A DNA stretch of 64,000 nucleotides from Oscillospiraceae bacterium (lineage in GTDB: Bacteria; Bacillota; Clostridia; Oscillospirales; Acutalibacteraceae), in contig CADARP010000015.1 of NCBI GenBank assembly GCA_902790325.1, positions 1-64,000 on the forward strand. The letters run 5' to 3'. Numbering within the stretch: the stretch's first letter is position 1; every line of letters starts with the position of its first letter. Shown one piece after another: positions 1 to 64,000 of the stretch. The notes below the pieces were generated by a model, which did no database searches, was not told the origin of the DNA, and saw nothing but the letters and a program-made list of their open reading frames with translations. The position numbers and the translations under genes were made by a program.

Positions 1-35
1 GCGGTACGCCGGAAAAGACAACGGACGGATACGGC

Positions 36-57
36 GGGACGATGTGGGCATCGTCCC
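36..57. repeat. Small hairpin repeat
   Basis: A 9-bp perfect stem (GGGACGATG at 36-44, CATCGTCCC at 49-57) with a 4-base loop. It is not followed by a T tract, so it is not an obvious terminator. Elements of this shape are common intergenic repeats in gut Clostridia. Confidence 0.5.
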
Positions 58-89
58 CTACGAATCGGAATTTGTCGGGGTGGCATTCA

Positions 90-215
90 GCAAAACTGCA
101 AGCTAAAGGCTTCCCCTGGGGGAAGCTGTCACGGCGCAGCCGTGACTGATGAGGGAAAGCGCAGTTTGCAGATGAAACCAATTGCTGACATCAACCAGAA
201 AAGTCTTTCCTCATC
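90..215. repeat. REP/MITE-like palindromic repeat, copy 1
   Basis: The left arm holds two hairpins in tandem: a GCTTCCCC/GGGGAAGC stem (about 109-125) and GTCACGGC/GCCGTGAC (128-135 with 139-146), followed by CTGATGAGGGAAA. The inverse of the last motif, TTTCCTCATC, occurs at 206-215, so the arms face each other. A flanking inverted pair, GCAAAACTGC and GCAGTTTGC, encloses the left arm. A second, diverged copy lies near 37583. Sequence similar to the right arm may run on to about 300. No protein is encoded. Confidence 0.65.
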
Positions 216-422
216 CGACCTCGCTTTGCTCGGCCACCTGTCTCGCCTGCCGGCTCGGTCGGCGCTTTTGCCTGCCCGCCCCTTACACAGGAGAGCCATT
301 GATGCTTCATGAATTGCACGTAAATCCGTATAGAGCGTCTTTTTTAGATGTGCGCTGCATCGTCGATTTGTAAATAATTTATGAATTACGATAAATATTG
401 CGGATATTTTGGTAAATATCTA
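216..422. other. Intergenic, no gene recognised
   Basis: The stretch between the repeat and the promoter of the first gene holds only a short open frame (182-373) that overlaps the repeat, has no ribosome-binding site and no recognisable protein features. From about 360 the sequence turns AT-rich, as expected upstream of a promoter. Confidence 0.5.
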
Positions 423-451
423 TTGACATTTTAATTCTCCTGTGGTATGGT
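423..451 (+). promoter_or_regulatory. Sigma-A promoter for the DUF4173 gene
   Basis: TTGACA (423-428), a 17-bp spacer and TATGGT (446-451). It lies about 140 bp upstream of the membrane protein gene, leaving a long leader with no recognised element. Confidence 0.6.
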
Positions 452-589
452 ATGGGCAGGATCGCGGCGGCGTTTCCCGCTTTCCGGAAGCGGGAGCCTG
501 CGTTTTTACCGAATAACGCGACTGCCGAAACGAATCATTTTGCACAATCTGTCTGATACAGGAAGCAATCACTCAAAGGAGGATCGTAT

Positions 590-2230
590 ATGGAACCGAA
601 TCCGAATCTGCCTGTCCATGAACCGCTGCCTGCCTATGTGCCGAAACCGGCAAAGTCAAAACCCGCTTTCGCGCTTGACCGGCGCGACCGTATCTTTGCA
701 TCCGTGCTGTGCGTTGTAACGCTTGTCGGGCTGTCGCCTGCGATCTGCGGCGGCTTCTGGGCGGCCTTCGGCGTGTCGTTTGCGGCGCTGTTCCTGCTGT
801 GCAGCGTCTACCTGCGGCAAAAGGGCACGCAGCCGTCCGCGTTTTCCTGCGTATGCGGCGGCCTCTCGCTCGCCTGCGCCGCCGTCTTTTTCACGACTTC
901 CTCCGCAGCGATCCGCCTGCTGACCGCGTGCGGCGCAGCCGTGCTGTCGGTCGTGTGGTTTTCCGCGCTCGCGGGCAAGCCGATCTTTCCCGGTGAGCTC
1001 GGACTTGCCGGACGCGTACTGCGGACGGCTGCCGGCAGCATCACGCACGCGCCGCGCAGCATCCGCGCCCTGTTCCGCGGCGGCAAACGCTCGAAAACGC
1101 TGCTGGGACTTCTGTGCGCGCTGCCCGTGTTCTGTGTCGTGGTCATGCTGTTGGCGCGTTCCGACGCGGCGTTCGAGGGACTGACGCAGCATCTGTTTGT
1201 CGATTTCGGACGCGTCGTCGTTCGTCTGCTGCTGGCGGCCTGTCTGTTCCCGTTCCTGCTGTCGCTCGGTTTTTCGCTGCGCAAAACGCCGGACGCAGAC
1301 AAGCCGGATCCCGCGCACAAGGGACTGGACACCGGCTTTATCACGTCGTTCCTCGGCCTTTTGAGCGCGGCATATCTTGTCTATCTCTTTTCGCAGCTCG
1401 CCTACTTCGTCAGCGCGTTCTCCGGCATCCTGCCCACGGGCTACACATTCACCTACGCGGAGTATGCGCGGCGCGGCTTCTTTGAGCTGTGCGGGATCGC
1501 GGCGATCAACCTGACGCTTTTATACCTGACGCTGCTGCTCTCGCGCAAAACGGACGGCAGACTGCCCGCGGTGCTGCGTGCGCTCGGCGCGTTCATCGAC
1601 GTGTTCACGCTGTTCCTCATCTGCACGGCAATGGCGAAGATGCTCCTGTATATCCGGCAGTACGGCGCAACCGTGCTGCGCCTGGGCACGAGCGCCTTTA
1701 TGTTGTTCATGGCGGTCGTTTTCCTCGCGCTGCTGGTGCGTTTCTTTGTGCCGAAGGTGCGTGTGCTGCCGGTCGCCGCCGTGACCGCTGCGGTCATCCT
1801 GCTCGTGCTGGGGATCGGGAATCTGCCCGGTTTCTGCGCGCGGTATAATTACACGCATTACAGGAACGGCAGCCTGCCGACGATCGACACAGTGTATCTG
1901 GGCGATCTCGGCGACGAAGGCATTCCTTATCTCCTGCTGCTGCGGGACGACGCGGACAAAGAGACCGCAAACGGTGCGTGCGTCATGCTGTACCGCGCTG
2001 TGTTTGAGCGGTACGAGGGGGAGCTGCACACGATCTATACCGCCGGTGTCGGCACGCGCACGGTGTTCGAGTCGGAAGGCAAAAAGTACGGCAGTCTCTA
2101 CCAATGGAACCTGCCGCGCGCTCGCGCCTACGCCGCGCTCGACAAACTGCTGCGCGATGAACCGACATTCATGGGCGACAACGCCGAGGAAGGCGAACTG
2201 TGGCGGGATGATTATCCGGGCATGTTCTGA
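590..2230 (+). CDS. DUF4173/DUF4153-type polytopic membrane protein
   Basis: 546 residues. A short hydrophilic N terminus is followed by about ten hydrophobic segments to about residue 415. A C-terminal extracellular-looking tail then carries the family-like pattern ARYN...DTVYL.DLGDEGIPYLL. DUF4173/4153 proteins are membrane proteins of unknown function, often next to two-component systems; here an AgrC/AgrA-type pair lies immediately downstream, convergent. The start follows CAAAGGAGG at the correct distance. A terminator hairpin follows the stop. The function is not known; only the family assignment is offered. Confidence 0.75.
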   Translation: MEPNPNLPVHEPLPAYVPKPAKSKPAFALDRRDRIFASVLCVVTLVGLSPAICGGFWAAFGVSFAALFLLCSVYLRQKGTQPSAFSCVCGGLSLACAAVFFTTSSAAIRLLTACGAAVLSVVWFSALAGKPIFPGELGLAGRVLRTAAGSITHAPRSIRALFRGGKRSKTLLGLLCALPVFCVVVMLLARSDAAFEGLTQHLFVDFGRVVVRLLLAACLFPFLLSLGFSLRKTPDADKPDPAHKGLDTGFITSFLGLLSAAYLVYLFSQLAYFVSAFSGILPTGYTFTYAEYARRGFFELCGIAAINLTLLYLTLLLSRKTDGRLPAVLRALGAFIDVFTLFLICTAMAKMLLYIRQYGATVLRLGTSAFMLFMAVVFLALLVRFFVPKVRVLPVAAVTAAVILLVLGIGNLPGFCARYNYTHYRNGSLPTIDTVYLGDLGDEGIPYLLLLRDDADKETANGACVMLYRAVFERYEGELHTIYTAGVGTRTVFESEGKKYGSLYQWNLPRARAYAALDKLLRDEPTFMGDNAEEGELWRDDYPGMF

Positions 2231-2241
2231 CCGCGTAAAAA

Positions 2242-2281
2242 GACGCCGTACCCTCCGCTTTCGGAAGGTATGGCGTTTTTT
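2242..2281. terminator. Bidirectional terminator
   Basis: An imperfect hairpin (ACGCCGTACC pairing with GGTATGGCGT) followed by a T tract on the plus strand. The reverse complement also ends in CTTTTTAC, so it can serve both the plus-strand membrane protein and the minus-strand histidine kinase. Confidence 0.7.
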
Positions 2282-2342
2282 CATTCTTAAAAAGGCAATA
2301 TCCCCTGTCACACGGAACGGGGCAGGCGCGGTCGGGCTGATT

Positions 2343-3668
2343 TCATACGGCATTCGGGACGTCGTTCCGGTTGTCGAGGCCGATCTCGATGCGGAACGTG
2401 TGGTCTTGCCACGAAATGGAGACGGTGCCGTCGTACGCCTCGGCGACGGTGCGGATGCTCTGCAGGCCGAACCCGTGGCGGTGCGCGTCGTCCTTGTCGG
2501 AACGCAGATCGCGGACGTCGCCGCTTTCCTGCGCCGTGGGATTCTGCACGCTGACAAAGATGCGCTGCATGCGCGTCTGCAGCGTCACGTCGACGGTGCG
2601 GTCGACGGCGGTTTCGTCGATCTTGGCAACGGCTTCGATCGCATTATCGACAGCGTTGCCGAGCAGGACGCCCAACTGCATGACGTCGATGCCGATCGGC
2701 TCCTGCATCTGCGTGCGGATGCGCAGCGCGATCCCGTGCTGTGCGGCGTCGCTTTGCTTGCTCTGCAGTACGGCGTCCAGTACGGGATTGCCGGTATCGA
2801 CCACGCATGCGGCGGCCTGTGTGATGGCAGCGATCTCCCGCTCGAGCGCCGTCTTCGCCTGTTCGACGTCGCCCGCCTGCAGCAGCCCCGACAGCGCGAG
2901 CATCTTGTTCTTTTCGTCGTGGCGCAGTTTGCGCGTCTCGGTCTGGTACCGATACAGCGCGTTGTAGTGCTCGATCTGTTGCCGCAGTTGTGCCTTCGCA
3001 TAGCGCAGCGCTTCCTTCGTGCGGATGTAGTCGCTCTGCTGCTCGATCACACGGAACAGGATGATGTTGGCTGCCAAGAGAATCACCGTCGCGCTCGTGC
3101 TCAATACACTGTATCGGCGCGTCTGCAAAGAGTCTACGGTCAGAGCGAAGAATAAAAACGTCAGGATCGTTCCGATCGGGAACAGCAGCATCGGCGCCGC
3201 AACGGGACCGGACGTGTCGGTCTGTTTGCGCAGTCTGCCGAAGCGAAACAGCGCGACGATCACCAGCACGATGAATTTGCTCGTAAACGTCCCTGTTGCA
3301 AAAACGACCATATTGCTCTGCACATCGCCGACTTCGGTATGCAGTGCAGCGCCTATCAGAATCTCGAAAGCGATCTCCGCTGCACTGCTCAGAACGAACA
3401 GAATCACGGATTCCAGCAGTTTCCAGCCCCATTTGGACACATACAGCAGCGATAACAGAATATCAATCACCAGTGCGATCGCCACCGTCAGCACAACCGA
3501 CTTGCCCAAAAAGAATACGTTGCCGAAAAACTGCACCGACAGGATCGCCGCGCCGAGCACGAGCGACTTTTTCTGCGAAAACCGGCGCGGGTGCAGCGCG
3601 CCGAAGAACAGACAGGCTATATACCACTCGAGCAAATTGCTCGCAAAGATGATCGCGTATCGGAGCAT
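2343..3668 (-). CDS. AgrC-like sensor histidine kinase (GHKL ATPase)
   Basis: 441 residues. Six or so membrane spans fill residues 1-210, then a short coiled stretch leads to LRHDEKNKM, with the probable phospho-acceptor His250. A GHKL ATPase domain follows, with an N box (LGNAVDNAIEA, about 335) and a G box (HGFGLQSI). This is the layout of peptide-sensing HPK10 kinases such as AgrC and of related citrate-type sensors. ATG 3668 is preferred over the upstream in-frame GTG at 3677, because AGGAA lies about 10 bases before the ATG but abuts the GTG. It follows the response regulator gene almost directly, so the two are co-transcribed. No agrB or agrD gene is visible nearby, so the ligand is unknown. 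Confidence 0.85.
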   Translation of the reverse strand: MLRYAIIFASNLLEWYIACLFFGALHPRRFSQKKSLVLGAAILSVQFFGNVFFLGKSVVLTVAIALVIDILLSLLYVSKWGWKLLESVILFVLSSAAEIAFEILIGAALHTEVGDVQSNMVVFATGTFTSKFIVLVIVALFRFGRLRKQTDTSGPVAAPMLLFPIGTILTFLFFALTVDSLQTRRYSVLSTSATVILLAANIILFRVIEQQSDYIRTKEALRYAKAQLRQQIEHYNALYRYQTETRKLRHDEKNKMLALSGLLQAGDVEQAKTALEREIAAITQAAACVVDTGNPVLDAVLQSKQSDAAQHGIALRIRTQMQEPIGIDVMQLGVLLGNAVDNAIEAVAKIDETAVDRTVDVTLQTRMQRIFVSVQNPTAQESGDVRDLRSDKDDAHRHGFGLQSIRTVAEAYDGTVSISWQDHTFRIEIGLDNRNDVPNAV

Positions 3669-3670
3669 GT

Positions 3671-4378
3671 TTACCACTTCCTGTTACCCAAATAATGATC
3701 GTACGCGCGCAGCAGCTCCCGGCGCTTGCGCACGCTGCAAAAGACGGTCTCGCCGTTTTCCAGCACGATCCTGTCCTGCTCGATGTGTTCGATCCTGTCC
3801 ATGTTCACAAGGAACGACGCATGCGGTGCGGCAAAGCCGCTCTGCACGAGGATGGGCGCATAGTCGCCGAGCTTGCCGACCGTCTCCAGCACCCCGTCCG
3901 TCGTGTGAAAATAGACGTGCCGACGCGCTCCCTCGACGTACAGGATCTGCCGCACGGGCACCGTAAAACGGTTTTCCTTATACCGCAGACGGATGACGGC
4001 GTGCAGATCGAGAAACCGCGTTTCGGCACGGCGGCAGACGGCGGCGAAGTCCTCCGGCTGCACAGGCTTGAGGAGATAATGCAGCGCGCCCACCGGAAAC
4101 GCGTCGAAAACGTATTGCCGGTGGCTCGACACAAACACGATCATCACGTCGGGGTCGGCCTGCCGCACAAACTTCGCCGCCTCGATACCGCTGAACGCAC
4201 CCATCTCGACGTCGAGGAACACAAGGTCGAAGGGCTTGTCCATCCGATAGGCTTCGGCCAGTTCTTCGCCCGTATACAGGCTCGTGACCGCGGACACGCT
4301 CTGCAGCCCGCCTGTGTCCAGCAGACGCCGCAGCTGCGCGTGCACGGCGCTGTCGTCGTCACAGATACAGATACGCAT
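3671..4378 (-). CDS. LytTR-family response regulator (AgrA/LytR-like)
   Basis: 235 residues. The receiver domain spans residues 1-120 with acidic pocket DDD at 7-9, phospho-acceptor Asp56 (VFLDVEM) and a conserved Lys in LLKPVQ. The C-terminal LytTR DNA-binding domain spans about 130-235 (RLRYKENRFTVPVRQILYVEG, SFLVNMDRIEH). LytTR proteins bind pairs of 9-bp direct repeats spaced by 12-13 bp, and such repeats occur upstream of this gene. Its start follows GAGGTGA. It is the first gene of the two-gene operon with the kinase and probably activates its own promoter; other targets cannot be read from the window. Confidence 0.9.
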   Translation of the reverse strand: MRICICDDDSAVHAQLRRLLDTGGLQSVSAVTSLYTGEELAEAYRMDKPFDLVFLDVEMGAFSGIEAAKFVRQADPDVMIVFVSSHRQYVFDAFPVGALHYLLKPVQPEDFAAVCRRAETRFLDLHAVIRLRYKENRFTVPVRQILYVEGARRHVYFHTTDGVLETVGKLGDYAPILVQSGFAAPHASFLVNMDRIEHIEQDRIVLENGETVFCSVRKRRELLRAYDHYLGNRKW

Positions 4379-4413
4379 ACCGTCACCTCGAAAAGCAGAT
4401 CTCTTTTACGGAA

Positions 4414-4442
4414 AGTATACCAAACGGCGCCGCAAAAGTAAA
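4414..4442 (-). promoter_or_regulatory. Promoter of the two-component operon
   Basis: On the minus strand a weak -35 TTTACT (4437-4442), a 17-bp spacer and a good -10 TATACT (4414-4419). The poor -35 fits an activator-dependent promoter; a TGCAAAAGT element (4445-4453) lies immediately upstream. Confidence 0.6.
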
Positions 4443-4444
4443 GC

Positions 4445-4525
4445 ACTTTTGCATAAATTGCACAGATTTATTTTTTGATTTTTGTGCAATATGACACTTT
4501 TGCAGATAGAACCGACATTTTTGCA
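4445..4525. promoter_or_regulatory. Candidate LytTR-binding direct repeats
   Basis: ACTTTTGCA at 4445-4453 and again at 4496-4504, and ATTTTTGCA at 4517-4525. The last two are 9-mers separated by exactly 12 bp, the architecture recognised by LytTR regulators, and all three lie upstream of the -35 of the response regulator gene. The base sequence differs from the classical AgrA consensus, so this is inference from spacing, repetition and position. Confidence 0.5.
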
Positions 4526-4665
4526 GTTGGACTCTGGTTTGCCGCGGATCACGGCGCGCTGCGCAGCCGATCCGTTTTCCGCGAGGAAGGCGGCAGACTT
4601 GTATGCCTGCCCCGTGAGAAACCAAAGCGGAACGCATTTTACCCCACAGAGATCCGTAAAGAAAA
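4526..4665. other. Intergenic, no gene recognised
   Basis: This completes the 337-bp gap between the response regulator start and the CDF gene end. Apart from the promoter, the repeats and the terminator listed separately, nothing with a start codon, ribosome-binding site and coding character is seen; in particular no AgrD-like peptide gene. Confidence 0.5.
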
Positions 4666-4700
4666 AAGGACTGCGCCTGTTTTGCAGGTTCACAGTCCTT
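4660..4700 (-). terminator. Terminator of the CDF transporter gene
   Basis: On the minus strand AAGGACTG pairs with CAGTCCTT around an inner CCTG/CAGG stem, directly followed by a run of T. This is a strong intrinsic terminator just after the stop at 4716. Confidence 0.85.
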
Positions 4701-4715
4701 CTCTGCTGTTTTATC

Positions 4716-5831
4716 TTAAAAGTCGATATCCATCGTCATGTGGATCGTGTAGTCGGGATAGGCCGCCTGCACGTCCTTTTGGATCTGCGCGAAGACCGCG
4801 TGTCGATCCGGCAGCGAATAGTCGAGGATCACGTCGAAACCGATCGTTTTCTTTTCCACATCGGCATAAAAGCCGTGGATCTGCAGAACGCCTTCGTGCC
4901 GGAGCACGATGCGCGTCACCGCCTCGCGCAGCGCGCCCACCGCGTCGTCCGTCGTGTTGTGCGAATAGATGCCGATGCCCGCCAGCAGCACGCCCTTCTG
5001 TTGGTACACGCGGTCCGCGATGCGCCGCTCCATCAGGTCGATCTCGTCGGCAGTCATTGTGTCGTCCACCTCGACGTGCACGGAGCCGATATACCGCTCG
5101 GGGCCGTAGGAGTGCAGGATCAGATCGTACGCGCCGTGCACGGCCGGTTCCTCGCAGATCACCTGCCGGATCTCCTCAAGGAACTCCGGGTCGACGCGCC
5201 TGCCGAGCAGCTCGTTGACCGTTTCGCGCATCATCCCGAAACCCGCCTTCAAAATGAACGCGGAGATCAGCACGCCCACATAAGCCTCAAGACTGACGCC
5301 CGTCCACAGATAGATCAGCGTGGACACAAGCACCGAACCGGACAGGATCGCGTCATACAGCGCGTCCGTGCCGGATGCGATCAGCGAACCGGAGTTGACC
5401 GCTTTGCCGACGCGCTTGTAATACGTGCCCAGGACCAGCTTGACCGCGATCGCCGCCGCCAGCACCGCCAGCGTCACCCACGTGTGGTTTGCCGGCTGCG
5501 GCTGCACGATCTTCTTGATCGACTCCACCAGCGCCGTGATACCGGCATACAGCACGATCGCCGCAACGACCATCGTGCCGAGATACTCGATCCTGCCGTG
5601 TCCGAGCGGGTGCTTTTTGTCGGGCATGCGTCCGGCGAGCTTCGTGCCCGCGATCGTCACGATCGACGAGATCGCGTCGCTGAGGTTGTTGACCGCGTCG
5701 AGCGTCATGGCAATCGAATGCGCCAGAAGGCCCACCGTCGCCTTGAACGCCGACAGCAGCACATTGGCAAGGATACCGATCACGCTTGTGCGGATAATGA
5801 CCGCATCACGCGACAGCTCCGTTTTCTGCAT
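4716..5831 (-). CDS. Cation diffusion facilitator (CDF) metal/proton antiporter
   Basis: 371 residues. Six predicted membrane helices lie in residues 10-210, with metal-site patterns DAVNNLSDAISS in TM2 and the family signature HPLGHGRIEY before TM3. A cytoplasmic C-terminal domain (about 215-290) contains the expected beta-alpha pattern with VHVEVDDTM. A further ~70-residue tail (VLRHEGVLQIHGFYAD.., to the end) repeats the metallochaperone-like fold, which makes the protein longer than the usual ~300 residues. The substrate could be Mn, Fe or Zn; the Asn/Asp composition of the site does not settle it. It is transcribed alone, with a clear terminator. Confidence 0.88.
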   Translation of the reverse strand: MQKTELSRDAVIIRTSVIGILANVLLSAFKATVGLLAHSIAMTLDAVNNLSDAISSIVTIAGTKLAGRMPDKKHPLGHGRIEYLGTMVVAAIVLYAGITALVESIKKIVQPQPANHTWVTLAVLAAAIAVKLVLGTYYKRVGKAVNSGSLIASGTDALYDAILSGSVLVSTLIYLWTGVSLEAYVGVLISAFILKAGFGMMRETVNELLGRRVDPEFLEEIRQVICEEPAVHGAYDLILHSYGPERYIGSVHVEVDDTMTADEIDLMERRIADRVYQQKGVLLAGIGIYSHNTTDDAVGALREAVTRIVLRHEGVLQIHGFYADVEKKTIGFDVILDYSLPDRHAVFAQIQKDVQAAYPDYTIHMTMDIDF

Positions 5832-6097
5832 AGAGACCCCTTCTTATATCCGAATATCGAGCGTATGCGCAAGGCGGACGTCGGGTTTTCCGTACCGCGC
5901 CGTCCGCGCGTGTTGCGCATCGCATCATGGTTATGCGCCCTGTATGTATCGTATGCCTATTATACCGCAGCGTCTGTGGGATTGCAACACACGGGAAAGG
6001 CAAAATAATTTTCTTTTATTCTCATTTAGAAATAATAATACAAAAAAATATGTCATAATGAATATATCTAACTTTTTTGGAAATTTGGTGCTTCAGA
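5832..6097. other. Divergent intergenic region
   Basis: It separates the CDF gene from the plus-strand HD operon. The half next to the HD gene (about 6005-6080) is very AT-rich and contains CATAAT at 6054-6059 as a possible -10, but no convincing -35. No gene or repeat is recognised. Confidence 0.4.
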
Positions 6098-6604
6098 ATG
6101 GATATTACCCGCGAGTATAAATATATCGACCGCTTCGTGCGGTACACGAGAGATCTGCTGTGCGACCCGCTCGTCGAGAGCATGAAGCAGTACCGCCACC
6201 ACGGCGACACAAGCACGCACTACCACAGCGTGTTCGTCGCGTACAGCGTGTGCAAGATGTGCACCGATCTGCACGCATGGGACGCACGCGACATCGTGCG
6301 CGCGTCGCTCCTGCATGACTTTTACCTGTATGAATGGTACACCGAGAAGCATGACGAGAATCACATCTGGTACCACCCGAAGGAATCGGTCAAAAACATC
6401 GAGGCGCACTTCGGCCCCATGCGCGGCGTGCAGCGCAACATGATCCTGGCGCATATGTTCCCGCTGTGCAAAGAATTGCCGCATTCGTCCGGCGCGTGGA
6501 TGCTCACGCTCGCGGACAAGCGCTGCGCGTGCGAGGACTATCTCGGCGCGTCGCGGCGGTTCCGTCCCGTTTATGACGAGATCGATCGGAGGGCTAAACT
6601 ATGA
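6098..6604 (+). CDS. HD-domain phosphohydrolase-like protein
   Basis: 168 residues. An HD domain is indicated by the early His pair in YRHHGDTSTHYHS, the central LLHDFYLYEW (the HD doublet) and a C-terminal LTLADKRCA that supplies the last Asp. HD proteins are metal-dependent phosphohydrolases acting on nucleotides or related substrates; the substrate here cannot be deduced. ATG 6098 is preferred over TTG 6077 because the conserved sequence begins there; neither has a strong ribosome-binding site. Its stop overlaps the next start (ATGA at 6601-6604), so translation is coupled to the membrane protein that follows. Confidence 0.75.
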   Translation: MDITREYKYIDRFVRYTRDLLCDPLVESMKQYRHHGDTSTHYHSVFVAYSVCKMCTDLHAWDARDIVRASLLHDFYLYEWYTEKHDENHIWYHPKESVKNIEAHFGPMRGVQRNMILAHMFPLCKELPHSSGAWMLTLADKRCACEDYLGASRRFRPVYDEIDRRAKL

Positions 6605-7500
6605 TCTTTTACGCCTGCCGCTACTTTTTGTGGTTCATTCTCTACAGCGTTCTCGGATGGGTGACGGAAACGCTGCTGTATATGCTGCGCGACGGCAAAG
6701 TCGTCAAGCGCGGATTCCTGTTCGGGCCGCTCTGCCCGATCTACGGCTTCGCGTGCTGCCTGTGCGTGATGGCGATGTACGGCCGCATCAACAACGTCAT
6801 CCTGCTGTTCCTGGCGGGCATGGGCATCATGAGCACGCTCGAATACGTCACGCATTTCGTGATGGAAAAATTCTTTCACGCGATGTGGTGGGACTACTCC
6901 AACCGCCGTTTCAACATCAAAGGCCGCATCTACCTCAAGGGCTGCCTGCTGTTCGGGCTTGCGGCCGTGCTGCTGATCAAGGTCGTGCAGCCGTTCTTTG
7001 TGCAGTTGACCGTCTGGATCCCGCGCACGGCGCTGTACTGGATCTGCTTCGTGCTGTATACGATCCTGATCATCGACGTGTCCGTGATGGTCTCCGACCT
7101 CAAGCAGACGGCGCTCGCGCTCAAAACGTTCCAGGCAGAGCTGGCGTCTACGGTGCAGAAGGGCGTCGATCAGACGGGCGAACAGATCGAAAACGTCAAA
7201 AAGACGATCATGGAATCGGAGATCTATACCCGCATGATGAAAGCGCGGGCAAAGGAGAATCCGTGGCTCAAGCGGTTCAAGAAGCGGTACCCGAACTTCA
7301 CGTTCAAAAAGTACAAGTATATCCTCGACCTGATCGCCGATCCGCCGCAGGAAAACAAGGGTCGAAAAGACCTCAAGCTCTACGGCACGGCCGATACCCT
7401 GCCCGGCTCAGAAGCGGAAGAGAAGGCGGATACGACGGAAACGGACGAAGCGCAGGAAAAAGCGTCCGGCGAATCCGAACAGGAGAACACGGAATCATGA
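6601..7500 (+). CDS. PF06541-type (putative ABC-transporter type IV) membrane protein
   Basis: 299 residues. The N terminus (YFLWFILYSVLGWVTE..., then RGFLFGPLCPIYGFA) is characteristic of the PF06541 family, which has five or six membrane spans. They fill residues 5-165. The remainder is a charged cytoplasmic tail that may be coiled (about 170-240) and ends in a Glu/Ala-rich acidic stretch. The family name rests on weak similarity to ABC permeases; no ATPase or binding protein gene is adjacent, so transport is not shown. GGAGG sits 8 bases before the start; the stop overlaps the next gene (ATGA, 7497-7500). Confidence 0.8.
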   Translation: MIFYACRYFLWFILYSVLGWVTETLLYMLRDGKVVKRGFLFGPLCPIYGFACCLCVMAMYGRINNVILLFLAGMGIMSTLEYVTHFVMEKFFHAMWWDYSNRRFNIKGRIYLKGCLLFGLAAVLLIKVVQPFFVQLTVWIPRTALYWICFVLYTILIIDVSVMVSDLKQTALALKTFQAELASTVQKGVDQTGEQIENVKKTIMESEIYTRMMKARAKENPWLKRFKKRYPNFTFKKYKYILDLIADPPQENKGRKDLKLYGTADTLPGSEAEEKADTTETDEAQEKASGESEQENTES

Positions 7501-8045
7501 AAAGTCTGCGCATCCTGTTCATCGGCAACAGCCACACGTATTATAACGACATGCCTCTGCTGGTCAAACGCCGTGCCGAAAACGCGGGGTACGACTGCCG
7601 CGTCGCCATGCTTGCCCATCCGGGCTGGTACCTCGCGCAGCATGCCGAATGGCCGGAAGCCCGTTTCAACATCCTGTACGGAGGCTATGACTACGTCGTC
7701 CTGCAGGAGCACGCGCATCCGTTCGGTCCGGTGGAAACATACCACGAAGGCGCAGCCGCGCTGAACGATCTGATCCGCAAGGCCGGAAGCGTTCCCGTAC
7801 TGTACGCAACGTGGTCGGAAAAAGCCAAACCCGAAATGCAGGCGGTCATGAACGAAGTGCATGAGACGGTCGCGAAGGAGATCGGCGCGCTGCTCGCGCC
7901 CGTCGGCGAAAACTGGCTGCAATACAAAGAGAATCATCCCGATTTGGAGCTGTACGCCGACGACGGCGAACACGCGTCTGCGGCAGGTTCCGATTTTGCG
8001 GCAAGCGTCATCTGGGAGACGATAGAAAAAGATCAACGCAAATAA
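7497..8045 (+). CDS. SGNH/GDSL-family hydrolase (DUF4886-like)
   Basis: 182 residues. The N terminus LRILFIGNSHTYYNDMP carries the nucleophile block (Ser in GNSHT), the middle has DYVVLQEHAHPFG, and the C terminus has DDGEHASAAGSDFAA, supplying the Asp/His pair of an SGNH catalytic triad. There is no signal peptide, so it should act in the cytoplasm. It probably hydrolyses an ester or amide bond; the substrate is unknown. It is translationally coupled to the upstream membrane protein, giving an HD - membrane protein - esterase operon. Confidence 0.8.
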   Translation: MKSLRILFIGNSHTYYNDMPLLVKRRAENAGYDCRVAMLAHPGWYLAQHAEWPEARFNILYGGYDYVVLQEHAHPFGPVETYHEGAAALNDLIRKAGSVPVLYATWSEKAKPEMQAVMNEVHETVAKEIGALLAPVGENWLQYKENHPDLELYADDGEHASAAGSDFAASVIWETIEKDQRK

Positions 8046-8053
8046 CGTCCAAG

Positions 8054-8096
8054 CGGTGAGTTCGAGACCTTCCTCACCTTAAACAAAACTAAAGGA
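8054..8096 (+). promoter_or_regulatory. preQ1-I riboswitch-like leader of queT
   Basis: Stem GGTGAG (8055-8060) pairs with CTCACC (8073-8078) around a loop beginning TTCGAGACC. The A-rich tail AAACAAAACTAAAGGAG carries the CTAAAGGAG end that in preQ1-I switches folds back into the loop and hides the ribosome-binding site. Size, order of elements and the downstream queuosine-transport gene match the class I preQ1 aptamer. Ligand binding would block translation of queT while leaving the upstream operon untouched. Confidence 0.75.
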
Positions 8097-8106
8097 GAAA
8101 ACAAAA

Positions 8107-8601
8107 ATGAAAAAGAAACCCGTACTGTTCCTGACCCAGGGCGCAGTGATCGCCGCGATGTACGTCGCGCTGACGCTGTTGTCCAACGCATTCGGCCTCG
8201 CAAGCGGCGTCATCCAGGTCCGCATTTCCGAGGCGCTGACCATCCTGCCCTACTTCACCCCCGCGGCGATCCCCGGCCTGTTTGTCGGCTGCCTCGTGTC
8301 CAATCTGCTTGCGGGCGGCGTCATCTGGGACGTGATCTTCGGCTCCGTTGCCACGCTGCTCGGCGCCGTGTTCACATACCTGCTGCGCAAAGTCAAATGG
8401 CTTGCGCCGGTGCCGCCGATCCTGAGCAATATGCTCATCATCCCCTTCGTTCTGCGCTACGCCTACGGCGCGCCGGACTCGCTGTGGTTCATGATGCTGA
8501 CCGTCGGCGCAGGCGAACTGATCTCGGCGGGCGTGCTGGGTATCCTGCTGCTGCTCGGTCTGGAAAAGCATCGGAACGCGATTTTTAAAAATCCACAATA
8601 A
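8107..8601 (+). CDS. queT: QueT-family queuosine precursor transporter (ECF S component)
   Basis: 164 residues with about five membrane helices and the family-like segments VIAAMYVALTLLSNAFG, IQVRISEALTILPYFTP and GCLVSNLLAGG. QueT proteins are the substrate-binding S components of energy-coupling-factor transporters that import preQ0/preQ1 or queuine; the shared energising module is normally encoded elsewhere. The preQ1-type leader directly upstream supports the assignment. The start is fixed by AAAGGAG at 8091-8096, which is also part of the aptamer. Confidence 0.88.
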   Translation: MKKKPVLFLTQGAVIAAMYVALTLLSNAFGLASGVIQVRISEALTILPYFTPAAIPGLFVGCLVSNLLAGGVIWDVIFGSVATLLGAVFTYLLRKVKWLAPVPPILSNMLIIPFVLRYAYGAPDSLWFMMLTVGAGELISAGVLGILLLLGLEKHRNAIFKNPQ

Positions 8602-8614
8602 AGGCGGAATCATC

Positions 8615-9337
8615 ATGCGTACGTTTTCCATCCTGATCTTGTGTCTCGTTCTTCTGCTGTGCGCCGCTTCGTGCGGCAAAGCGACCGAGGAGGAACCGTT
8701 CAGCGCCGCGTTCACCATCCGGCCGCCCGAGTCGCTGACGGAGGTTTTCTTCGACACGTCCTATGCCGGCAATACGCACGTGCTGCGCGACGATACGCTG
8801 GACTATGATGCGCTGCGCGCGCTGTTCATCGACAGTCTGCTCGGGAGCGAGGCGGACGGACACGCCGCGCGCTGGAGCACGTCGATTCTGTATGCGCTGG
8901 AGGGCGAGTTCACCACACAGGATGCGCAAACCATGTCGGATCTTTCGATGGAGCTGGCGCGCATAATCGGGTTCCCCGGCATGCGTGAAACGACGTCGGC
9001 CAACGCCAACGTCCATATCCGCTTTGAAAGGGCAGACGGCGCACAGGTTATTCCGTATACGGATGCGGACGGACATATCCGATCCGTGCAGATCACCGTT
9101 CCGTCTTCCTATCTGCCCGCGCAGCGCAGTGCAGCTCTGCGGCAGAGGATCATGCACGCCTGCGGTTTTTTCCACACCGCGCAGACCGCGCTCGATTCCG
9201 TTCTCGCCGAGAGGCCGGCGTCCGACCTTCGTGAGGCAGACTATATCCTGCTGAGTATTCTGTACGGCGGCGTTGAGGCCGGCGACGACAAGAAAGCGTG
9301 CCTCGCCGCATTCGAGCGATACTTTGCGGAAGAATAA
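8615..9337 (+). CDS. Lipoprotein with DUF2927-like domain
   Basis: 240 residues. The signal sequence RTFSILILCLVLLLCAASC ends in a lipobox (AASC, Cys20), so the protein should be lipid-anchored on the outer face of the membrane. The mature part shows the DUF2927-like course: a beta-alpha start, RWSTSILYALEG, and near the end LREADYILLSILYGGVEAGDD, where the family has a Asp..LLr.LYd..l..G pattern. That family lacks the zinc HExxH of true peptidases and has no known function; the assignment is tentative. AAGGCGG precedes the start. It is the last gene of the run and is followed by a strong terminator. Confidence 0.65.
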   Translation: MRTFSILILCLVLLLCAASCGKATEEEPFSAAFTIRPPESLTEVFFDTSYAGNTHVLRDDTLDYDALRALFIDSLLGSEADGHAARWSTSILYALEGEFTTQDAQTMSDLSMELARIIGFPGMRETTSANANVHIRFERADGAQVIPYTDADGHIRSVQITVPSSYLPAQRSAALRQRIMHACGFFHTAQTALDSVLAERPASDLREADYILLSILYGGVEAGDDKKACLAAFERYFAEE

Positions 9338-9351
9338 AAGACAACAGATCA

Positions 9352-9390
9352 CAACAGCCGCAGGCGGAAATCCGTCTGCGGCTGTTTTTA
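9352..9390 (+). terminator. Terminator after the lipoprotein gene
   Basis: A long perfect stem, AACAGCCGCAGGCGGA against TCCGTCTGCGGCTGTT (one G-T pair), followed by TTTTA. The reverse complement has few T residues, so it works mainly on the plus strand, although it lies between convergent genes. Confidence 0.85.
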
Positions 9391-9402
9391 TGCGGTTGTC
9401 GA

Positions 9403-9978
9403 TCAGTCCAGGATCTCGCCGTAGGTGTTCGGGGCGATCAGCGCGGCGTTCGACTCGTCGGTGTCGATGTGCATGGCGAGCGCATACTTCGTGCTCACAC
9501 GCACGACCACGTCGCCGAAGATCAGCGAGCGTTCGGGCGACTCGACCTTGACCGAAACGATCTGCTTGTCCTGCACGCCGTAGTTCGCGGCGTCCTCGGG
9601 CGTCATGTGGATGTGGCGCTTGGCGACGATCACGCCGCAGTCGATGTCCACTTCGCCCGCGGGTCCGATCAGCTTGCACGGCGCGGTGCCGGCGACGTCG
9701 CCGCTCTCACGCACGAAAATCGGCACGCCGATGGAACGCGCGTCCGAGGCGGACAGCTCCACCTGCGTTTCGGGGCGGACTGGGCCGAGGATGGACACGG
9801 CCGGAAAGCTCTTCTTCGGGCCGATGACCTGCACACGTTCCTCGCAGGCAAACTGGCCGGGCTGGGACAGATCCTTCTTCGGCGTGAGCTTGTAGCCCTT
9901 GCCGAACAGCGTTTCCAGAACTTCCTGCGTCACATGCAGGTGACGCGCCGATGTTTCGATCAATACGGGTTTGTTCAT
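9403..9978 (-). CDS. pduL: PduL-type phosphate acyltransferase
   Basis: 191 residues. Two PduL halves carry the metal-binding patterns SARHLHVT (N half) and AKRHIHMTPEDA (C half), with conserved SFPAVSILGPVR and NYGVQDKQ segments. PduL interconverts acyl-CoA and acyl phosphate (acetyl or propionyl) and replaces Pta in many Clostridia. The N terminus lacks the amphipathic encapsulation peptide of microcompartment versions, and no shell genes are nearby, so a free cytosolic role in acetate or propionate formation is likely. It is the last gene of the shape operon, 31 bp after the MinD-like gene; AAAGGAAG precedes its start. Confidence 0.9.
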   Translation of the reverse strand: MNKPVLIETSARHLHVTQEVLETLFGKGYKLTPKKDLSQPGQFACEERVQVIGPKKSFPAVSILGPVRPETQVELSASDARSIGVPIFVRESGDVAGTAPCKLIGPAGEVDIDCGVIVAKRHIHMTPEDAANYGVQDKQIVSVKVESPERSLIFGDVVVRVSTKYALAMHIDTDESNAALIAPNTYGEILD

Positions 9979-10009
9979 GAGTAGACTTCCTTTCTATTGA
10001 GAAGATTAT

Positions 10010-10741
10010 TTAAAACAAGCGAAGGCGCAGCGGTACGTTTTCGCCGTCCAGCCGGGCGGCTATGCGTTCCCATGCGCGTTTTGCGGGACTTTTTTTCGGC
10101 AGCCCCTCGCCTTTCGGCAGGCGGAACATGACCTCGGGATCCTCGGGCACAACGCCGATGAGCTGCACACCCACACGGTCGATCGCGTCGTCCACGTTGA
10201 ACAAAAAGCTGTGCTCCACGGCGGCACGGTGAAAGCGGTTGATCACGAGCCGCCGATCGGAAACGCCCTGCTCGCGCAGCGTATCCGCCGCACGTCCCGC
10301 GCTGCGCAGACAAACGCCGTCCGCCGTTGCGACCACGAGCGCGCGATCCGCCATGGCGGCTGCAAGCGCAAATTCGCCGACCACGCCGGCAGGCGCGTCG
10401 ATCAGGATATAGTCGAACCCGCCGTCATATTTTGCGATCATATCGCGCATTCCCTGCGGCGTAAAATCGCTGCTCTCATGCAGCGGCGCGGACAGCAGCG
10501 AGATGCCGTCCGTTTCGATGCAGGCACGCTCCGGCGCGCACGCGCCGCGCAGCACGTCGCCCCAGTCGAAGACGAGCGCGTCGCCCGCGCAAAACAGCAG
10601 ATCGAGACTGCGCAGTCCCAAATCGCAGTCCACCGCCAGCACGCGGCGGCCGCGGTCGCGCAGCGCACGGCACAGACCGACTGTCAGCGAGGATTTGCCG
10701 ACGCCGCCCTTGCCCGATGCGATCACGATTTTTTCTGCCAT
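10010..10741 (-). CDS. MinD/ParA-like P-loop ATPase
   Basis: 243 residues. It begins with a deviant Walker A (IVIASGKGGVGKSSLTVG, residues 5-22), followed by VDCDLGLRSLDLLF and DYILIDAPAGV, the switch regions of MinD. The C terminus (IAARLDGENVPLRLRLF) is short and basic-amphipathic, compatible with a membrane-targeting helix. MinD normally pairs with MinC and MinE or DivIVA to place the division site; none is encoded next to it. Its position right after PBP2 is the usual minD position in the Clostridial mre-mrdA-min cluster, so septum placement is the most likely role, but it is shorter than standard MinD. AAGGAGA precedes the start. Confidence 0.72.
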   Translation of the reverse strand: MAEKIVIASGKGGVGKSSLTVGLCRALRDRGRRVLAVDCDLGLRSLDLLFCAGDALVFDWGDVLRGACAPERACIETDGISLLSAPLHESSDFTPQGMRDMIAKYDGGFDYILIDAPAGVVGEFALAAAMADRALVVATADGVCLRSAGRAADTLREQGVSDRRLVINRFHRAAVEHSFLFNVDDAIDRVGVQLIGVVPEDPEVMFRLPKGEGLPKKSPAKRAWERIAARLDGENVPLRLRLF

Positions 10742-10751
10742 AAGCGTCTCC

Positions 10752-12785
10752 TTATCCGATCAATTTATTCTCCGCGGGCGCATTGCCGACCGAACCGTCG
10801 GCGGAGAAGTAGAAGTTATAGATATCCGTGGCGATCGGCAGCAGCGACGTGGACGTCGATACGCCCTCGCCCACGATGCACAGCGCGATCTCCGGATCGT
10901 CATACGGTGCGAAAGACACGAAAAACGCGTTGTTGATCTTGATGCGTCTGCCGTCGGAACCGGTCCAGACCGCCTGCGACGTACCGGTCTTGCCCGCGAC
11001 GTCCACGGGCAGCTCGCGGAAATACTTCGCGCCGTAGCCGACCTTGCAGAAGCGGTACATACCGCGCTTGACCAGCTCGAAATTCTCCTCGCGGAAGCCC
11101 GTCTTTCCCAGAACCTCCGGCACATTTTCGAGCACCGTTTCGGAGTAGTCGTAGCTCTTGATGGACTTGATAAAGTGCAGACGGTATCGCGTGCCGCCGT
11201 TGGCAATGATCGCGCAGTAGTTCGCCATCTGGATCGGCGTAAACAGGTTGCCCTGTCCGATCGCTGTCTGGACGTTGTAACCGGCGTACCACGGCTGGTT
11301 GAGCGACGCTCTGTATTCCGGGCTGTCCATCGCGCCGATCGCTTCGCTCAGCTCGATGCCCGTTTTCTGCGCAAGTCCGAGCATCGTGCGGTACTCGTTG
11401 ATCTTGGCATAGCCGAGATTCTTGCCGCAGTCGTAGAAGAACGAGTTGCATGACTCGCACAGCGCGGTGATGACATTCTGATAGGATGTGGTGTGCGCCT
11501 GTTCGCACTTGAACTTCTGTCCCAGATACGTATACGTACCGCTGCAGAACACGCGCGTATCCTCGTCGATCACGCCTTCCTCGAGCGCTGCGAGCGCAAC
11601 GGACATTTTGATCGTCGAACCGGGCTCGTACGTACTCAGAAGCGCGCGGTTATACAGCGGATTGCCGTCTTTGTTGGCTGCCAGCTTTTCGTAATCCTCG
11701 GTGTACGTGTTGTTGTCATAGGAGGGGTATGTGGCGCTCGCGAGCACCTCGCCGGTATTGACCTTGATGACCAGCGCCGCGCCGGCGGACGGGATGGGTT
11801 TGGAAATGGAATTGAGCGTCTTGCCCAGCGAATCTTGCACCACCTTTTGCAGATGCGTGTCCAGCGTCGTGATGATCGTGTTGCCCTGCTTGGGCGGCGT
11901 CATGACCGTCGAGGTTTTGCTGCCGTCCGCGTTGGTGGTGATCAGACGCTTGCCGTCCGTACCCTTGAGGTAGCTTTCCTCCGCGCTTTCGAGACCGCTC
12001 TTGCCGATCACATCGTTCATGCCGTAGCCGTCGTCCTTGCGCGCGGCGTATTCCTCGGCGCTGATGGGGCCGACGACGCCCAGAATGTGCGGTGCGATCG
12101 TACCGTCGGCATATTCACGGTAGGTGACGATCTCCGCCGTCACCCCGCGGTAATAGGCGCTGTTTTCTTTGATCTTGGCGACGAGCTTGGTGGAAACATC
12201 CTCGGCGAACGTGTACGGATAGCTCACGGAAAACGCCAGACGTTTCATCTCGTACCGCACGGACGCGATCTTGCGCGCGTCGGACGGCTTGTATTCCTCC
12301 AGGTGAAACATGTCGATCAGCGCGTCCATGCAGTTCTCCGCCGTCGCGTAGTCATTGAGGTTCAGCATATCCCGGCTCTTCATCACGGCGATGTCGTATT
12401 CCCTGTCCGGCTCGAACAGAAACACGCCGCGTTCGTTCAGAAGAATCGGCAGATTGTCCGTCCACGTCTCTTTGTTGACTTCAAACAGACGGATCAGACT
12501 GTAGATCAGCGCGTTGCGTTCGGAATCGCTCGTCGGGAACCCCGACGCCTCGAATACGACGGAGTTGCCCTGGCGGTTGGTCACGAGGGGATTTCCGTTG
12601 CGGTCGAGGATCTCGCCGCGCGTTGCGGGAATGACGGATGTGCGCGAGGAAACGGAACCGGCCGTCGCATACAGCGGCGCGTCGATGATCTGGATCTTGA
12701 ACAGTGTGCAAAAGAACAAAAGCATAATCAGGCCGAAGATCACCGCCATCGTGATGATTCTGCCTTTATTTTCGATGTTGTTCAC
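10752..12785 (-). CDS. mrdA: Penicillin-binding protein 2 (elongasome transpeptidase)
   Basis: 677 residues. One N-terminal membrane helix (about 13-33) is followed by a pedestal domain and a C-terminal transpeptidase with the three active-site motifs STIK (about 389), SCN (about 445) and KTGT (about 595). It cross-links peptidoglycan during side-wall growth, working with MreBCD and RodA; rodA is not in the window. GTG 12785 is preferred because AGAGGTG lies about 9 bases before it; the upstream in-frame GTG at 12797 overlaps that site. It belongs to the mreB-mreC-mreD-yhhN-mrdA-minD-like-pduL run. Confidence 0.9.
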   Translation of the reverse strand: MNNIENKGRIITMAVIFGLIMLLFFCTLFKIQIIDAPLYATAGSVSSRTSVIPATRGEILDRNGNPLVTNRQGNSVVFEASGFPTSDSERNALIYSLIRLFEVNKETWTDNLPILLNERGVFLFEPDREYDIAVMKSRDMLNLNDYATAENCMDALIDMFHLEEYKPSDARKIASVRYEMKRLAFSVSYPYTFAEDVSTKLVAKIKENSAYYRGVTAEIVTYREYADGTIAPHILGVVGPISAEEYAARKDDGYGMNDVIGKSGLESAEESYLKGTDGKRLITTNADGSKTSTVMTPPKQGNTIITTLDTHLQKVVQDSLGKTLNSISKPIPSAGAALVIKVNTGEVLASATYPSYDNNTYTEDYEKLAANKDGNPLYNRALLSTYEPGSTIKMSVALAALEEGVIDEDTRVFCSGTYTYLGQKFKCEQAHTTSYQNVITALCESCNSFFYDCGKNLGYAKINEYRTMLGLAQKTGIELSEAIGAMDSPEYRASLNQPWYAGYNVQTAIGQGNLFTPIQMANYCAIIANGGTRYRLHFIKSIKSYDYSETVLENVPEVLGKTGFREENFELVKRGMYRFCKVGYGAKYFRELPVDVAGKTGTSQAVWTGSDGRRIKINNAFFVSFAPYDDPEIALCIVGEGVSTSTSLLPIATDIYNFYFSADGSVGNAPAENKLIG

Positions 12786-12866
12786 AGCTTTGCACACCTC
12801 TTTTCGTCAGTGTAATGGATTTGTGCGTCCTGCACAAAAGAAGTCTGGATCATTTGTGCACCTTGT

Positions 12867-13580
12867 TCACCGCACAAACAGTAGCGACAGCGCAATCAGG
12901 TACTGCGCCGGATAGTAGGTCAGGTAGTTGAGCGCAAGGTCGATCGGGCGGTCCTTCCCCTGCCCCCAGTATGTTCCGCTCAGGATCACGTCGGAAACCG
13001 CAAACAAAACCGTGCCGGCAAAAAACAGATTCAGCGCCGTCTCCTGCCAGCCGCGGCCGAGCGCCAGACTGCCGCTGACCGCCAAAGAGGAGAACACACA
13101 GATCCCATACGCAAAAACGATCGGCTTCATTTTGCCGTATCGCAGACGCATCGGCTTTTCGAGCAGCAGATTGAATCCGCTTGCGGCTGCCGCAAGGGCG
13201 AACGGCACGATCACGTACTGCGGCCTTCCCTTCGGATAATACTGCAGCAGCAGACCGAGGATATACAGAATATGTCCGACGCCGAACACCGCCATGCCCA
13301 TGTAGGTGAAGGCGTCGTCGTGCTGCGGATAAACAAACTTCAGATCGAGCCAGAGGTCGCCCAAAAGCCCGCACAGCAGACCGAGCAGCACAAAGATCCC
13401 CGTCGGCGACACAGTGCCCGCGCGCGCGGACAGGAACCATCCGCAGCTGCCGACCGCCAGGAACAGGACAGAGACGACGGATTTGATAAATACCGCCTTC
13501 AGCGAACGCGCCCGGATCTTCTCACGAATGTACCAAACGAGGAAAACGGCGCCGACGGCACACAGAATCCAACACGGCAT
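12867..13580 (-). CDS. YhhN/TMEM86-family membrane protein (lysoplasmalogenase-like)
   Basis: 237 residues with about eight membrane helices. The family pattern is seen in GLLCGLLGDLWLDL and later FFAGTVLFAVSDVILS, which place the two conserved Asp residues in membrane helices. Characterised YhhN/TMEM86 proteins cleave the vinyl-ether bond of lysoplasmalogens. Plasmalogens are common in anaerobic Clostridia, so a lipid-turnover role is plausible. It sits between mreD and mrdA, where such a gene is not usual. The assignment is by pattern and topology. Confidence 0.75.
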   Translation of the reverse strand: MPCWILCAVGAVFLVWYIREKIRARSLKAVFIKSVVSVLFLAVGSCGWFLSARAGTVSPTGIFVLLGLLCGLLGDLWLDLKFVYPQHDDAFTYMGMAVFGVGHILYILGLLLQYYPKGRPQYVIVPFALAAAASGFNLLLEKPMRLRYGKMKPIVFAYGICVFSSLAVSGSLALGRGWQETALNLFFAGTVLFAVSDVILSGTYWGQGKDRPIDLALNYLTYYPAQYLIALSLLFVR

Positions 13581-13601
13581 GATGATACGCCCTTCCTTCC
13601 C

Positions 13602-14129
13602 TTACCGTTCCGGGAAACGCTTTTCGATTGCGCGCACCAAAAAATACAGCGGCACGGTGAACAAAAGCGAATACACGCCGGACGGGATATAAAACGTCAG
13701 GATCTTGTACGCGGCGTCGAGATGGCCGCCGATCACCATATCTTTGACGAAGCAGCAGCTTTCGTGCACAAGCAGCGACCCGCCGCACAGCAGCAGCGCC
13801 GTCAGGAAGTTGTTGCGCATGATGTGCGTGATCAGCGCGCCGCACGTAAAGGCGATCACGGTCAGCACAGCGGCGTGGAAGTTGCCGCCGCTCGGGGACG
13901 CGCAGTCCCACAGCAGTCCCGCGAACACGCCGAAAAACATGCCCGGCAGTTCGCGCTCGAACATCGCCACACAGACCACCGCCGGGATCAGCGGCATGGC
14001 ACGGATGCCGAAAAAAGACGGCAGCAAACCGACCGTGTTCTGCAGCAGAGCCGTCAGCAGCAGCCCCGCAGCCAGACACAGGCGGCGTATGTAGACGTTT
14101 TTATTGTCAAATTCCTGTTTTGCAAGCAT
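13602..14129 (-). CDS. mreD: Rod shape-determining protein MreD
   Basis: 175 residues with about five membrane helices. It has the MreD-like GIRAMPLIPAVVCVAMFERELPGMFFGVFAGLLWD region, where the conserved Glu/Gly/Asp residues around the third helix are found. MreD is the membrane part of the elongasome and links MreC to the PBP2/RodA synthase. It follows mreC with a 9-bp gap, which confirms the call despite the low conservation typical of this family. Confidence 0.88.
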   Translation of the reverse strand: MLAKQEFDNKNVYIRRLCLAAGLLLTALLQNTVGLLPSFFGIRAMPLIPAVVCVAMFERELPGMFFGVFAGLLWDCASPSGGNFHAAVLTVIAFTCGALITHIMRNNFLTALLLCGGSLLVHESCCFVKDMVIGGHLDAAYKILTFYIPSGVYSLLFTVPLYFLVRAIEKRFPER

Positions 14130-14138
14130 AGACGAACC

Positions 14139-14972
14139 TCAGCGGCTGAACTCGGTGATGATGAACACGTCGATCAGATTGTCGAAATCCACGTACGGCT
14201 GCACGATGGCGTAGGACGAGATGTTCTCCGTCGCGTCGGTGATCTCCGTCACCTCGCCGATCAGCAGATCCTTCGGGAAGATGCCGCCCGTACCGCTGGT
14301 GCAGACGATGCCGCCGGTCGACATGGCTGTCGTGCGCGTGGCGCCCGCCAGACGCACCAGTCCGTTGTCGGCGAGCGACGCGGTCGTTTCGGTATAGCCC
14401 GCCTCGCGCGTGCGGATCTCGTACGCGCTGACAAACACGGAAGGATTCAGCAGCGTGCTGACCGTGCACTGCGTCGGGCTGACCGCCGTCACGACGCCGA
14501 CCAGGTATTTTTCAAAAATCACGGGATCATTGACATGCACATCGTGCAGCGATCCGCGGTTGAGCGTCATCGAACCGTAAAGGTCGGACGCATCGGATGC
14601 GATAATGGACGCCGGACGGAATTTGTAGTCCGGGTGTTCTTCCTTGATCTCCAGGAACTTTTCGTACAGATCCACCTTCTGCTGCATCTGCTCGTAGTCC
14701 ACGACCTTCTCCCGGCTCTCGGCCAGCTTCTTCTGCAGCTCCTCCACCTGTCCCTTGTAGTACGCCGCGGAACGGAAGTGCAGGCGCAGTCTCCCCAGCT
14801 CCTCGGCCGTCCTGGCCGCGGCGCGGTTGACGGGCGTGAACACGAAGTTCACGGCGGTCGTAAACGGCGACTCGTTTTCCGTCGTCAGCGTGGCGAGGAT
14901 CGACCCGCACAACAGCACGGCAAGGACCGCCAGAAACGCCTTGAACGTGTAGCTTTTGAAAAACTCTTTCAT
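14139..14972 (-). CDS. mreC: Rod shape-determining protein MreC
   Basis: 277 residues. A short cytoplasmic start, one membrane helix (about 11-30), a coiled-coil stretch (about 70-110, KGQVEELQKKLAESREKV) and the C-terminal beta-barrel domain with ASDLYGSMTLNRGS and VVTAVSPTQCTV. MreC forms extracellular filaments that activate PBP2/RodA. It begins 6 bp after the mreB stop and precedes mreD. Confidence 0.93.
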   Translation of the reverse strand: MKEFFKSYTFKAFLAVLAVLLCGSILATLTTENESPFTTAVNFVFTPVNRAAARTAEELGRLRLHFRSAAYYKGQVEELQKKLAESREKVVDYEQMQQKVDLYEKFLEIKEEHPDYKFRPASIIASDASDLYGSMTLNRGSLHDVHVNDPVIFEKYLVGVVTAVSPTQCTVSTLLNPSVFVSAYEIRTREAGYTETTASLADNGLVRLAGATRTTAMSTGGIVCTSGTGGIFPKDLLIGEVTEITDATENISSYAIVQPYVDFDNLIDVFIITEFSR

Positions 14973-14978
14973 GTTGCG

Positions 14979-15989
14979 TTACCTTTTGGAGCCGAATTTG
15001 ACGAGCGAGCTGCTTTCGAGACAGATGCCCGTACCGTCCACGACACAGTCGAGCGGCTTTTCCGCCACAACGACGGGGATACGCGTCTGCTCGGCGATCA
15101 GTTTGTCCAGACCGCGCAGCAGCGCGCCGCCGCCGGTGAGCATGATGCCGTGGTCGATGATGTCGGACGCAAGCTCGGGCGGCGTTTTTTCCAGCGTCAT
15201 TTTGACCGATTCGACGATCGAATCGACGGAGTCCGCCAGCGCCTCGCGCACCTCCTCGGACGTGATCTCCACATGCTTGGGCAGACCGTCCATGAGGTTG
15301 CGTCCCTTGATGTGCATCGCGCCCTCGCCGTCATAGGGATAGGCAGAGCCGATCTTGACCTTGATCTCCTCGGCCGTGCGGTCGCCTACGAGCAGGTTGT
15401 ATTTCTTTTTGATATAGGCAATGATCGCCTCATCGAACGTGTTGCCCGCCACGCGGATGGAGCGCGACGTCACAATATCACCCAGCGAAATCACGGCGAC
15501 CTCCGCCGTGCCGCCGCCGATGTCCACGACCATGCTGCCCGTGGCGTCGCCGACAGGCAGTCCCGCGCCGATCGCAGCCGCCATCGGCTCCTCGATCAGG
15601 CTGATGAACTTTGCGCCGGCGCTCTTGGCCGCGTCGTAAACCGCGCGCCGCTCCACCTCCGTCACGCCGGACGGGATGCAGATCATCACGCGCGCACGGC
15701 TGAACGGCGACGCGCTGACGGCGCGTCGGATGAATGCCTTGAGCATTTCTGCCGTAATCTCAAAATCGGCGATCACGCCGTCCTTCAACGGACGCACCGC
15801 GGTGATGGAACCGGGCGTGCGGCCGATCATCTCTTTTGCCTCGGAGCCGACGGCAACCACCTTGGGCGGATTGCTGCGCTGGTCGACGGCGACAACGGAC
15901 GGCTCACGGATCACGATCCCTTTTCCTTTGACGAACACGAGTGTGTTCGCGGTACCGAGATCGATGCCGATGTCCTGTGAAAATAACAT
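14979..15989 (-). CDS. mreB: Actin-like shape-determining protein MreB
   Basis: 336 residues, the usual MreB length. Phosphate-1 ([13 protein letters not shown]), connect-1, phosphate-2 ([16 protein letters not shown]) and adenosine motifs ([15 protein letters not shown]) of the actin/Hsp70 fold are all present. It polymerises under the membrane and directs side-wall synthesis. ATG 15989 is chosen because AGGAGGAACCACC lies just upstream; the open frame extends further but without a site. It heads the shape operon and is about 61 bp from the upstream lipoprotein gene. Confidence 0.95.
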
Positions 15990-16050
15990 GGTGGTTCCTC
16001 CTAATGCGTTAGGATTGTGCTCGGATGCGCATAAAGCTGCGTGCAGGCGC

Positions 16051-16743
16051 TTATTTGAAACGGATTCCCTGGACGACCGAATCAATATCCGCCGCGTCGA
16101 GCTTGTCCGTTTCAACCAGGCAGTTGATGCGGCAGACCTTACCGTTTTCGGTCATGAGCAGATACGAGATCACCGTCATGTTCTGCATCTCGTACTGCGT
16201 GCGCGTTGCCGGCAGACCGTCGATCGTCACGTTCGTCTGCGTGGAGCCGCCTTCCGGCGCAACCGCCTCGATCTGGCTGTTGAGCTTTTCGACTGCGTCG
16301 CTCAACGTGCCGCCGACGTCCGTCGAGATCTGGACGCGCGCTTCGGTCGCCGTATGCAGCAAGACCATCATACCGTTGCCGAGCGGTTCCCAGCCCTGCG
16401 GGACAGCCACCTGGCAAAGGCCGTCCTCGATCGCGGTACCGTCTTCCACGACACCGGGGAATGTGACGCCGTGCGTCTGGTATTCGCCGACCTGCGCGGC
16501 GCCTGCCGTGCCGTTTTCCGTCGGTACGGTGATCGGTTTTTTATTCTGACTGTCGGTCACGATCTCGACGAGGTTGCCGTCGTTGTCGACGACCGTCACG
16601 CCGTTTGCATCGGTCATGATAACATGCTCCATGCCCTGCCGGTCCACGACGATCGTGCCGTATCGGGAATGCCGCTTGCACGCGGCAAACACGAACAAAA
16701 ACGCCAGAAGCAGGCAAAGCAGAGTGATCGTTTTTTTATGCAT
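16051..16743 (-). CDS. Putative lipoprotein, function unknown
   Basis: 230 residues. A signal sequence with lipobox (FLFVFAAC, Cys at about 21) predicts lipid anchoring. The mature part begins with a short beta hairpin region ([21 protein letters not shown]) and ends with a domain resembling PsbP/DUF1795-like folds ([20 protein letters not shown]...[12 protein letters not shown]). No catalytic motif is seen. ATG 16743 is used because AGAAAGGACAG precedes it; an upstream ATG at 16770 overlaps that site. It lies upstream of mreB on the same strand and could be part of the same transcript. Confidence 0.6.
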
Positions 16744-16784
16744 TAGTATGCCCTGTCCTTTCTCAATCAATCCGGACTGCGGAA

Positions 16785-17420
16785 TTATGCGGCGCTGTGT
16801 TTATGCTTTTTGACAGACTTCTTCTCGTCGGGTTCTCCCCATTCCACCAGAAGGAATGCGCCTGTCCACAGAAAGACCGCCGCAAACGCGCCGAACATCA
16901 GGAATCCGGCGGAGGAGATCTGGAGCGTTACGATCTTGACGAATGCGGAGACGAGCGCTTCGAGGACGCCCTCCTCCATGAAGCCGAGCCTGGCGACGTT
17001 GATCGTGCCGTCGAGATAGGGCGCGGCAAACGCCTTGAACGAACGGAACAGTCCGAAGACCGCCATGCACGCCGCGATCGACAGAAACAGAACCGGCAGT
17101 TTGCTGCGGCAGACGATGGCCACGACCGCCATGGCGATTCCCAAAAGCAGCGCGGCGCCGAGGAAAGCGCCGGACGTGATGAGCCACGGCATGGTCGCGC
17201 GCACTTCGTCGGTCATTTTGTAGTCTTTGAATCCCTCGAAGGTCGAATTCTTGCTGAAAAACAGTTGATAGATGTCGTGAATGCTGACGTGCTCGCCGAT
17301 GTAGTTGTCGGCGATCGTCACCTGGCCGACGATCTGGAACATCGGCGTGAAGATGGCGATGGGGATCACGCAGAGTCCCAGGATCACGACGACTGTTTTG
17401 TAGACAATCTTATATGCCAT
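16785..17420 (-). CDS. Membrane protein, four predicted spans, unknown
   Basis: 211 residues. Hydrophobic segments lie near residues 8-28, 78-100, 105-125 and 170-192; the region between the first two (about 30-75) should be extracellular. The C terminus is short and Lys/His-rich. No family was recognised. GGAGGGACAG precedes the start. It lies 15 bp downstream of glnS and is probably co-transcribed with it. Confidence 0.6.
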   Translation of the reverse strand: MAYKIVYKTVVVILGLCVIPIAIFTPMFQIVGQVTIADNYIGEHVSIHDIYQLFFSKNSTFEGFKDYKMTDEVRATMPWLITSGAFLGAALLLGIAMAVVAIVCRSKLPVLFLSIAACMAVFGLFRSFKAFAAPYLDGTINVARLGFMEEGVLEALVSAFVKIVTLQISSAGFLMFGAFAAVFLWTGAFLLVEWGEPDEKKSVKKHKHSAA

Positions 17421-17435
17421 GTCTGTCCCTCCGAA

Positions 17436-19079
17436 TCATTTCCACGAGGAATTGAGCGCGACGGTACGGTTGAGGACGATATGCTCCGGCGTGCTGTCCT
17501 TGTCGGCGCAGAAATACCCCTGACGCATGAACTGGAACGTGTCGCCGGTGCGGACCGAACGCAGCCCGCCCTCAAGCATACAGTTTTCGAGCACCACGAG
17601 CGATTCGGGATTGAAATGCGCTTCGTAGTCGTCTCCCGGATCTTCCACATTGAACAGGCGGTCGTACAGACGCACCTCGGCCGGAACGCAGTCGGCGGCG
17701 CTGACCCAGTGCAGCGTGCCCTTGACCTTGCGTCCGTCGGGCGCGTTGCCGCCCTTGGTCTCGGGATCGTATGTGCAGTGCAGGCACGTCACATTGCCCG
17801 CGTCGTCCGTCTCGTATCCGGTGCAGCGCACGAAGTACGCGCCCTTGAGCCGCACCTCGTTGCCGGGATACAGACGAAAATACTTCTTGACCGGCTCCGC
17901 CATAAAGTCGTCCTGCTCGACATAGAGCTCGCGGGAGAACGTCACCTCGCGCGTGCCCATTTCGGGATGGTCCGGATGGTTCTCAACCGTGATCGTCTCG
18001 GTCTCGCCCTCGGGATAGTTATCGAGGATGACCTTCAAAGGACGCAGCACGGCCATCGCGCGCGGAGCGGTCTCGCCCAGCACGTCGCGCGCGCACGCCT
18101 CCAGAAGACCGTAGTCCACGACGCTGTACGCCTTGGACACGCCGACACGCTCGATGAAATCGCGCACGGCCTTGGCGGGATAGCCGCGGCGGCGGATGCC
18201 GCTGAGCGTGACCATACGCGGGTCGTCCCAGCCGCTGACGATGCCGCGCTCGACCATTGCCAGACACTTTCTCTTGCTGGTGACGCAGTAGTTCAGGTTA
18301 AGCCGCGCGAACTCGATCTGGCGCGGCGGCTCTTTAAATCCGATCTGCTCGATGACCCAGTTGTACAGCGGGCGGTGGTTTTCAAATTCGAGCGAGCACA
18401 GCGAATACGTCACGCCCTCGCGCGCGTCGGACAGCGGGTGCGCGAAATCGTACATCGGATAGACGCACCACTTGTCGCCCGTCTGGTGATGCGGGACGTG
18501 CGCGATGCGGTAGATGACCGGGTCGCGCATGTTGATGTTGGGCGACGCCATGTCGATCTTGGCGCGCAGCACTTTGCTGCCGTCGGGGAACTCGCCCGCC
18601 GTCATACGCCGGAACAAGTCGAGGTTTTCCTCGACGCTGCGGTCGCGGTAGGGGCTGTTCCTGCCCGGTTCCGTCAGCGTGCCGCGGTATTCTCGGATCT
18701 CGTCCTGCGACAGGTCGCACACGTACGCCTTGCCTTTTTCGATCAGTTTGATCGCGCAGTCGTAGATGAAGTCGAAATAGCTCGACGCATACAGGCACTT
18801 GTCCCAGTGGAAGCCGAGCCACCGGATGTCCTCCTGGATGGCCTCCACATACTCCACATCCTCGCGGGACGGGTTCGTGTCGTCGAGGCGCAGATTGCAG
18901 ACCCCTCCGTACTTCTCCGCCGTCAGGAAGTCGATGCAGATCGCCTTGGCGTGTCCGATGTGCAGATAACCGTTCGGCTCCGGCGGGAAACGCGTCTGGA
19001 TGCGGGTGTTGACGCCCGCGGCCAGATCCTCGTCGATGAAATCATATATGAAATTGGATGGCGTTTTGATTTCGTCCAT
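17436..19079 (-). CDS. glnS: Glutaminyl-tRNA synthetase
   Basis: 547 residues, the usual length. A class I synthetase with the HIGH-type motif in [15 protein letters not shown] (about 33-47) and the KMSKS-type motif as VTSKRKC (about 264-270). [11 protein letters not shown] and the anticodon-binding beta barrels ([22 protein letters not shown]) follow the GlnRS plan rather than GluRS. Most Firmicutes make Gln-tRNA indirectly with GatCAB, so a genuine GlnRS is a useful taxonomic marker. It directly follows gltX on the same strand (15-bp gap). Confidence 0.93.
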
Positions 19080-19094
19080 GGTTTTCTTCCTCTC

Positions 19095-20762
19095 TCACCC
19101 TTTGTAAAATGCGATTGCGTCCGCAATGCGCGCGCGCACTTTTTCTTCGCCCAGCACACAGAAGATCGCGTGCAGATCGGGCGTGTTACGCCGCCCCGTG
19201 ACCGCGACGCGGATGACGGTGGATACGTCGCCCACATGGCCGCGGAATGCGTCGGGATCCTTTTTGTATTCCTTGACGTTGGGCGTGTAGCCCAGCCCTT
19301 CGCACAGATCCTTGATCCTTTGGAACCACGCGTCCTTGTCGTCCGATGCGTCATAGACGCGCGCGTATGCCGCGAGGATCTCCGCCGCATCCTGTGCTGA
19401 AATGTTTTCCGGCAGCGCATAGTCCGGCGTATAGAGATCGTCGTACAGATAGGACACGCTGTCCTTGACCTGCGACCAGACGGCGATGTCTTTGCGCGGT
19501 TTTGCGGTACCGCGGTCGATGGACAGCACCTGCCGCAGATACGCCTCATCCCGTGCGCAGATCGCATAAAAATCGGGATCGAACCGCTTCGCCCATTCGA
19601 GCGTGTACAGCGTGACCGTCGCGCCGTCCATGCGGGAGATCACGTTCTTGCTCACGTCGCGCAGCTTCACGAGATCGAACAGCGCCCCGCTCTGGCTCAT
19701 CTTCTTGAAAGAGAACGGGAAATCAAACAGAGCGCCGTCGGGATTGGCGCGGCGCCAGTCCTCGAAGTTGGAGTTGATGAGCGTCAGCAGATATTCGAGC
19801 ACGGCCTCCTTCGGGAAGCCCTCCTCGACAAAATAGCTCACGGCCGCCTCAGGGTCCTTGCGCTTGGAGAGCTTGCGCTTGCCGCCTGTCTCGGCGTCCT
19901 CCTTCATCACGGGCGCGACGTGGGCGTACTTGACGGGCCGGAAGCCGCACGCGCGGAACAGCGCGATGTGCAGCGGCACCGACGCGATCCACTCGTCGCC
20001 GCGGATGACGTGCGTGACCCGCATGAAGTGGTCGTCGCACGCATGCGCGAAGTGATAGGTCGGGATGCCGTCCGTCTTTAACAGCACGGCGTCGGTGATG
20101 TTTTCGGGCATTTCGATCTTGCCGCGGATCTGGTCGTCAAACGTAAACTTGCGGGTTTCTTCGCCCGTCGAGCGCAGGCGCAGCACATACGGCGCGCCGC
20201 TTTTGATCTTCTCCTCCTGCTCGGCAAACGTCAGGTTCCGGCACGCGGCCCATTCACCGAAGTAGCCCTTGATGAGCGTGCCGGCCGCCTCCTGCTTTTC
20301 GCGCAGCGCCGTCAGCTCCTCCTCGGTGCAGAAGCACGGGTAGGCAAGACCCTCCTCGACGAGTTTCTTTGCCACGACATGGTAGATCGACGCGCGGCGG
20401 CTCTGGACGTACGGTCCGTAGTCGCCGACTTCGCTGTCAAAGCCCGTCACGCCCTCGTCAAAATCAATGCCGAACGCGCGGAAACCCTCGATGATGCCGG
20501 ATACGCCGTCCGCGATCTCGCGTTTTTTGTCTGTATCCTCAATGCGCAGGAAACACCGGCCGCCGGAGGACTTAGCCGCCAGCACGCTGACGAACGCGGA
20601 GAACAGTCCGCCGATGTGCAGAAAACCGGTCGGACTGGGCGCAAAACGCGTGACCTTGGCGCCTTCGGGCAGCGCACGCGGCGGAAAACGCCGCTCCAGG
20701 TCGTCGACCGTTTCCGTCACGTCCGGGAACAAAAGCGCAGCTAATTTCTGATTGTCGTTCAC
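19095..20762 (-). CDS. gltX: Glutamyl-tRNA synthetase, long form
   Basis: 555 residues, against about 470-490 for most bacterial GluRS. A ~38-residue N-terminal extension precedes the first motif, APSPTGFLHIGGLFSAF. LRIEDTDKKRE and the KLSKRKDPEA motif are intact. The C-terminal anticodon-binding domain ends in HVGDVSTVIRVAVTGRRNTPDLHAI. The gene starts with GTG, GGAG lying 10 bases before. A promoter with 17-bp spacing is seen upstream, so gltX-glnS (and the membrane protein) form one operon. Confidence 0.93.
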   Translation of the reverse strand: MNDNQKLAALLFPDVTETVDDLERRFPPRALPEGAKVTRFAPSPTGFLHIGGLFSAFVSVLAAKSSGGRCFLRIEDTDKKREIADGVSGIIEGFRAFGIDFDEGVTGFDSEVGDYGPYVQSRRASIYHVVAKKLVEEGLAYPCFCTEEELTALREKQEAAGTLIKGYFGEWAACRNLTFAEQEEKIKSGAPYVLRLRSTGEETRKFTFDDQIRGKIEMPENITDAVLLKTDGIPTYHFAHACDDHFMRVTHVIRGDEWIASVPLHIALFRACGFRPVKYAHVAPVMKEDAETGGKRKLSKRKDPEAAVSYFVEEGFPKEAVLEYLLTLINSNFEDWRRANPDGALFDFPFSFKKMSQSGALFDLVKLRDVSKNVISRMDGATVTLYTLEWAKRFDPDFYAICARDEAYLRQVLSIDRGTAKPRKDIAVWSQVKDSVSYLYDDLYTPDYALPENISAQDAAEILAAYARVYDASDDKDAWFQRIKDLCEGLGYTPNVKEYKKDPDAFRGHVGDVSTVIRVAVTGRRNTPDLHAIFCVLGEEKVRARIADAIAFYKG

Positions 20763-20824
20763 TTTTCACAACTCCGTTACTATTTTAGCGATACGAATCC
20801 TATTGTTACAGGATACCATTCTGT

Positions 20825-20853
20825 ATTATGACAGATTTTTGCCGTTTGTTCAA
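20825..20853 (-). promoter_or_regulatory. Promoter of gltX-glnS
   Basis: Minus strand: TTGAAC (20848-20853), a 17-bp spacer and CATAAT (20825-20830), about 63 bp before the gltX start. No T-box leader is visible in this short 5' region. Confidence 0.65.
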
Positions 20854-20931
20854 GAGTAAAATGTAAAAAACACGAAAAATATTATAAAAAGCAGACCTCC
20901 GATACATACTGAATGTACCGGAGGGATGACG

Positions 20932-21291
20932 ATGTGGACAAAGGAACGTCTTGTCGCGCGGATGGCGGATACGCCGCGGCTGTGCGTGCTGCTGCTGCGT
21001 GAAGATGCGGACGGCGCATGGCTCTGTCTGACGCTCGCGGAAAACGGCGGTGAAGTGCCCTGCCGCAAGGCGCGGAACGAAAAGGCGGCGGTGCGCCGGA
21101 TGGCGGAGATCTGCCGCAGATCGGCGGACGATGCCGACCGCATCACGATCGCGTACACCGGAGATATGGCTTGCGCGGCGCTGCTGGCCGGCGAACTCGG
21201 GCAAAACACGTCGTTCGAGCCGCTCGATCCGGCGCTCGGCAGTCTCGCGCTGCTTTATTCGGGATCGCTGCGTTCGTCGCCGCCCGTCTGA
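20932..21291 (+). CDS. Small protein of unknown function
   Basis: 119 residues from ATG 20932, which has GGAGGG at the right distance; ATG 20926 is too close to it. The product is soluble with an alternating alpha/beta look (CVLLLREDADGAWLCLTL; ITIAYTGDMACAALLAGEL). No family was recognised. The frame lies between the gltX promoter and a convergent gene, whose end it overlaps by 37 bp, and this lowers confidence; the ribosome-binding site and plausible composition argue that it is real. Confidence 0.5.
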   Translation: MWTKERLVARMADTPRLCVLLLREDADGAWLCLTLAENGGEVPCRKARNEKAAVRRMAEICRRSADDADRITIAYTGDMACAALLAGELGQNTSFEPLDPALGSLALLYSGSLRSSPPV

Positions 21292-21968
21292 GTTTCCGCT
21301 CCGGCCGCCGCAGCCTGTTTCTTTTTGCGCACGGCGGTCACGGCAAAGGCGATCAGCACGACGGGCACGGCACACAGCACACCGATCAGGATGTACTTCA
21401 TTTCGATAAACTCAAACAGACCGTGGCCGAGGATTGTCATCACAACGACGCGCGGCAGGATACCGCACAGCGACATCAGAAAATACGACGGAAAAGCAAA
21501 ATCGGACGCGCCGAAAAACAGCGAGCCGAAGTCGATCGGGAACGAGGAAAAGCGCAGCAGAAAGACGAACGCGAATCTCCCCTTGCTCCTGAACTTCTCG
21601 AGCTTTTCGTACCCTTTTTTCCCGCGCAGCATCTTGTCGACCTTGTCTCCGCCGAGAAAACGTCCGAGAAGGTAGGAGATCGTGATCTCCAGCGCGATGC
21701 CGACGCAGTTGAGCGCGACCGCGACGGCAGTCGGAAACGCCGCGCCGACAGAAAGATAGATCATTGACGCAGGGATGACGAACAGGATCGCCTTGAGCGC
21801 GTACACGCCAAGCACGACCGCGTAAGCCGCCCAAACAGACGGCGCGGCCTTGACGAGCGCGCCCACGTCGAGATGCTGAAGCGTATCAAATTTGAGAAGG
21901 ATCACAAGAAAGATTGCGATCGGGATTAGGATTTTCAGCGCCGTTGACGCGATTTGTTTAAAACGCAT
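21255..21968 (-). CDS. TVP38/TMEM64 (VTT domain) membrane protein
   Basis: 237 residues. About six membrane helices surround the VTT-domain pattern: SMIYLSVGAAFPTAVAVALNCVGIALE, SYLLGRFLGGDKV, then FAFVFLLRFSSFPIDFGSLFFGASDF. DedA/VTT proteins are thought to move or scramble lipids such as undecaprenyl phosphate or phospholipids; the role here is unknown. ATG 21968 has CGGAGGAAAC directly before it; the longer upstream frame lacks support. Its end overlaps the convergent small gene. Confidence 0.82.
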   Translation of the reverse strand: MRFKQIASTALKILIPIAIFLVILLKFDTLQHLDVGALVKAAPSVWAAYAVVLGVYALKAILFVIPASMIYLSVGAAFPTAVAVALNCVGIALEITISYLLGRFLGGDKVDKMLRGKKGYEKLEKFRSKGRFAFVFLLRFSSFPIDFGSLFFGASDFAFPSYFLMSLCGILPRVVVMTILGHGLFEFIEMKYILIGVLCAVPVVLIAFAVTAVRKKKQAAAAGAETQTGGDERSDPE

Positions 21969-22020
21969 ACGTTTCCTCCGTAACAGAAATGAACTGCGAA
22001 GCTGCTCTTTGAAAAATGAT

Positions 22021-22145
22021 TTGACGCTTCGCGTCATGAACCGGCTGTCGCCGTGAATCGTTGCTGCGCAGCATGAATTGCATTGAAATGCGTGTACGGG
22101 CAAAGCCCGTCCGCAATGCGCGAAGCGCAATTCATGCTGCAAGGC
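22021..22145. repeat. Long interrupted palindrome between genes
   Basis: GCAGCATGAATTGC (22068-22081) is the exact reverse complement of 22127-22140. Inside it, CATTG/CAATG and ACGGGC/GCCCGT (22096-22101 with 22105-22110) continue the cruciform. A smaller hairpin TGACGC/GCGTCA lies at 22022-22035. No T tract follows, so this looks like a REP-type structured repeat rather than a terminator. Confidence 0.6.
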
Positions 22146-22153
22146 GCTGTCCT

Positions 22154-23038
22154 TTAAACCCCCGTTCCGTCGAACGCCGGGATATACTCCGTTTCGGCGG
22201 AGGCTGTGTCCTGCACGAAACCGTCCTCGATGCCGCTGTCGAACAGATACTGCTCGGCGGCGGCGTATTCGTCCTCGGTCAGCCGGCGGCACAGCTCGGG
22301 GAACTGCGGCACGTTGACCACAGGCGTGTATTGGCTCATCAGACTGAACAGCACCCGGCCGTCCTGCGGGAACATCCGGCGCACACGGTCGATCACGCCG
22401 AACGTGTTATCGAGGTTTCCGGGCAGCACAAGGTGGCGGATCAGCACGCCGCGTGTGAGCATCCCGTCCGCATCAAAAGCGAAATTGCCCGTCTGGCGGT
22501 ACATCTCGCGGACGGCCGCCTCGGCAACGGCGGGATAATCCGGCGCGGCGGAGTACCGCGCAGCGAGCGCGGCGTCGGCGTATTTGAAATCCGGCAGATA
22601 GATCTGCACCTTGCCCTCGAGCAGGCGCAGCGTCTCCACGCTCTCGTAACCGCCGCAGTTCCATACGACCGGCACGGGCAGTCCGCCTTCGAGCGACGCG
22701 GCAACGGCGTCGGCAAAGTGCGAGGGCGTGACAAGATTGATGTTATGCGCACCCTGTTCGATCAGGCTGAAATAAATCTCCCGCAGACGCTCCGGCGTGA
22801 CGGCTTTGCCGCCCTTGCCGCGGCTGATCGTTTCGTTCTGGCAGAAAACACAGCGCAGATTGCAGCCCGTGAAGAAAACCGTTCCGCTGCCGCGCGTGCC
22901 GCTGATGCACGGCTCCTCGAAATAGTGGAGCGCCGCGCGCGCGACGGTCGGCGCGCTGCCGACGCCGCAGAAGCCCGTTTTTGTGCTGCGGTCGATCCCG
23001 CACGCACGCGGACAGAGCGTACATTTCGCCGCGCTCAT
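22154..23038 (-). CDS. Radical SAM protein, PflX/COG1313-like
   Basis: 294 residues. An N-terminal cysteine pattern CTLCPRACGIDR...GFCG precedes the radical SAM motif FFTGCNLRCVFCQN (CxxxCxxC), followed by LVTPSHFADAV and PVVWNCGGYESVETL. This order is that of COG1313 proteins, relatives of pyruvate formate-lyase activating enzyme; their substrates are unknown. ATG 23038 is used: it overlaps the upstream stop as ATGA and has GAAGG about 10 bases before. It is therefore translationally coupled to the ArsC/Spx-like gene. Confidence 0.85.
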   Translation of the reverse strand: MSAAKCTLCPRACGIDRSTKTGFCGVGSAPTVARAALHYFEEPCISGTRGSGTVFFTGCNLRCVFCQNETISRGKGGKAVTPERLREIYFSLIEQGAHNINLVTPSHFADAVAASLEGGLPVPVVWNCGGYESVETLRLLEGKVQIYLPDFKYADAALAARYSAAPDYPAVAEAAVREMYRQTGNFAFDADGMLTRGVLIRHLVLPGNLDNTFGVIDRVRRMFPQDGRVLFSLMSQYTPVVNVPQFPELCRRLTEDEYAAAEQYLFDSGIEDGFVQDTASAETEYIPAFDGTGV

Positions 23039-23388
23039 TTGTGCAGCGCCTTCGCCCATTCGGCTTCTTTGAATCCGACCAGAACAAAATCGTCTCCCAC
23101 GAGGATCGGGCGCTTGACGAGCATCCCGTCCGTCGCAAGCAGCGCGATCATTTCGTCTTCGGTCATCGCGGGCAGCTTGTCCTTGAGCGCCATCTGCTTA
23201 TACAGCAGACCGCTCGTGTTAAAAAACTTCCGCAGCGGCAGACCGCTCTTTTTCTGCCACAGACGCAGCTCTTCGGCTGTCGGGTTCTGTTCTTTGATGG
23301 GGCGGTCCGTGTACGCATCGCCGCTTGCGTCGAGCCACTTCTTTGCCTTCTGACACGTCGTACACTTTGCATATTGCACAAACAGCAT
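23035..23388 (-). CDS. ArsC/Spx-family thioredoxin-fold protein
   Basis: 117 residues, the whole family length. It starts MLFVQYAKCTTCQKAKKWLD with a CTTC redox pair (residues 9-12) and has the family-like LPLRKFFNTSGLLYK and LVKRPILVGDDFVLVGFKE segments. Members are either glutaredoxin-type arsenate reductases or Spx/MgsR regulators. No ars genes are nearby, and coupling to a radical SAM protein does not decide between these. It lies 58 bp after the distal GH3 gene; a weak hairpin in between may separate the transcripts. Confidence 0.85.
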   Translation of the reverse strand: MLFVQYAKCTTCQKAKKWLDASGDAYTDRPIKEQNPTAEELRLWQKKSGLPLRKFFNTSGLLYKQMALKDKLPAMTEDEMIALLATDGMLVKRPILVGDDFVLVGFKEAEWAKALHK

Positions 23389-23446
23389 ATCCTTGCTCCT
23401 TTTACAACGACAGACGCAGAGATCCTGCGCCTGTATTCGTCCGGTT

Positions 23447-25192
23447 TTATTCTGAAACGGTTTTTTCCCGTTCGGCGCGCCACTTGTCCACGGCGGACGA
23501 CGGCGTCACGACGCGGGAAAGGAAAAAGTCGCGCCGCTGCGCTGTATTGAGTACCGTCACGGGTTTGATCTGATTGAGCACCTTGCCGCTCTGCAGCAGA
23601 CTTTCCGTGTATGCCGCGTAGCTGCCCTCCTCGAGAAACACGACTTCCGGCGCGCCGATCATCGTCATGCGGCGCGTTTCGTACTTATCGTTGTACTGTT
23701 TGAAATACCCGTCCAGCAGTTCGGACATCTTCTGCCGCGTTTGCGCGTCGACCGGTTCCGCGGTTTCAAAAAGCATACAGTAGCGCGGCGGGTTTGTGGA
23801 GAAGTCGTCGCAGACGCTGTATCCGGCGATCTTCAGTCCGAGATCGTTCGTCATGTTTTTGACCGCCTCGTCCACCATGTCGGTCGTCATTTTTTCGTTG
23901 GCAATGTTCATGCCGAGGTTCCGGCGGTACAGAAACTCGATCTGCGGCGTTTGCTGATACATGCGCGTGACACGCACCACGTCGAACATGCGGTAACGGT
24001 ACAGGCCGGAAGAGTTGGTGATGACCACCTCGTATTTTTTGCCGATCTCCAACTCGTGCAGCAGCAGCGTTTGCGGATGTTCGTCCTCTGCGTTCGGATC
24101 GTTGTCGTCGACCGGAATGAACTCAAAAAAGACACAATGCGGCAGCAGCACATAGTCGTCGGCGTCCAGCTCCGTCGCCATTGCAAAAAAGCCCTCTGCG
24201 GCGCCGTAGCCCATATTGTGGATCGGAATGTCGGGACCGATGTAGCGGCGCAGCTTTTCGACATAGACTTTCAAGGTGGAGCTGACCATGCCGTACACCC
24301 AGCAAAGGCGCGGCCAGATGCGCGGCGCGACCGGATCGTCGAAACCTTTTTGGAACACACGGCGCAGTTCGTCCGCACGCGCGGGATTCGGGCGCAGCTT
24401 TTTGCTGTACTCCGCGCGAAGCTCGGGCGTGACGCGCACCGACGGATCGATAACGCCCTTTTCGATGTCGTCGCACAGCATCTGCCAGTTGTGCTCGAGG
24501 TAGTCGAACATCGTCGTCAGCAGTGTGATGACCAGAGACCCCAGATAGCTGACGCTTTGATCCTCCAGCGCGAAGCGCAGCTGCAGATACGGCATATCCA
24601 GAAGCTGCTCGCGCGTCGGGTACATCAAAGACAGCGGCGACGTGCAGAACAGCGGCATGATGCATTTGAGGTAATCCAGCGGCACCTGTCCGGCGTCGTT
24701 GATCTTTTTGCCGTCCGGCGCCGTATGTCCGGTAAGCGCCATTGTCAGCAGACCGACCTGCCGCGGCATACGGATCCCCTTCTTGCGGCGCAGGTCATGC
24801 GCGGCGGTCGCAACGGAACAGGAGAAACCGATACACTGCATTTTCCACAGATCGCTTACGCTTTTGGGCAGCATTTTCGGCTTGCCGACGGAGCCCGAGG
24901 AGGTGCAGTAGCGCACGTTGCGTCCCGTGTACATCAGGTTCCGCTCGCCGCGCATCATGCGCTCCACGTACGGCGCATAGTCCGCGTACGTGCTCAGCGG
25001 CACCGTCCGGCGAAACGCTTCGACGGAAGCGATGCGGTCAAAACGGTATTTCCTGCCGTATTCGCTCGTGCGGCTGCGGCGCAGGATCTTGCGCAGCAGA
25101 GCGTTCTGCGCTTTGACAGGATCTTTGGTGTAGTGTTCGATTTCCAGAAGCGAGACGTCACCCAGATAGATGCCGAGATCGGAGAAGGGCAT
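23447..25192 (-). CDS. GH3-family acyl-adenylating amido synthetase, copy 1
   Basis: 581 residues, the usual GH3 length. All three nucleotide-binding motifs of the family are visible: TSSGSVGKPKMLP (about 98-110), the second motif as NMGYGAAEGFF (about 325-335, keeping the Glu but with Ala-Ala for the plant Ser-Ser), and SSGLYRYRMFDVVRVT (about 392-407). The C terminus keeps NQIKPVTVL, matching the plant GH3 lysine region. Plant GH3 enzymes adenylate carboxylic acids and couple them to amino acids; bacterial substrates are largely unknown. ATG 25192 is preferred (AAAGGA about 10 bases before) over GTG 25201. It is the last gene of the four-gene operon and very similar to copy 2. Confidence 0.88.
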   Translation of the reverse strand: MPFSDLGIYLGDVSLLEIEHYTKDPVKAQNALLRKILRRSRTSEYGRKYRFDRIASVEAFRRTVPLSTYADYAPYVERMMRGERNLMYTGRNVRYCTSSGSVGKPKMLPKSVSDLWKMQCIGFSCSVATAAHDLRRKKGIRMPRQVGLLTMALTGHTAPDGKKINDAGQVPLDYLKCIMPLFCTSPLSLMYPTREQLLDMPYLQLRFALEDQSVSYLGSLVITLLTTMFDYLEHNWQMLCDDIEKGVIDPSVRVTPELRAEYSKKLRPNPARADELRRVFQKGFDDPVAPRIWPRLCWVYGMVSSTLKVYVEKLRRYIGPDIPIHNMGYGAAEGFFAMATELDADDYVLLPHCVFFEFIPVDDNDPNAEDEHPQTLLLHELEIGKKYEVVITNSSGLYRYRMFDVVRVTRMYQQTPQIEFLYRRNLGMNIANEKMTTDMVDEAVKNMTNDLGLKIAGYSVCDDFSTNPPRYCMLFETAEPVDAQTRQKMSELLDGYFKQYNDKYETRRMTMIGAPEVVFLEEGSYAAYTESLLQSGKVLNQIKPVTVLNTAQRRDFFLSRVVTPSSAVDKWRAEREKTVSE

Positions 25193-25222
25193 GACGGACA
25201 CATCCTTTCTGTAGTCCCTGTA

Positions 25223-26098
25223 TCAATAGCTGACTGTATAATCGATCACGCCCGAAGCGTTTTGCAGATGCACGTTGAACGCGAGCACCTTTGCGTCGAG
25301 CGAATAGAGCATCGCTTCCACACGGTACGTCCATTTGCACGTGCCCGAAACGAATTTTCCGGTGCGGTTGTCCACTTTGACGGTGATGGTCGGGTTCCGG
25401 TACGCGATCTCGACCTTGCCGCTGTCGAAGTCCGCCGAAACGCCGGGCATCTCATTGACGGCCTGATCCACGCCGTCGAGCACCGTCATGCTGCGGCCGA
25501 CAGGGCCTTCAAACGCTTTGCCCCGTGCGCCGTCGGTCTGCTGCGCGACCTGCACGCGGATCGTCGTATACGTTCCGTCGCTGACCGCGGTCGCGGACTT
25601 CCAGTCCGCGGGACGGATATCCGCATACTTTCCGGGCAGCGGATCGTCCGTTACGGTATTTTTGGCGACTGCCTTCTTGGCGATCGGCTCAAACACGTCC
25701 ACATGCGACGCGACTTTGCCCTCGCCGCCGTTCAGGGAGAGAAGGTCGAGCGTTTTGGTATATTGCTTCACGTCGTTTTGGGCGCAGGCGAGTTTATAAA
25801 ACGTCAGCACTTCCTCCACGTCCGTGCTGTTGAGTCCCGCCTCCAGTGTGATCTCCGCCTTCTCCGAAGACGCTTCTTCCGTCGCGGACGCTTCCGTTTC
25901 ATCTGCCGCCGTCAAATCGGCGTCCGCCTGCTGCGGTGCAGCCGTTTCCGGCACGACCGGTTCCGTTTCGGGCTCGGTCGTCGCGGCGGCTTCGGTCTGT
26001 GCCGGCGCGGTCGTCTGCGGCTGTTCCGTTCTGCCGCACGCGGCCAGGAACAGCAGGACGGCGCACAGCAGCGCAATCGTTCGTTTCATCTGTTTCAT
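25223..26098 (-). CDS. Lipoprotein of the GH3 operon
   Basis: 291 residues. A signal sequence with lipobox (LFLAAC, Cys21) is followed by a Thr/Ala/Glu/Pro-rich linker (about 22-95) and a globular domain (about 100-291). The domain looks mostly beta (TTIRVQVAQQTD, GKVEIAYRNPTITVKVDNRTG, WTYRVEAMLYSL). No known family was recognised. Its start overlaps the stop of the hydrolase gene (ATGA, 26095-26098) and is served by AGAGGAG. Being membrane-anchored outside the cell next to a secreted hydrolase, it may bind the same ligand; that is inference. Confidence 0.75.
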   Translation of the reverse strand: MKQMKRTIALLCAVLLFLAACGRTEQPQTTAPAQTEAAATTEPETEPVVPETAAPQQADADLTAADETEASATEEASSEKAEITLEAGLNSTDVEEVLTFYKLACAQNDVKQYTKTLDLLSLNGGEGKVASHVDVFEPIAKKAVAKNTVTDDPLPGKYADIRPADWKSATAVSDGTYTTIRVQVAQQTDGARGKAFEGPVGRSMTVLDGVDQAVNEMPGVSADFDSGKVEIAYRNPTITVKVDNRTGKFVSGTCKWTYRVEAMLYSLDAKVLAFNVHLQNASGVIDYTVSY

Positions 26099-27642
26099 GC
26101 GGCGCTCCTCTTGCTTTCGATCTGTCTGCGGATAAGCGTGAGCACGGCCTTGATAAACCGTTTCAGCGCTTCAATGAATGTGTGGCGGTACCGCGCGGTC
26201 GTGTCGCAGTTTTCCGCCGTCATCGGCGAAATGCGCTGCGTTTGTTCGTCATAGACCATGTACTGCGGATAGTCCTCGCTGTCAAATACGGTCGCGTCTG
26301 TGTCGAGAATGTGCGCGAAGAGATATTCGACACATTCCGGGAAATCCTTGTGCGCCAGGTTCTTGATAAACCATGTGCGGTCCGGAAGCAGACACGCGGA
26401 CGCGTCGATCTGGCGGTCGGGCGAAACGAAGCGCATGTCCGCCGATTTGAGATAGGATTCTTTGAGCGTGCCGTTGATCGTTGCCGTGACGGCGCCGAGG
26501 GACGCGTCCTCCACGCTGCACAGTTTGTCGGACATCATATCCGACTGCCGCGTCACGGGGATCGTCTGCACGCCGTATTTGACGATGTTGGCGACGCCTG
26601 TCCCCATCTTGCGGTACCGTTCAAACAGCTCCGGCGTTTTGACCTGCACGTTGTAGTGATAGTCGTCGATGATGCGGATGAAGTTCCTGTATTTTTCCCT
26701 GTCCGCGCCGAAGAATACGGTCTGTTTCGCCTTTTCGTAATCCCTGTCGGCGACCATGCTCCAATAGCCGGGGAAGGAAGCGTATGTATCGATGAGGATC
26801 GGCGGCACGACGTTCAGATAGATCTGGCGGTAGACGTTGTTGACTGCCCAGCACGCAACGTCCAGCCCGTACGTTTTGCGCATCAGCGTCACAAAGGACT
26901 GCAGAAGATCGGTCAGCGTCCGGTCCGCGAACAGCTCAAGATCGTACATAAACCGCTCGACGCCGCCGCTTTCGAGATAGATCTCGCCGCAGAACGCCTT
27001 GCTGCACTGTGTTGCGCCGTACAGCGCGCTGCAGTACAGCAGGTAATCCTCCACATACTGCGCATCATATTTTTCCATATATGCCGCCGTGATGCACGCG
27101 CCGAGGCAGCGGCCAACCAGATTGACCTTCGTTTCACCGGTCACAGCCAGGACATCCTCGATATAGGCGTGCAGGATATCCGCCGTCTTGTAGGGGTCCA
27201 TGCGCCAGTCATACTCGAAACGAAACCGGTTCGTCGGGTATTTCCCGCCGACTTTGCCGCCGTCGATCGATGCGCGGTTCCAGTCCCAATCCACGACGCT
27301 GCCGTTGGGCGCGTTTCCGTTCTCATCCAGCCGGATCTCGTCAAACAGCGGTACAAAAACATCGCGCAGCACCACGCAGAACTCGTCCCACTGCTGGGTA
27401 AAGAAGGCGCGTTTGAACACGTCGAGATTCTCCTTGACGGTCGTTGCGATAAAGTCGTCCGGCAGCTGCAGCCCATAAACCTGGCGCGTCGAACCGTCCG
27501 GCTCGTGCACGACCAGCGGGGAGCCCGCGCCGAGAACATACACGGTCGGGATGTCCGTACCCGGAACGTCCGCGGCAAACGCGAAGACGCCGCTGCCCGC
27601 AAGCAGCGCAAGACACAGTAAAAATGCAATCAGTCGTTTCAT
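26095..27642 (-). CDS. Secreted LCAT-like alpha/beta hydrolase with Cys nucleophile elbow
   Basis: 515 residues. A signal peptide (about 1-24, ending AFA-AD) marks export. The fold is recognised from IPTVYVLGAGSPLV, FEYDWRMDPYKTADILHAYI and KVNLVGRCLGACITAAYME. In LCAT/lipase relatives the last has GHSxG, but here the elbow is GRCLG (177-181), putting Cys179 in the nucleophile position. A His candidate is in WFIKNLAHKDFPE. A Cys elbow is known from dienelactone hydrolase and PHA synthases. The product may cleave or transfer an acyl group. ATG 27642 overlaps the upstream GH3 stop (ATGA) and has AGGAG upstream. There is a basic C-terminal tail (LIRRQIESKRSAA). Confidence 0.8.
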   Translation of the reverse strand: MKRLIAFLLCLALLAGSGVFAFAADVPGTDIPTVYVLGAGSPLVVHEPDGSTRQVYGLQLPDDFIATTVKENLDVFKRAFFTQQWDEFCVVLRDVFVPLFDEIRLDENGNAPNGSVVDWDWNRASIDGGKVGGKYPTNRFRFEYDWRMDPYKTADILHAYIEDVLAVTGETKVNLVGRCLGACITAAYMEKYDAQYVEDYLLYCSALYGATQCSKAFCGEIYLESGGVERFMYDLELFADRTLTDLLQSFVTLMRKTYGLDVACWAVNNVYRQIYLNVVPPILIDTYASFPGYWSMVADRDYEKAKQTVFFGADREKYRNFIRIIDDYHYNVQVKTPELFERYRKMGTGVANIVKYGVQTIPVTRQSDMMSDKLCSVEDASLGAVTATINGTLKESYLKSADMRFVSPDRQIDASACLLPDRTWFIKNLAHKDFPECVEYLFAHILDTDATVFDSEDYPQYMVYDEQTQRISPMTAENCDTTARYRHTFIEALKRFIKAVLTLIRRQIESKRSAA

Positions 27643-29384
27643 ACGGTCTGCTCCTGTTCTGCGCGCCACTTGTCCACCGCGGACGAGGGCGTTGCAACAT
27701 GGGAAAAGAAGAAATCCGTACGCTGCGGCGTATTGAGCACCGTCACGGGCTTGATCTGGTTGAGTACGACGCCGTTTTTGCGCAGCATATCGTGATAGTC
27801 CGCATAGGCATTCGGCTGCAGGAAGAGAACCTCGGGCCTTCCGAGCATGCCCCAGCGGCGGTATTTGAAGTATTTTTCGTTGATCTCCTTGAGCGCGTCA
27901 TCCAGCACGTCGATCATCTGCTGACGCGTCTGCTCGTCCGCGGGAGACGCGGTTTCGACAAGCATACAGTAGCGCACCGGCGTCGTCGAATAGTCGGGGC
28001 AGAAGCTGTATCCGACGAATTCCGTGCCCGTCTGCCGTGCGGTGCGCGCGGCGGCGGCGTCCGTCATTTCTGTCGTCGTCTTTTCGTTGGCGATGTTCAT
28101 GCCGAGATTGCGTCGATAGAGGAACTCGACCTGCGGCGTGCCCTGATACATGCGCGTGACCTGCACCACGTCGTCCATGCGGTAGCGGTACAATCCGGAG
28201 AAGTTGGTCACGACGACCTCGTACTTTTTGCCGACCTCCAGCTCGTCGAGCAGCAGCGTCTGCGGATTCTCGTCCTCCTGCGCATCGGGGTCGTCGTTTA
28301 CGGGGATGAATTCAAAAAAGATGCAGTGCGGCAGCAGTACATAGTCGGTCGTGTCCAGCTCCGTCGGCATGGCGAAATAGCCCTCCGCGGCGGCATAGCC
28401 CATGTTGTGCAGCGGAATATCGGGACCGATGTAGCGGCGCAGCTTCTCGGCGTAGACCTTCAGCGTCGAGCTGACCATGCCGTACGCCCACGTCAGACGC
28501 GGCCAGATGCGCGGCGCGATCGGCTCGTCGAAGCCCTTCTCAAACTCTTTGCGCAGCTCCGCGGCGCGTGCGGGATTCGGCTTGAACTTTTTACTGTACT
28601 GCATACGCAGCTCCGGCGTGATGCGCACCGACGGGTTGATGATCCCCTTCTCGATGTCGTCGCAGAGCATCTGCCAATGCGACTCGAGGTACTCGAACAT
28701 CGTTGTCAGCAGCGTAATGACCATGGAGCCGAGATAGCTGACCTTGCGGTTTTCGAGCGCAAAGCGAAGCTGCAGGTAGGACGTGTCGATCTGATCCTCA
28801 TGCTCGGGATACATCAGCGACACGGGCGACGTGGAAAACGTCGGAATGATCATACGCAGGTTGTCCAGCGGCACCTGTCCGGCGCCGTTGCATTTTTTGC
28901 CGTCCTCGGCGGGATGTCCCGTCAGGATCAGCAGCAGCGGTCCCATCTGCGGCGGCAGACGCTTGCCCTGCTTTTTGAGATAGTGCGCGGCCGTCGCTAC
29001 GGAACAGGAAAAGCCGATGCACTGCATTTTCCACAGATCGTTCAGTCCCTTGGGCAGCACCTTCGGCTTGCCGACCGAACCGGACGAAGAACAGTAGCGC
29101 AGATTGGCGCCCGTATACATCAGGTTTCGCTCGCCGCGCATCATGCGCTCCACATACGGCGCATAGTCCTCGTAGCGCGTCAGCGGTACCGTTTTACGAA
29201 AATCGTCAATGGAACGTATATTCGCAAAATCGTATTTTCTGCCGTATTCGCTCGTGCGGCTGCGGCGCACGATCTTGCGCAGCACAGCGTTCTGCGCGCG
29301 CATGGGGTTCTTTGTATAATGCTCGATTTCCAACAGAGAAACGTCTCCCAGAAGGATTCCGAGATCAGAGAATGACATTTTCAT
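27639..29384 (-). CDS. GH3-family acyl-adenylating amido synthetase, copy 2
   Basis: 581 residues from ATG 29384; ATG 29378 is an alternative, and the ribosome-binding site (GGAACGGA) is weak for both. Motif I (SSSGSVGKPKVLPKG), motif II (NMGYAAAEGYF) and motif III (FSGLYRYRMDDVVQVT) are intact, as is NQIKPVTVL near the end. It aligns with copy 1 over the full length with long identical blocks (for example APYVERMMRGERNLMYTG), so the two arose by duplication. They differ most in residues 420-470 and in the C-terminal third, where acyl or amine specificity is set in plant enzymes. It is the first gene of the operon, with its own sigma-A promoter. Confidence 0.88.
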   Translation of the reverse strand: MKMSFSDLGILLGDVSLLEIEHYTKNPMRAQNAVLRKIVRRSRTSEYGRKYDFANIRSIDDFRKTVPLTRYEDYAPYVERMMRGERNLMYTGANLRYCSSSGSVGKPKVLPKGLNDLWKMQCIGFSCSVATAAHYLKKQGKRLPPQMGPLLLILTGHPAEDGKKCNGAGQVPLDNLRMIIPTFSTSPVSLMYPEHEDQIDTSYLQLRFALENRKVSYLGSMVITLLTTMFEYLESHWQMLCDDIEKGIINPSVRITPELRMQYSKKFKPNPARAAELRKEFEKGFDEPIAPRIWPRLTWAYGMVSSTLKVYAEKLRRYIGPDIPLHNMGYAAAEGYFAMPTELDTTDYVLLPHCIFFEFIPVNDDPDAQEDENPQTLLLDELEVGKKYEVVVTNFSGLYRYRMDDVVQVTRMYQGTPQVEFLYRRNLGMNIANEKTTTEMTDAAAARTARQTGTEFVGYSFCPDYSTTPVRYCMLVETASPADEQTRQQMIDVLDDALKEINEKYFKYRRWGMLGRPEVLFLQPNAYADYHDMLRKNGVVLNQIKPVTVLNTPQRTDFFFSHVATPSSAVDKWRAEQEQTV

Positions 29385-29429
29385 CACATCCGTTCCGATC
29401 AATTCCGGTGCAGTCAGCAACAGAGTTGT

Positions 29430-29458
29430 ATTATACCACGTGTGCCGAAAAAAGTCAA
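29430..29458 (-). promoter_or_regulatory. Strong promoter of the GH3 operon
   Basis: Minus strand: TTGACT (29453-29458), a 17-bp spacer and a consensus TATAAT (29430-29435), about 46 bp before the first GH3 start. Near-consensus boxes suggest high constitutive expression unless repressed. Confidence 0.85.
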
Positions 29459-29479
29459 ACAAAGAAAAGCTGCCGCCCG

Positions 29480-29522
29480 GGGAAAAAGGAAAAGGCTGCC
29501 GCACCGGAAAGGTACGGCAGCC
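29480..29522 (-). terminator. Terminator of the dockerin protein gene
   Basis: Minus strand: a 12-bp stem GGCTGCCG[T/C]ACC around a 5-base loop, followed by TTTTCCTTTTT. It lies just after the stop at 29537 and separates this gene from the GH3 promoter. Confidence 0.85.
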
Positions 29523-29536
29523 GTGCTGCTGTGGAA

Positions 29537-32500
29537 TTATTCGATGACCTGCGAAATCACCGAAATACCTGCGTTGGCCAAACGCGCCTCCGTAACGTCG
29601 GAGGAATTGACGTTGCCGTCATGCGTGATGTCCGCCGCGAAGTACTGTGCGGAATCCGGAGCGTACTCGACCAGACCTGCGTTCATGTTGCGCAGCTCGG
29701 TGACGTCGGACGAGTTGACGTTGCCGTCGCCGTTCACGTCGCCGAAGATGACGATCTCGTACGTCGCATCGGTGTTGCCGGAGAAGTCGTTGATCACTTT
29801 GACCTTGGTGCCCGTACCGATAATGGCGGGTTCAAGCTCGATGTGACCGTTGCCTTCCACGCCGAGGAAGCTGTCAAGCAGCTGCTGCTGCGTGATATTG
29901 GCTTCGAGGCCGTAGATGAAACCGCGTTCATCGTCGATCACGGTCGTGGAGCCTTCCTGCGCAACCAGCGTGACCTTGTCGGCAATCCAGACCGCGTAGA
30001 GGGTCTTGCTGCCGGTGCCTGTCGCCGTGAAGGACGTCAGGGGCTGCGTTGCGTTCGTTTTGTCGGACCATCCCGCAAAGATGTAGCCTTCCTTGGAGAA
30101 GTCCAGACCCTGCGGCAGATCCGCGGCGGCGATCGTTTCACCGACCTCGACCTGCATGCTGGCGGGTCTGGTGCCGTACTCCGCGCCGTTGAGATTGAAG
30201 TTGACGGTCATGAAGTTGACGATCCAGATCGCGTACATCGTGACCGGTTCCTCGCCGTAGATCGTGTACGAGGTGTACGGATTGGTACCCGTCGAGCTGG
30301 TGCTCCAGCCGCCGAACGTGTAGAACTTTCTACTGAATCCGGCGCTGCCGGGAAGGGTGACGGTCGTGTTGACCGGTCTGGTGATGTCGGCGGGCGCCGT
30401 GCCGGTACCGCCGTTGAGATCGAACTTGACCGTGCCGGTCATCTGGTAGTACTCGCCGTAGAGCAGGAGATTCTGCGCGGGCATGGTCTCCGGCTTCTCA
30501 TAGAGCTGCGTCATCGCCTCGTCGGTATACCAGCCGCGGAAGCCGTAGCCGTAATCGGACCAGTCATCCGGTTCGGGCAGATCGAACGTATCGCCGTAGA
30601 AGAGGTTCTCCACAAACGGGCCGTCTTCCGGCTCGCCGTCGAAGAAAGTGATGGTGTGGATGGAGTACGTGACGTGCTCGGTGAAGCCGTAGAGGATCGT
30701 ATCCTGCGTCAGCGTCATCGGGAACGCGGCAAGCGCGCCGTCCGCGCTGTTCTCCGTACGCCAGCCGGTGAAGTTGTAGCCGGGGTCGGGCGTGTAGCCG
30801 ATGCTCGCTTCGGTGACCTGCGTGCCTCTCTGTACCTCGATCGGATCGCCGTACTGTCTGCCGTTGATGTAGAGCGTCAGCATATTGCCGTCGATCACGA
30901 TGGAACCGTAGAAGTCCTCGTTTTCGGCGGGGAACGTCGTGTAGGTGAAGGGCGTGCCGTTTGCGTTCTTCCAGCCGGAGAACACGTAGCCCTCATTCAC
31001 CGAGACGGTCGGCGCCTCGAGCGCTTCACCGTACTGACCGATCTTGGTGCTGAACGGCGTCGTGCTTTCGCCCAGGAAGAAACGGACCGTGATCGTTTTG
31101 GCCGTCCACTTGGCGGTCAGCGTGATGTCCGTTGCCGGATACTTATTGATGGTATAGGACGCGGTATCCTTCAGCCAGCCGCCGAAGGTGTAGCCCGCGC
31201 GGGTGGGATTCTCCGGAATGTTGGTCACAGCCGTATCGAACAGGCCGCTGAGCACCACCATCTGCTGCTGGTTCTGGAATTTACCGCCGTCCGCGTTGAG
31301 CGTGATGCTGGTGGTGTTTCTCAGATACCACAGATCCAGGATCAGCGGATTCGAGGTCTCGCCTCTGACAATGCCGGTAAGGTTCGGGTTCTGGCAGGTA
31401 AAGCCGGCATACACTTTGGCGGTCGCCGTGACTTCGGTGCCGACAGCGGCCTTCAGCACCTGCTGTTCATAGTTATCCATGAAGCCGCTTGCTGTCGCGT
31501 TCTGCTTGTGATGACGGACGTAGTAAGTGGCCTGCTTGCCGACCCACTTCGCATACAGCGTGATGGAATCCTGCATCGGGACCGGGAACGCGGAAGCGTC
31601 CACATAGTCCGTATCGTCCGCGTTGTTGGTCAGCGTCCAGCCCAGGAAATCGTAGTAGCTGCGGGTCGGGGTCGGAAGCTGCGCCGTACCGCCCTGCTTG
31701 GCGTTTTCAATGGCGTCGAGCGAATCGCCGCCGTTGGTGATAAAGTTGATGCGGCAGGTCTGCATCGGGGTAACGGCAAAGCGGAAGTCGGAATCGACGA
31801 TGCTGTTGATCGTCTTATCCCAATCCTTGGCGTTGCTGTACGCAGCGTCTGCCTGCAGACACGCGGCGATCTTGCCGCCGGTCTGCTCGGTCGATCTGAC
31901 GAATTCGGGAGACATGAAAAGCTGTGCGTATTCCGTGGTGCCGTCCGCAAGAGGCGCGCCGGGAAGCACAAGGAACTGGAAGGACGCGATGTCCACCTCG
32001 CCGTTGGGACGCACGCGCGTACCGTTCGAGACGTCGGGTCCGTCATAGTAAACGAATTCGTAGTTGCTGTATTCATCCTTGAGCGTGCGGTTGTCCACAG
32101 CCCAGTCCGCGGGGAAATACTGGCTGGTCGGCGCGATACCGGCCTTGACACGTCCGGTCGGCGCGCCGCAGGTCCAGACGTTGCCGCCCTCGTTGTCGAG
32201 CAGCGTGAAGTACGCTCTGCCCGGCGTCGAGGAACAGGCGCTGGTGCCGGAGATCGCGGATGTCACCGCAACGCCGTTCTTTGCGGGCGTCAGGTAGCGC
32301 TTGTCGTAATAGACCACAAAACGGTGGTTCGTCACGTAACGGTTCGCCTGGATGGAAACCGTCGCGGTGATGATGTCGCCCTGCGCAACCGTGTCGGTCG
32401 CGTCGGTACGCAGACGGAATGTCGCGGTGTAGGGCTCCTCGACGTATGCGGCGACGAGCGTGATGTCCTGTGCGGGAACGGTCGTCAGCTCATACGGCTC

Positions 32501-35269
32501 GCCGTTGAGCATCCATGTGCTGAACACATAGTCGGTCTTGGTCGGAACCGGAGGCGGCGTGATCGTGGAGCCGCAGTCGATGTTCTGGTACGCGGCCGCA
32601 TTGAAGCCGGGCGCCATAACGCCCTCGCCGGGATCGAAGGTGATGGTGAACTTCAGCGGGGTATAGATGGCGAACAGCGCCACATTGTTGCCGCCGATGG
32701 TGATCGGGAACGATCTGGGGCTGCCGGTACCTCTGGGATTGCCGTACCAGCCCTTGAAGGTAAAGCCTTCCTTCTGCGGGTCCGCGGGTCTTTCGACACG
32801 CGAACCGACGTCGACCGTCAGGAAGACGGGATCTTCGCCGTTCTCCGGATAGAAGAACACGTTGCGCACGTCCTCGCTCCACTTCGCAAAGATCTCGATG
32901 TCTTCGCCGGGGATCGTGAAGGTGCTCATATCGACCGGCCGCGTCAGCGCGGCGTCATAGTACCAGCCGTTGAATCCGACGCCTGTCTGCGTAGGCGGCG
33001 TCGGCTCGGCAACAGGCGAACCGAACAGATCCGTGACGGTGTAGGTATCCGCGTTGCCGGTGAACTTGCCGCCGTTGGCATTGAAGGTCACGGTGAAAGA
33101 GTCTGCCGTCCACTTGGCATACACGACGCTCAGGCTGCCGAACGTGAAGCCGCTCCAGTTGACGGGCGTCTCCAGCGTTTCATCGGTGTACCAGCCGAGG
33201 AACCGGCAGCCGGTCTTGGTCGGCGTCTCGGTCGGGCCGGTATAGGGATCGCCGTTGTTGCCGATGGCCATCGGCATCTCGCTGCCGCCCATCGTATTGA
33301 ATTCAAGCGTCTTGCCGGTGATCTGCCAGCCCGCGTACAGGGTGTACGCCACGCCGGCGTTGTCGACCTTGGTGTCCAGATCGGCCTTGAAGTACGGGCT
33401 CGCGGGATCGAAGTAAAGCGGCCAGCTCACGGGTTCCGTCGTCTCGGCGTCGAAATACCAGCCGGTGAATCTATAGTACTGTCTAGAGGGATTGGTCGTC
33501 GGTCTCGTGATCTCGGCCGTGAAGGACGTCGTGAAGTTTGCGGGTACGCCCGTCACGCCGTCCGCGTTCGCATTGAACTCGACGCTCATCAGCTTGGACG
33601 TCTGATTCTGCGGAGTCTCGATCAACGCATTGACCGCGTTCATGAGGTTGATGCGCATCTGATCGACGGTGCCCTGATAGCGCGCGTCGAGCGGCGTCTT
33701 TTCGATCGTCTCGTCGTGATCGAGATTGTACTCGATCTTGATGTCGTCGATCGCATCAATGAGCGCCGCGGCAAGAGAATACTGATAATACTTGCCGTAT
33801 GTTTCATCGGAGTACTGCACGAAGAAGTCGGGATTGTCGAGCGTCTGCGAGATCGTGGAATAGATGCTCTCGATGCCGGAATAATCCGCGTCCGCGTACA
33901 TCATGCCGGAGACCCACGCGCCGCTGCTGTTGTAGTTCGGAGTCGCCTGCGTCAAAGCCGTAATGGCGTTGTTGATGTCGTCCTGCGAGACGTTCTCTTT
34001 GCCGTAGATGAACCACGCGTTCTCCAGCGCCTCGAGATACTGATCCCACGATCTGAATCTCGAGCTGGTGCCGGGATTCGTGTTGCGGAACTGCGACGCC
34101 TGGTAGTTGTTTGACATCGCGGTGCTGATCGCAGTCCAAAGCGCGGACTTGTTGTAGGTCGCGATGTCGATCTGGTAATAAGTATGCGAATCATGATAGG
34201 AATGCTGCCAGTGGAGCGCATCCGTGTCCACGTTGCCTTCCCAGTGGATCTCTGCGTTGATCTGTGCCGAACCGCCGTGCTCGCCGACCGGCGGAAGCGG
34301 ACCGGAAAAGACGTCGCCGCGCGCGCTGCCGACGCCGACGCTGCCCGAACCGGTATTCGATACGGAATAAACGCCGTCCGCCTGCGCGCCCTGATAGAAC
34401 TGACTATTGATAGCCGTGCCGAGATACTTCTGCGGGTGATTTCCGGGATCTTCGAGCACCGCGTGCGTCTTCGCAACGGACGCCAGGCCGATGGCTTCCA
34501 CCGTTTGCACCTGCGAATAGTCCGCATACAGCGTGCCCTTTGCCGTCGTGACGGAGTAGCTCTTTTCATCATCGCCGCTGCCCATGTCGTACTCCCACAG
34601 GTAGGAGGACGCATATGTGCCCGTGGCCGCGGCGTACACACCCTGTCCCTGATGGACGTAGCCCTGCGTATAATTCGACGCCGTTTCCGTCGCCGGTCTG
34701 CCGAGCACGGGGCCGATCCACTCGACGTGGTGGTTGTGCGTCTGATAGCTCAGGGAGTTCTTGTGTACCAGGTGCACGCCGAAACCGGGGTCGTTGTACG
34801 TCGGGCGCACCTGCGACCACGCATAGGTCACATAGCTCTTGCCGCCGACCGTGTAGGAAAGCGTCCATTTGACCTTGGTCGACCCGTCCGATGCCGGCGC
34901 GGTTTTGAGCGTGCCGCCCTGGATCTCCCAAGTGGATTCGCCGCTCGTCGCCTGGCTGCGCGCGGACAGCTGCACACCCGCGTCGCTGCACGCGAGCGAA
35001 ATGTTCTCCACCGAAGCGGTGCCGGTCGGCGTGATCGTCGCCTGAACCTGACCCTCGGCCGAGACGTTGTTGCCGCCCTGGTAGATGTCCGAACCGTACG
35101 TCTTCAGATACGGCGGGACCGTGAAGATCACGGACGGGCTGAGAACCGTCGCCGCCGTACGCGGTACAGTCGGCGCAGCGCTGCCGATCACGGTAAACGC
35201 GACTGTCATCGTGGTGAACGCCATCACGACGGCCAGCAGCACGCTGATCGTACGCTTGAAATTAGTCAT
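29537..35269 (-). CDS. Giant secreted Flg_new-repeat protein with cohesin-like domain and type I dockerin
   Basis: 1910 residues. Signal peptide about 1-33. Residues 35-550 form a region of unknown fold. Twelve Listeria-Bacteroides (Flg_new, PF09479-like) repeats are marked by FxGWY-type cores: five at about 555-940 and seven at about 1175-1800. Between the sets, about 945-1165, lies a domain starting GDIITATVSIQANRYV and FVVYYDKRYL that resembles a cohesin. The C terminus (about 1843-1905) is a dockerin with two calcium loops, DVNGDGNVNSSD and DITHDGNVNSSD. Dockerins plug into cohesins of cellulosome-type scaffolds; no glycoside hydrolase module is seen. It is transcribed alone. Confidence 0.88.
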   Translation of the reverse strand: MTNFKRTISVLLAVVMAFTTMTVAFTVIGSAAPTVPRTAATVLSPSVIFTVPPYLKTYGSDIYQGGNNVSAEGQVQATITPTGTASVENISLACSDAGVQLSARSQATSGESTWEIQGGTLKTAPASDGSTKVKWTLSYTVGGKSYVTYAWSQVRPTYNDPGFGVHLVHKNSLSYQTHNHHVEWIGPVLGRPATETASNYTQGYVHQGQGVYAAATGTYASSYLWEYDMGSGDDEKSYSVTTAKGTLYADYSQVQTVEAIGLASVAKTHAVLEDPGNHPQKYLGTAINSQFYQGAQADGVYSVSNTGSGSVGVGSARGDVFSGPLPPVGEHGGSAQINAEIHWEGNVDTDALHWQHSYHDSHTYYQIDIATYNKSALWTAISTAMSNNYQASQFRNTNPGTSSRFRSWDQYLEALENAWFIYGKENVSQDDINNAITALTQATPNYNSSGAWVSGMMYADADYSGIESIYSTISQTLDNPDFFVQYSDETYGKYYQYSLAAALIDAIDDIKIEYNLDHDETIEKTPLDARYQGTVDQMRINLMNAVNALIETPQNQTSKLMSVEFNANADGVTGVPANFTTSFTAEITRPTTNPSRQYYRFTGWYFDAETTEPVSWPLYFDPASPYFKADLDTKVDNAGVAYTLYAGWQITGKTLEFNTMGGSEMPMAIGNNGDPYTGPTETPTKTGCRFLGWYTDETLETPVNWSGFTFGSLSVVYAKWTADSFTVTFNANGGKFTGNADTYTVTDLFGSPVAEPTPPTQTGVGFNGWYYDAALTRPVDMSTFTIPGEDIEIFAKWSEDVRNVFFYPENGEDPVFLTVDVGSRVERPADPQKEGFTFKGWYGNPRGTGSPRSFPITIGGNNVALFAIYTPLKFTITFDPGEGVMAPGFNAAAYQNIDCGSTITPPPVPTKTDYVFSTWMLNGEPYELTTVPAQDITLVAAYVEEPYTATFRLRTDATDTVAQGDIITATVSIQANRYVTNHRFVVYYDKRYLTPAKNGVAVTSAISGTSACSSTPGRAYFTLLDNEGGNVWTCGAPTGRVKAGIAPTSQYFPADWAVDNRTLKDEYSNYEFVYYDGPDVSNGTRVRPNGEVDIASFQFLVLPGAPLADGTTEYAQLFMSPEFVRSTEQTGGKIAACLQADAAYSNAKDWDKTINSIVDSDFRFAVTPMQTCRINFITNGGDSLDAIENAKQGGTAQLPTPTRSYYDFLGWTLTNNADDTDYVDASAFPVPMQDSITLYAKWVGKQATYYVRHHKQNATASGFMDNYEQQVLKAAVGTEVTATAKVYAGFTCQNPNLTGIVRGETSNPLILDLWYLRNTTSITLNADGGKFQNQQQMVVLSGLFDTAVTNIPENPTRAGYTFGGWLKDTASYTINKYPATDITLTAKWTAKTITVRFFLGESTTPFSTKIGQYGEALEAPTVSVNEGYVFSGWKNANGTPFTYTTFPAENEDFYGSIVIDGNMLTLYINGRQYGDPIEVQRGTQVTEASIGYTPDPGYNFTGWRTENSADGALAAFPMTLTQDTILYGFTEHVTYSIHTITFFDGEPEDGPFVENLFYGDTFDLPEPDDWSDYGYGFRGWYTDEAMTQLYEKPETMPAQNLLLYGEYYQMTGTVKFDLNGGTGTAPADITRPVNTTVTLPGSAGFSRKFYTFGGWSTSSTGTNPYTSYTIYGEEPVTMYAIWIVNFMTVNFNLNGAEYGTRPASMQVEVGETIAAADLPQGLDFSKEGYIFAGWSDKTNATQPLTSFTATGTGSKTLYAVWIADKVTLVAQEGSTTVIDDERGFIYGLEANITQQQLLDSFLGVEGNGHIELEPAIIGTGTKVKVINDFSGNTDATYEIVIFGDVNGDGNVNSSDVTELRNMNAGLVEYAPDSAQYFAADITHDGNVNSSDVTEARLANAGISVISQVIE

Positions 35270-35395
35270 ACTTGAGTTCCCTCCATTCGAAAATGTACAT
35301 CCCTGGTTTTACCCGCGGAAACGAACGGATTTTAAGTCCGAAATCGAAAATAACTCCGTACACTACCGCAGAATAAAACACTACTATGCAAGTTA

Positions 35396-35424
35396 ACTTT
35401 ATCACAATCATACAACAATGTCAA
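35396..35424 (-). promoter_or_regulatory. Promoter of the dockerin protein gene
   Basis: Minus strand: TTGACA (35419-35424), a 17-bp spacer and TAAAGT (35396-35401). Confidence 0.7.
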
Positions 35425-35486
35425 TATAAAAAGACGGAAACAGCCGCCTTTTTTTGCGCACTTTTCACGAGGCAGGACGCACATGC

Positions 35487-35500
35487 GGGACACGTGTCCC
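35487..35500. promoter_or_regulatory. 14-bp palindrome, candidate operator
   Basis: GGGACACGTGTCCC is a perfect inverted repeat placed between two divergent promoters, next to a marR-type gene whose products bind such palindromes. No experimental support can be drawn from the sequence. A related GGGACAC motif recurs near 50235-50310. Confidence 0.45.
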
Positions 35501-35539
35501 GGACACAGCGCGTTTCACAAAAAATTCACAAAAAAACTA

Positions 35540-35568
35540 TTGAAAAAACCTTCGGAATGTGGTATCAT
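35540..35568 (+). promoter_or_regulatory. Promoter of the MarR gene
   Basis: TTGAAA (35540-35545), a 17-bp spacer and TATCAT (35563-35568). Confidence 0.65.
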
Positions 35569-35634
35569 GCTTCTTGATAATCTTCGCGGGGGCAGTGTCG
35601 GCTGCCGTTCCCGCACCCCTAAGGAGCCTTGATT

Positions 35635-36108
35635 GTGGAAGACGCACGTTCGGTATCTCCCGCCGCCTTGTATGAAAAACTGGAGCAGGTCTACCGCCTG
35701 CTTTGCGGCAAGGTCGGCTCCCGCTCCCTGGGCAGCGGACAGGGGCGCTATCTGCAGCTTCTGCTGTCGCGCGACGGCGTGACGCAGGCGGAGCTTGCCG
35801 CGCTGCTGGGTGTTTCCCCGTCCACCGCGAGCGAGCTGACGGACAAGCTGCTCGCCGCCGGTCACATCACGCGCGAGAAGGCGTCCGGCGACAAGCGCCG
35901 CGTGCTGATCTTCATCACCGACAGCGGACGCGAGGCCGCCGCGGCGTTCCGGGAGGAATCCGCGGGCGCGCTGCAGGATGCGTTCGATGTGCTGCCTGCC
36001 GACGCGCAGGCGCAGCTCTATGCGCTGCTGAGCGGTCTGCTCGAGCCGGACAAGCCGGTCTGCGCCGTTTGCGCCGAGCCGATGATCCGTCCCGGAAAGC
36101 GCATCTGA
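35635..36108 (+). CDS. MarR-family transcriptional regulator
   Basis: 157 residues. The winged helix-turn-helix is clear: VTQAELAALLGVSPSTASELTDKL (recognition helix region about 50-72), then the wing ITREKASGDKRRVLIFITDSG. A C-terminal Cys pair (CAVCAEP, near 147-150) is unusual and could sense redox state or metal. GTG 35635 is taken as the start because AAGGAG lies 8 bases before; the TTG at 35629 is too close. It is divergent from the dockerin protein and is followed by a 47-residue peptide gene 61 bp later. Confidence 0.85.
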   Translation: MEDARSVSPAALYEKLEQVYRLLCGKVGSRSLGSGQGRYLQLLLSRDGVTQAELAALLGVSPSTASELTDKLLAAGHITREKASGDKRRVLIFITDSGREAAAAFREESAGALQDAFDVLPADAQAQLYALLSGLLEPDKPVCAVCAEPMIRPGKRI

Positions 36109-36169
36109 TCTTTGCTATCCAACCTGTCCTCGGACAGTTGAATAAATCTACGAAAGGAGTATGTGATTT

Positions 36170-36313
36170 ATGGTCATCCTTGAAAACGTCCTGAACGTTA
36201 TTTTGAAGGCTGTTGCGTGGGTCACCACATCCAGCGCGTCCCAGTACGCATACGATGCACTCACCGCATTCATGAACCTTGTCCTTAAACTCGCAGGAAA
36301 CATCTCCGCGTAA
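36170..36313 (+). CDS. 47-residue hydrophobic/amphipathic peptide
   Basis: A short gene with AAAGGAG about 10 bases before its ATG. It begins MVILENVLNVILKAVAWV, has a Ser/Thr-rich turn (TTSSAS), and continues with a second hydrophobic stretch (ALTAFMNLVLKLAG) and ends NISA. Two helices, each with charged residues on one side, suggest a small membrane-associated peptide. There is no double-glycine leader or Cys pattern. It lies between the marR gene and a strong terminator, so it is the last gene of that transcript. No family was recognised; roles such as toxin, surfactant peptide or membrane-protein regulator are guesses. Confidence 0.6.
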   Translation: MVILENVLNVILKAVAWVTTSSASQYAYDALTAFMNLVLKLAGNISA

Positions 36314-36373
36314 GGAAACGGTTTGTTCTGGAAAGAATTTATTCTTTTGGCCAACAGAATAAGCAGAGCAAAG

Positions 36374-36417
36374 CTGCCGCAATCGGATCTCTCCGGTTGC
36401 GGCAGTTACCGTTTTTA
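36374..36417 (+). terminator. Terminator after the small peptide gene
   Basis: A 14-bp stem (CTGCCGCAATCGGA with TCCGGTTGCGGCAG, one G-T pair), a 4-base loop TCTC and a T-rich tail containing GTTTTTA. It lies between convergent genes. Confidence 0.85.
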
Positions 36418-36425
36418 CGCGCTTT

Positions 36426-37403
36426 TTATTCGCTTTGCAGGTCGGCGAGCACTTCTTCGCGCGTCGGATACGATGCGATCGCGCCGCGTTTCTGCACGCT
36501 GCGGGTGCAGAACGCATTGGAAAAGCGCAGACACTCGAGCAGCGTCTTTTCCGAAAGGCCGGCGAGGTCGTCCCGCCCGACGCCCTTTCGGTGCAGCATC
36601 CACAAAAACGAGCCGGCAAAGCCGTCGCCCGCGCCGGTGGTATCGACCGCCTTGCCGGGCAGGCCGTCCACATGCGCCTCATGCGCCGCGGTCAGCGCCG
36701 ATGCGCCGTTCTTGCCGAGCGTGAACAAAACGAGTTTGACATTGCCGACGAGCAGACGCGGCAGCGCTTTATGCATATCGTCCGTGCCGGTCAGAAATTC
36801 CAGCTCCTCATCGGACACTTTCACGACGTCCGCCAGCGGCAGAAATTCGAGCACGGTATCGTGCAGGGCGTTTACATCGTTCCACAGCGGGAAGCGCAGA
36901 TTCGGGTCGAAGCTGATGATACTCCCCTGCGCCCTTGCGCGTTCGATCGCGGCGGTGTGCGCCTGTTTCATCGGAAAATCGCCCAGCGACACACTGCAGA
37001 AATGCAGCGCGTAGGCGTCCGCCATCGTCTCTTCCGTGACGTATTCCGCGCGGTAAAGCATGTCGGCGGAGGGCTTGCGGTAGAAAGAAAACGTCCGTTC
37101 GCCGTTTTCGCCGCTGCTGACGAACGCCAGCGCGGTATTGGCCTCGTCCGTCAGACGGATGCAGTGTGTGTCGATGCCCGCATCCCGCAGCTCGTCCAGG
37201 ATCTTGTGCCCGAACGGATCGTCGCCGAGTTGTGTGAGCATGCGCGCCTTGCCGCCGAGCTTTGCGTATGCGCCGCAGACGTTGGCGGGCGCGCCGCCGA
37301 TCTTGGGCGAAAACGCGCCGACTTCCGAAAACGCGCAGCCCGCGCGGTCGGGTATAAAGTCGATCAGCGCCTCGCCGATCGATACCAGCGTATCCCGTTT
37401 CAT
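36426..37403 (-). CDS. PfkB-family sugar kinase (fructokinase-like)
   Basis: 325 residues. It opens VSIGEALIDFIPD, has the first PfkB signature region GGAPANVCGAYAKLGGKA (about 35-55), and the second as DTTGAGDGFAGSFLWML (about 255-272) with the catalytic Asp in GAGD. The sequence is closest in pattern to fructokinases, which phosphorylate fructose to fructose 6-phosphate. ATG 37403 follows GGAGG at 8 bases. It is alone, with its own promoter and no sugar transporter beside it, so the substrate is an inference. Confidence 0.87.
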   Translation of the reverse strand: MKRDTLVSIGEALIDFIPDRAGCAFSEVGAFSPKIGGAPANVCGAYAKLGGKARMLTQLGDDPFGHKILDELRDAGIDTHCIRLTDEANTALAFVSSGENGERTFSFYRKPSADMLYRAEYVTEETMADAYALHFCSVSLGDFPMKQAHTAAIERARAQGSIISFDPNLRFPLWNDVNALHDTVLEFLPLADVVKVSDEELEFLTGTDDMHKALPRLLVGNVKLVLFTLGKNGASALTAAHEAHVDGLPGKAVDTTGAGDGFAGSFLWMLHRKGVGRDDLAGLSEKTLLECLRFSNAFCTRSVQKRGAIASYPTREEVLADLQSE

Positions 37404-37433
37404 GAACTGTACCTCCGATTCTGATCTGCATAC

Positions 37434-37463
37434 AGTATAGCAGATACGGCTCCCGGTTTGCAA
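37434..37463 (-). promoter_or_regulatory. Promoter of the sugar kinase gene
   Basis: Minus strand: TTGCAA (37458-37463), an 18-bp spacer and TATACT (37434-37439). Confidence 0.6.
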
Positions 37464-37582
37464 GACAAAGATATTGAGCCGCCGACGGTATCGAAAAACA
37501 ACTTCACAACCCGTTATATATCAACGATTTTGTCCCGTTGAATTGTAGGTTCATCACGGAAATCCGTGCAAAAGAAGGATAG

Positions 37583-37702
37583 GCAGCTTAACCTGAAGGC
37601 TCCCCCTGGGGGAAGCTGTCACGCGTCAGCGTGACTGATGAGGGAAAAGCTCGCCTGAAGATGTCATCAACAACCGAAATCATACGGTAAGGTTTTCCCT
37701 CA
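37583..37702. repeat. REP/MITE-like palindromic repeat, copy 2
   Basis: It carries AAGGCTCCCCCTGGGGGAAGCTGTCACG, split here into GGCTCCCCCTGG and GGGGAAGCTGTCACG, then a GTCACGC/GCGTGAC hairpin and CTGATGAGGGAAAA, closed by TTTTCCCTCA at 37693-37702. It matches copy 1 at 90-215 in order and spacing, with a different internal sequence. It fills much of the 402-bp gap between the kinase and fucO; the rest (37464-37582) shows no gene. Confidence 0.65.
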
Positions 37703-37750
37703 CTTGGGTTATTCTTTTTTATCGTTCTGCACGGAAAACCGTGAAGAGAG

Positions 37751-37793
37751 AAAAAAAGGCCGCCGCAGACGGTTCGTTCCGTTTGCGGCGGCC
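37751..37793 (-). terminator. Terminator of fucO
   Basis: Minus strand: GGCCGCCGCAAACGG pairs with CCGTCTGCGGCGGCC around a 6-base loop and is followed by a run of seven T residues. Confidence 0.88.
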
Positions 37794-37805
37794 TCGGTTA
37801 TTCTG

Positions 37806-38954
37806 TTACATCAGCTTGCGATACAGCGCCGCGATCTCCTCGACGCTCGTATCTCTCGGATTGCCGGGACGGCAGGCGTCGGCATAGGCCGACTCGGACA
37901 GGAACTGCACGTCCTCGTCCTTGGCGATCGCCTTGAGGTCGGCGGGGATGCCCACGTCGAGGCTGAGCTGCTTGACCGCATCGCAGGCCGCTTTGCGGTA
38001 CTCGTCCTGCGTCATGTCGTCCACGCCCGCGACGCCCATCGCGCGCGCGATCTCGCGGTACTTCTCACCCGTGCAGGGCGCGTTGTATTCCATCACAGTC
38101 GGCAGCAGGATCGCGTTCGCGACGCCGTGCGGCGTGTCATAGACCGCGCCGAGCGCGTGCGCCATGCTGTGCACGATGCCCAGGCCGACGTTCGAGAAGC
38201 CCATGCCCGCGACGTACTGCGCCAGCGCCATACCCTCGCGTCCTTCGGGCGTGTTTTCGACCGCGCCGCGCAGATGCTGCGCGATCAGGCGGATCGCTTC
38301 GAGATGGAACATGTCGGTCATCTGCCACGCGGCCTTGGTGATATAGCCCTCGATCGCGTGCGTGAGCGCGTCCATACCGGTCGATGCGGTCAGACCCTTG
38401 GGCATGGAAGCCATCATGTCGGGGTCGATGACGGCGACTTCGGGGATGTCGTTCGTGTCGACGCAGACGAACTTGCGCTTCTTCTCCACGTCGGTGATGA
38501 CGTAGTTGATCGTGACCTCCGCGGCGGTGCCTGCCGTGGTCGGGACAGCGACCGTGAAGACGGCGTGCTTCTCGGTCGGCGCGACGCCTTCGAGACTGCG
38601 CACGTCGGCAAACGACGGATTCTCCGCGATGATGCCGATCGCTTTCGCGGTGTCCATCGAGGAACCGCCGCCGATGGCGACGATGCCGTTCGCGCCGCTC
38701 GCTTTGAACGCCGCGACGCCCGACTGGACGTTTTCGATCGAGGGATTCGGTTTGATTTCGGAGAACAGCTCAAAAGGAATGCCCGCGGCATCCAGAAGAT
38801 CGGTCACCTTGGCGGAAACGCCGAATTTGACGAGATCCGGGTCGGAGCAGACGAACGCCTTGGTCACGCCGTGCGCCTTGAGAACGCCGGGGATCTCGGC
38901 GATCGCGCCTTTGCCGTGGTAGGAAACAGTGTTGAGAACGATACGGTTTGCCAT
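37806..38954 (-). CDS. fucO: Iron-dependent lactaldehyde reductase (FucO-type alcohol dehydrogenase)
   Basis: 382 residues. A group III iron-containing alcohol dehydrogenase with GGGSSMDTAKAIGI (NAD site, about 95-108), TTAGTAAEVTINYVITD, and the iron ligands in GMDALTHAIEGYI and later HSMAHALGAVYDTPHGVANA. Long blocks match E. coli FucO closely (for example KFVCVD and QYVAGMGFSNVGLGIVH), more than ordinary ethanol dehydrogenases. FucO interconverts L-lactaldehyde and 1,2-propanediol with NADH, the last step of anaerobic fucose or rhamnose use. The sugar pathway genes are not in the window. GGAGG precedes the start. Confidence 0.9.
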   Translation of the reverse strand: MANRIVLNTVSYHGKGAIAEIPGVLKAHGVTKAFVCSDPDLVKFGVSAKVTDLLDAAGIPFELFSEIKPNPSIENVQSGVAAFKASGANGIVAIGGGSSMDTAKAIGIIAENPSFADVRSLEGVAPTEKHAVFTVAVPTTAGTAAEVTINYVITDVEKKRKFVCVDTNDIPEVAVIDPDMMASMPKGLTASTGMDALTHAIEGYITKAAWQMTDMFHLEAIRLIAQHLRGAVENTPEGREGMALAQYVAGMGFSNVGLGIVHSMAHALGAVYDTPHGVANAILLPTVMEYNAPCTGEKYREIARAMGVAGVDDMTQDEYRKAACDAVKQLSLDVGIPADLKAIAKDEDVQFLSESAYADACRPGNPRDTSVEEIAALYRKLM

Positions 38955-38987
38955 GAAAAAACCTCCAAATATAATTATTATAGTATT

Positions 38988-39476
38988 TTATGATTCGTTG
39001 ACCAGTTTGCCGCTGACGTGATCGGGGACGAGCTCGAGACACAGCGCGCGGCTTCCGTCCTTGCGGATCTCCGCTTCCACGTCGTCGGGATTCGGATAGT
39101 ATTTCCGTCCCAGACAGCGCAGGATCTCCTCCCGGCGCGCCGCGTCCTCCACGACGCGGATGCGGCCGAAAACGATCACGCTGCGGATATTCAGCGCCCA
39201 TTCGCCGTCGCGCCGGAAGCCCTCGTCCATGACGCAGAACGAGACCTTGTCACACCGGCGGATCGCGTCGAGCTTGTGTCCCTGCCGGGCACAGTGGAAC
39301 CAGAGATTGCCGCTTTGCGCATCATAGAAAAAGTCCAGCGGCAGCGCATAGGGGTAACCGCCGTCACCCGCCACGGCCAGCACGCCGCGCGGCTGCGAGG
39401 ACAGCACCTGTGCGCATTGTTCGGTCGTCAGCTGCTGACGGAAACGGCGCATGGCGCGAAAACCATTCTGTTCCAT
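38988..39476 (-). CDS. Pyridoxamine 5'-phosphate oxidase-like flavin-binding protein
   Basis: 162 residues with a split beta-barrel pattern: GVLAVAGDGGYPYALPLDFFYDAQSGNLWFH, then CDKVSFCVMDEGF and VIVFGRIRVVED. Proteins of this group bind FMN or F420/heme and usually reduce small molecules; NimA-type nitroimidazole reductases are close relatives. The start codon shares a base with the upstream stop (TGATG at 39474-39478), so it is translationally coupled to the OYE-type enzyme, and the two may act together. FucO follows 33 bp later on the same strand. Confidence 0.82.
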   Translation of the reverse strand: MEQNGFRAMRRFRQQLTTEQCAQVLSSQPRGVLAVAGDGGYPYALPLDFFYDAQSGNLWFHCARQGHKLDAIRRCDKVSFCVMDEGFRRDGEWALNIRSVIVFGRIRVVEDAARREEILRCLGRKYYPNPDDVEAEIRKDGSRALCLELVPDHVSGKLVNES

Positions 39477-41533
39477 CAGATCTTCATCGCCACTTCATAC
39501 GCGCGCCAGATGACGGAGCGCAGGTTGCCGATCGCCATGCAGTCGCCGACGAGGTAGACGTTCTTTCCCTTGGGCGCGAGCGGTGCGGGAATGTAGCCCG
39601 CGCAGCTGATGACGCTGTCGCACGCGACGTCGAAGTCCCTGCCGTCCTTGCCGGTACAGACGATCGAGCCGTCCTTGACCTCTTTGAGCGTCGTCTCGAG
39701 ATAGACCGGGACCTCATGCAGCGCGAACCATTCGCGCAGATACGAGGAGTTCGCCAGACACACGCCCTTCTGGCTGATCAGGTCGTCCTTCATCTCGACG
39801 ATGATCGGCTTCTTGCCCTGCAGCGCCAGTTCGTACGCGATCTCGCTGCCCGTCAGACCGCCGCCGATCACGGCGACCGTCTCGCCCACGGGCGTTCCGT
39901 TCAGATAGTCGCAGCCTTCGATCATCTTTTCGTAGCCGGGCACGCGGCGCAGCAGACGCGGCGTGGAACCGGTGGCGATGATGACGGGCGCGCCGCCGAA
40001 CGCGGAAATGTCCTTCACTTCGTCGTTGAGATGCACCTCGACGCCCATTTTGTCCATCTGACGCCGGTACCATGCCAGCAGGTCGCGCAGCTTGCCCTTG
40101 TAGGATTCGGCGCTGGCGGGAATGAACGTGCCGCCGAGCACGCCGCTCTTTTCATGGATGACCGGGTTGTGGCCGCGCAGCTTGAGCACGCGCGCGGCTT
40201 CCATGCCGCCGATGCCGCCGCCGACGATATGCACCGTCTTGGGCGAGGACGTCTTCTTGATGTAATGCTTGTTCCACTGCATGGTCTCGGCGTTGACGGC
40301 GCAGCGGGACATGCCCAGACTGTCGGAAAGGCTCTGGTCGTTCGGCACGCCCTTGTAGTGGCACATGTTGAAGCAGCCGTTGTGGCACAGGATGCACGGA
40401 CGGATGTCGTCCTTCTGGTCGTTGATGAGCTTGGTGATCCACGCCTGATCCGCCAGGAACTGCCGCGCAAAGCCCGCGCCGTCCAGATCGCCGCGCGCGA
40501 TGGATTCCGCCGCCGTTTCCGGATCGAGACGGCCGGCGCAGATGACCGGGATGTCGACGAACTTTTTGATGTGTTCCACGTCGGCAAGGTTGCAGTTTTC
40601 AGGCATGTAGATGGGCGGATGCGCCCAGTACCACGCGTCATACGTGCCGTTGTCGCAGTTGAGCGCGTCGTAGCCGGCGTCCTGCAGATACTTGGCGGCC
40701 TTCTCGGACTCTTCCATGTCGCGGCCGACCTCGACGTATTCCTCGCCGGGCAGCGCGCCCTCGCGCATGCCCTTCGTCTTGGAAAGGACGCTGTAACGCA
40801 GAGAGACGGGGAAGTCCTTGCCGCACGCCTGCTTGATCGCCTGGACGATCTCGACCGCGAAACGGTAGCGGTTCTCAAAAGAGCCGCCGTATTCGTCGGT
40901 GCGCTTGTTGACGTATTTGAACGTGAACTGATCCAGCAGATAACCCTCGTGCACCGCGTGGACCTCCACGCCGTCGACGCCCGCGTCCTGCAGGAGCTTG
41001 GCGCTCTTGGCAAACGAGTCGACGAGTTCGCGGATCTCCGCTTTGGTCATTTCGCGGGACGGGAGCTTATCCGACCAGCGGTTGGGCGCGGGGCTCGCGC
41101 TGGCGGTGATCTTGTCGAGATCCATGAACGGTTTGCTGACGACGCGCAGCACGGGATTGTTGTAGAGCATTTCCATCATCGAGCTGACGGTAAAGGAGCG
41201 GCCGAAGCCCGCCGTCAACTGCACAAACAGCTTCGCGCCGGTCTTGTGGAATTCGGGCATCCATGCCTTGAGGTCGTCGAACATTTTCTTGTTCTTGTGC
41301 AGCCACTGGCCGCGCATGGGATTGTAGACCGGCTGGCAGCCCGGCAGCAGCAGACCGACGTTGTTCTTGGCGACTTCCATGATGAAGCGCGCGCCGACCT
41401 TGTCGAAGTGATTGTGAACTTCCATCCAGCCGAACAGATCGGTGCCGCCCATACTGGTCAGCACGATGCGGTTTTTGATCTCGCAGCCGCCGATTTTCCA
41501 CGGGGTAAACAGGGGCGCTAATTTCTGATCCAT
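39476..41533 (-). CDS. OYE-type NADH:flavin oxidoreductase with Fe-S and FAD domains
   Basis: 685 residues in the plan of 2,4-dienoyl-CoA reductase, enoate reductases and BaiCD/BaiH. A FMN TIM barrel (1-360, starts LFTPWKIGGCEIKNRIVLTSMG) is followed by a 4Fe-4S cysteine cluster CILCHNGCFNMC (about 395-406), a FAD domain (VHIVGGGIGGMEAARVL, about 440) and an NAD domain (TVAVIGGGLTGSEIAYEL, about 570). Such enzymes reduce activated C=C bonds; the substrate (enoyl acid, bile-acid intermediate or other) cannot be fixed. ATG 41533 has GGAG 7 bases before; ATG 41539 is too close. It has its own promoter. Confidence 0.88.
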   Translation of the reverse strand: MDQKLAPLFTPWKIGGCEIKNRIVLTSMGGTDLFGWMEVHNHFDKVGARFIMEVAKNNVGLLLPGCQPVYNPMRGQWLHKNKKMFDDLKAWMPEFHKTGAKLFVQLTAGFGRSFTVSSMMEMLYNNPVLRVVSKPFMDLDKITASASPAPNRWSDKLPSREMTKAEIRELVDSFAKSAKLLQDAGVDGVEVHAVHEGYLLDQFTFKYVNKRTDEYGGSFENRYRFAVEIVQAIKQACGKDFPVSLRYSVLSKTKGMREGALPGEEYVEVGRDMEESEKAAKYLQDAGYDALNCDNGTYDAWYWAHPPIYMPENCNLADVEHIKKFVDIPVICAGRLDPETAAESIARGDLDGAGFARQFLADQAWITKLINDQKDDIRPCILCHNGCFNMCHYKGVPNDQSLSDSLGMSRCAVNAETMQWNKHYIKKTSSPKTVHIVGGGIGGMEAARVLKLRGHNPVIHEKSGVLGGTFIPASAESYKGKLRDLLAWYRRQMDKMGVEVHLNDEVKDISAFGGAPVIIATGSTPRLLRRVPGYEKMIEGCDYLNGTPVGETVAVIGGGLTGSEIAYELALQGKKPIIVEMKDDLISQKGVCLANSSYLREWFALHEVPVYLETTLKEVKDGSIVCTGKDGRDFDVACDSVISCAGYIPAPLAPKGKNVYLVGDCMAIGNLRSVIWRAYEVAMKI

Positions 41534-41580
41534 GTTCATTCTCCTCACATAGTATTCAGGGAATAAAAGCCTACGGTTAT

Positions 41581-41608
41581 ATTGTATCGTGTTTTCCGGA
41601 TTTGTCAA
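41581..41608 (-). promoter_or_regulatory. Promoter of the OYE-type enzyme operon
   Basis: Minus strand: TTGACA (41603-41608), a 16-bp spacer and TACAAT (41581-41586). Confidence 0.7.
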
Positions 41609-41619
41609 TGATATCGCGC

Positions 41620-41653
41620 AAAAAAACGCCCGCATCCTTTTGGGATACGGGCG
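41620..41653 (-). terminator. Terminator of the foldase gene
   Basis: Minus strand: an 11-bp stem (CGCCCGTATCC with GGATGCGGGCG) around a 5-base loop, then seven T residues. Confidence 0.88.
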
Positions 41654-41669
41654 TGTCTGCATTCGATCA

Positions 41670-43553
41670 TTAGCTGGCGGAGGACTGTGCGTTGATGGAC
41701 TGGACGGTCGCGTTGATGAGCTTGTATGCGCGCGCGTAGCCCTTGTCCATGCCGGCGGCGTTTCTGTTGACCTTGACGGAATCCTTCTTCAGTTCCGCTT
41801 CGAGCCAGCTGGAGTAATCGTCCTGCGTGTGCGTGGTGCGCAGAGTATTGCGGTACGCAAAGTTCTTGTTGCCCACGTAGTACATGACATGGAAGCCGTA
41901 TTCGCTCTCGACGATCTCGACGTCGCCTTCCTTGCGGCTGTCGTCAAAGATCCATTTGTCGAACGCATCGACCATCTGGCCGGGCGTGACGTTTTCGTAC
42001 AGACCGCCGTTCTCCTTGGAACCGGTATCCTCGGTCTGGGCGGTTGCGAGCTCGCCGAACGCCTCTTCGGTCTTGTCCTTTTCATCGCGCGCGTTCCAGT
42101 CGGCGAGGAGCTTCTCGGCCTGTTCTTTCTTGGCGGCGATCTCTTCGTCGGGCAGCTTCTCCTGCGTTTCGGTGTCGATCGTCATGAACAGAATGTGGCG
42201 CACGTCCACGGTCGGCTGCGGATGGGCGGGATTGACGATATACATGGCATATGCCTTGCCGTTGGCGTCGGCAAACGCCTTCTTGTCGCCCGCCTTGCGC
42301 GATGCGTCGTATGCCCACTTCGCGGCGTCTTCGGAGATGCTGGTGAGCTGATTCTTCGCGGTGCCGTACGCCTTGGTCGTGGAGTCGTGGTCATGCTCAT
42401 GCGTGTCTTCGGCCTCGGCGGTTTCCGCGGCGTCCGCCGTTTCCTCCGCTGCCGTGTCGTCCGCGGCTTCGGCGTCTTCCGCTGCCCTGTCGTCCGCCGC
42501 TTCGGCGGTCGCGTCGTCGGCTTCCTCTGCGGCCTGCGCCGTTTCGTCCGCGGCTGCGGAAGTGTCTTCCGTCTCCTCATCCGCGTGGATATAGACTTCC
42601 GCTTCCTTCGTGAAGGACGCCTCGTCCGTGACCTTCGCGAGCAGAGCCTCCGCCTTTTCCATCGCCTTGGCGTTCTCCGCATCCTGGCGCTTCTGCAGCG
42701 CTTCCGCGCTCTCGCCTTCCTTCGCTTCGAGCGTTTCGGGCTCAAACGTATACATACGGAAGTCGATCACGTCGTACTCGGTCGTATCCTTCTTGTACTC
42801 CGCGTCGAGCGCTTCGTCGGTGTACTTGTCCTCGAATTCCTTCTGCTTGTCCTCGCTGAAGCGCTGGACGACCATCTCTTTTTCCATGAGCTTGCGCATG
42901 AAGCTCTCGGTGACGCCCTCGCCGTAGTATGCCTTCAGGTAGGAATTCAGCGACATGGAGATCGAGTTGGCCTGCGTGGAATTCTTGCCGGCGGCGTTGT
43001 CGCGCATGGACTCGATCTGCTTGTCGATGTCGGCTTTTTCTTCATCGTTGATCTTGTAGCCCGCGGCGACCGCGTTGTCATACAGCGTGTAGAATTCCTG
43101 CATGTACTCCACGGTATCTTCCACAAGCTGATCGGACCACTTGACGGGATTGCCGTCGTCGTCCGCGGTGGGGCTGTCCTGATCCTCGGGCGACTTCTTG
43201 TAGTCAAAGCCGTACATGTTGTAGCCGTACTGCTGCTCGGACTGCTGCGCTCTGCTGGCGGTGTTCTGGTACTGCATGTAGTACATGTAGCCGTACTCCG
43301 CGACGCTGATCTTGTGACTGCCCACGGTGAACGCCGTCTGCGAACGCGCAAAGACGCCCGTTGACTTGAGCACAAAGAAGCACGCGCCGCACACGATCGC
43401 GGCGATCAGGACGATGCCGATGACGCGGCCGATGACACGACCGGCATTCGGGTGTCTCTTGTTTCTCTTTGCGTTCTTTTTTGCGGCGTTGGATATGCGT
43501 TGCTTCCGCTCTTCGCGGTAGAGTTCCGCTTTGCTTTTTTCGGTTTTTGCCAC
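41670..43553 (-). CDS. Membrane-anchored PpiC/PrsA-like peptidyl-prolyl isomerase
   Basis: 627 residues. A basic cytoplasmic start (about 1-45), one membrane helix (VIGRVIGIVLIAAIVCGACFF), then an extracytoplasmic SurA-like alpha domain. Residues about 325-390 form an Ala/Glu/Asp-rich acidic low-complexity stretch followed by HEHDHD. The parvulin domain comes after it (DVRHILFMTIDTE, GSKENGGLYENVTPGQM, ESEYGFHVMYYVG). It should help secreted proteins fold at the membrane-wall interface. GTG 43553 fits the AAAAGGA site best; ATG 43562 and 43571 overlap it. The acidic insert is encoded by GC-rich repeats and may be variable between strains. Confidence 0.85.
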   Translation of the reverse strand: MAKTEKSKAELYREERKQRISNAAKKNAKRNKRHPNAGRVIGRVIGIVLIAAIVCGACFFVLKSTGVFARSQTAFTVGSHKISVAEYGYMYYMQYQNTASRAQQSEQQYGYNMYGFDYKKSPEDQDSPTADDDGNPVKWSDQLVEDTVEYMQEFYTLYDNAVAAGYKINDEEKADIDKQIESMRDNAAGKNSTQANSISMSLNSYLKAYYGEGVTESFMRKLMEKEMVVQRFSEDKQKEFEDKYTDEALDAEYKKDTTEYDVIDFRMYTFEPETLEAKEGESAEALQKRQDAENAKAMEKAEALLAKVTDEASFTKEAEVYIHADEETEDTSAAADETAQAAEEADDATAEAADDRAAEDAEAADDTAAEETADAAETAEAEDTHEHDHDSTTKAYGTAKNQLTSISEDAAKWAYDASRKAGDKKAFADANGKAYAMYIVNPAHPQPTVDVRHILFMTIDTETQEKLPDEEIAAKKEQAEKLLADWNARDEKDKTEEAFGELATAQTEDTGSKENGGLYENVTPGQMVDAFDKWIFDDSRKEGDVEIVESEYGFHVMYYVGNKNFAYRNTLRTTHTQDDYSSWLEAELKKDSVKVNRNAAGMDKGYARAYKLINATVQSINAQSSAS

Positions 43554-43664
43554 TTGAACCATCCTTTTCATGATTGATAAAACCGGATTAATCCAGCATA
43601 ACGAACCTATTTTATACTATTTTTGCGCAATGTGCAAGCCTATTTTCGGAAAAAACGAAAAATT

Positions 43665-44639
43665 TTACATTTGTTCCCACAGAGAACGATCCCGGAACGC
43701 CGTCTCGAACCAGACGTCCGGCAGCGCAAACGTCTGTTTGTCAAGGTATTGCAGCGCGCCGACGTCCTCGGTGAAGTCGAACGTGAGCTTGTACGAACAC
43801 AAAAACTGCTTCTTGTAGCCGTAGCGCTTGTTCTGCGCGTTCGTGCCGTACTTGCCGTCGCCCAGAAGCGGGCAGCCGACCGACGCGAGATGCGCGCGGA
43901 TCTGGTGCGTGCGCCCGGTCAGCAGCTCGACCTCCAGCAGAGACAGATCTCTGTAACTGTCGAGCACGCGGTATCGGGTGCGGATCTGCTTTGCGTCCGG
44001 CGCGCTCTTGCGCGAAACGAAGACCTTGTTTTTGGCCTCGTCCTTGCGCAGATACCCTTCCAGCGTATCGGCTTCCCGCGGCGGTCTGCCGTGGACGACG
44101 CACAGATACATCTTGTGCAGCTGCCGCGATTTGACGATCGCGTTGAGCGCGCGCAGCGCCTCGGCGTTCTTGGCGGCCATGACGATGCCGCACGTGTTGC
44201 GGTCGATGCGGTTGACCAGCGACGGCGTGAAGGACTGTTCGCTGTCGGGATCGTACTCGCCCTTTTCGTAAAGATACCGCTTGACGCGCGTGATGAGCGT
44301 GTCGACGTACTCCGTCTCGTCCGGATGTGACAGCAGGCCGACCTTCTTGTTGAGAAGCAGCAGGTTCTCGTCCTCGTAGAGGATGTCGAGCGTTTTGGCC
44401 GCGCGCAGGAAATCATACTGCGGACGCGGCTTTTCAAAAAACTCGTCGTTTATGTACAGCTCCAGCGTGTCGCCCGCCTGCAGCCGGTCGGAGATCTGCG
44501 CGCGCCTGCCGTTGCGCTTGATGCGCTTGAGACGGATATATTTGTACAGCAGCGCCTGCGGGAGCGTCGGCAGGGATTTCGTCAGAAACTTGTCCAGCCG
44601 CTGTCCGGCGTCGTTGGGGCCGATGGTGAGCGTTTTCAC
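43665..44639 (-). CDS. RluA-family pseudouridine synthase
   Basis: 324 residues. An S4-like N-terminal RNA-binding domain (AGQRLDKFLTKSLPTLPQALLYKYIRLKRIKRNG) precedes the catalytic domain with NRIDRNTCGIVMAAKN, which supplies the Asp of the HRLDxxTSG-type motif, and LLTGRTHQIRAHLASVG. Members convert uridine to pseudouridine in 23S rRNA or tRNA. GTG 44639 is supported by GAGGA 8 bases before and overlaps the previous stop (GTGA, 44636-44639). It ends the five-gene run that starts at 50114. Confidence 0.9.
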   Translation of the reverse strand: MKTLTIGPNDAGQRLDKFLTKSLPTLPQALLYKYIRLKRIKRNGRRAQISDRLQAGDTLELYINDEFFEKPRPQYDFLRAAKTLDILYEDENLLLLNKKVGLLSHPDETEYVDTLITRVKRYLYEKGEYDPDSEQSFTPSLVNRIDRNTCGIVMAAKNAEALRALNAIVKSRQLHKMYLCVVHGRPPREADTLEGYLRKDEAKNKVFVSRKSAPDAKQIRTRYRVLDSYRDLSLLEVELLTGRTHQIRAHLASVGCPLLGDGKYGTNAQNKRYGYKKQFLCSYKLTFDFTEDVGALQYLDKQTFALPDVWFETAFRDRSLWEQM

Positions 44640-45970
44640 TTCTGCTTCCTCGAGAAAAACGCATTGTACGAGGCGACCCACTTGCGCACGTTCTGCGGCG
44701 ACCACGCTTTGGGAAGCATGGCGCACAGCGCTGTCGCGGAGGCGATCTGTGAGGCGATGCGCAGGATCTTGGTCAGCAGGATCTTGTCGGTGCAGACCTT
44801 CTTCGCCCGCTCGACGAACTCCTTCACGGACAGCTTGAGCATCGACTGCAGGTTCGTCGTGTTGGCGGTGATCGTGATCTCCTTCTCCGTCAGGATGCCG
44901 CGCTCAAACAGGAAATCCACTTCGGCGGGCTCCATCGTCAGACACGCGTTCTTCAGGCATGCCATCGCCGCATAGCCCGCGCCGAGCAGCTTGTAGTACC
45001 CGGTCTGGTACTTCCACAGCGACTCCGCCGTAAACGCGCAGTCCTTGTCGGCGACCACGGTCTCGGACAGGATGTGCGACGCCTTGAGCGCGTTTGCGAT
45101 ACCGGAACCGATCAACGGCACCGTCATGAATGCGCTGTCGCCGATGGCGGCATAGCCGTCCGCGACCAGCATGGACAGCGGCTGGCGCACGGGGATCTTG
45201 GCAAACTGACCGCCGCGCGCGACCGTCGTGCCGATGTGGGGATTGGTCTTGCGCAGATCGTCGAGGACCGCGGCGACTTCATCCGCGCCGAACGGCTCGA
45301 ACCGGACGATCAGCACGTCCGCATAATCCGGCTCCGTGGCGACCCATGCGACTTCCTTTCTGCCCTGGTGCAGGATATACACTTCGTAATTGTGCGCAGG
45401 CTCGAAATCGCCGGTGCGCGCGTAGAACGCGCGGTACACATAGGCGACGTTGTTCTCGCCGATCTCTTTTTCCACGCCGCAGACGTCCGGCAGCGCGGTG
45501 CGCAGCGGAGAATCCATGCCGCACGCGTCGATCACGAGATCGGCGTAGATCTTTTCTTCGCCCGCATACACGCCGCAGACGCGGCTGCCCAGAAGCAGCG
45601 GCGCGGTGACGGCCGTTTCAAAGCGGAACTTGACGCCGCAGCGCTTGGCGTGGGCGATCAGATGCGCGTAGATGTCGCGCCGTTCCATCTTGATCTCCAG
45701 CTCGTCCTGCGGCACGCGCTGCGTGAGCATGACGCTCTGTGCGGGCGGGAAGAAGGTCATGTTCTCCTTGTAGGTATAAAGGCTCTTGGACGGATAGGGA
45801 ACGCCGGCCGCGATCAGCGCGCCGGGCGCAAAAATATCCGTCCAGTCGTAACCGAGCGCGTCCTCCGCTTTCTGCTCCAGAAGCGTGACGTCAAACCCTT
45901 TACGCGCCAAATCCGCCGCAGCGGCAAGACCGCCGTGGCCTGCGCCGGCGACAAGGATCGTTTTACCCAT
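44636..45970 (-). CDS. FAD-dependent oxidoreductase, geranylgeranyl reductase/halogenase-like fold
   Basis: 444 residues. It starts with a Rossmann FAD motif, ILVAGAGHGGLAAAADLARKGFDVTLLEQ, and has IDACGMDSPLRTALP and GYAAIGDSAFMTVPLIGSGIANAL, the second FAD contact. This is the p-hydroxybenzoate hydroxylase-type fold, shared by geranylgeranyl reductases and flavin halogenases. The C-terminal ~130 residues are helical and unusual, with no halogenase WxWxIP motif. The substrate is unknown. It starts 7 bp after the stop of the EamA transporter and is coupled to the pseudouridine synthase. Confidence 0.8.
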   Translation of the reverse strand: MGKTILVAGAGHGGLAAAADLARKGFDVTLLEQKAEDALGYDWTDIFAPGALIAAGVPYPSKSLYTYKENMTFFPPAQSVMLTQRVPQDELEIKMERRDIYAHLIAHAKRCGVKFRFETAVTAPLLLGSRVCGVYAGEEKIYADLVIDACGMDSPLRTALPDVCGVEKEIGENNVAYVYRAFYARTGDFEPAHNYEVYILHQGRKEVAWVATEPDYADVLIVRFEPFGADEVAAVLDDLRKTNPHIGTTVARGGQFAKIPVRQPLSMLVADGYAAIGDSAFMTVPLIGSGIANALKASHILSETVVADKDCAFTAESLWKYQTGYYKLLGAGYAAMACLKNACLTMEPAEVDFLFERGILTEKEITITANTTNLQSMLKLSVKEFVERAKKVCTDKILLTKILRIASQIASATALCAMLPKAWSPQNVRKWVASYNAFFSRKQK

Positions 45971-45976
45971 GAAAGA

Positions 45977-46918
45977 TCATCCTTTCTGTTTGTTTGAATT
46001 GATATGAAAAAGGCGTAGCCAGATTTCCTTCGGCAATAAGGCAAGAATGATGGCAAGGAACATGATCGCGCAGCCGGTCATTTCGCGCGCGGACAGCGAC
46101 TGGTGCAGCAGCATCCACCCGAACAGCGCGGAAAAGACGGACTCCAGACACAGCAGCATCGACGCGAGCACGGGGTCGGTGTGCTTCTGCCCGTACAGCT
46201 GCAGCGTGAACGCGCCGGCGCTCGACATCACGCCGGCATACAGAAGCTCCGGCGCGGCCGCCAGGATCGACGGCACGGTCGGATGCTCGAAGACGAACAT
46301 ACAGACAAGCGACATCGCGCCCGCAACGGCAAACTGCACGCAGGACAGCGAGATCACATTGATGCGCGCCGCATAGTAGTCGGCGATCAGGATCTGCAGC
46401 GCGAAAAAGAGCGAGCAGGACAAAGACAGCAGCTCGCCGCGGCCGAACGACGTAAGCGATCCCTTCTGTATGCACAGCAGGAAGTTGCCGAACACGGCCA
46501 GCAGGACGCTGAAGCCGATGCGCGCCTCGATTTTTTTATGGAAGAAGACCGTTCCGAGCACGGGCACGATCACCATATACTGCGCCGTAAGGAAGCCGAT
46601 CTTGCCCGTCGGCGTATCGACGAAGGCAAACTGCTGCAGATTGAAGCCCGCGAACAGACACACGCCGCTCAGCACGCCCGCCTTCCACAGCGTTTTGCGC
46701 GCCTGCCGTTTTTCCTCGGCGGACATGGGCGGCGCCTTCGAGAACTTCTCGCTCAGGACGGACGCCGGAAACAGCACCAGCACCGCCAGCACCATGCGCA
46801 CGCCGGAAAACGTGAACTCCCGGACCGTGTCCATCGCCGTCGTCTGGAACACGAACGAAAGGCCCCAGATCACCGCGGCAAGGAAGCAGGGCAGCGCGCC
46901 CTTGAGTTGTTTGGTCAT
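45977..46918 (-). CDS. EamA/DMT-superfamily transporter
   Basis: 313 residues, ten predicted membrane helices in two EamA repeats of five. The first begins ALPCFLAAVIWGLSFVFQTTAMD and includes the family-like AAVIWG..F pattern; the second ends LEPVFS-like (CLESVFSALFGWMLLHQSLS). Members export amino acids or other metabolites; the substrate is unknown. Its start overlaps the ygiQ stop (ATGA, 46915-46918). Confidence 0.87.
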   Translation of the reverse strand: MTKQLKGALPCFLAAVIWGLSFVFQTTAMDTVREFTFSGVRMVLAVLVLFPASVLSEKFSKAPPMSAEEKRQARKTLWKAGVLSGVCLFAGFNLQQFAFVDTPTGKIGFLTAQYMVIVPVLGTVFFHKKIEARIGFSVLLAVFGNFLLCIQKGSLTSFGRGELLSLSCSLFFALQILIADYYAARINVISLSCVQFAVAGAMSLVCMFVFEHPTVPSILAAAPELLYAGVMSSAGAFTLQLYGQKHTDPVLASMLLCLESVFSALFGWMLLHQSLSAREMTGCAIMFLAIILALLPKEIWLRLFHINSNKQKG

Positions 46919-48804
46919 GGTTTACGTTTACCGCCCTTTTTAGTATTGGTATGGGGATGGGGCCGCGCGCCGGAGCGCGGCGCTCTGCCGCGGCCGCGTG
47001 CAGGATCGAACTTCGGTTTCACAAGGCATTTCTCCCCCGTCCCGATCAGATCCCGCCGGTCGGCACGGATGAGCGCTTCACGCACAAGGTCGGCGTTCTG
47101 CGGACGGCTCCACTGCAGAAGCGCCCGCTGCAGCGCCTTTTCATGCGGGTCGGTCGCCACATAGACGGGCTTTCCCGTCAGCGGATTGATGCCCGTATAA
47201 TACATCACGGTCGACGCCGTTCCGGGCGTGGGGTAGAAGTCCTGCACCTGTTCGGGACGGCACTTGTTCTTTTTGAGATACGCCGCGAGCGTCGCCGCGT
47301 CGCGCAGCGTGCTGCCCGGATGGCTCGACATCAGGTACGGCACGAGATACTGCTCCTTGCCGAACGATTTCGTCAGCTCGAAAAACCGCGCGCGGAACCG
47401 GTCGTACACCGCGACGTTCGGTTTGCCCATGAGCGAGAGCACGTTGTCGCAGCAGTGCTCCGGCGCGACCTTGAGCTGGCCGCTGATGTGATCGCGCACC
47501 AGCTTGCGGAAAAACGTCTCGTCCTTGTCGTAGATCAGATAATCGTATCGGATACCGGAGCGGATGAACACTTTTTTGACGCCGGGGATGCGCTCGACCT
47601 GCCGCAGCAGCTCGATGTATTCCCGGTGATCGACGCGCAGATTATTGCAGGGCGTCGGCGCGAGGCACTTGCGGTCGGTGCACACGCCGTGCGCGAGCTG
47701 TTTTTCGCACGCGGGATTGCGGAAATTCGCGGTCGGTCCGCCGACGTCGTGGATAAACCCTTTGAAGTCCGGCAGCTCGGTCAGCAGCTTCGCCTCGCGC
47801 ACGACCGACTCGATGCTGCGCGAGCGGACGCTGCGCCCCTGGTGGAACGCGAGCGCGCAGAAGTTGCAGCCGCCGAAACAGCCGCGGTTATGGGTGATGG
47901 AGAACTTGACCTCTTCGATCGCGGGCACGCCGCCCTGACTTTTGTAGATCGGATGGTAGTCGCGCACGAACGGCAGGTCGTACAGCCTGTCCAGTTCTTC
48001 GCGTTCGAGCGGCGGCTGCGGCGGATTCTGTACCAGCAGCCGATCGCCGTATTTTTCCGTGACGGCGCGTCCCGTGACGCTGTCCTGCTCGCGGTACTGC
48101 GCCGCAAACGCGCGCGCGTACAGCCGCTTGTCGTGCCGAAGCTGGTCGTAGTTCCAGCCGCCGACCGTTTCATAGTGCGGCTGTTCGTCCGCGCAAGCGA
48201 GATAGACCGTGCCGCGCACGTCGTGTATTCTGCCGATGGGCGCGCCCTTGTCCAGAAGCCGCGCGATACGCAGGATCGAACGCTCGCCCATGCCGTAGGA
48301 CAACAGATCCGCGCCCGATTCCACCAGGATGCTCGGCCGGACCTTGTCGTCCCAGTAGTCGTAATGCGCAAAGCGGCGCAGCGACGCTTCCAGTCCGCCG
48401 ATGACGATCGGCACGTCGCCGAACGCCTCGCGGATGCGCCTGCAGTAAACGATGACCGCGCGGTCGGGGCGCTTGCCCGGCTTGCCGCCGGGAGAATAGT
48501 AGTCCGTCGACCGTTTCTGCTTGGCGACGGTATAGTGCGCGACCATGGAGTCGATGTTGCCGCCCGTCACCAGAAAGCCCAGACGCGGACAGCCGAAACG
48601 TTTGAAGTCCTCGGAAGTGCGGAAATCCGGCTGCGCAAGGATCGCCACGCGGTAGCCCTCGCGCTCCAGAAGCCGCGACAGCAGCGCCGCGCCGAACGAC
48701 GGGTGATCGACGTAGGCGTCCCCCGTCACATAGACAAAATCGGGCGCATCCCAGCCGCGCGCTTCCATATCCGCGCGGGAGATCGGCAAAAACTGTGTAT
48801 TCAT
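46915..48804 (-). CDS. YgiQ-family radical SAM protein
   Basis: 629 residues. An N-terminal cobalamin-binding-like half (FVYVTGDAYVDHPSFGAALLSRLLEREGYRVAILAQPD) precedes the radical SAM core with the cluster motif THNRGCFGGCNFCALAFHQGR (CxxxCxxC). The second half has IRSGIRYDYL and a C-terminal Arg/Gly/Pro-rich tail. YgiQ (UPF0313) proteins are widespread and uncharacterised. Start and stop both overlap the neighbours by ATGA, so it is locked in an operon with an O-antigen-ligase-like gene and a transporter. Confidence 0.9.
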   Translation of the reverse strand: MNTQFLPISRADMEARGWDAPDFVYVTGDAYVDHPSFGAALLSRLLEREGYRVAILAQPDFRTSEDFKRFGCPRLGFLVTGGNIDSMVAHYTVAKQKRSTDYYSPGGKPGKRPDRAVIVYCRRIREAFGDVPIVIGGLEASLRRFAHYDYWDDKVRPSILVESGADLLSYGMGERSILRIARLLDKGAPIGRIHDVRGTVYLACADEQPHYETVGGWNYDQLRHDKRLYARAFAAQYREQDSVTGRAVTEKYGDRLLVQNPPQPPLEREELDRLYDLPFVRDYHPIYKSQGGVPAIEEVKFSITHNRGCFGGCNFCALAFHQGRSVRSRSIESVVREAKLLTELPDFKGFIHDVGGPTANFRNPACEKQLAHGVCTDRKCLAPTPCNNLRVDHREYIELLRQVERIPGVKKVFIRSGIRYDYLIYDKDETFFRKLVRDHISGQLKVAPEHCCDNVLSLMGKPNVAVYDRFRARFFELTKSFGKEQYLVPYLMSSHPGSTLRDAATLAAYLKKNKCRPEQVQDFYPTPGTASTVMYYTGINPLTGKPVYVATDPHEKALQRALLQWSRPQNADLVREALIRADRRDLIGTGEKCLVKPKFDPARGRGRAPRSGARPHPHTNTKKGGKRKP

Positions 48805-50114
48805 ACCGCGCCTCCGTCGTCCTCGTCAGCCGGCGCATACACCCGCACGGCGCATTCCGACAGACCGAGCAGAAGAAGGAAACAGCACAGCGGTTTCAGA
48901 CCGTAGAACAGATCGTCCGTCATGCCGCAGGCGCAGAAGCCCGCGACGGACGCCAGCAGCGTGACCGCGGCGCCGCGCGCCTTGCCGCCCCGCTTAGCCA
49001 GCAGCACAAGCCGGACAGCGAGCAGCAGCAGTACGCCGCAGAAAAGCGCCGCGCCGATGACGCCGTTTTCGAGCAGCAGCTCAAGCAGGATGTTGTGCGC
49101 GTGCGGCTGTTCGATGCCGTACGTCTCATGCAGCGCGCGCCGCACATTGTCGACACCCGTGCCGTAACCGAACAGCCAGTGTCCGCGCAGCAGATCGAAG
49201 CACGCGCGCCAGATCTGCGCGTGCGTATTGACGGAAATGTCTTCCGGATGGAACAGCGTCAGGAGCCTGCGGAAGACGCCGCCCGCCGTAACGGCCAGGG
49301 CGGCAGCGCCGACAGCCAGCGCGCACAGCAGCTTCCATGCCGCCTTGCGCCCGTAAAAGAGCAGGACGGCGAATACGACCGCGAGCGCGAGATACGGTCC
49401 GCGCGAATAGGAGCAGGCGATCCCGCCGAGCGTCAGACCCATGCACAGAAGCGACACCAGCCGCCGCGCGCGGCCGCGGAACCAGAACACGCCGTACGCG
49501 CACAGCGGCGCCATCATGCAGAGGAACGCCGCAAAGAAAACGGGGTTTGTGAACGTACCGCTTGCGCGGTCGCGGATGGCAATGAAGTCGGTGCGCTGCA
49601 GCACGGGCATCAGCCTCTGCGGCCACAGGCGCACGGCAAGTCCGGCAACGCCGCTGTCCAGCAGGTGCCAGAACGGATTGAGGCACGTCTTCAAGGGTTT
49701 CGCGATGTATGCGCCGTAGTGGAACAGCACCATCTGCAGAATGCCGATCCCGCCCGCGGCGCCGCCGCAGAGCGCGCCGCCGAACAGCACGGCGTCGAGC
49801 TTGGGCGCGGTATCGACGGTGTGCATCACAGCGCGCCAGCCGAGGTAGAAAAAGCCCCACAGCGCCAGCGTCGCCAGCGCGGACACGCGCGAGCCGGAAT
49901 AGAGGACGCCGCACAGCAGCCACCAGTAAAACGCGAACGCGAGTTTTTCCGTCGGCGCGAACGGCACATGCGCGCCGCGCAGCGTCATGATATACGCCGC
50001 AAAGCACAGCACAGGGAACACGTATTCCGGCAGCAGCGCCGCCAGCGAAAAAACCGCCGCCGTCCACAGCCACCGACCGGGATTGTCCCGCACAAACGCG
50101 CGCACCGTTCTCAT
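48801..50114 (-). CDS. O-antigen ligase/polymerase-like (Wzy/WaaL) membrane protein
   Basis: 437 residues with about ten membrane helices. The periplasmic-loop signature of the family is seen in GTGVDNVRRALHETYGIEQPHAHNILLELLLENGVIG (given here only as landmarks: GYGTGVDN, then PHAHN.LLE). These proteins polymerise or ligate glycans from undecaprenyl carriers; in a Gram-positive host they attach polysaccharide to the envelope or glycosylate proteins. ATG 50114 has AAAGG 7 bases before and is preferred over ATG 50120. No other polysaccharide genes are near. It is the first gene of the five-gene run. Confidence 0.8.
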   Translation of the reverse strand: MRTVRAFVRDNPGRWLWTAAVFSLAALLPEYVFPVLCFAAYIMTLRGAHVPFAPTEKLAFAFYWWLLCGVLYSGSRVSALATLALWGFFYLGWRAVMHTVDTAPKLDAVLFGGALCGGAAGGIGILQMVLFHYGAYIAKPLKTCLNPFWHLLDSGVAGLAVRLWPQRLMPVLQRTDFIAIRDRASGTFTNPVFFAAFLCMMAPLCAYGVFWFRGRARRLVSLLCMGLTLGGIACSYSRGPYLALAVVFAVLLFYGRKAAWKLLCALAVGAAALAVTAGGVFRRLLTLFHPEDISVNTHAQIWRACFDLLRGHWLFGYGTGVDNVRRALHETYGIEQPHAHNILLELLLENGVIGAALFCGVLLLLAVRLVLLAKRGGKARGAAVTLLASVAGFCACGMTDDLFYGLKPLCCFLLLLGLSECAVRVYAPADEDDGGAV

Positions 50115-50487
50115 AGGCATACCTTTCCGTTTACAGTATTAACTAATATATTATACATAGTTTCACGCGCACATGCAAGTATTTTTTGCGATTCGGAAAA
50201 AGGCCGCCGCGGTTCGGGAACGGGACGCGCGGTACGGGACACAATGCGGGACACAATGCGGGACTCAAAACGGAACATATCCCGGACAGAACGTGGGACA
50301 CATAAATAAACAAAACATAAACAAAACAAAACAAAAGAGAGAATATGTTGTCGGCAGAGCCGACGCGCCCGCGTGCAAAAAGTGTTTTCTGCCCCGTACA
50401 GGCAGCGTTTGCCGAAAACGCACATACTCTGAAATGCAGGCATTTATGACCGAATTATGAACTTTCTGAAAAAGTTGGATAAAAGAC
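50115..50487. other. Intergenic region with GGGACA-rich tandem repeats
   Basis: No gene recognised. A 12-bp unit, CGGGACACAATG, is repeated at 50235-50246 and 50247-50258, with a degenerate third at 50259-50270; isolated GGGACA/CGGGAC motifs flank it. An A-rich stretch of AAACAAAACA type follows (50302-50340), and a small GTCGGC/GCCGAC hairpin lies at 50350-50364. Confidence 0.6.
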
Positions 50488-50516
50488 TTGATTTTTCCGG
50501 AAAAAGGGGCTACAAT
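50488..50516 (+). promoter_or_regulatory. Sigma-A promoter of groESL
   Basis: TTGATT (50488-50493), a 17-bp spacer and TACAAT (50511-50516), directly followed by the CIRCE operator. Confidence 0.9.
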
Positions 50517-50520
50517 ACAA

Positions 50521-50869
<349 letters not shown>

Positions 50870-50881
50870 GGAGGAACTTAA

Positions 50882-52528
<1,647 letters not shown>

Positions 52529-52560
52529 GCCCTGACAATACAACCGCATACAGACGCAAA

Positions 52561-52597
52561 AGGGACCCGAAGCACTTCGCTTCGGGCCCTGTTTTTT
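52561..52597. terminator. Bidirectional terminator after groEL
   Basis: AGGGACCCGAAGC pairs with GCTTCGGGCCCT (one bulged A), followed by GTTTTTTC. The reverse complement ends CCCTTTTG, so it can also end the converging ferredoxin transcript. Confidence 0.9.
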
Positions 52598-52608
52598 CAA
52601 TCGCTCTT

Positions 52609-52986
52609 TCACATATATTCCACCAGGATCGCTTCGTGGCGGCAGCGCACGGCGCAGGCGCCGCATTGGAAACATTTTTCCTGGTCGATCTCGAACGGTT
52701 TGTGCAGCTCGCCGTGCGGCGCTTTCTCCGGACACACGTGTTCGCACACCGAACAGCCGACGCATTTCTGCGGGTCGATCGTCACCTTGCGGATCGGTTT
52801 GTGCGTGTGATCCGGTGCGATCGCGTTGTTCGGGCAAATCTCCTCGCAGTGTCCGCAGCTGACGCACTTTTTCTCGTTGATGCGGTAAACGGGTTTATCA
52901 TCCTCGAGCGCCGGCGCGCCGAACAGACAGACCCATGCGCACGCGCCGCAGCCTACGCAGCGTTCTTCCTGAATTTTGTATGCCAT
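52609..52986 (-). CDS. Polyferredoxin, four 4Fe-4S motifs, partner of the AOR
   Basis: 125 residues with four CxxCxxCxxxC motifs: CVGCGACAWVC, CVSCGHCEEIC, CVGCSVCEHVC and CFQCGACAVRC. The first and last lack the usual Pro after the fourth Cys. It should carry low-potential electrons for the aldehyde oxidoreductase encoded two genes upstream. ATG 52986 is chosen since GGGAGG lies about 9 bases before; the longer frame is out of context. Last gene of the mog-thiF-aor-moaD-ferredoxin operon, 4 bp after moaD. Confidence 0.93.
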   Translation of the reverse strand: MAYKIQEERCVGCGACAWVCLFGAPALEDDKPVYRINEKKCVSCGHCEEICPNNAIAPDHTHKPIRKVTIDPQKCVGCSVCEHVCPEKAPHGELHKPFEIDQEKCFQCGACAVRCRHEAILVEYM

Positions 52987-52990
52987 GCCG

Positions 52991-53245
52991 TCAACCTCCC
53001 GATGCGGGCGAGAGCAGCCAGATCTCGTCGCCGTCCCGCAGCGTCCTCGATTTCTTCTTGCAGGGTTCGCCGCCGACGTAGACGGCCGCGTCCTTGAACT
53101 GCAGACCGGAATCCGTCTGCGCGCCGCCGAGCTTTTCATGCAGCTGCGTGAACACGTCCTTGAGATTGCCGCATTCCAGCTCCACCTGCGGCGTGCCTGT
53201 GTCGACGCGGTACACGCCGAACAGTTTCACCGTAACCTTTGCCAT
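52991..53245 (-). CDS. moaD: MoaD/ThiS-family sulfur carrier protein
   Basis: 84 residues in the beta-grasp pattern (VTVKLFGVYRVDTG, VYVGGEPCKKKSRTLRDGDEIWLLSPASGG) with the obligatory C-terminal Gly-Gly, which is adenylated and thiocarboxylated to deliver sulfur for the dithiolene of molybdopterin. Its start overlaps the AOR stop (TAATG). The HesA/MoeB-like enzyme of the same operon is the likely activator. No MoaE, its usual partner, is seen in the window. Confidence 0.9.
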   Translation of the reverse strand: MAKVTVKLFGVYRVDTGTPQVELECGNLKDVFTQLHEKLGGAQTDSGLQFKDAAVYVGGEPCKKKSRTLRDGDEIWLLSPASGG

Positions 53246-55179
53246 TACGAATACGCCTCCTTTACCGCCGCGTCATAAACGTCCTTTGAGATCGGCACGC
53301 CGAGCGTTTTCAGCCGATGGTACGTCGGGATGCCGTTTTTCCAGCCGCGGCCGCGGTTGTAGACTTTTTTCATTCTCTCCAGCGGCACCTTGGTGCGCGG
53401 ATCGTTCGGGTCCTGCGGCTCGTCGGTCAGCCGCTTCGGGAGCTGATCCGCGTCCGCCTTCTGGCCGAGGATGATGTTGGCGATGCGCTCGGTGTTGTAG
53501 CCGTAGGCGCCCCATGTGAGCATGGACGCCATCGTGGAGCGGATGCCGGTCGAATATTTGATCGCATACGACTCCGGCAGCAGCGGGATGTTGATCCTGG
53601 GCGCCTTCGTAAAGTGGCTCAGGAGGTTGACCACCGGTCCCACATAGGGAAACACCGCAAGGATCGCTTTGGTCAGAGGCCAGTTCGGTTTGTCGATCAA
53701 AAAGCCGGGGAACACGGCGTAGCTCGTGAACAGACACGATCCGCCCGCCGAAACGCCCTCCATCAGATTCTGGAACATGATCGCCAGCGCCGCCTTGCCG
53801 TGCGGCGTCAGGGAATCCACGTCGAGGCCGAGACCTTCCGCCACGACCATATAACCCGCGTTCAGGTGGCATCCGCCGCGGTTCGCCGTGGCATATCCCA
53901 GACCGTGGCCGACCGCGTGACGCGGCTCGTATGCCGCAAGCTCCATACCCTTCGCGTTGATGGCGTAGTCCGCGCCGCCGAACCGCTCGCTCATTTTCCG
54001 CGTGCCGTCCGCCAGGATATTGCCGTCTCCCGCGCGCACCGCGATCTTGCGGAACATGTCCTCGATGTTGTCCGTCCTGCCGAATTCGAGTCCGAAATCG
54101 TGCACACCTTTTTCCTTCAGTTCCATCGCGAACGCAATGGTGCCGGCGGCCGAGATCGTGTCCATGCCGAGCTCGTCCAGCACATAGTTCCACCGGATGA
54201 TCTTTTCGATGTCGTCGTTGAGGATATTGGCGCCCAGAAGGCCGAGGATCTCCAGCTCCGGTCCCTTGACGACCTTGTCGTCGACCTTGACCATCCGCGC
54301 GCAGCGGATCGCGCACGTCGTACAGGCGGCGTTGCGCACCAGATGTTTTTCCGCCAGCTCCTCGCCGGAGATCTTTTCAAATCCGTCGAACCGTCCGGCG
54401 CTGAAGTTCTTGGTCGCCAGGATCTTGTGCGCCTGCATGGGCGCGATCAGACCGGCGGTACCGAGCTTGGGAAGCTGGCGGCCGGTCAGCGGGTGCGTCC
54501 GGAGCGTATGCACCCATTTCTCGTTGGTTTTGCGCAGTTTCTCCCGGTCGCGCACATCCGGCAGCGCCGCGCCGAACGCCGTGACCGCTTTGAGATTCTT
54601 GTCGCCGAATACCGCGCCGACGCCGCCCCGGCCGGCCGTGCGTTCATTGGAGAACACGCAGGCATACAGCACCTTGTGCTCGCCCGCGGGGCCGATCACC
54701 AGCTTGCCGCACCGCTGCGGAAGGCTTTCCTGTGTCTCGCTCGTCGTCCGTCCCCACAGATTGGACGCGTCCGAGAACACGACGTCGTTGTGCAGGATGC
54801 TGACCGTGACCGGTTTGGCGCTCCTGCCGGTGAAAATCACGGCGTCGTAGCCCGCGCGCTTGAGCCACAGACCGAAATCGCCGCCGCAGTTGGACGACGT
54901 GAGGATGCCGGTCAGGGGCGAGATCGTGGAAATATTGAAGCGCGAGGAATTCGGGCAGCCGCAGCCGGTCAGCGGGCCTGTGGTCACCACGATCCAGTTG
55001 TCCTCGTCGAACGCTTTCATGCCGAACTGGATGTGCCGCAGCAGGATGTCCGCCGCCATGACCTTGCCGCCGAGCGTGCGCTTTCTGTCCTCGTCCGTCC
55101 ACGGGTACAGGGAGTGCGTCCGGTTCGTCAGGTCGACAAACAGGACTTTTCCCATATAGCCGTCGTATGGCTTTTTCAT
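53245..55179 (-). CDS. aor: Tungsten/molybdenum aldehyde:ferredoxin oxidoreductase
   Basis: 644 residues. The pterin-binding region shows AGRGGVGAVFGDKNLKAVTAFG (about 185-205). The 4Fe-4S ligands are CTTCAIRC (about 281-289) and a distal Cys in GGSCLFTSY (about 478), with the CxxCxxxC spacing of the AOR family. AORs oxidise aldehydes to acids, or reduce acids, with ferredoxin; the metal is usually tungsten. ATG 55179 is preferred over TTG 55185 (GGGAG 8 bases before). The neighbours supply sulfur carrier, electron carrier and cofactor insertion, a coherent functional set. It could equally be a benzoyl-type or formate-related paralogue. Confidence 0.94.
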   Translation of the reverse strand: MKKPYDGYMGKVLFVDLTNRTHSLYPWTDEDRKRTLGGKVMAADILLRHIQFGMKAFDEDNWIVVTTGPLTGCGCPNSSRFNISTISPLTGILTSSNCGGDFGLWLKRAGYDAVIFTGRSAKPVTVSILHNDVVFSDASNLWGRTTSETQESLPQRCGKLVIGPAGEHKVLYACVFSNERTAGRGGVGAVFGDKNLKAVTAFGAALPDVRDREKLRKTNEKWVHTLRTHPLTGRQLPKLGTAGLIAPMQAHKILATKNFSAGRFDGFEKISGEELAEKHLVRNAACTTCAIRCARMVKVDDKVVKGPELEILGLLGANILNDDIEKIIRWNYVLDELGMDTISAAGTIAFAMELKEKGVHDFGLEFGRTDNIEDMFRKIAVRAGDGNILADGTRKMSERFGGADYAINAKGMELAAYEPRHAVGHGLGYATANRGGCHLNAGYMVVAEGLGLDVDSLTPHGKAALAIMFQNLMEGVSAGGSCLFTSYAVFPGFLIDKPNWPLTKAILAVFPYVGPVVNLLSHFTKAPRINIPLLPESYAIKYSTGIRSTMASMLTWGAYGYNTERIANIILGQKADADQLPKRLTDEPQDPNDPRTKVPLERMKKVYNRGRGWKNGIPTYHRLKTLGVPISKDVYDAAVKEAYS

Positions 55180-55195
55180 ACGCAATGCTCCCTTC

Positions 55196-55840
55196 CTATC
55201 GGATCGTTATCGAATGGATCTCATTGTTGTCGAGTATATACAGCCGCCCTGCGCACGCCGTATCGCCGCACAAAAGCTGCGCCGCAAGCTGCGCCTGCAG
55301 CGCGCCGATCAGACCGACGGCGCTGCTGACGGACAGCGGCTTTTCGTTCTCCGCGTCCAGCAGACCGGCCGTGTCAAGGTCGGGCGTTTTGCCGGGCAGA
55401 TACGCGTACGCCGTGCCGAAGAAGCCGTTGATCCCGCCGTTGACAAGCGGAACGCCGCGCGTTTTGCAGAAATCGTTCAACAGCCGACGCGCCGGATTGT
55501 TGTCCACCGCGGCAAGGACGACGTCCGCATCCTGCAGGCAGTCCAGGTCGTCCGCGCAGGTGATGTTTTTTTGCAGGGCGTCCGCCGCACAGTCGGGCGC
55601 GTAGGCGCCGAGACGCCGCTCGAGCAGCACGCATTTCGGTGCACCGACGTCCGCGGGCGTATAGAAAAACTGCCGGTTGAGGTTGCGCGTTTCGACCGTG
55701 TCGCCGTCGATCAGCAGAAGTCTGCCGATCCCCATGCCGCACAGATGCACGGCGGCGTTCGTGCCCAAGCCCCCGCAGCCGACGACCGCGGCGCATTTTC
55801 CGGAGAGGTCAAAGCCCTGCGTTTTCGCCTTTTCGTTCAT
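55196..55840 (-). CDS. MoeB/ThiF/HesA-family sulfur-carrier adenylyltransferase
   Basis: 214 residues. The nucleotide motif is VVGCGGLGTNAAVHLCGMG (about 22-40), followed by LLIDGDTVETRNLNRQFFY, the ThiF/MoeB signature with the catalytic Arg and Asn, and LAAVDNNPARRLLNDF. The zinc Cys tetrad of MoeB is not present, as in some short ThiF/HesA forms. It should adenylate the C-terminal Gly of the MoaD-like protein. ATG 55840 overlaps the mog stop (ATGA, 55837-55840). Confidence 0.9.
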   Translation of the reverse strand: MNEKAKTQGFDLSGKCAAVVGCGGLGTNAAVHLCGMGIGRLLLIDGDTVETRNLNRQFFYTPADVGAPKCVLLERRLGAYAPDCAADALQKNITCADDLDCLQDADVVLAAVDNNPARRLLNDFCKTRGVPLVNGGINGFFGTAYAYLPGKTPDLDTAGLLDAENEKPLSVSSAVGLIGALQAQLAAQLLCGDTACAGRLYILDNNEIHSITIR

Positions 55841-56331
55841 TTGCCGTAATTCCCTCCGCACGACTGCGTATCGCCGCCGAGCAGCTCGACCGCATGCTCG
55901 AGCACGGGCAGCACCACGGCGATCGACTCGCGCACCGCCTTCGGACTGCCGGGCAGATTGACGATCAGCGTCCTGCCGCGGATGCCGCTGACCGCGCGGG
56001 AGAGCATGGCGCGCGGCGTGATGGTCATGCTTTGGGCACGGATCGCCTCGGCAATGCCGGGCGCCTCCCTGTCGAGCACGGCGCGCGTCGCTTCGGGCGT
56101 GACGTCGCGCGGCGCAAAGCCCGTGCCGCCGGTCGTGAAGATGACGTCCGCGCCGAATCCGTCCGCAAGCTCGATCAGCGCGTTTTGAATTGCCTGCGCC
56201 TCATCCGGCACGAGCCGGTACGCGTTTTCGTCCGACAGCGGCGCGACGCATTCCGCAATGGCGGGGCCGCTCCTGTCTTCGCATTCGCCGCGGCTGCACC
56301 GGTCGCTGACACAAAGGATACCGAATCTCAT
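55837..56331 (-). CDS. mog: MogA/MoaB-family molybdopterin adenylyltransferase
   Basis: 164 residues. It shows the family-like SDRCSRGECEDRSGPAIAE, IFTTGGTGFAPRDVTPEATRAVLDREAPG and AVSGIRGRTLIVNLPGSPKAV. The enzyme adenylates molybdopterin so that MoeA can insert metal. GGTGA lies before the start. It is the first gene of the AOR operon and pairs functionally with the moeA genes transcribed the other way. Confidence 0.93.
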   Translation of the reverse strand: MRFGILCVSDRCSRGECEDRSGPAIAECVAPLSDENAYRLVPDEAQAIQNALIELADGFGADVIFTTGGTGFAPRDVTPEATRAVLDREAPGIAEAIRAQSMTITPRAMLSRAVSGIRGRTLIVNLPGSPKAVRESIAVVLPVLEHAVELLGGDTQSCGGNYGK

Positions 56332-56348
56332 TCTGAATCACCAGAATC

Positions 56349-56377
56349 AGTTTACCATATCAGATATGGAAAAGCAA
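56349..56377 (-). promoter_or_regulatory. Promoter of the AOR operon with palindromic spacer
   Basis: Minus strand: TTGCTT (56372-56377), a 17-bp spacer and TAAACT (56349-56354). The spacer itself contains a 15-bp palindrome, CCATATC-A-GATATGG (56355-56369), well placed to act as an operator that blocks RNA polymerase. Confidence 0.6.
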
Positions 56378-56440
56378 CAGGTATATCGGGCAGTCCTCTG
56401 TCCCGTCAAAACGATTTAGACGTCTGTGCGCAATGAATGA

Positions 56441-56469
56441 TTGAAAAAAGATATCCGACATGGTATACT
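56441..56469 (+). promoter_or_regulatory. Promoter of the secreted-protein gene at 56502
   Basis: TTGAAA (56441-56446), a 17-bp spacer and TATACT (56464-56469). Confidence 0.7.
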
Positions 56470-56501
56470 ATGGATACTATTCAGAATCGGAGGTATTACA
56501 A

Positions 56502-57083
56502 ATGCAAAAAAGACTGTCCGGAATCCTGTGTGTACTGCTTGCGCTGACACTGTTTTCCTCGTTCTGTCTGTCCGCGTTTGCCGCCGCGCCGGACGAATCG
56601 GAGAACGGCTTCAACGGCTTTATTGCCGCAGATCCGTCCGCCACGGACGACGGCGTCCGGTTTGACAGAGAAAAAGGCGCCGTGACGATGGCAAGCGGCG
56701 AGGCGCTGCGTCTGGTGCTTCATGACCGTCTGCCGGGCGACGAGCTTGACGTCTCCTGGTCGTCCTCAGACGAAGATGCGGCTTCCATCGCCGAAGACGG
56801 CACGGTCACGACCGGTTCGGCCTGCCGCATTTCGTTTTTCAGGTATATCGAGATCCCCATCGCCGTCGTATTTGTCTTCCCCGGCCCGAACAGGTACCTC
56901 CATTTGCCGTTCCCCATTTTGTGGTTCCCGCACTTCGAGGGCAGCACGACCATATCAATGACCGCCTCCGAGACCGAAACAGATCCGGAAACAGGCGAAA
57001 CGATTGAATGTGTGGTATTGAAGGACTCGGTCAAACTGACCGTGAAGCACACGTTCAAAGAATGGCTCAGCTCACGGTTCTGA
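56502..57083 (+). CDS. Secreted protein with Ig-like (BIG2-type) segment
   Basis: 193 residues. A signal peptide (about 1-26, ending AFA-AA) and then a beta-rich stretch with the BIG2-like pattern VRFDREKGAVTMASGEALRLVL...VSWSSSDEDAASIAEDGTVTT (about 50-105), in which the WSSSD/ASI.EDGTV signature is intact. The rest is interrupted by a hydrophobic stretch (IPIAVVFVFPGPN..., about 120-145), and the repeat is not completed in the usual way, so a membrane segment or a degenerated domain is possible. GGAGG precedes the start. It has its own promoter and terminator, and lies between the two cofactor operons without obvious connection. Confidence 0.65.
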   Translation: MQKRLSGILCVLLALTLFSSFCLSAFAAAPDESENGFNGFIAADPSATDDGVRFDREKGAVTMASGEALRLVLHDRLPGDELDVSWSSSDEDAASIAEDGTVTTGSACRISFFRYIEIPIAVVFVFPGPNRYLHLPFPILWFPHFEGSTTISMTASETETDPETGETIECVVLKDSVKLTVKHTFKEWLSSRF

Positions 57084-57114
57084 TCTGCCGGGCAGATCAC
57101 GAAACAGCTTGCTG

Positions 57115-57144
57115 CGGATGCGCGAATGTGCGCATCCGTTTTTT
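57115..57144 (+). terminator. Terminator after the secreted-protein gene
   Basis: A stem CGGATGCGC (57115-57123) and GCGCATCCG (57130-57138), followed by six T residues. Confidence 0.9.
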
Positions 57145-57202
57145 GTATGCCGTAGCGCCCCGTTTACAGAGGCATTACGAAAAAACAATCCTGTGATTTC
57201 TA

Positions 57203-57232
57203 TTGCAATACAGCCGGTCTTTATGGTAATAT
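57203..57232 (+). promoter_or_regulatory. Candidate promoter of the moeA operon
   Basis: TTGCAA (57203-57208) and TAATAT (57227-57232) with 18-bp spacing. The transcript would start near 57240, so the leader to the moeA start is about 60 bases; it is too short for a Moco riboswitch. Confidence 0.5.
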
Positions 57233-57302
57233 GATACAGGATCCGACGAACCTTTTACACACGCGGAACGACCGGACCGCAATGACAGGGAGGCTGACCG
57301 AC

Positions 57303-58499
57303 ATGCTCAACGTCGTTTCCAGAGAGGACGCCGTATCGTGCGTGCTGCGGCATACGCAGCGTACCGACGTCGGGACGCAGACCGTTCCGCTCTTTTCCGC
57401 CGCCGGCCGCACGCTCGCATGCGGCGTGACTGCCGCGGAGGACGTGCCCGCCTTTGACCGCACGACCGTGGACGGATATGCCGTCCGCGCCGCGGACACG
57501 TTCGGCGCATCTGCCGCGATCCCGGCGCAGCTCGAGGTCGTGGGCACGGTCGGCATGGGCGAAGCGCCGCGCTTTTCCGTCGGCGCAGGTCAATGCGCCG
57601 CCATATCCACCGGCGGGATGCTCCCGCGGGGCGCGGACGCCGCCGTCATGGTCGAGCATACCGACGACGCGGACGGGCTGTGCCTTGTGTACCGCGCGGC
57701 AGCGCCCGGCGAAAACATCACGCGCCGCGGCGACGATATTGCCGCGGGCAGCGTCGCGCTGCATGCGGGCACGCGCATCGGCGTGCCGCAGATCGGCGTA
57801 CTGTCCGCGCTGGGCGTTTACGACGTGACCGTGTTCAAAAAGCCCGTGATCGCCGTGCTCTCGACCGGCGACGAACTGGTGCGCGGCCGTCCCGCCTTGG
57901 GACAGGTGCGGGACGTCAACGGATACCTTCTGTGCGCGCTGATCGAACGCGCGGGCGCAGAGCCGCTGTTCTGCGGCGCCGTGCCGGACGACCGGGCAAA
58001 GATCGCCGCCGCCTTGCGGGACTGCCTCGGAAAAGCCGACGCCGTGCTCATCTCCGGCGGCTCCTCGGCAGGCACGCGCGACATGACCGTCGGCATTCTG
58101 GACGAGCTGGGCGAGGTCTGCTTCCACGGGATCGCCATGAAGCCCGGCAAGCCGACGATCTTCGGCACGGCGGGCGGCAAACCCGTTTTCGGTCTGCCCG
58201 GCCATCCGCTGGCCGCTTACTTTGTCTTCCGTCTGGTCGTTGCGGACTATCTGCGCGCGCTGCTGCACGCGGATGCGGACAAGCCGGTGCGCGCTGCCGC
58301 GCTTTCGACCAACATCCCGTCCAACCACGGCAGAGAGGAATTCCTCTGCGTGCGGCTTGGCGAAAACGGCGAGGCGATCCCGCTGTACACCAAATCCGGT
58401 GTGATCTCCGTTCTGTCCGCGGCGGACGGCTTTATCCGCATCCCGCGCGACACGGAGGGACTGCAGAAAGGCGCCTGTGTGGAGATATACGAGCTATGA
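57303..58499 (+). CDS. moeA: Molybdopterin molybdenumtransferase MoeA
   Basis: 398 residues. MoeA motifs: AFDRTTVDGYAVRAADTFGA, STGDELVRG, ISGGSSAGTRDMTVGIL, and FGLPGHPLAAYFVF. It exchanges the adenylate of adenylated pterin for molybdate or tungstate. ATG 57303 follows GGGAGG at about 10 bases and begins the conserved sequence; the frame extends upstream without support. It is the first gene of a plus-strand operon and overlaps the next one by ATGA (58496-58499). Confidence 0.93.
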   Translation: MLNVVSREDAVSCVLRHTQRTDVGTQTVPLFSAAGRTLACGVTAAEDVPAFDRTTVDGYAVRAADTFGASAAIPAQLEVVGTVGMGEAPRFSVGAGQCAAISTGGMLPRGADAAVMVEHTDDADGLCLVYRAAAPGENITRRGDDIAAGSVALHAGTRIGVPQIGVLSALGVYDVTVFKKPVIAVLSTGDELVRGRPALGQVRDVNGYLLCALIERAGAEPLFCGAVPDDRAKIAAALRDCLGKADAVLISGGSSAGTRDMTVGILDELGEVCFHGIAMKPGKPTIFGTAGGKPVFGLPGHPLAAYFVFRLVVADYLRALLHADADKPVRAAALSTNIPSNHGREEFLCVRLGENGEAIPLYTKSGVISVLSAADGFIRIPRDTEGLQKGACVEIYEL

Positions 58500-60373
58500 A
58501 ACAGAATTACCTGAACAATTTACCTTTGGACGAGGCGAAGGAACTGTACTTCGCGCACCTGAAAGCCGCCGGCTTCGGTCCGCGCACGGAAACGGTTCCG
58601 TCCGCCGAAAGCGCCGGCCGCGTGCTGCCGGACGCCGTATACGCCAAGATCTGTTCGCCGCATTACAACGCCTCGGCGATGGACGGCGTCGCCGTCAAAG
58701 CGGCGGACACGTTCGGCGCGAGCGAGCATACGCCGCTGACGCTGACGCGCGCGCAGTACCGCGCGGTCGATACCGGCGACCCGATCCCCGACGGCTGCGA
58801 CGCGGTCATCATGGTCGAGGATCTGATCGACGCCGGCGACGGCAGCTTCACGATCCTGTCCGCGGTGCATCCGTGGCAGAACGTGCGTCAGGTGGGCGAG
58901 GACATCTGCATGGGCGACATGATCGCGCCGTCCGGCACCGTGCTGACACCCGCGCTCTGCGGCGCCCTGCTCGCGGGCGGCGTAACGCAGGTCCGTGTGC
59001 TGCGCCGGCCGCTTGTCGGCATCATCCCGACCGGCGACGAGATCGTGCACCCGACGGATACGCCGCGCGCGGGCGAGATCATCGAGTTCAATTCCACGAT
59101 CTTCTCCGCCATGCTGCGCGAATACGGCGCCGAGGCGAAGACGTATCCCATCACGCCCGACAAAAAAGACTTGATCCGCGCCGCTCTGCAGACGGCGCTG
59201 GCGGAATGCGACGCCGTGCTGATCCTGGCCGGCTCCTCCGCCGGACGCGACGACTACACCAGCGAGGTGATCGCGTCGCTCGGCACGGTGCTTGTGCACG
59301 GGCTGGCCGTCAAACCCGGCAAACCCGCCGTGCTCGGCGAAGCGTGCGGCAAACCGGTGATCGGTCTGCCGGGTTATCCCGTATCGGCGATCGTCGTTAT
59401 GGACGAGATCGTCGCCGATATGCTGTGCGCGGCGACGGGGCAAAAGCCAAAGAAAAGAAACACGCGTTCCGCCGTGCTCGGGCAGAAAGTCGTGTCCTCG
59501 CTCAAATATACGGAGTATATCCGCGTCACGCTCGGCGTGATCGGCGGCAGGCTCCTCGCCTCTCCCCTGCCCCGCGGCGCGGGCGTCATCACGAGCTTTA
59601 CGAAGGCGGACGGCATCCTGACCGTGCCGCAGAACCGCGAAGGGTATGACGCGGGCGAGACGGTCGACGTGCGTCTTTTGACGGACGCCGAACCGGAGAA
59701 CACGTTGATCGTGACCGGCAGCCACGACCCGCTGATCGACGAGGTATCCGACATCCTGCAGAAAAACGGCGCGCCGTTCCGCGTGCGCTCGACGCACGTC
59801 GGCAGCATGGGCGCGGTCTATGCGGTCCGCGGCGGCTTGGCGCATATGGGCGCCGTGCATCTGCTCGACGCCGAAACCGGCGGCTACAACGACAGTTACG
59901 TCAAAAAATATTTCCCGAACGGCGGCGCGGTGCTCGAAAAGGGCGTCCGCCGCGTGCAGGGACTGATGGTCAGAAAAGGCAACCCGCTGCACATACGGGA
60001 GTTTTGCGATATACGGAACGTGCGGTACGTCAACCGCCAGCGCGGCGCCGGCACACGGATACTGTGCGACCACCTGCTGGCAAAGTACGGCATACGCGCC
60101 GGGGAGATCGACGGCTACACGAACGAAGAATACACGCACACCGCGGTCGCGGCGCTGATCGCGGCCGGCAATGCGGACGCAGGTCTGGGGATCTATTCCG
60201 CGGCGAAGATGTACGATCTGGATTTCATCCCGATCTGCGAGGAGGCATACGACTTCCTGATCTGTGAAGCCTACGCGGACGATCCGATGGTACGCGCATT
60301 CCTCGATGCGCTGCGCTCGGACGCGTGCCGGGAACGCCTGTCCCGCATGGGCGGGTACGGTTTGGAGGGATAA
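58496..60373 (+). CDS. MoeA fused to a PBP-like C-terminal domain
   Basis: 625 residues. Residues 1-400 are a second MoeA with NASAMDGVAVKAADTFGA, PTGDEIV, GSSAGRDDYTSEVI and IGLPGYPVSAIV. Residues about 405-625 form a periplasmic-binding-protein-like domain (PF12727-type) beginning VTGSHDPLIDEVSDIL and containing RQRGAGTRILCDHLL and ADAGLGIYSAAKMY. There is no signal peptide, so this domain works in the cytoplasm, perhaps binding oxyanions or cofactor. Two MoeA proteins in one operon are typical of organisms that use both tungsten and molybdenum. The second gene of the operon. Confidence 0.92.
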   Translation: MKQNYLNNLPLDEAKELYFAHLKAAGFGPRTETVPSAESAGRVLPDAVYAKICSPHYNASAMDGVAVKAADTFGASEHTPLTLTRAQYRAVDTGDPIPDGCDAVIMVEDLIDAGDGSFTILSAVHPWQNVRQVGEDICMGDMIAPSGTVLTPALCGALLAGGVTQVRVLRRPLVGIIPTGDEIVHPTDTPRAGEIIEFNSTIFSAMLREYGAEAKTYPITPDKKDLIRAALQTALAECDAVLILAGSSAGRDDYTSEVIASLGTVLVHGLAVKPGKPAVLGEACGKPVIGLPGYPVSAIVVMDEIVADMLCAATGQKPKKRNTRSAVLGQKVVSSLKYTEYIRVTLGVIGGRLLASPLPRGAGVITSFTKADGILTVPQNREGYDAGETVDVRLLTDAEPENTLIVTGSHDPLIDEVSDILQKNGAPFRVRSTHVGSMGAVYAVRGGLAHMGAVHLLDAETGGYNDSYVKKYFPNGGAVLEKGVRRVQGLMVRKGNPLHIREFCDIRNVRYVNRQRGAGTRILCDHLLAKYGIRAGEIDGYTNEEYTHTAVAALIAAGNADAGLGIYSAAKMYDLDFIPICEEAYDFLICEAYADDPMVRAFLDALRSDACRERLSRMGGYGLEG

Positions 60374-60374
60374 G

Positions 60375-60842
60375 ATGCTGACACATCTCAATGAAAACGG
60401 CGAAGCGGTGATGGTGGACGTCGGCGAAAAGGCGGTCACGATCCGCACGGCGTCCGCCGCGGCGACGGTGCGCATGCAGCCGGAAACGCTCAAAAAGCTC
60501 CTTGCCGCCGACCTCAAGAAGGGCGACGGGCTCGGCACGGCGCGCATCGCGGGCATCCTGGGCGGCAAGAAAACGTCGGAACTGATCCCGCTGTGCCACA
60601 ACATCCCGCTCGATCGCATCACGGTGGACTTCGAGCAGAAAGACGAGACGCGTCTTGTGATCGTCGCCCGCGCCAAATGCACCTACAAAACGGGCGTCGA
60701 GATGGAGGCGCTGACCGCGGCGACCGTCGCGGCGCTGACGGTCTACGACATGTGCAAAGCGATCGACCGCGGCATGACGATCGAGGACGTGCGTCTTTTG
60801 GAAAAGCACGGCGGAAAGAGCGATTACCGGTATGAAAGATAG
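60375..60842 (+). CDS. moaC: Cyclic pyranopterin monophosphate synthase MoaC
   Basis: 155 residues. GDGLGTARIAGILGGKKTSELIPLCHNIPLDRI and TYKTGVEMEALTAATVAALTVYDMCKAIDRGM are the core of the family, including the catalytic Lys and His positions. It makes cPMP from the MoaA product. Start follows GGAGGGATAAG; the gene begins 2 bp after the MoeA-PBP stop, and its end overlaps moaA by 11 bp. Confidence 0.96.
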   Translation: MLTHLNENGEAVMVDVGEKAVTIRTASAAATVRMQPETLKKLLAADLKKGDGLGTARIAGILGGKKTSELIPLCHNIPLDRITVDFEQKDETRLVIVARAKCTYKTGVEMEALTAATVAALTVYDMCKAIDRGMTIEDVRLLEKHGGKSDYRYER

Positions 60843-61767
60843 CTTCGGCAGAGACATCACCTATCTGCGCGTGTCCGTGACGGAGCGCTGCAATCTGAAC
60901 TGCGTCTACTGCGGCAAGACCGACTGCGCAAAAAAAGAAAACGAACTGTCCGCAGACGAGATCGTTTCGATCGCGTCCGCGTTCACACAGTGCGGCATCG
61001 AGAAGATCCGTCTGACCGGCGGCGAGCCGCTCGTGCGAAACGACATCTGCGAGATCACCGCGCGTCTGCGCGCGCTGCCGGGGCTGCGCACGCTCGCTCT
61101 GACGACAAACGGCGTCTATCTATCGCAGTATGCGCGCGAACTGAAAAAAGCGGGGCTTGACAGCGTCAACATCAGTCTCGACAGCACCGACGGCAGCACC
61201 TACCGCAAACTCACCGGCGCGGACGTGCTGCACCGCGTACTCGAGGGCATCGACGAAGCGCAGCGCGCCGCTCTGACGCCCGTCAAAATCAACGCCGTCC
61301 TGATGCGCGGCGTCAACGAGGACAGCGCCGCATCGCTCATCGACCTTGCGCGCACGCAGCCGGTCGACGTGCGGTTCATTGAACTCATGCCGTTTTCCGA
61401 CGCGGGCGAGGACGCGTCGCGCATTGTGACGAACGACGCGCTGCTGCGGCGTTTTTCGTTCCTGCGGCCGCTCGGCGCGCGCGACGGCACGGCGGAGATG
61501 TACACCGCGGACGGCTTTTGCGGCAGAGTGGGATTCATCAGTCCCATCAGCCGCCGCTTCTGCGGCACATGCAACCGCATGCGGCTGTTGTCGGACGGGC
61601 GCGTCAAGCTCTGTCTGGGCGATGAGACGACGGTCGATCTGCGGCCGCTCGTCGGGCAGCGCGAGGCGCTGCTGCAGGCCGCGCAAAACTGCATCCGCAG
61701 CAAACCCGCCGGACACCGGTTCGGCGAAACGACGCAGCCGCACGGGCTGAACAAAACGGGAGGATAA
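60832..61767 (+). CDS. moaA: GTP 3',8-cyclase MoaA (radical SAM)
   Basis: 311 residues, slightly shorter than the usual ~330. The N-terminal cluster motif is TERCNLNCVYC (CxxxCxxC); the C-terminal second 4Fe-4S site is CGTCNRMRLLSDGRVKLC; and the C terminus ends Gly-Gly (KTGG), as required for activity. It rearranges GTP in the first step of pterin cofactor synthesis. It is translationally coupled to moaC by overlap. Confidence 0.95.
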   Translation: MKDSFGRDITYLRVSVTERCNLNCVYCGKTDCAKKENELSADEIVSIASAFTQCGIEKIRLTGGEPLVRNDICEITARLRALPGLRTLALTTNGVYLSQYARELKKAGLDSVNISLDSTDGSTYRKLTGADVLHRVLEGIDEAQRAALTPVKINAVLMRGVNEDSAASLIDLARTQPVDVRFIELMPFSDAGEDASRIVTNDALLRRFSFLRPLGARDGTAEMYTADGFCGRVGFISPISRRFCGTCNRMRLLSDGRVKLCLGDETTVDLRPLVGQREALLQAAQNCIRSKPAGHRFGETTQPHGLNKTGG

Positions 61768-61769
61768 GC

Positions 61770-62213
61770 ATGGCAAAGATACTGGCGGTCAACATCAGCG
61801 AGCAGAAAAAAACGCCGAAAAAAACGGTCGAGGTCGGGAACCTGATCGAGGATTTCGGCATCGAGGGCGACGCGCACGCCGGCAAATGGCACCGGCAGGT
61901 CAGCCTCCTTGCGAAAGAGAGCATTGACAAGGCGAAGGGCATGCGCACGGACGGGCTGTGCCACGGCGTATTTGCCGAGAACCTGACGACCGAAGGGATC
62001 GAGCTGCACACGCTGCCGGTCGGCACGCTGCTGCAGGTCGGCGAGGACGCCGTGCTGGAGATCACCCAGATCGGCAAGGAGTGCCACGACGGCTGCGCGA
62101 TCAAAGCGCTGGTCGGCCAGTGCATCATGCCGAAGGAGGGCGTGTTCGCCCGCGTGGTCCGAGGCGGAAAGGTCCGTGCCGGCGACGCGATCCGGGTCAT
62201 GACAACCGAATAA
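61770..62213 (+). CDS. MOSC-domain protein
   Basis: 147 residues. It has the MOSC pattern: VGNLIEDFGIEGDAHAGKWHRQVSLL, FAENLTTEGIEL, and the conserved Cys in TQIGKECHDGCAIKALVGQC. MOSC domains bind the molybdenum cofactor or deliver sulfur to it (as in the MoCo sulfurase C terminus and YiiM). In this operon it is likely a carrier or modifier of the finished cofactor. It begins 2 bp after the moaA stop; a terminator follows. Confidence 0.93.
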   Translation: MAKILAVNISEQKKTPKKTVEVGNLIEDFGIEGDAHAGKWHRQVSLLAKESIDKAKGMRTDGLCHGVFAENLTTEGIELHTLPVGTLLQVGEDAVLEITQIGKECHDGCAIKALVGQCIMPKEGVFARVVRGGKVRAGDAIRVMTTE

Positions 62214-62227
62214 AACGATCCTGCGCA

Positions 62228-62267
62228 AAATACGCCTTCCGGACAAAAAGGCGTATTTCTTTTTTTC
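62228..62267 (+). terminator. Terminator of the moeA-moaCA-MOSC operon
   Basis: Stem AAATACGCCTT (62228-62238) with AAGGCGTATTT (62248-62258), then CTTTTTTTC. It separates the cofactor operon from the sigma factor. Confidence 0.92.
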
Positions 62268-62280
62268 GGCAGGCTGTAAC

Positions 62281-62310
62281 TGTTACCTTTTCCGCGCGTT
62301 TTGCGTATAA
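62281..62310 (+). promoter_or_regulatory. ECF-type promoter of the sigma factor gene
   Basis: TGTTACC (62281-62287) and CGTATAA (62304-62310) are spaced as in extracytoplasmic-function promoters (consensus of the type TGAAAC, 16-17 bp, CGTATA). It lies 48 bp before the sigma gene, as expected for self-activation. Confidence 0.6.
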
Positions 62311-62357
62311 CGGATGAAAGAGCAAACGAAAACGGCTCTTTCGGAAAGGAGTGTCCT

Positions 62358-62918
62358 ATGGATAACGGTGCAAGTAGCTACCGCCGTTTTCTGGAAGGTG
62401 ACGACACAGGACTCAAGGAACTGATCGAAGACTACCGCATGCCGCTGCAGATGTTCATTCTTTCCTTTGTGAAAGACGAAGACACTGCCGAAGAGGCGGC
62501 AGTCGAGACCTTTGTGAAACTGGCGACGAAGAAACCGCGGTACAGCGGCAAAGCGTCCTTCAAGACGTGGCTGTTCTGTATCGGCCGCAACACCGCGGCG
62601 GACTGTATCCGAAAGCAGAAACGGCACAATACCGTCAGTATAGATGAAATCGGCACGCAGGCATCGGACAAACCGTCCCCGGAGGAGTTGTACATAACCG
62701 ACGAGCGGAACAGACGCCTGGCGTCTTCCATGAAAAAGCTGAAGGAAGCGTATTACACGGTATTATGGCTCCGGTATTTTGAAAATCTGCCGGTTCGGGA
62801 CATTGCGCAGATCCTGCACAAGAGCGAGGGCAATACGAAGGTTCTTCTGAGTCGGGCGCGCGAGGCGCTGAAAGTTCAGCTCGGAAAGGATGGTTTTGAC
62901 GATGAAAACGAACAGTGA
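62358..62918 (+). CDS. ECF-type RNA polymerase sigma factor
   Basis: 186 residues. Region 2 runs about 25-90 (LQMFILSFVKDEDTAEEAAVETFVKLA and FKTWLFCIGRNTAADCIRKQKR). Region 4 runs about 130-180, with YYTVLWLRYFENLPVRDIAQILHKSEGNTKVLLSRAREALK as the helix-turn-helix. There are no regions 1 or 3, the ECF arrangement. GGAAAGGAG precedes the start. It overlaps the next gene, which encodes a single-span membrane protein, as usual for a sigma/anti-sigma pair. Confidence 0.9.
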   Translation: MDNGASSYRRFLEGDDTGLKELIEDYRMPLQMFILSFVKDEDTAEEAAVETFVKLATKKPRYSGKASFKTWLFCIGRNTAADCIRKQKRHNTVSIDEIGTQASDKPSPEELYITDERNRRLASSMKKLKEAYYTVLWLRYFENLPVRDIAQILHKSEGNTKVLLSRAREALKVQLGKDGFDDENEQ

Positions 62919-63918
62919 AGTTTTTGATCTCGTCATGGCGAGAAAAGACGAATATGAGAAGCAAAAGGCCGCGCGCAATAAGCGGATCGCGGCGGCGGGC
63001 GCGGGTGTGCTCGCGATCGCGCTGTGCGTCGGCGTCGGCGTCGCCGCACTGAAAGGCGGCACGCCTCCCGTGAAAGCCGGCGGCGAAGACAACACAGACG
63101 TCCGCGCGGCGGAGCCGGACGGGAGCGCGGTCGAACAAACCGCGGTCACGCGGCCGGACGATCCGACAATCAGCGAAGATTCGGTTGTTTTTCCGCCGTA
63201 CGAAAGCGGGGAAGCCGCGTGGAACGGAAACGGCGAACCCGCGCAGACGACAAAAATCTACGGCGGCGCAAATGCACCGGACGGCGCGGGCTTTTATACG
63301 GAAGAAACCGAAGCGGAACGAGGCGGCGCGCCCCCGAAGGACGACCCCGATTCGCCTTACGGCGGCGATACGCAGTCGGGCGGCCGGATGATCCCGGCCA
63401 GACCCGACGCGTCCGGTGCGGAAGCGGGCGTGAAAGCGGTCGGAGAAAAGATCACGGACGCCGAGGCATCGGCGTATCTGCGCGAAAACACCTGGATCGG
63501 TTCCGCGCTTGCGGCCGGCGGCGTTTCTGCGGACGACATCACGTATTCCGAGACCGGGTACTGCCACGTTTCCTACGACGGCACGGAAGGAAAGCCGCTC
63601 GAAGTGCGGGAGAATTTCCGGGACTACCTCGCCTACAGCGGCGGCAGGCTCATTGCGATCATCACGGTGACGAAAGAGAACGGCAAGCTGTCCGCAACGC
63701 CCGCGTTCGGCGGACCGTGGTTCCCGGATTACGACGCGTTCCTCAAAGCGCACAAGGGTCAGAAACTGCTGTATGTGTACGCCGGACGGATGGAGATCAT
63801 CATCACGCCGGACGGCAAATGCTTTAACCCGCAAGGCTCGGATGTGTCCGCATACATGGAAGGTCTCGAGAATCCGTATGCGTACTTCTACAGCGAGGCG
63901 GCAGCCTATACGCCGTAA
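62902..63918 (+). CDS. Putative anti-sigma factor, single-span membrane protein
   Basis: 338 residues from ATG 62902 (GGAAAGGA about 11 bases before; ATG 62890 overlaps it). A cytoplasmic part of about 30 residues (TNSEVFDLVMARKDEYEKQKAARNKR) precedes one membrane helix (IAAAGAGVLAIALCVGVGVAAL). A long Gly/Pro/Glu/Asp-rich, low-complexity extracellular stretch (about 55-180) and a C-terminal domain (about 180-338, YSETGYCHVSYDGTEG, LIAIITVTKENGKL) follow. Only the position and topology suggest an anti-sigma role; no zinc-binding anti-sigma motif (HxxxCxxC) is present. Overlaps the sigma factor gene by 17 bp. Confidence 0.65.
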   Translation: MKTNSEVFDLVMARKDEYEKQKAARNKRIAAAGAGVLAIALCVGVGVAALKGGTPPVKAGGEDNTDVRAAEPDGSAVEQTAVTRPDDPTISEDSVVFPPYESGEAAWNGNGEPAQTTKIYGGANAPDGAGFYTEETEAERGGAPPKDDPDSPYGGDTQSGGRMIPARPDASGAEAGVKAVGEKITDAEASAYLRENTWIGSALAAGGVSADDITYSETGYCHVSYDGTEGKPLEVRENFRDYLAYSGGRLIAIITVTKENGKLSATPAFGGPWFPDYDAFLKAHKGQKLLYVYAGRMEIIITPDGKCFNPQGSDVSAYMEGLENPYAYFYSEAAAYTP

Positions 63919-63935
63919 TCGCTGTCCGCTGTGCT

Positions 63936-63975
63936 GCCGGAGTTTTATCCATGCGATAGAACTTCGGCGGTTTTT
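63936..63975 (+). terminator. Probable terminator after the anti-sigma gene
   Basis: GCCGGAGTT pairs with AACTTCGGC (one G-T pair) around a 15-base loop, followed by GGTTTTT. The long loop makes it weaker than the others. Confidence 0.55.
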
Positions 63976-64000
63976 CTGTGTTGAGCAAACGCGCACGGTA

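Follow-up and report, generated by a model that had tools for sequence, protein, structure and literature searches.

A clade of bacterial GH3-family proteins is coupled to an exported Cys-type alpha/beta-hydrolase in gut Clostridia

Described relatives of the two enzymes

The GH3 protein OlsH and the alpha/beta-hydrolase OlsI make ornithine lipid in Singulisphaera acidiphila, where their genes share an operon with OlsG, and OlsH makes N-acyl ornithine with free fatty acids as its acyl source (PMC12493201). Though bacterial GH3 proteins are common, OlsH was the only one with a known function in the literature searched. The remark in the initial annotation of the present locus that GH3 proteins are mostly studied in plants is now incomplete, as this bacterial pathway of a GH3 protein and an alpha/beta-hydrolase was described in 2025 (PMC12493201).

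The operon studied here occupies the minus strand at 23447-29504 of the window, the whole 64,000-nucleotide stretch of DNA that was analysed, and is transcribed in the order GH3a, exported hydrolase, lipoprotein, GH3b. As in the Ols operon, a GH3 ligase is encoded together with an alpha/beta-hydrolase, and the GH3 motifs follow the same order. However, the partner in the window is exported, of Cys type and LCAT-like, and the system belongs to gut Clostridia and lacks OlsG, whereas the Ols operon is planctomycete. No OlsG N-methyltransferase is present in the window operon, nor was one recognised among the genes that recur next to 80 relatives, some of which were searched for families. When scored with the OlsH equivalog model NF052613, the two operon GH3 proteins reached 95.2 and 102.7 bits, below the cut-off of 620. 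On the tests made, the window system would work like OlsH/OlsI without being a member of that system.

The plant GH3 proteins JAR1/GH3.11, GH3.12 and GH3.5 resemble those of the operon over the whole fold (Z about 40) and in the three nucleotide motifs; they differ in sequence (22-26% identity), and the window GH3 proteins stand in an operon with an exported enzyme. For the hydrolase, the best structure matches are lysosomal PLA2 (PLA2G15; Z 19.2) and LCAT (Z 18.9), over 272-279 residues with an rmsd of 4.1-4.4, followed at lower scores by Tle4 (Z 16.3) and bacterial lipases (about 15; 15.1). Both LPLA2 and LCAT are phospholipid:alcohol acyltransferases. Like the window enzyme they are extracytoplasmic and add extra lipid-binding parts to an alpha/beta-hydrolase core; unlike it they are eukaryotic, carry a Ser nucleophile and use a ceramide-like acceptor or cholesterol, with about 14-15% identity to the hydrolase. 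PhaC is an alpha/beta-hydrolase acyltransferase with a Cys, and differs from the window enzyme in being cytoplasmic and in using acyl-CoA. The PHA depolymerase PhaZ7 gave a weak sequence match (6.9e-6) and a fold match of Z 13, but has a Ser nucleophile and degrades polyester. No LCAT relative with a Cys nucleophile was found in the literature searched.

The operon and its proteins

All four open reading frames proposed in the initial annotation, the single near-consensus promoter and the two exported middle products were recovered (Table 1), as were both ATGA overlaps, at 27639-27642 (GH3a/hydrolase) and 26095-26098 (hydrolase/lipoprotein). Likely starts are the ATG at 29378 or 29384 for GH3a and that at 25192 for GH3b. 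The promoter boxes are kept in the related loci L236 and L237, with TTGAC and TATAAT invariant. The promoter lies 3' of the preceding gene's strong terminator, which separates that gene, with its dockerin and List-Bact repeats, from the operon. Directly upstream, positions 29537-35269 encode this secreted protein of 1910 aa, which has many Listeria-Bacteroides repeats and, at its C-terminus, a dockerin; in L236, too, the four-gene operon lies behind a secreted-protein gene of similar length (1917 aa). Rfam and tRNA scans of the window returned no match, and PADLOC gave neither a match nor a sign of a defence system in it.

Table 1. Positions of the operon features in the window.
Feature	Position	Strand	Basis
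Intrinsic terminator of upstream dockerin/List-Bact-repeat gene	29494..29522	-	12-pair stem then T-run
Sigma-70-type promoter of operon, TTGACT-17-TATAAT	29430..29458	-	11/12 consensus positions matched
GH3a, clade-A GH3-family acyl-acid amido synthetase	27639..29384	-	Pfam and predicted fold
Secreted LCAT/LPLA2-like alpha/beta-hydrolase, Cys nucleophile	26095..27642	-	Alignment, AF2 model and structure match
Accessory surface lipoprotein	25223..26098	-	Lipobox LAAC; homologues directly after hydrolase in relatives
GH3b, second clade-A GH3	23447..25201	-	72% identity to GH3a; tree sister

The Pfam GH3 N/M/C domains were matched by the two operon GH3 proteins with 243.5/96.8/69.2 and 240.2/97.9/63.2 bits (cut-off 23.6), the E values for GH3a being 3.8e-72, 8e-28 and 6.4e-19; in both proteins the N domain has an E value of about 1e-71. 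The nucleotide motifs SSGSVGKPK (100-108), AAAE (331-334) and GLYRYRMDD (397-405) have the same numbering as in JAR1, and an alignment of 44 GH3 proteins shows S101, G102, G105, K108, E334, G397, R400, Y401 and D405 to be invariant. An AF2 model of GH3a (pLDDT 90.8) superposes on JAR1 with a Z of 40.9 over 527 residues. Judged by these motifs and domains, the proteins belong to the GH3 acyl-acid amido synthetase family, and ATP-dependent amide formation is predicted. GH3a and GH3b are sisters in the tree (support 100/100), in agreement with the earlier description of two duplicated full-length proteins with all three ATP/AMP motifs. The further suggestion that two enzymes would allow two substrates found no support: as duplicates the copies are each other's sisters, and a single GH3 is usual among the loci.

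The hydrolase has a signal peptide, as read from its sequence. Cys179 (codon 27106-27108), within GRCLGA, takes the place of the catalytic Ser, and none of 37 Cys-type homologues departs from it; the alignment also shows Asp409 to be conserved, and His431 in nearly every case. These three residues probably form a catalytic triad, with Asp409 as the acid and His431 as the base. The AF2 model (pLDDT 93.1) has an LCAT/LPLA2-like fold, a predicted likeness at the global level that does not show acyltransfer. Pfam LCAT (PF02450) matches 12 of the 37 Cys-type members, with a best E value of 6.3e-7, the window hydrolase itself having no match. Its C-terminus forms an amphipathic basic helix (about residues 489-514). 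Such a C-terminal amphipathic helix, mostly basic, is shared by nearly all members, with a median moment of 0.62, and would lend itself to membrane attachment. The initial annotation had named this protein a secreted Cys-hydrolase; both the Cys nucleophile and export stand, while the LCAT/LPLA2 likeness and the replacement of Ser by Cys are newly recognised. No relative of the hydrolase was present in the phage collection.

In the lipoprotein, the lipobox evident in the sequence is followed by a Thr/Glu-rich linker and a conserved domain. It had no Pfam match above cut-off, and a PDB profile search returned nothing convincing (best E 0.083). Homologues were sought with the mature domain, since the low-complexity linker could cause profile drift; this search identified a distant homologue in L088. 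The order GH3-hydrolase-lipoprotein occurs in only 7 of 80 loci (L236-L240, L252 and L277), and relatives of the lipoprotein turn up in GH3-free genomes as well, so the lipoprotein is accessory. The full order GH3-hydrolase-lipoprotein-GH3 was found only in the window and in its rumen sister L236 (RUG13261, 87% identity).

Coupling of clade-A GH3 with the Cys-type hydrolase

We surveyed 300 genomes, most of them metagenome-assembled, drawn from the window's GTDB family, which is larger than this sample. Pfam GH3 was detected in 38, in 37 of these above cut-off, and at three places in the window's own genome. In a tree of 54 GH3 proteins, clade A comprises 25 entries (100/100), GH3a and GH3b among them. 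In a class-wide sample no clade-A GH3 was found outside the GTDB family, the best identity to GH3a being at most 38% over full-length matches. Another clade (7 entries) has a secreted GDSL hydrolase adjoining in six cases, one of which is the window genome's third GH3: in L106 (G000:C9:52400-70400) the GH3 gene at 7895-9595 is followed by a secreted GDSL/SGNH hydrolase at 6433-7854, a pairing that recurs in the family. As the GDSL and Cys hydrolases have different folds, GH3 proteins have been paired at least twice with exported lipase-type enzymes. Condensation-domain proteins adjoin a further set of GH3 genes, some of which also have ACP and AMP-ligase genes beside them. L064 and L068, from another GH3 clade, hold a compact cluster of AMP-ligase, condensation domain, ACP (70 aa), GH3 and condensation-like acyltransferase, likely a small natural-product or lipid cluster.

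The secreted alpha/beta-hydrolase family was present in 70 of the 300 same-family genomes, and no full-length member was found elsewhere in the order sample. Between 1 and 22 matches were counted per genome in the 27 genomes scanned; the Ser-nucleophile LCAT-like secreted hydrolases form a large, apparently family-restricted set in their own right, with up to 22 matches in one genome. As nucleophile, one part of the family has Cys and the other members have Ser. Among 126 members read, all 54 of Cys type came from GH3-positive genomes. GH3-negative genomes contributed 46 members (45 Ser, 1 Gly, 0 Cys); these were the top-ranked ones by resemblance to a query of Cys type, a choice that makes Cys types more likely to be found. 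In 27 further genomes, chosen because the Cys type had not been seen or no member had been read, every readable member was Ser or Gly. A midpoint-rooted tree of 125 members gathers the 54 Cys proteins in a single clade (SH-aLRT 100) that branches from within the Ser proteins, which indicates a single Ser-to-Cys switch. The Cys genotype coincides with this clade, so the residue is inseparable from the clade's other features.

Across 301 same-family genomes, clade-A GH3 occurs in 22 and the Cys-type hydrolase in 21, all 21 having both (Fisher p 2e-31, a value that treats the genomes as independent, which they are not, so that within-genus contrasts are the better evidence). The exception is G292, with clade-A GH3 and no detected Cys enzyme; genomes with other GH3 clades only have no Cys-type hydrolase. 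Outside the 21 carriers, the genomes had Ser paralogues alone or lacked the family. Within five genera (g1, g15, g16, g57 and g133) the two features are present or absent together; in the window's own genus, for example, its genome (G000) has both and G087, G194 and G267 have neither. This joint presence or absence within genera speaks against simple common descent.

For independent loci, 84,980 species genomes were scanned with a clade-A GH3 alignment, which yielded 80 loci, and genes were called with our own script, a self-trained caller. This set overlaps in part with the 301 genomes (L297, for instance, is the G227 locus). The records are labelled Oscillospiraceae, Ruminococcaceae, Clostridia and similar, nearly all are metagenome-assembled, and many come from herbivore rumen and hindgut samples. 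It was found that the hydrolase adjoins clade-A GH3 on the same strand in 41 of the 80 loci, several of the pairs with ATGA-type overlaps, and that all 41 hydrolases are of Cys type. Many other Cys-type enzymes stand alone in GH3-positive genomes. Tandem pairs of clade-A GH3 with no adjoining hydrolase were seen in L303, L305 and L312. Neighbours of some GH3 loci such as LepA and NifS/NifU/MnmA-like proteins are housekeeping genes judging by sequence and were set aside.

The core of the system is the pair of clade-A GH3 and Cys-type secreted hydrolase, and their coupling is strongly supported. Where the initial annotation saw an undescribed system of four genes, it is this pair that recurs, across the loci as in the co-occurrence data, and the four genes do not hold as a unit; the system is both smaller and more broadly distributed than first supposed. 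A GH3 protein coupled to an exported Cys hydrolase is apparently an undescribed system.

A possible amino-lipid pathway and its alternatives

Three loci place the Cys enzyme among genes that point to lipid synthesis. L252 (10900-16653) has an unbroken series of GH3, Cys enzyme, lipoprotein, PlsC-type acyltransferase, ACP and AMP-ligase; in L121 two Cys enzymes accompany AMP-ligase, ACP and phosphopantetheinyl transferase; and L174 has a condensation protein, ACP and Cys enzyme. We propose an amino-lipid pathway in two compartments, with amide formation by GH3 inside the cell and acylation by the Cys enzyme outside, a reading on which we are evenly divided. In the cytoplasm, clade-A GH3 would activate a carboxylic acid, most likely a (hydroxy) fatty acid, by ATP-dependent adenylation, and coupling to an amine or amino acid would then yield an N-acyl amide. 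This product would move to the outer membrane face, where the exported enzyme, held by its C-terminal helix, would load an acyl group onto Cys179, probably from a phospholipid, and pass it on to a hydroxyl group of that product, so that an acyloxyacyl-type amino lipid results. The surface lipoprotein may assist in some lineages. The analysis itself establishes the layout of the genes, the predicted folds, the conservation of active-site residues, the signal peptides and the coupling across genomes; we infer what the enzymes act on, that the Cys enzyme transfers acyl groups and does not hydrolyse, the export and the role of the lipoprotein.

The amide-forming half is proposed because of what is known of the GH3 family and of OlsH, and the acylation half because the Cys enzyme has an LCAT/LPLA2-like fold and, like PHA synthases, a Cys nucleophile, and because of the neighbouring genes and the precedent of OlsI. 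The broader reading, a new extracytoplasmic lipid pathway of gut Firmicutes in which a GH3 ligase of plant type would make the N-acyl amide core and an expanded clade of secreted Cys-type LCAT-like transacylases (up to 6 per genome) would finish it at the outer membrane face with phospholipid acyl groups to give amino lipids not seen before, is put forward tentatively, and we lean somewhat against it. Several points count against the proposed pathway, among them the low OlsH-model scores of GH3a and GH3b, the clade-A GH3 of G292 with no detected Cys enzyme, and the finding of no LCAT relative with a Cys nucleophile in the papers searched. With GH3 cytoplasmic and the hydrolase exported, it needs a transport step, which is missing; and the surplus of Cys-type enzymes over GH3 genes in several genomes, with up to 6 in G003, does not fit a simple one-to-one pathway.

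That surplus is as expected of processing enzymes, and would suit a different scheme in which the GH3 product, an N-acyl amino acid or another amide, leaves the cell and is hydrolysed or otherwise processed there by the secreted Cys enzymes, which might instead act on related conjugates of host or microbial origin. Cys179 could equally serve a hydrolase, the Cys enzymes descend from Ser hydrolases in the tree, and a GH3 clade other than A has a secreted GDSL hydrolase as its partner. However, the best structure matches are transacylases, and the neighbours in L252 and L121 belong to lipid synthesis. A full Ser-to-Cys replacement, moreover, characterises acyltransfer enzymes (PHA synthases, for example) and not extracellular esterases. 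We consider this scheme rather unlikely, though a serious contender.

It is improbable that the conjugate is not a lipid at all, with GH3 amidating an aromatic or bile acid for signalling or detoxification and the Cys enzyme acylating the amide or attaching it to the cell surface. The substrates of plant GH3 proteins are small aromatic and jasmonate acids, and the GH3a model gives no readable fatty-acid specificity, yet the lipid-synthesis neighbours, the LCAT/LPLA2-like partner and the use of fatty acids by OlsH all argue otherwise. An ornithine-lipid system orthologous to planctomycete OlsH/OlsI is less probable again: the two kinds of enzyme are the same and are likewise encoded in one operon (PMC12493201), but the scores with the OlsH model (95-103 bits against 620) are far too low for its cut-off, the partner here has Cys as its nucleophile as well as a signal peptide, and no OlsG-type gene is found among the recurrent neighbours. 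Least probable is that the two genes were inherited together in a few lineages, by shared ancestry or hitch-hiking, and share no pathway. Although both are confined to one GTDB family in the samples searched and each forms a single clade, the two come and go together inside g1, g15, g16, g57 and g133, they are directly adjacent in 41 of 80 loci with several ATGA-type overlaps, and it is the Cys clade alone that is associated with GH3, not the many Ser paralogues of the same genomes.

The amino-lipid reading is the one we prefer, and the pair suggests an undescribed two-step pathway to an unusual membrane lipid. A partner that co-varies almost perfectly with a GH3 clade makes the function of these GH3 proteins testable through a lipid that needs both enzymes. 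In a secreted LCAT-like enzyme, a switch from Ser to Cys that took place once and is seen only alongside a single GH3 clade is unusual as an evolutionary sign that hydrolysis has given way to a new reaction. Uncultured bacteria of the gut carry the system, many of them in herbivores, and there N-acyl amides could have effects on the host.
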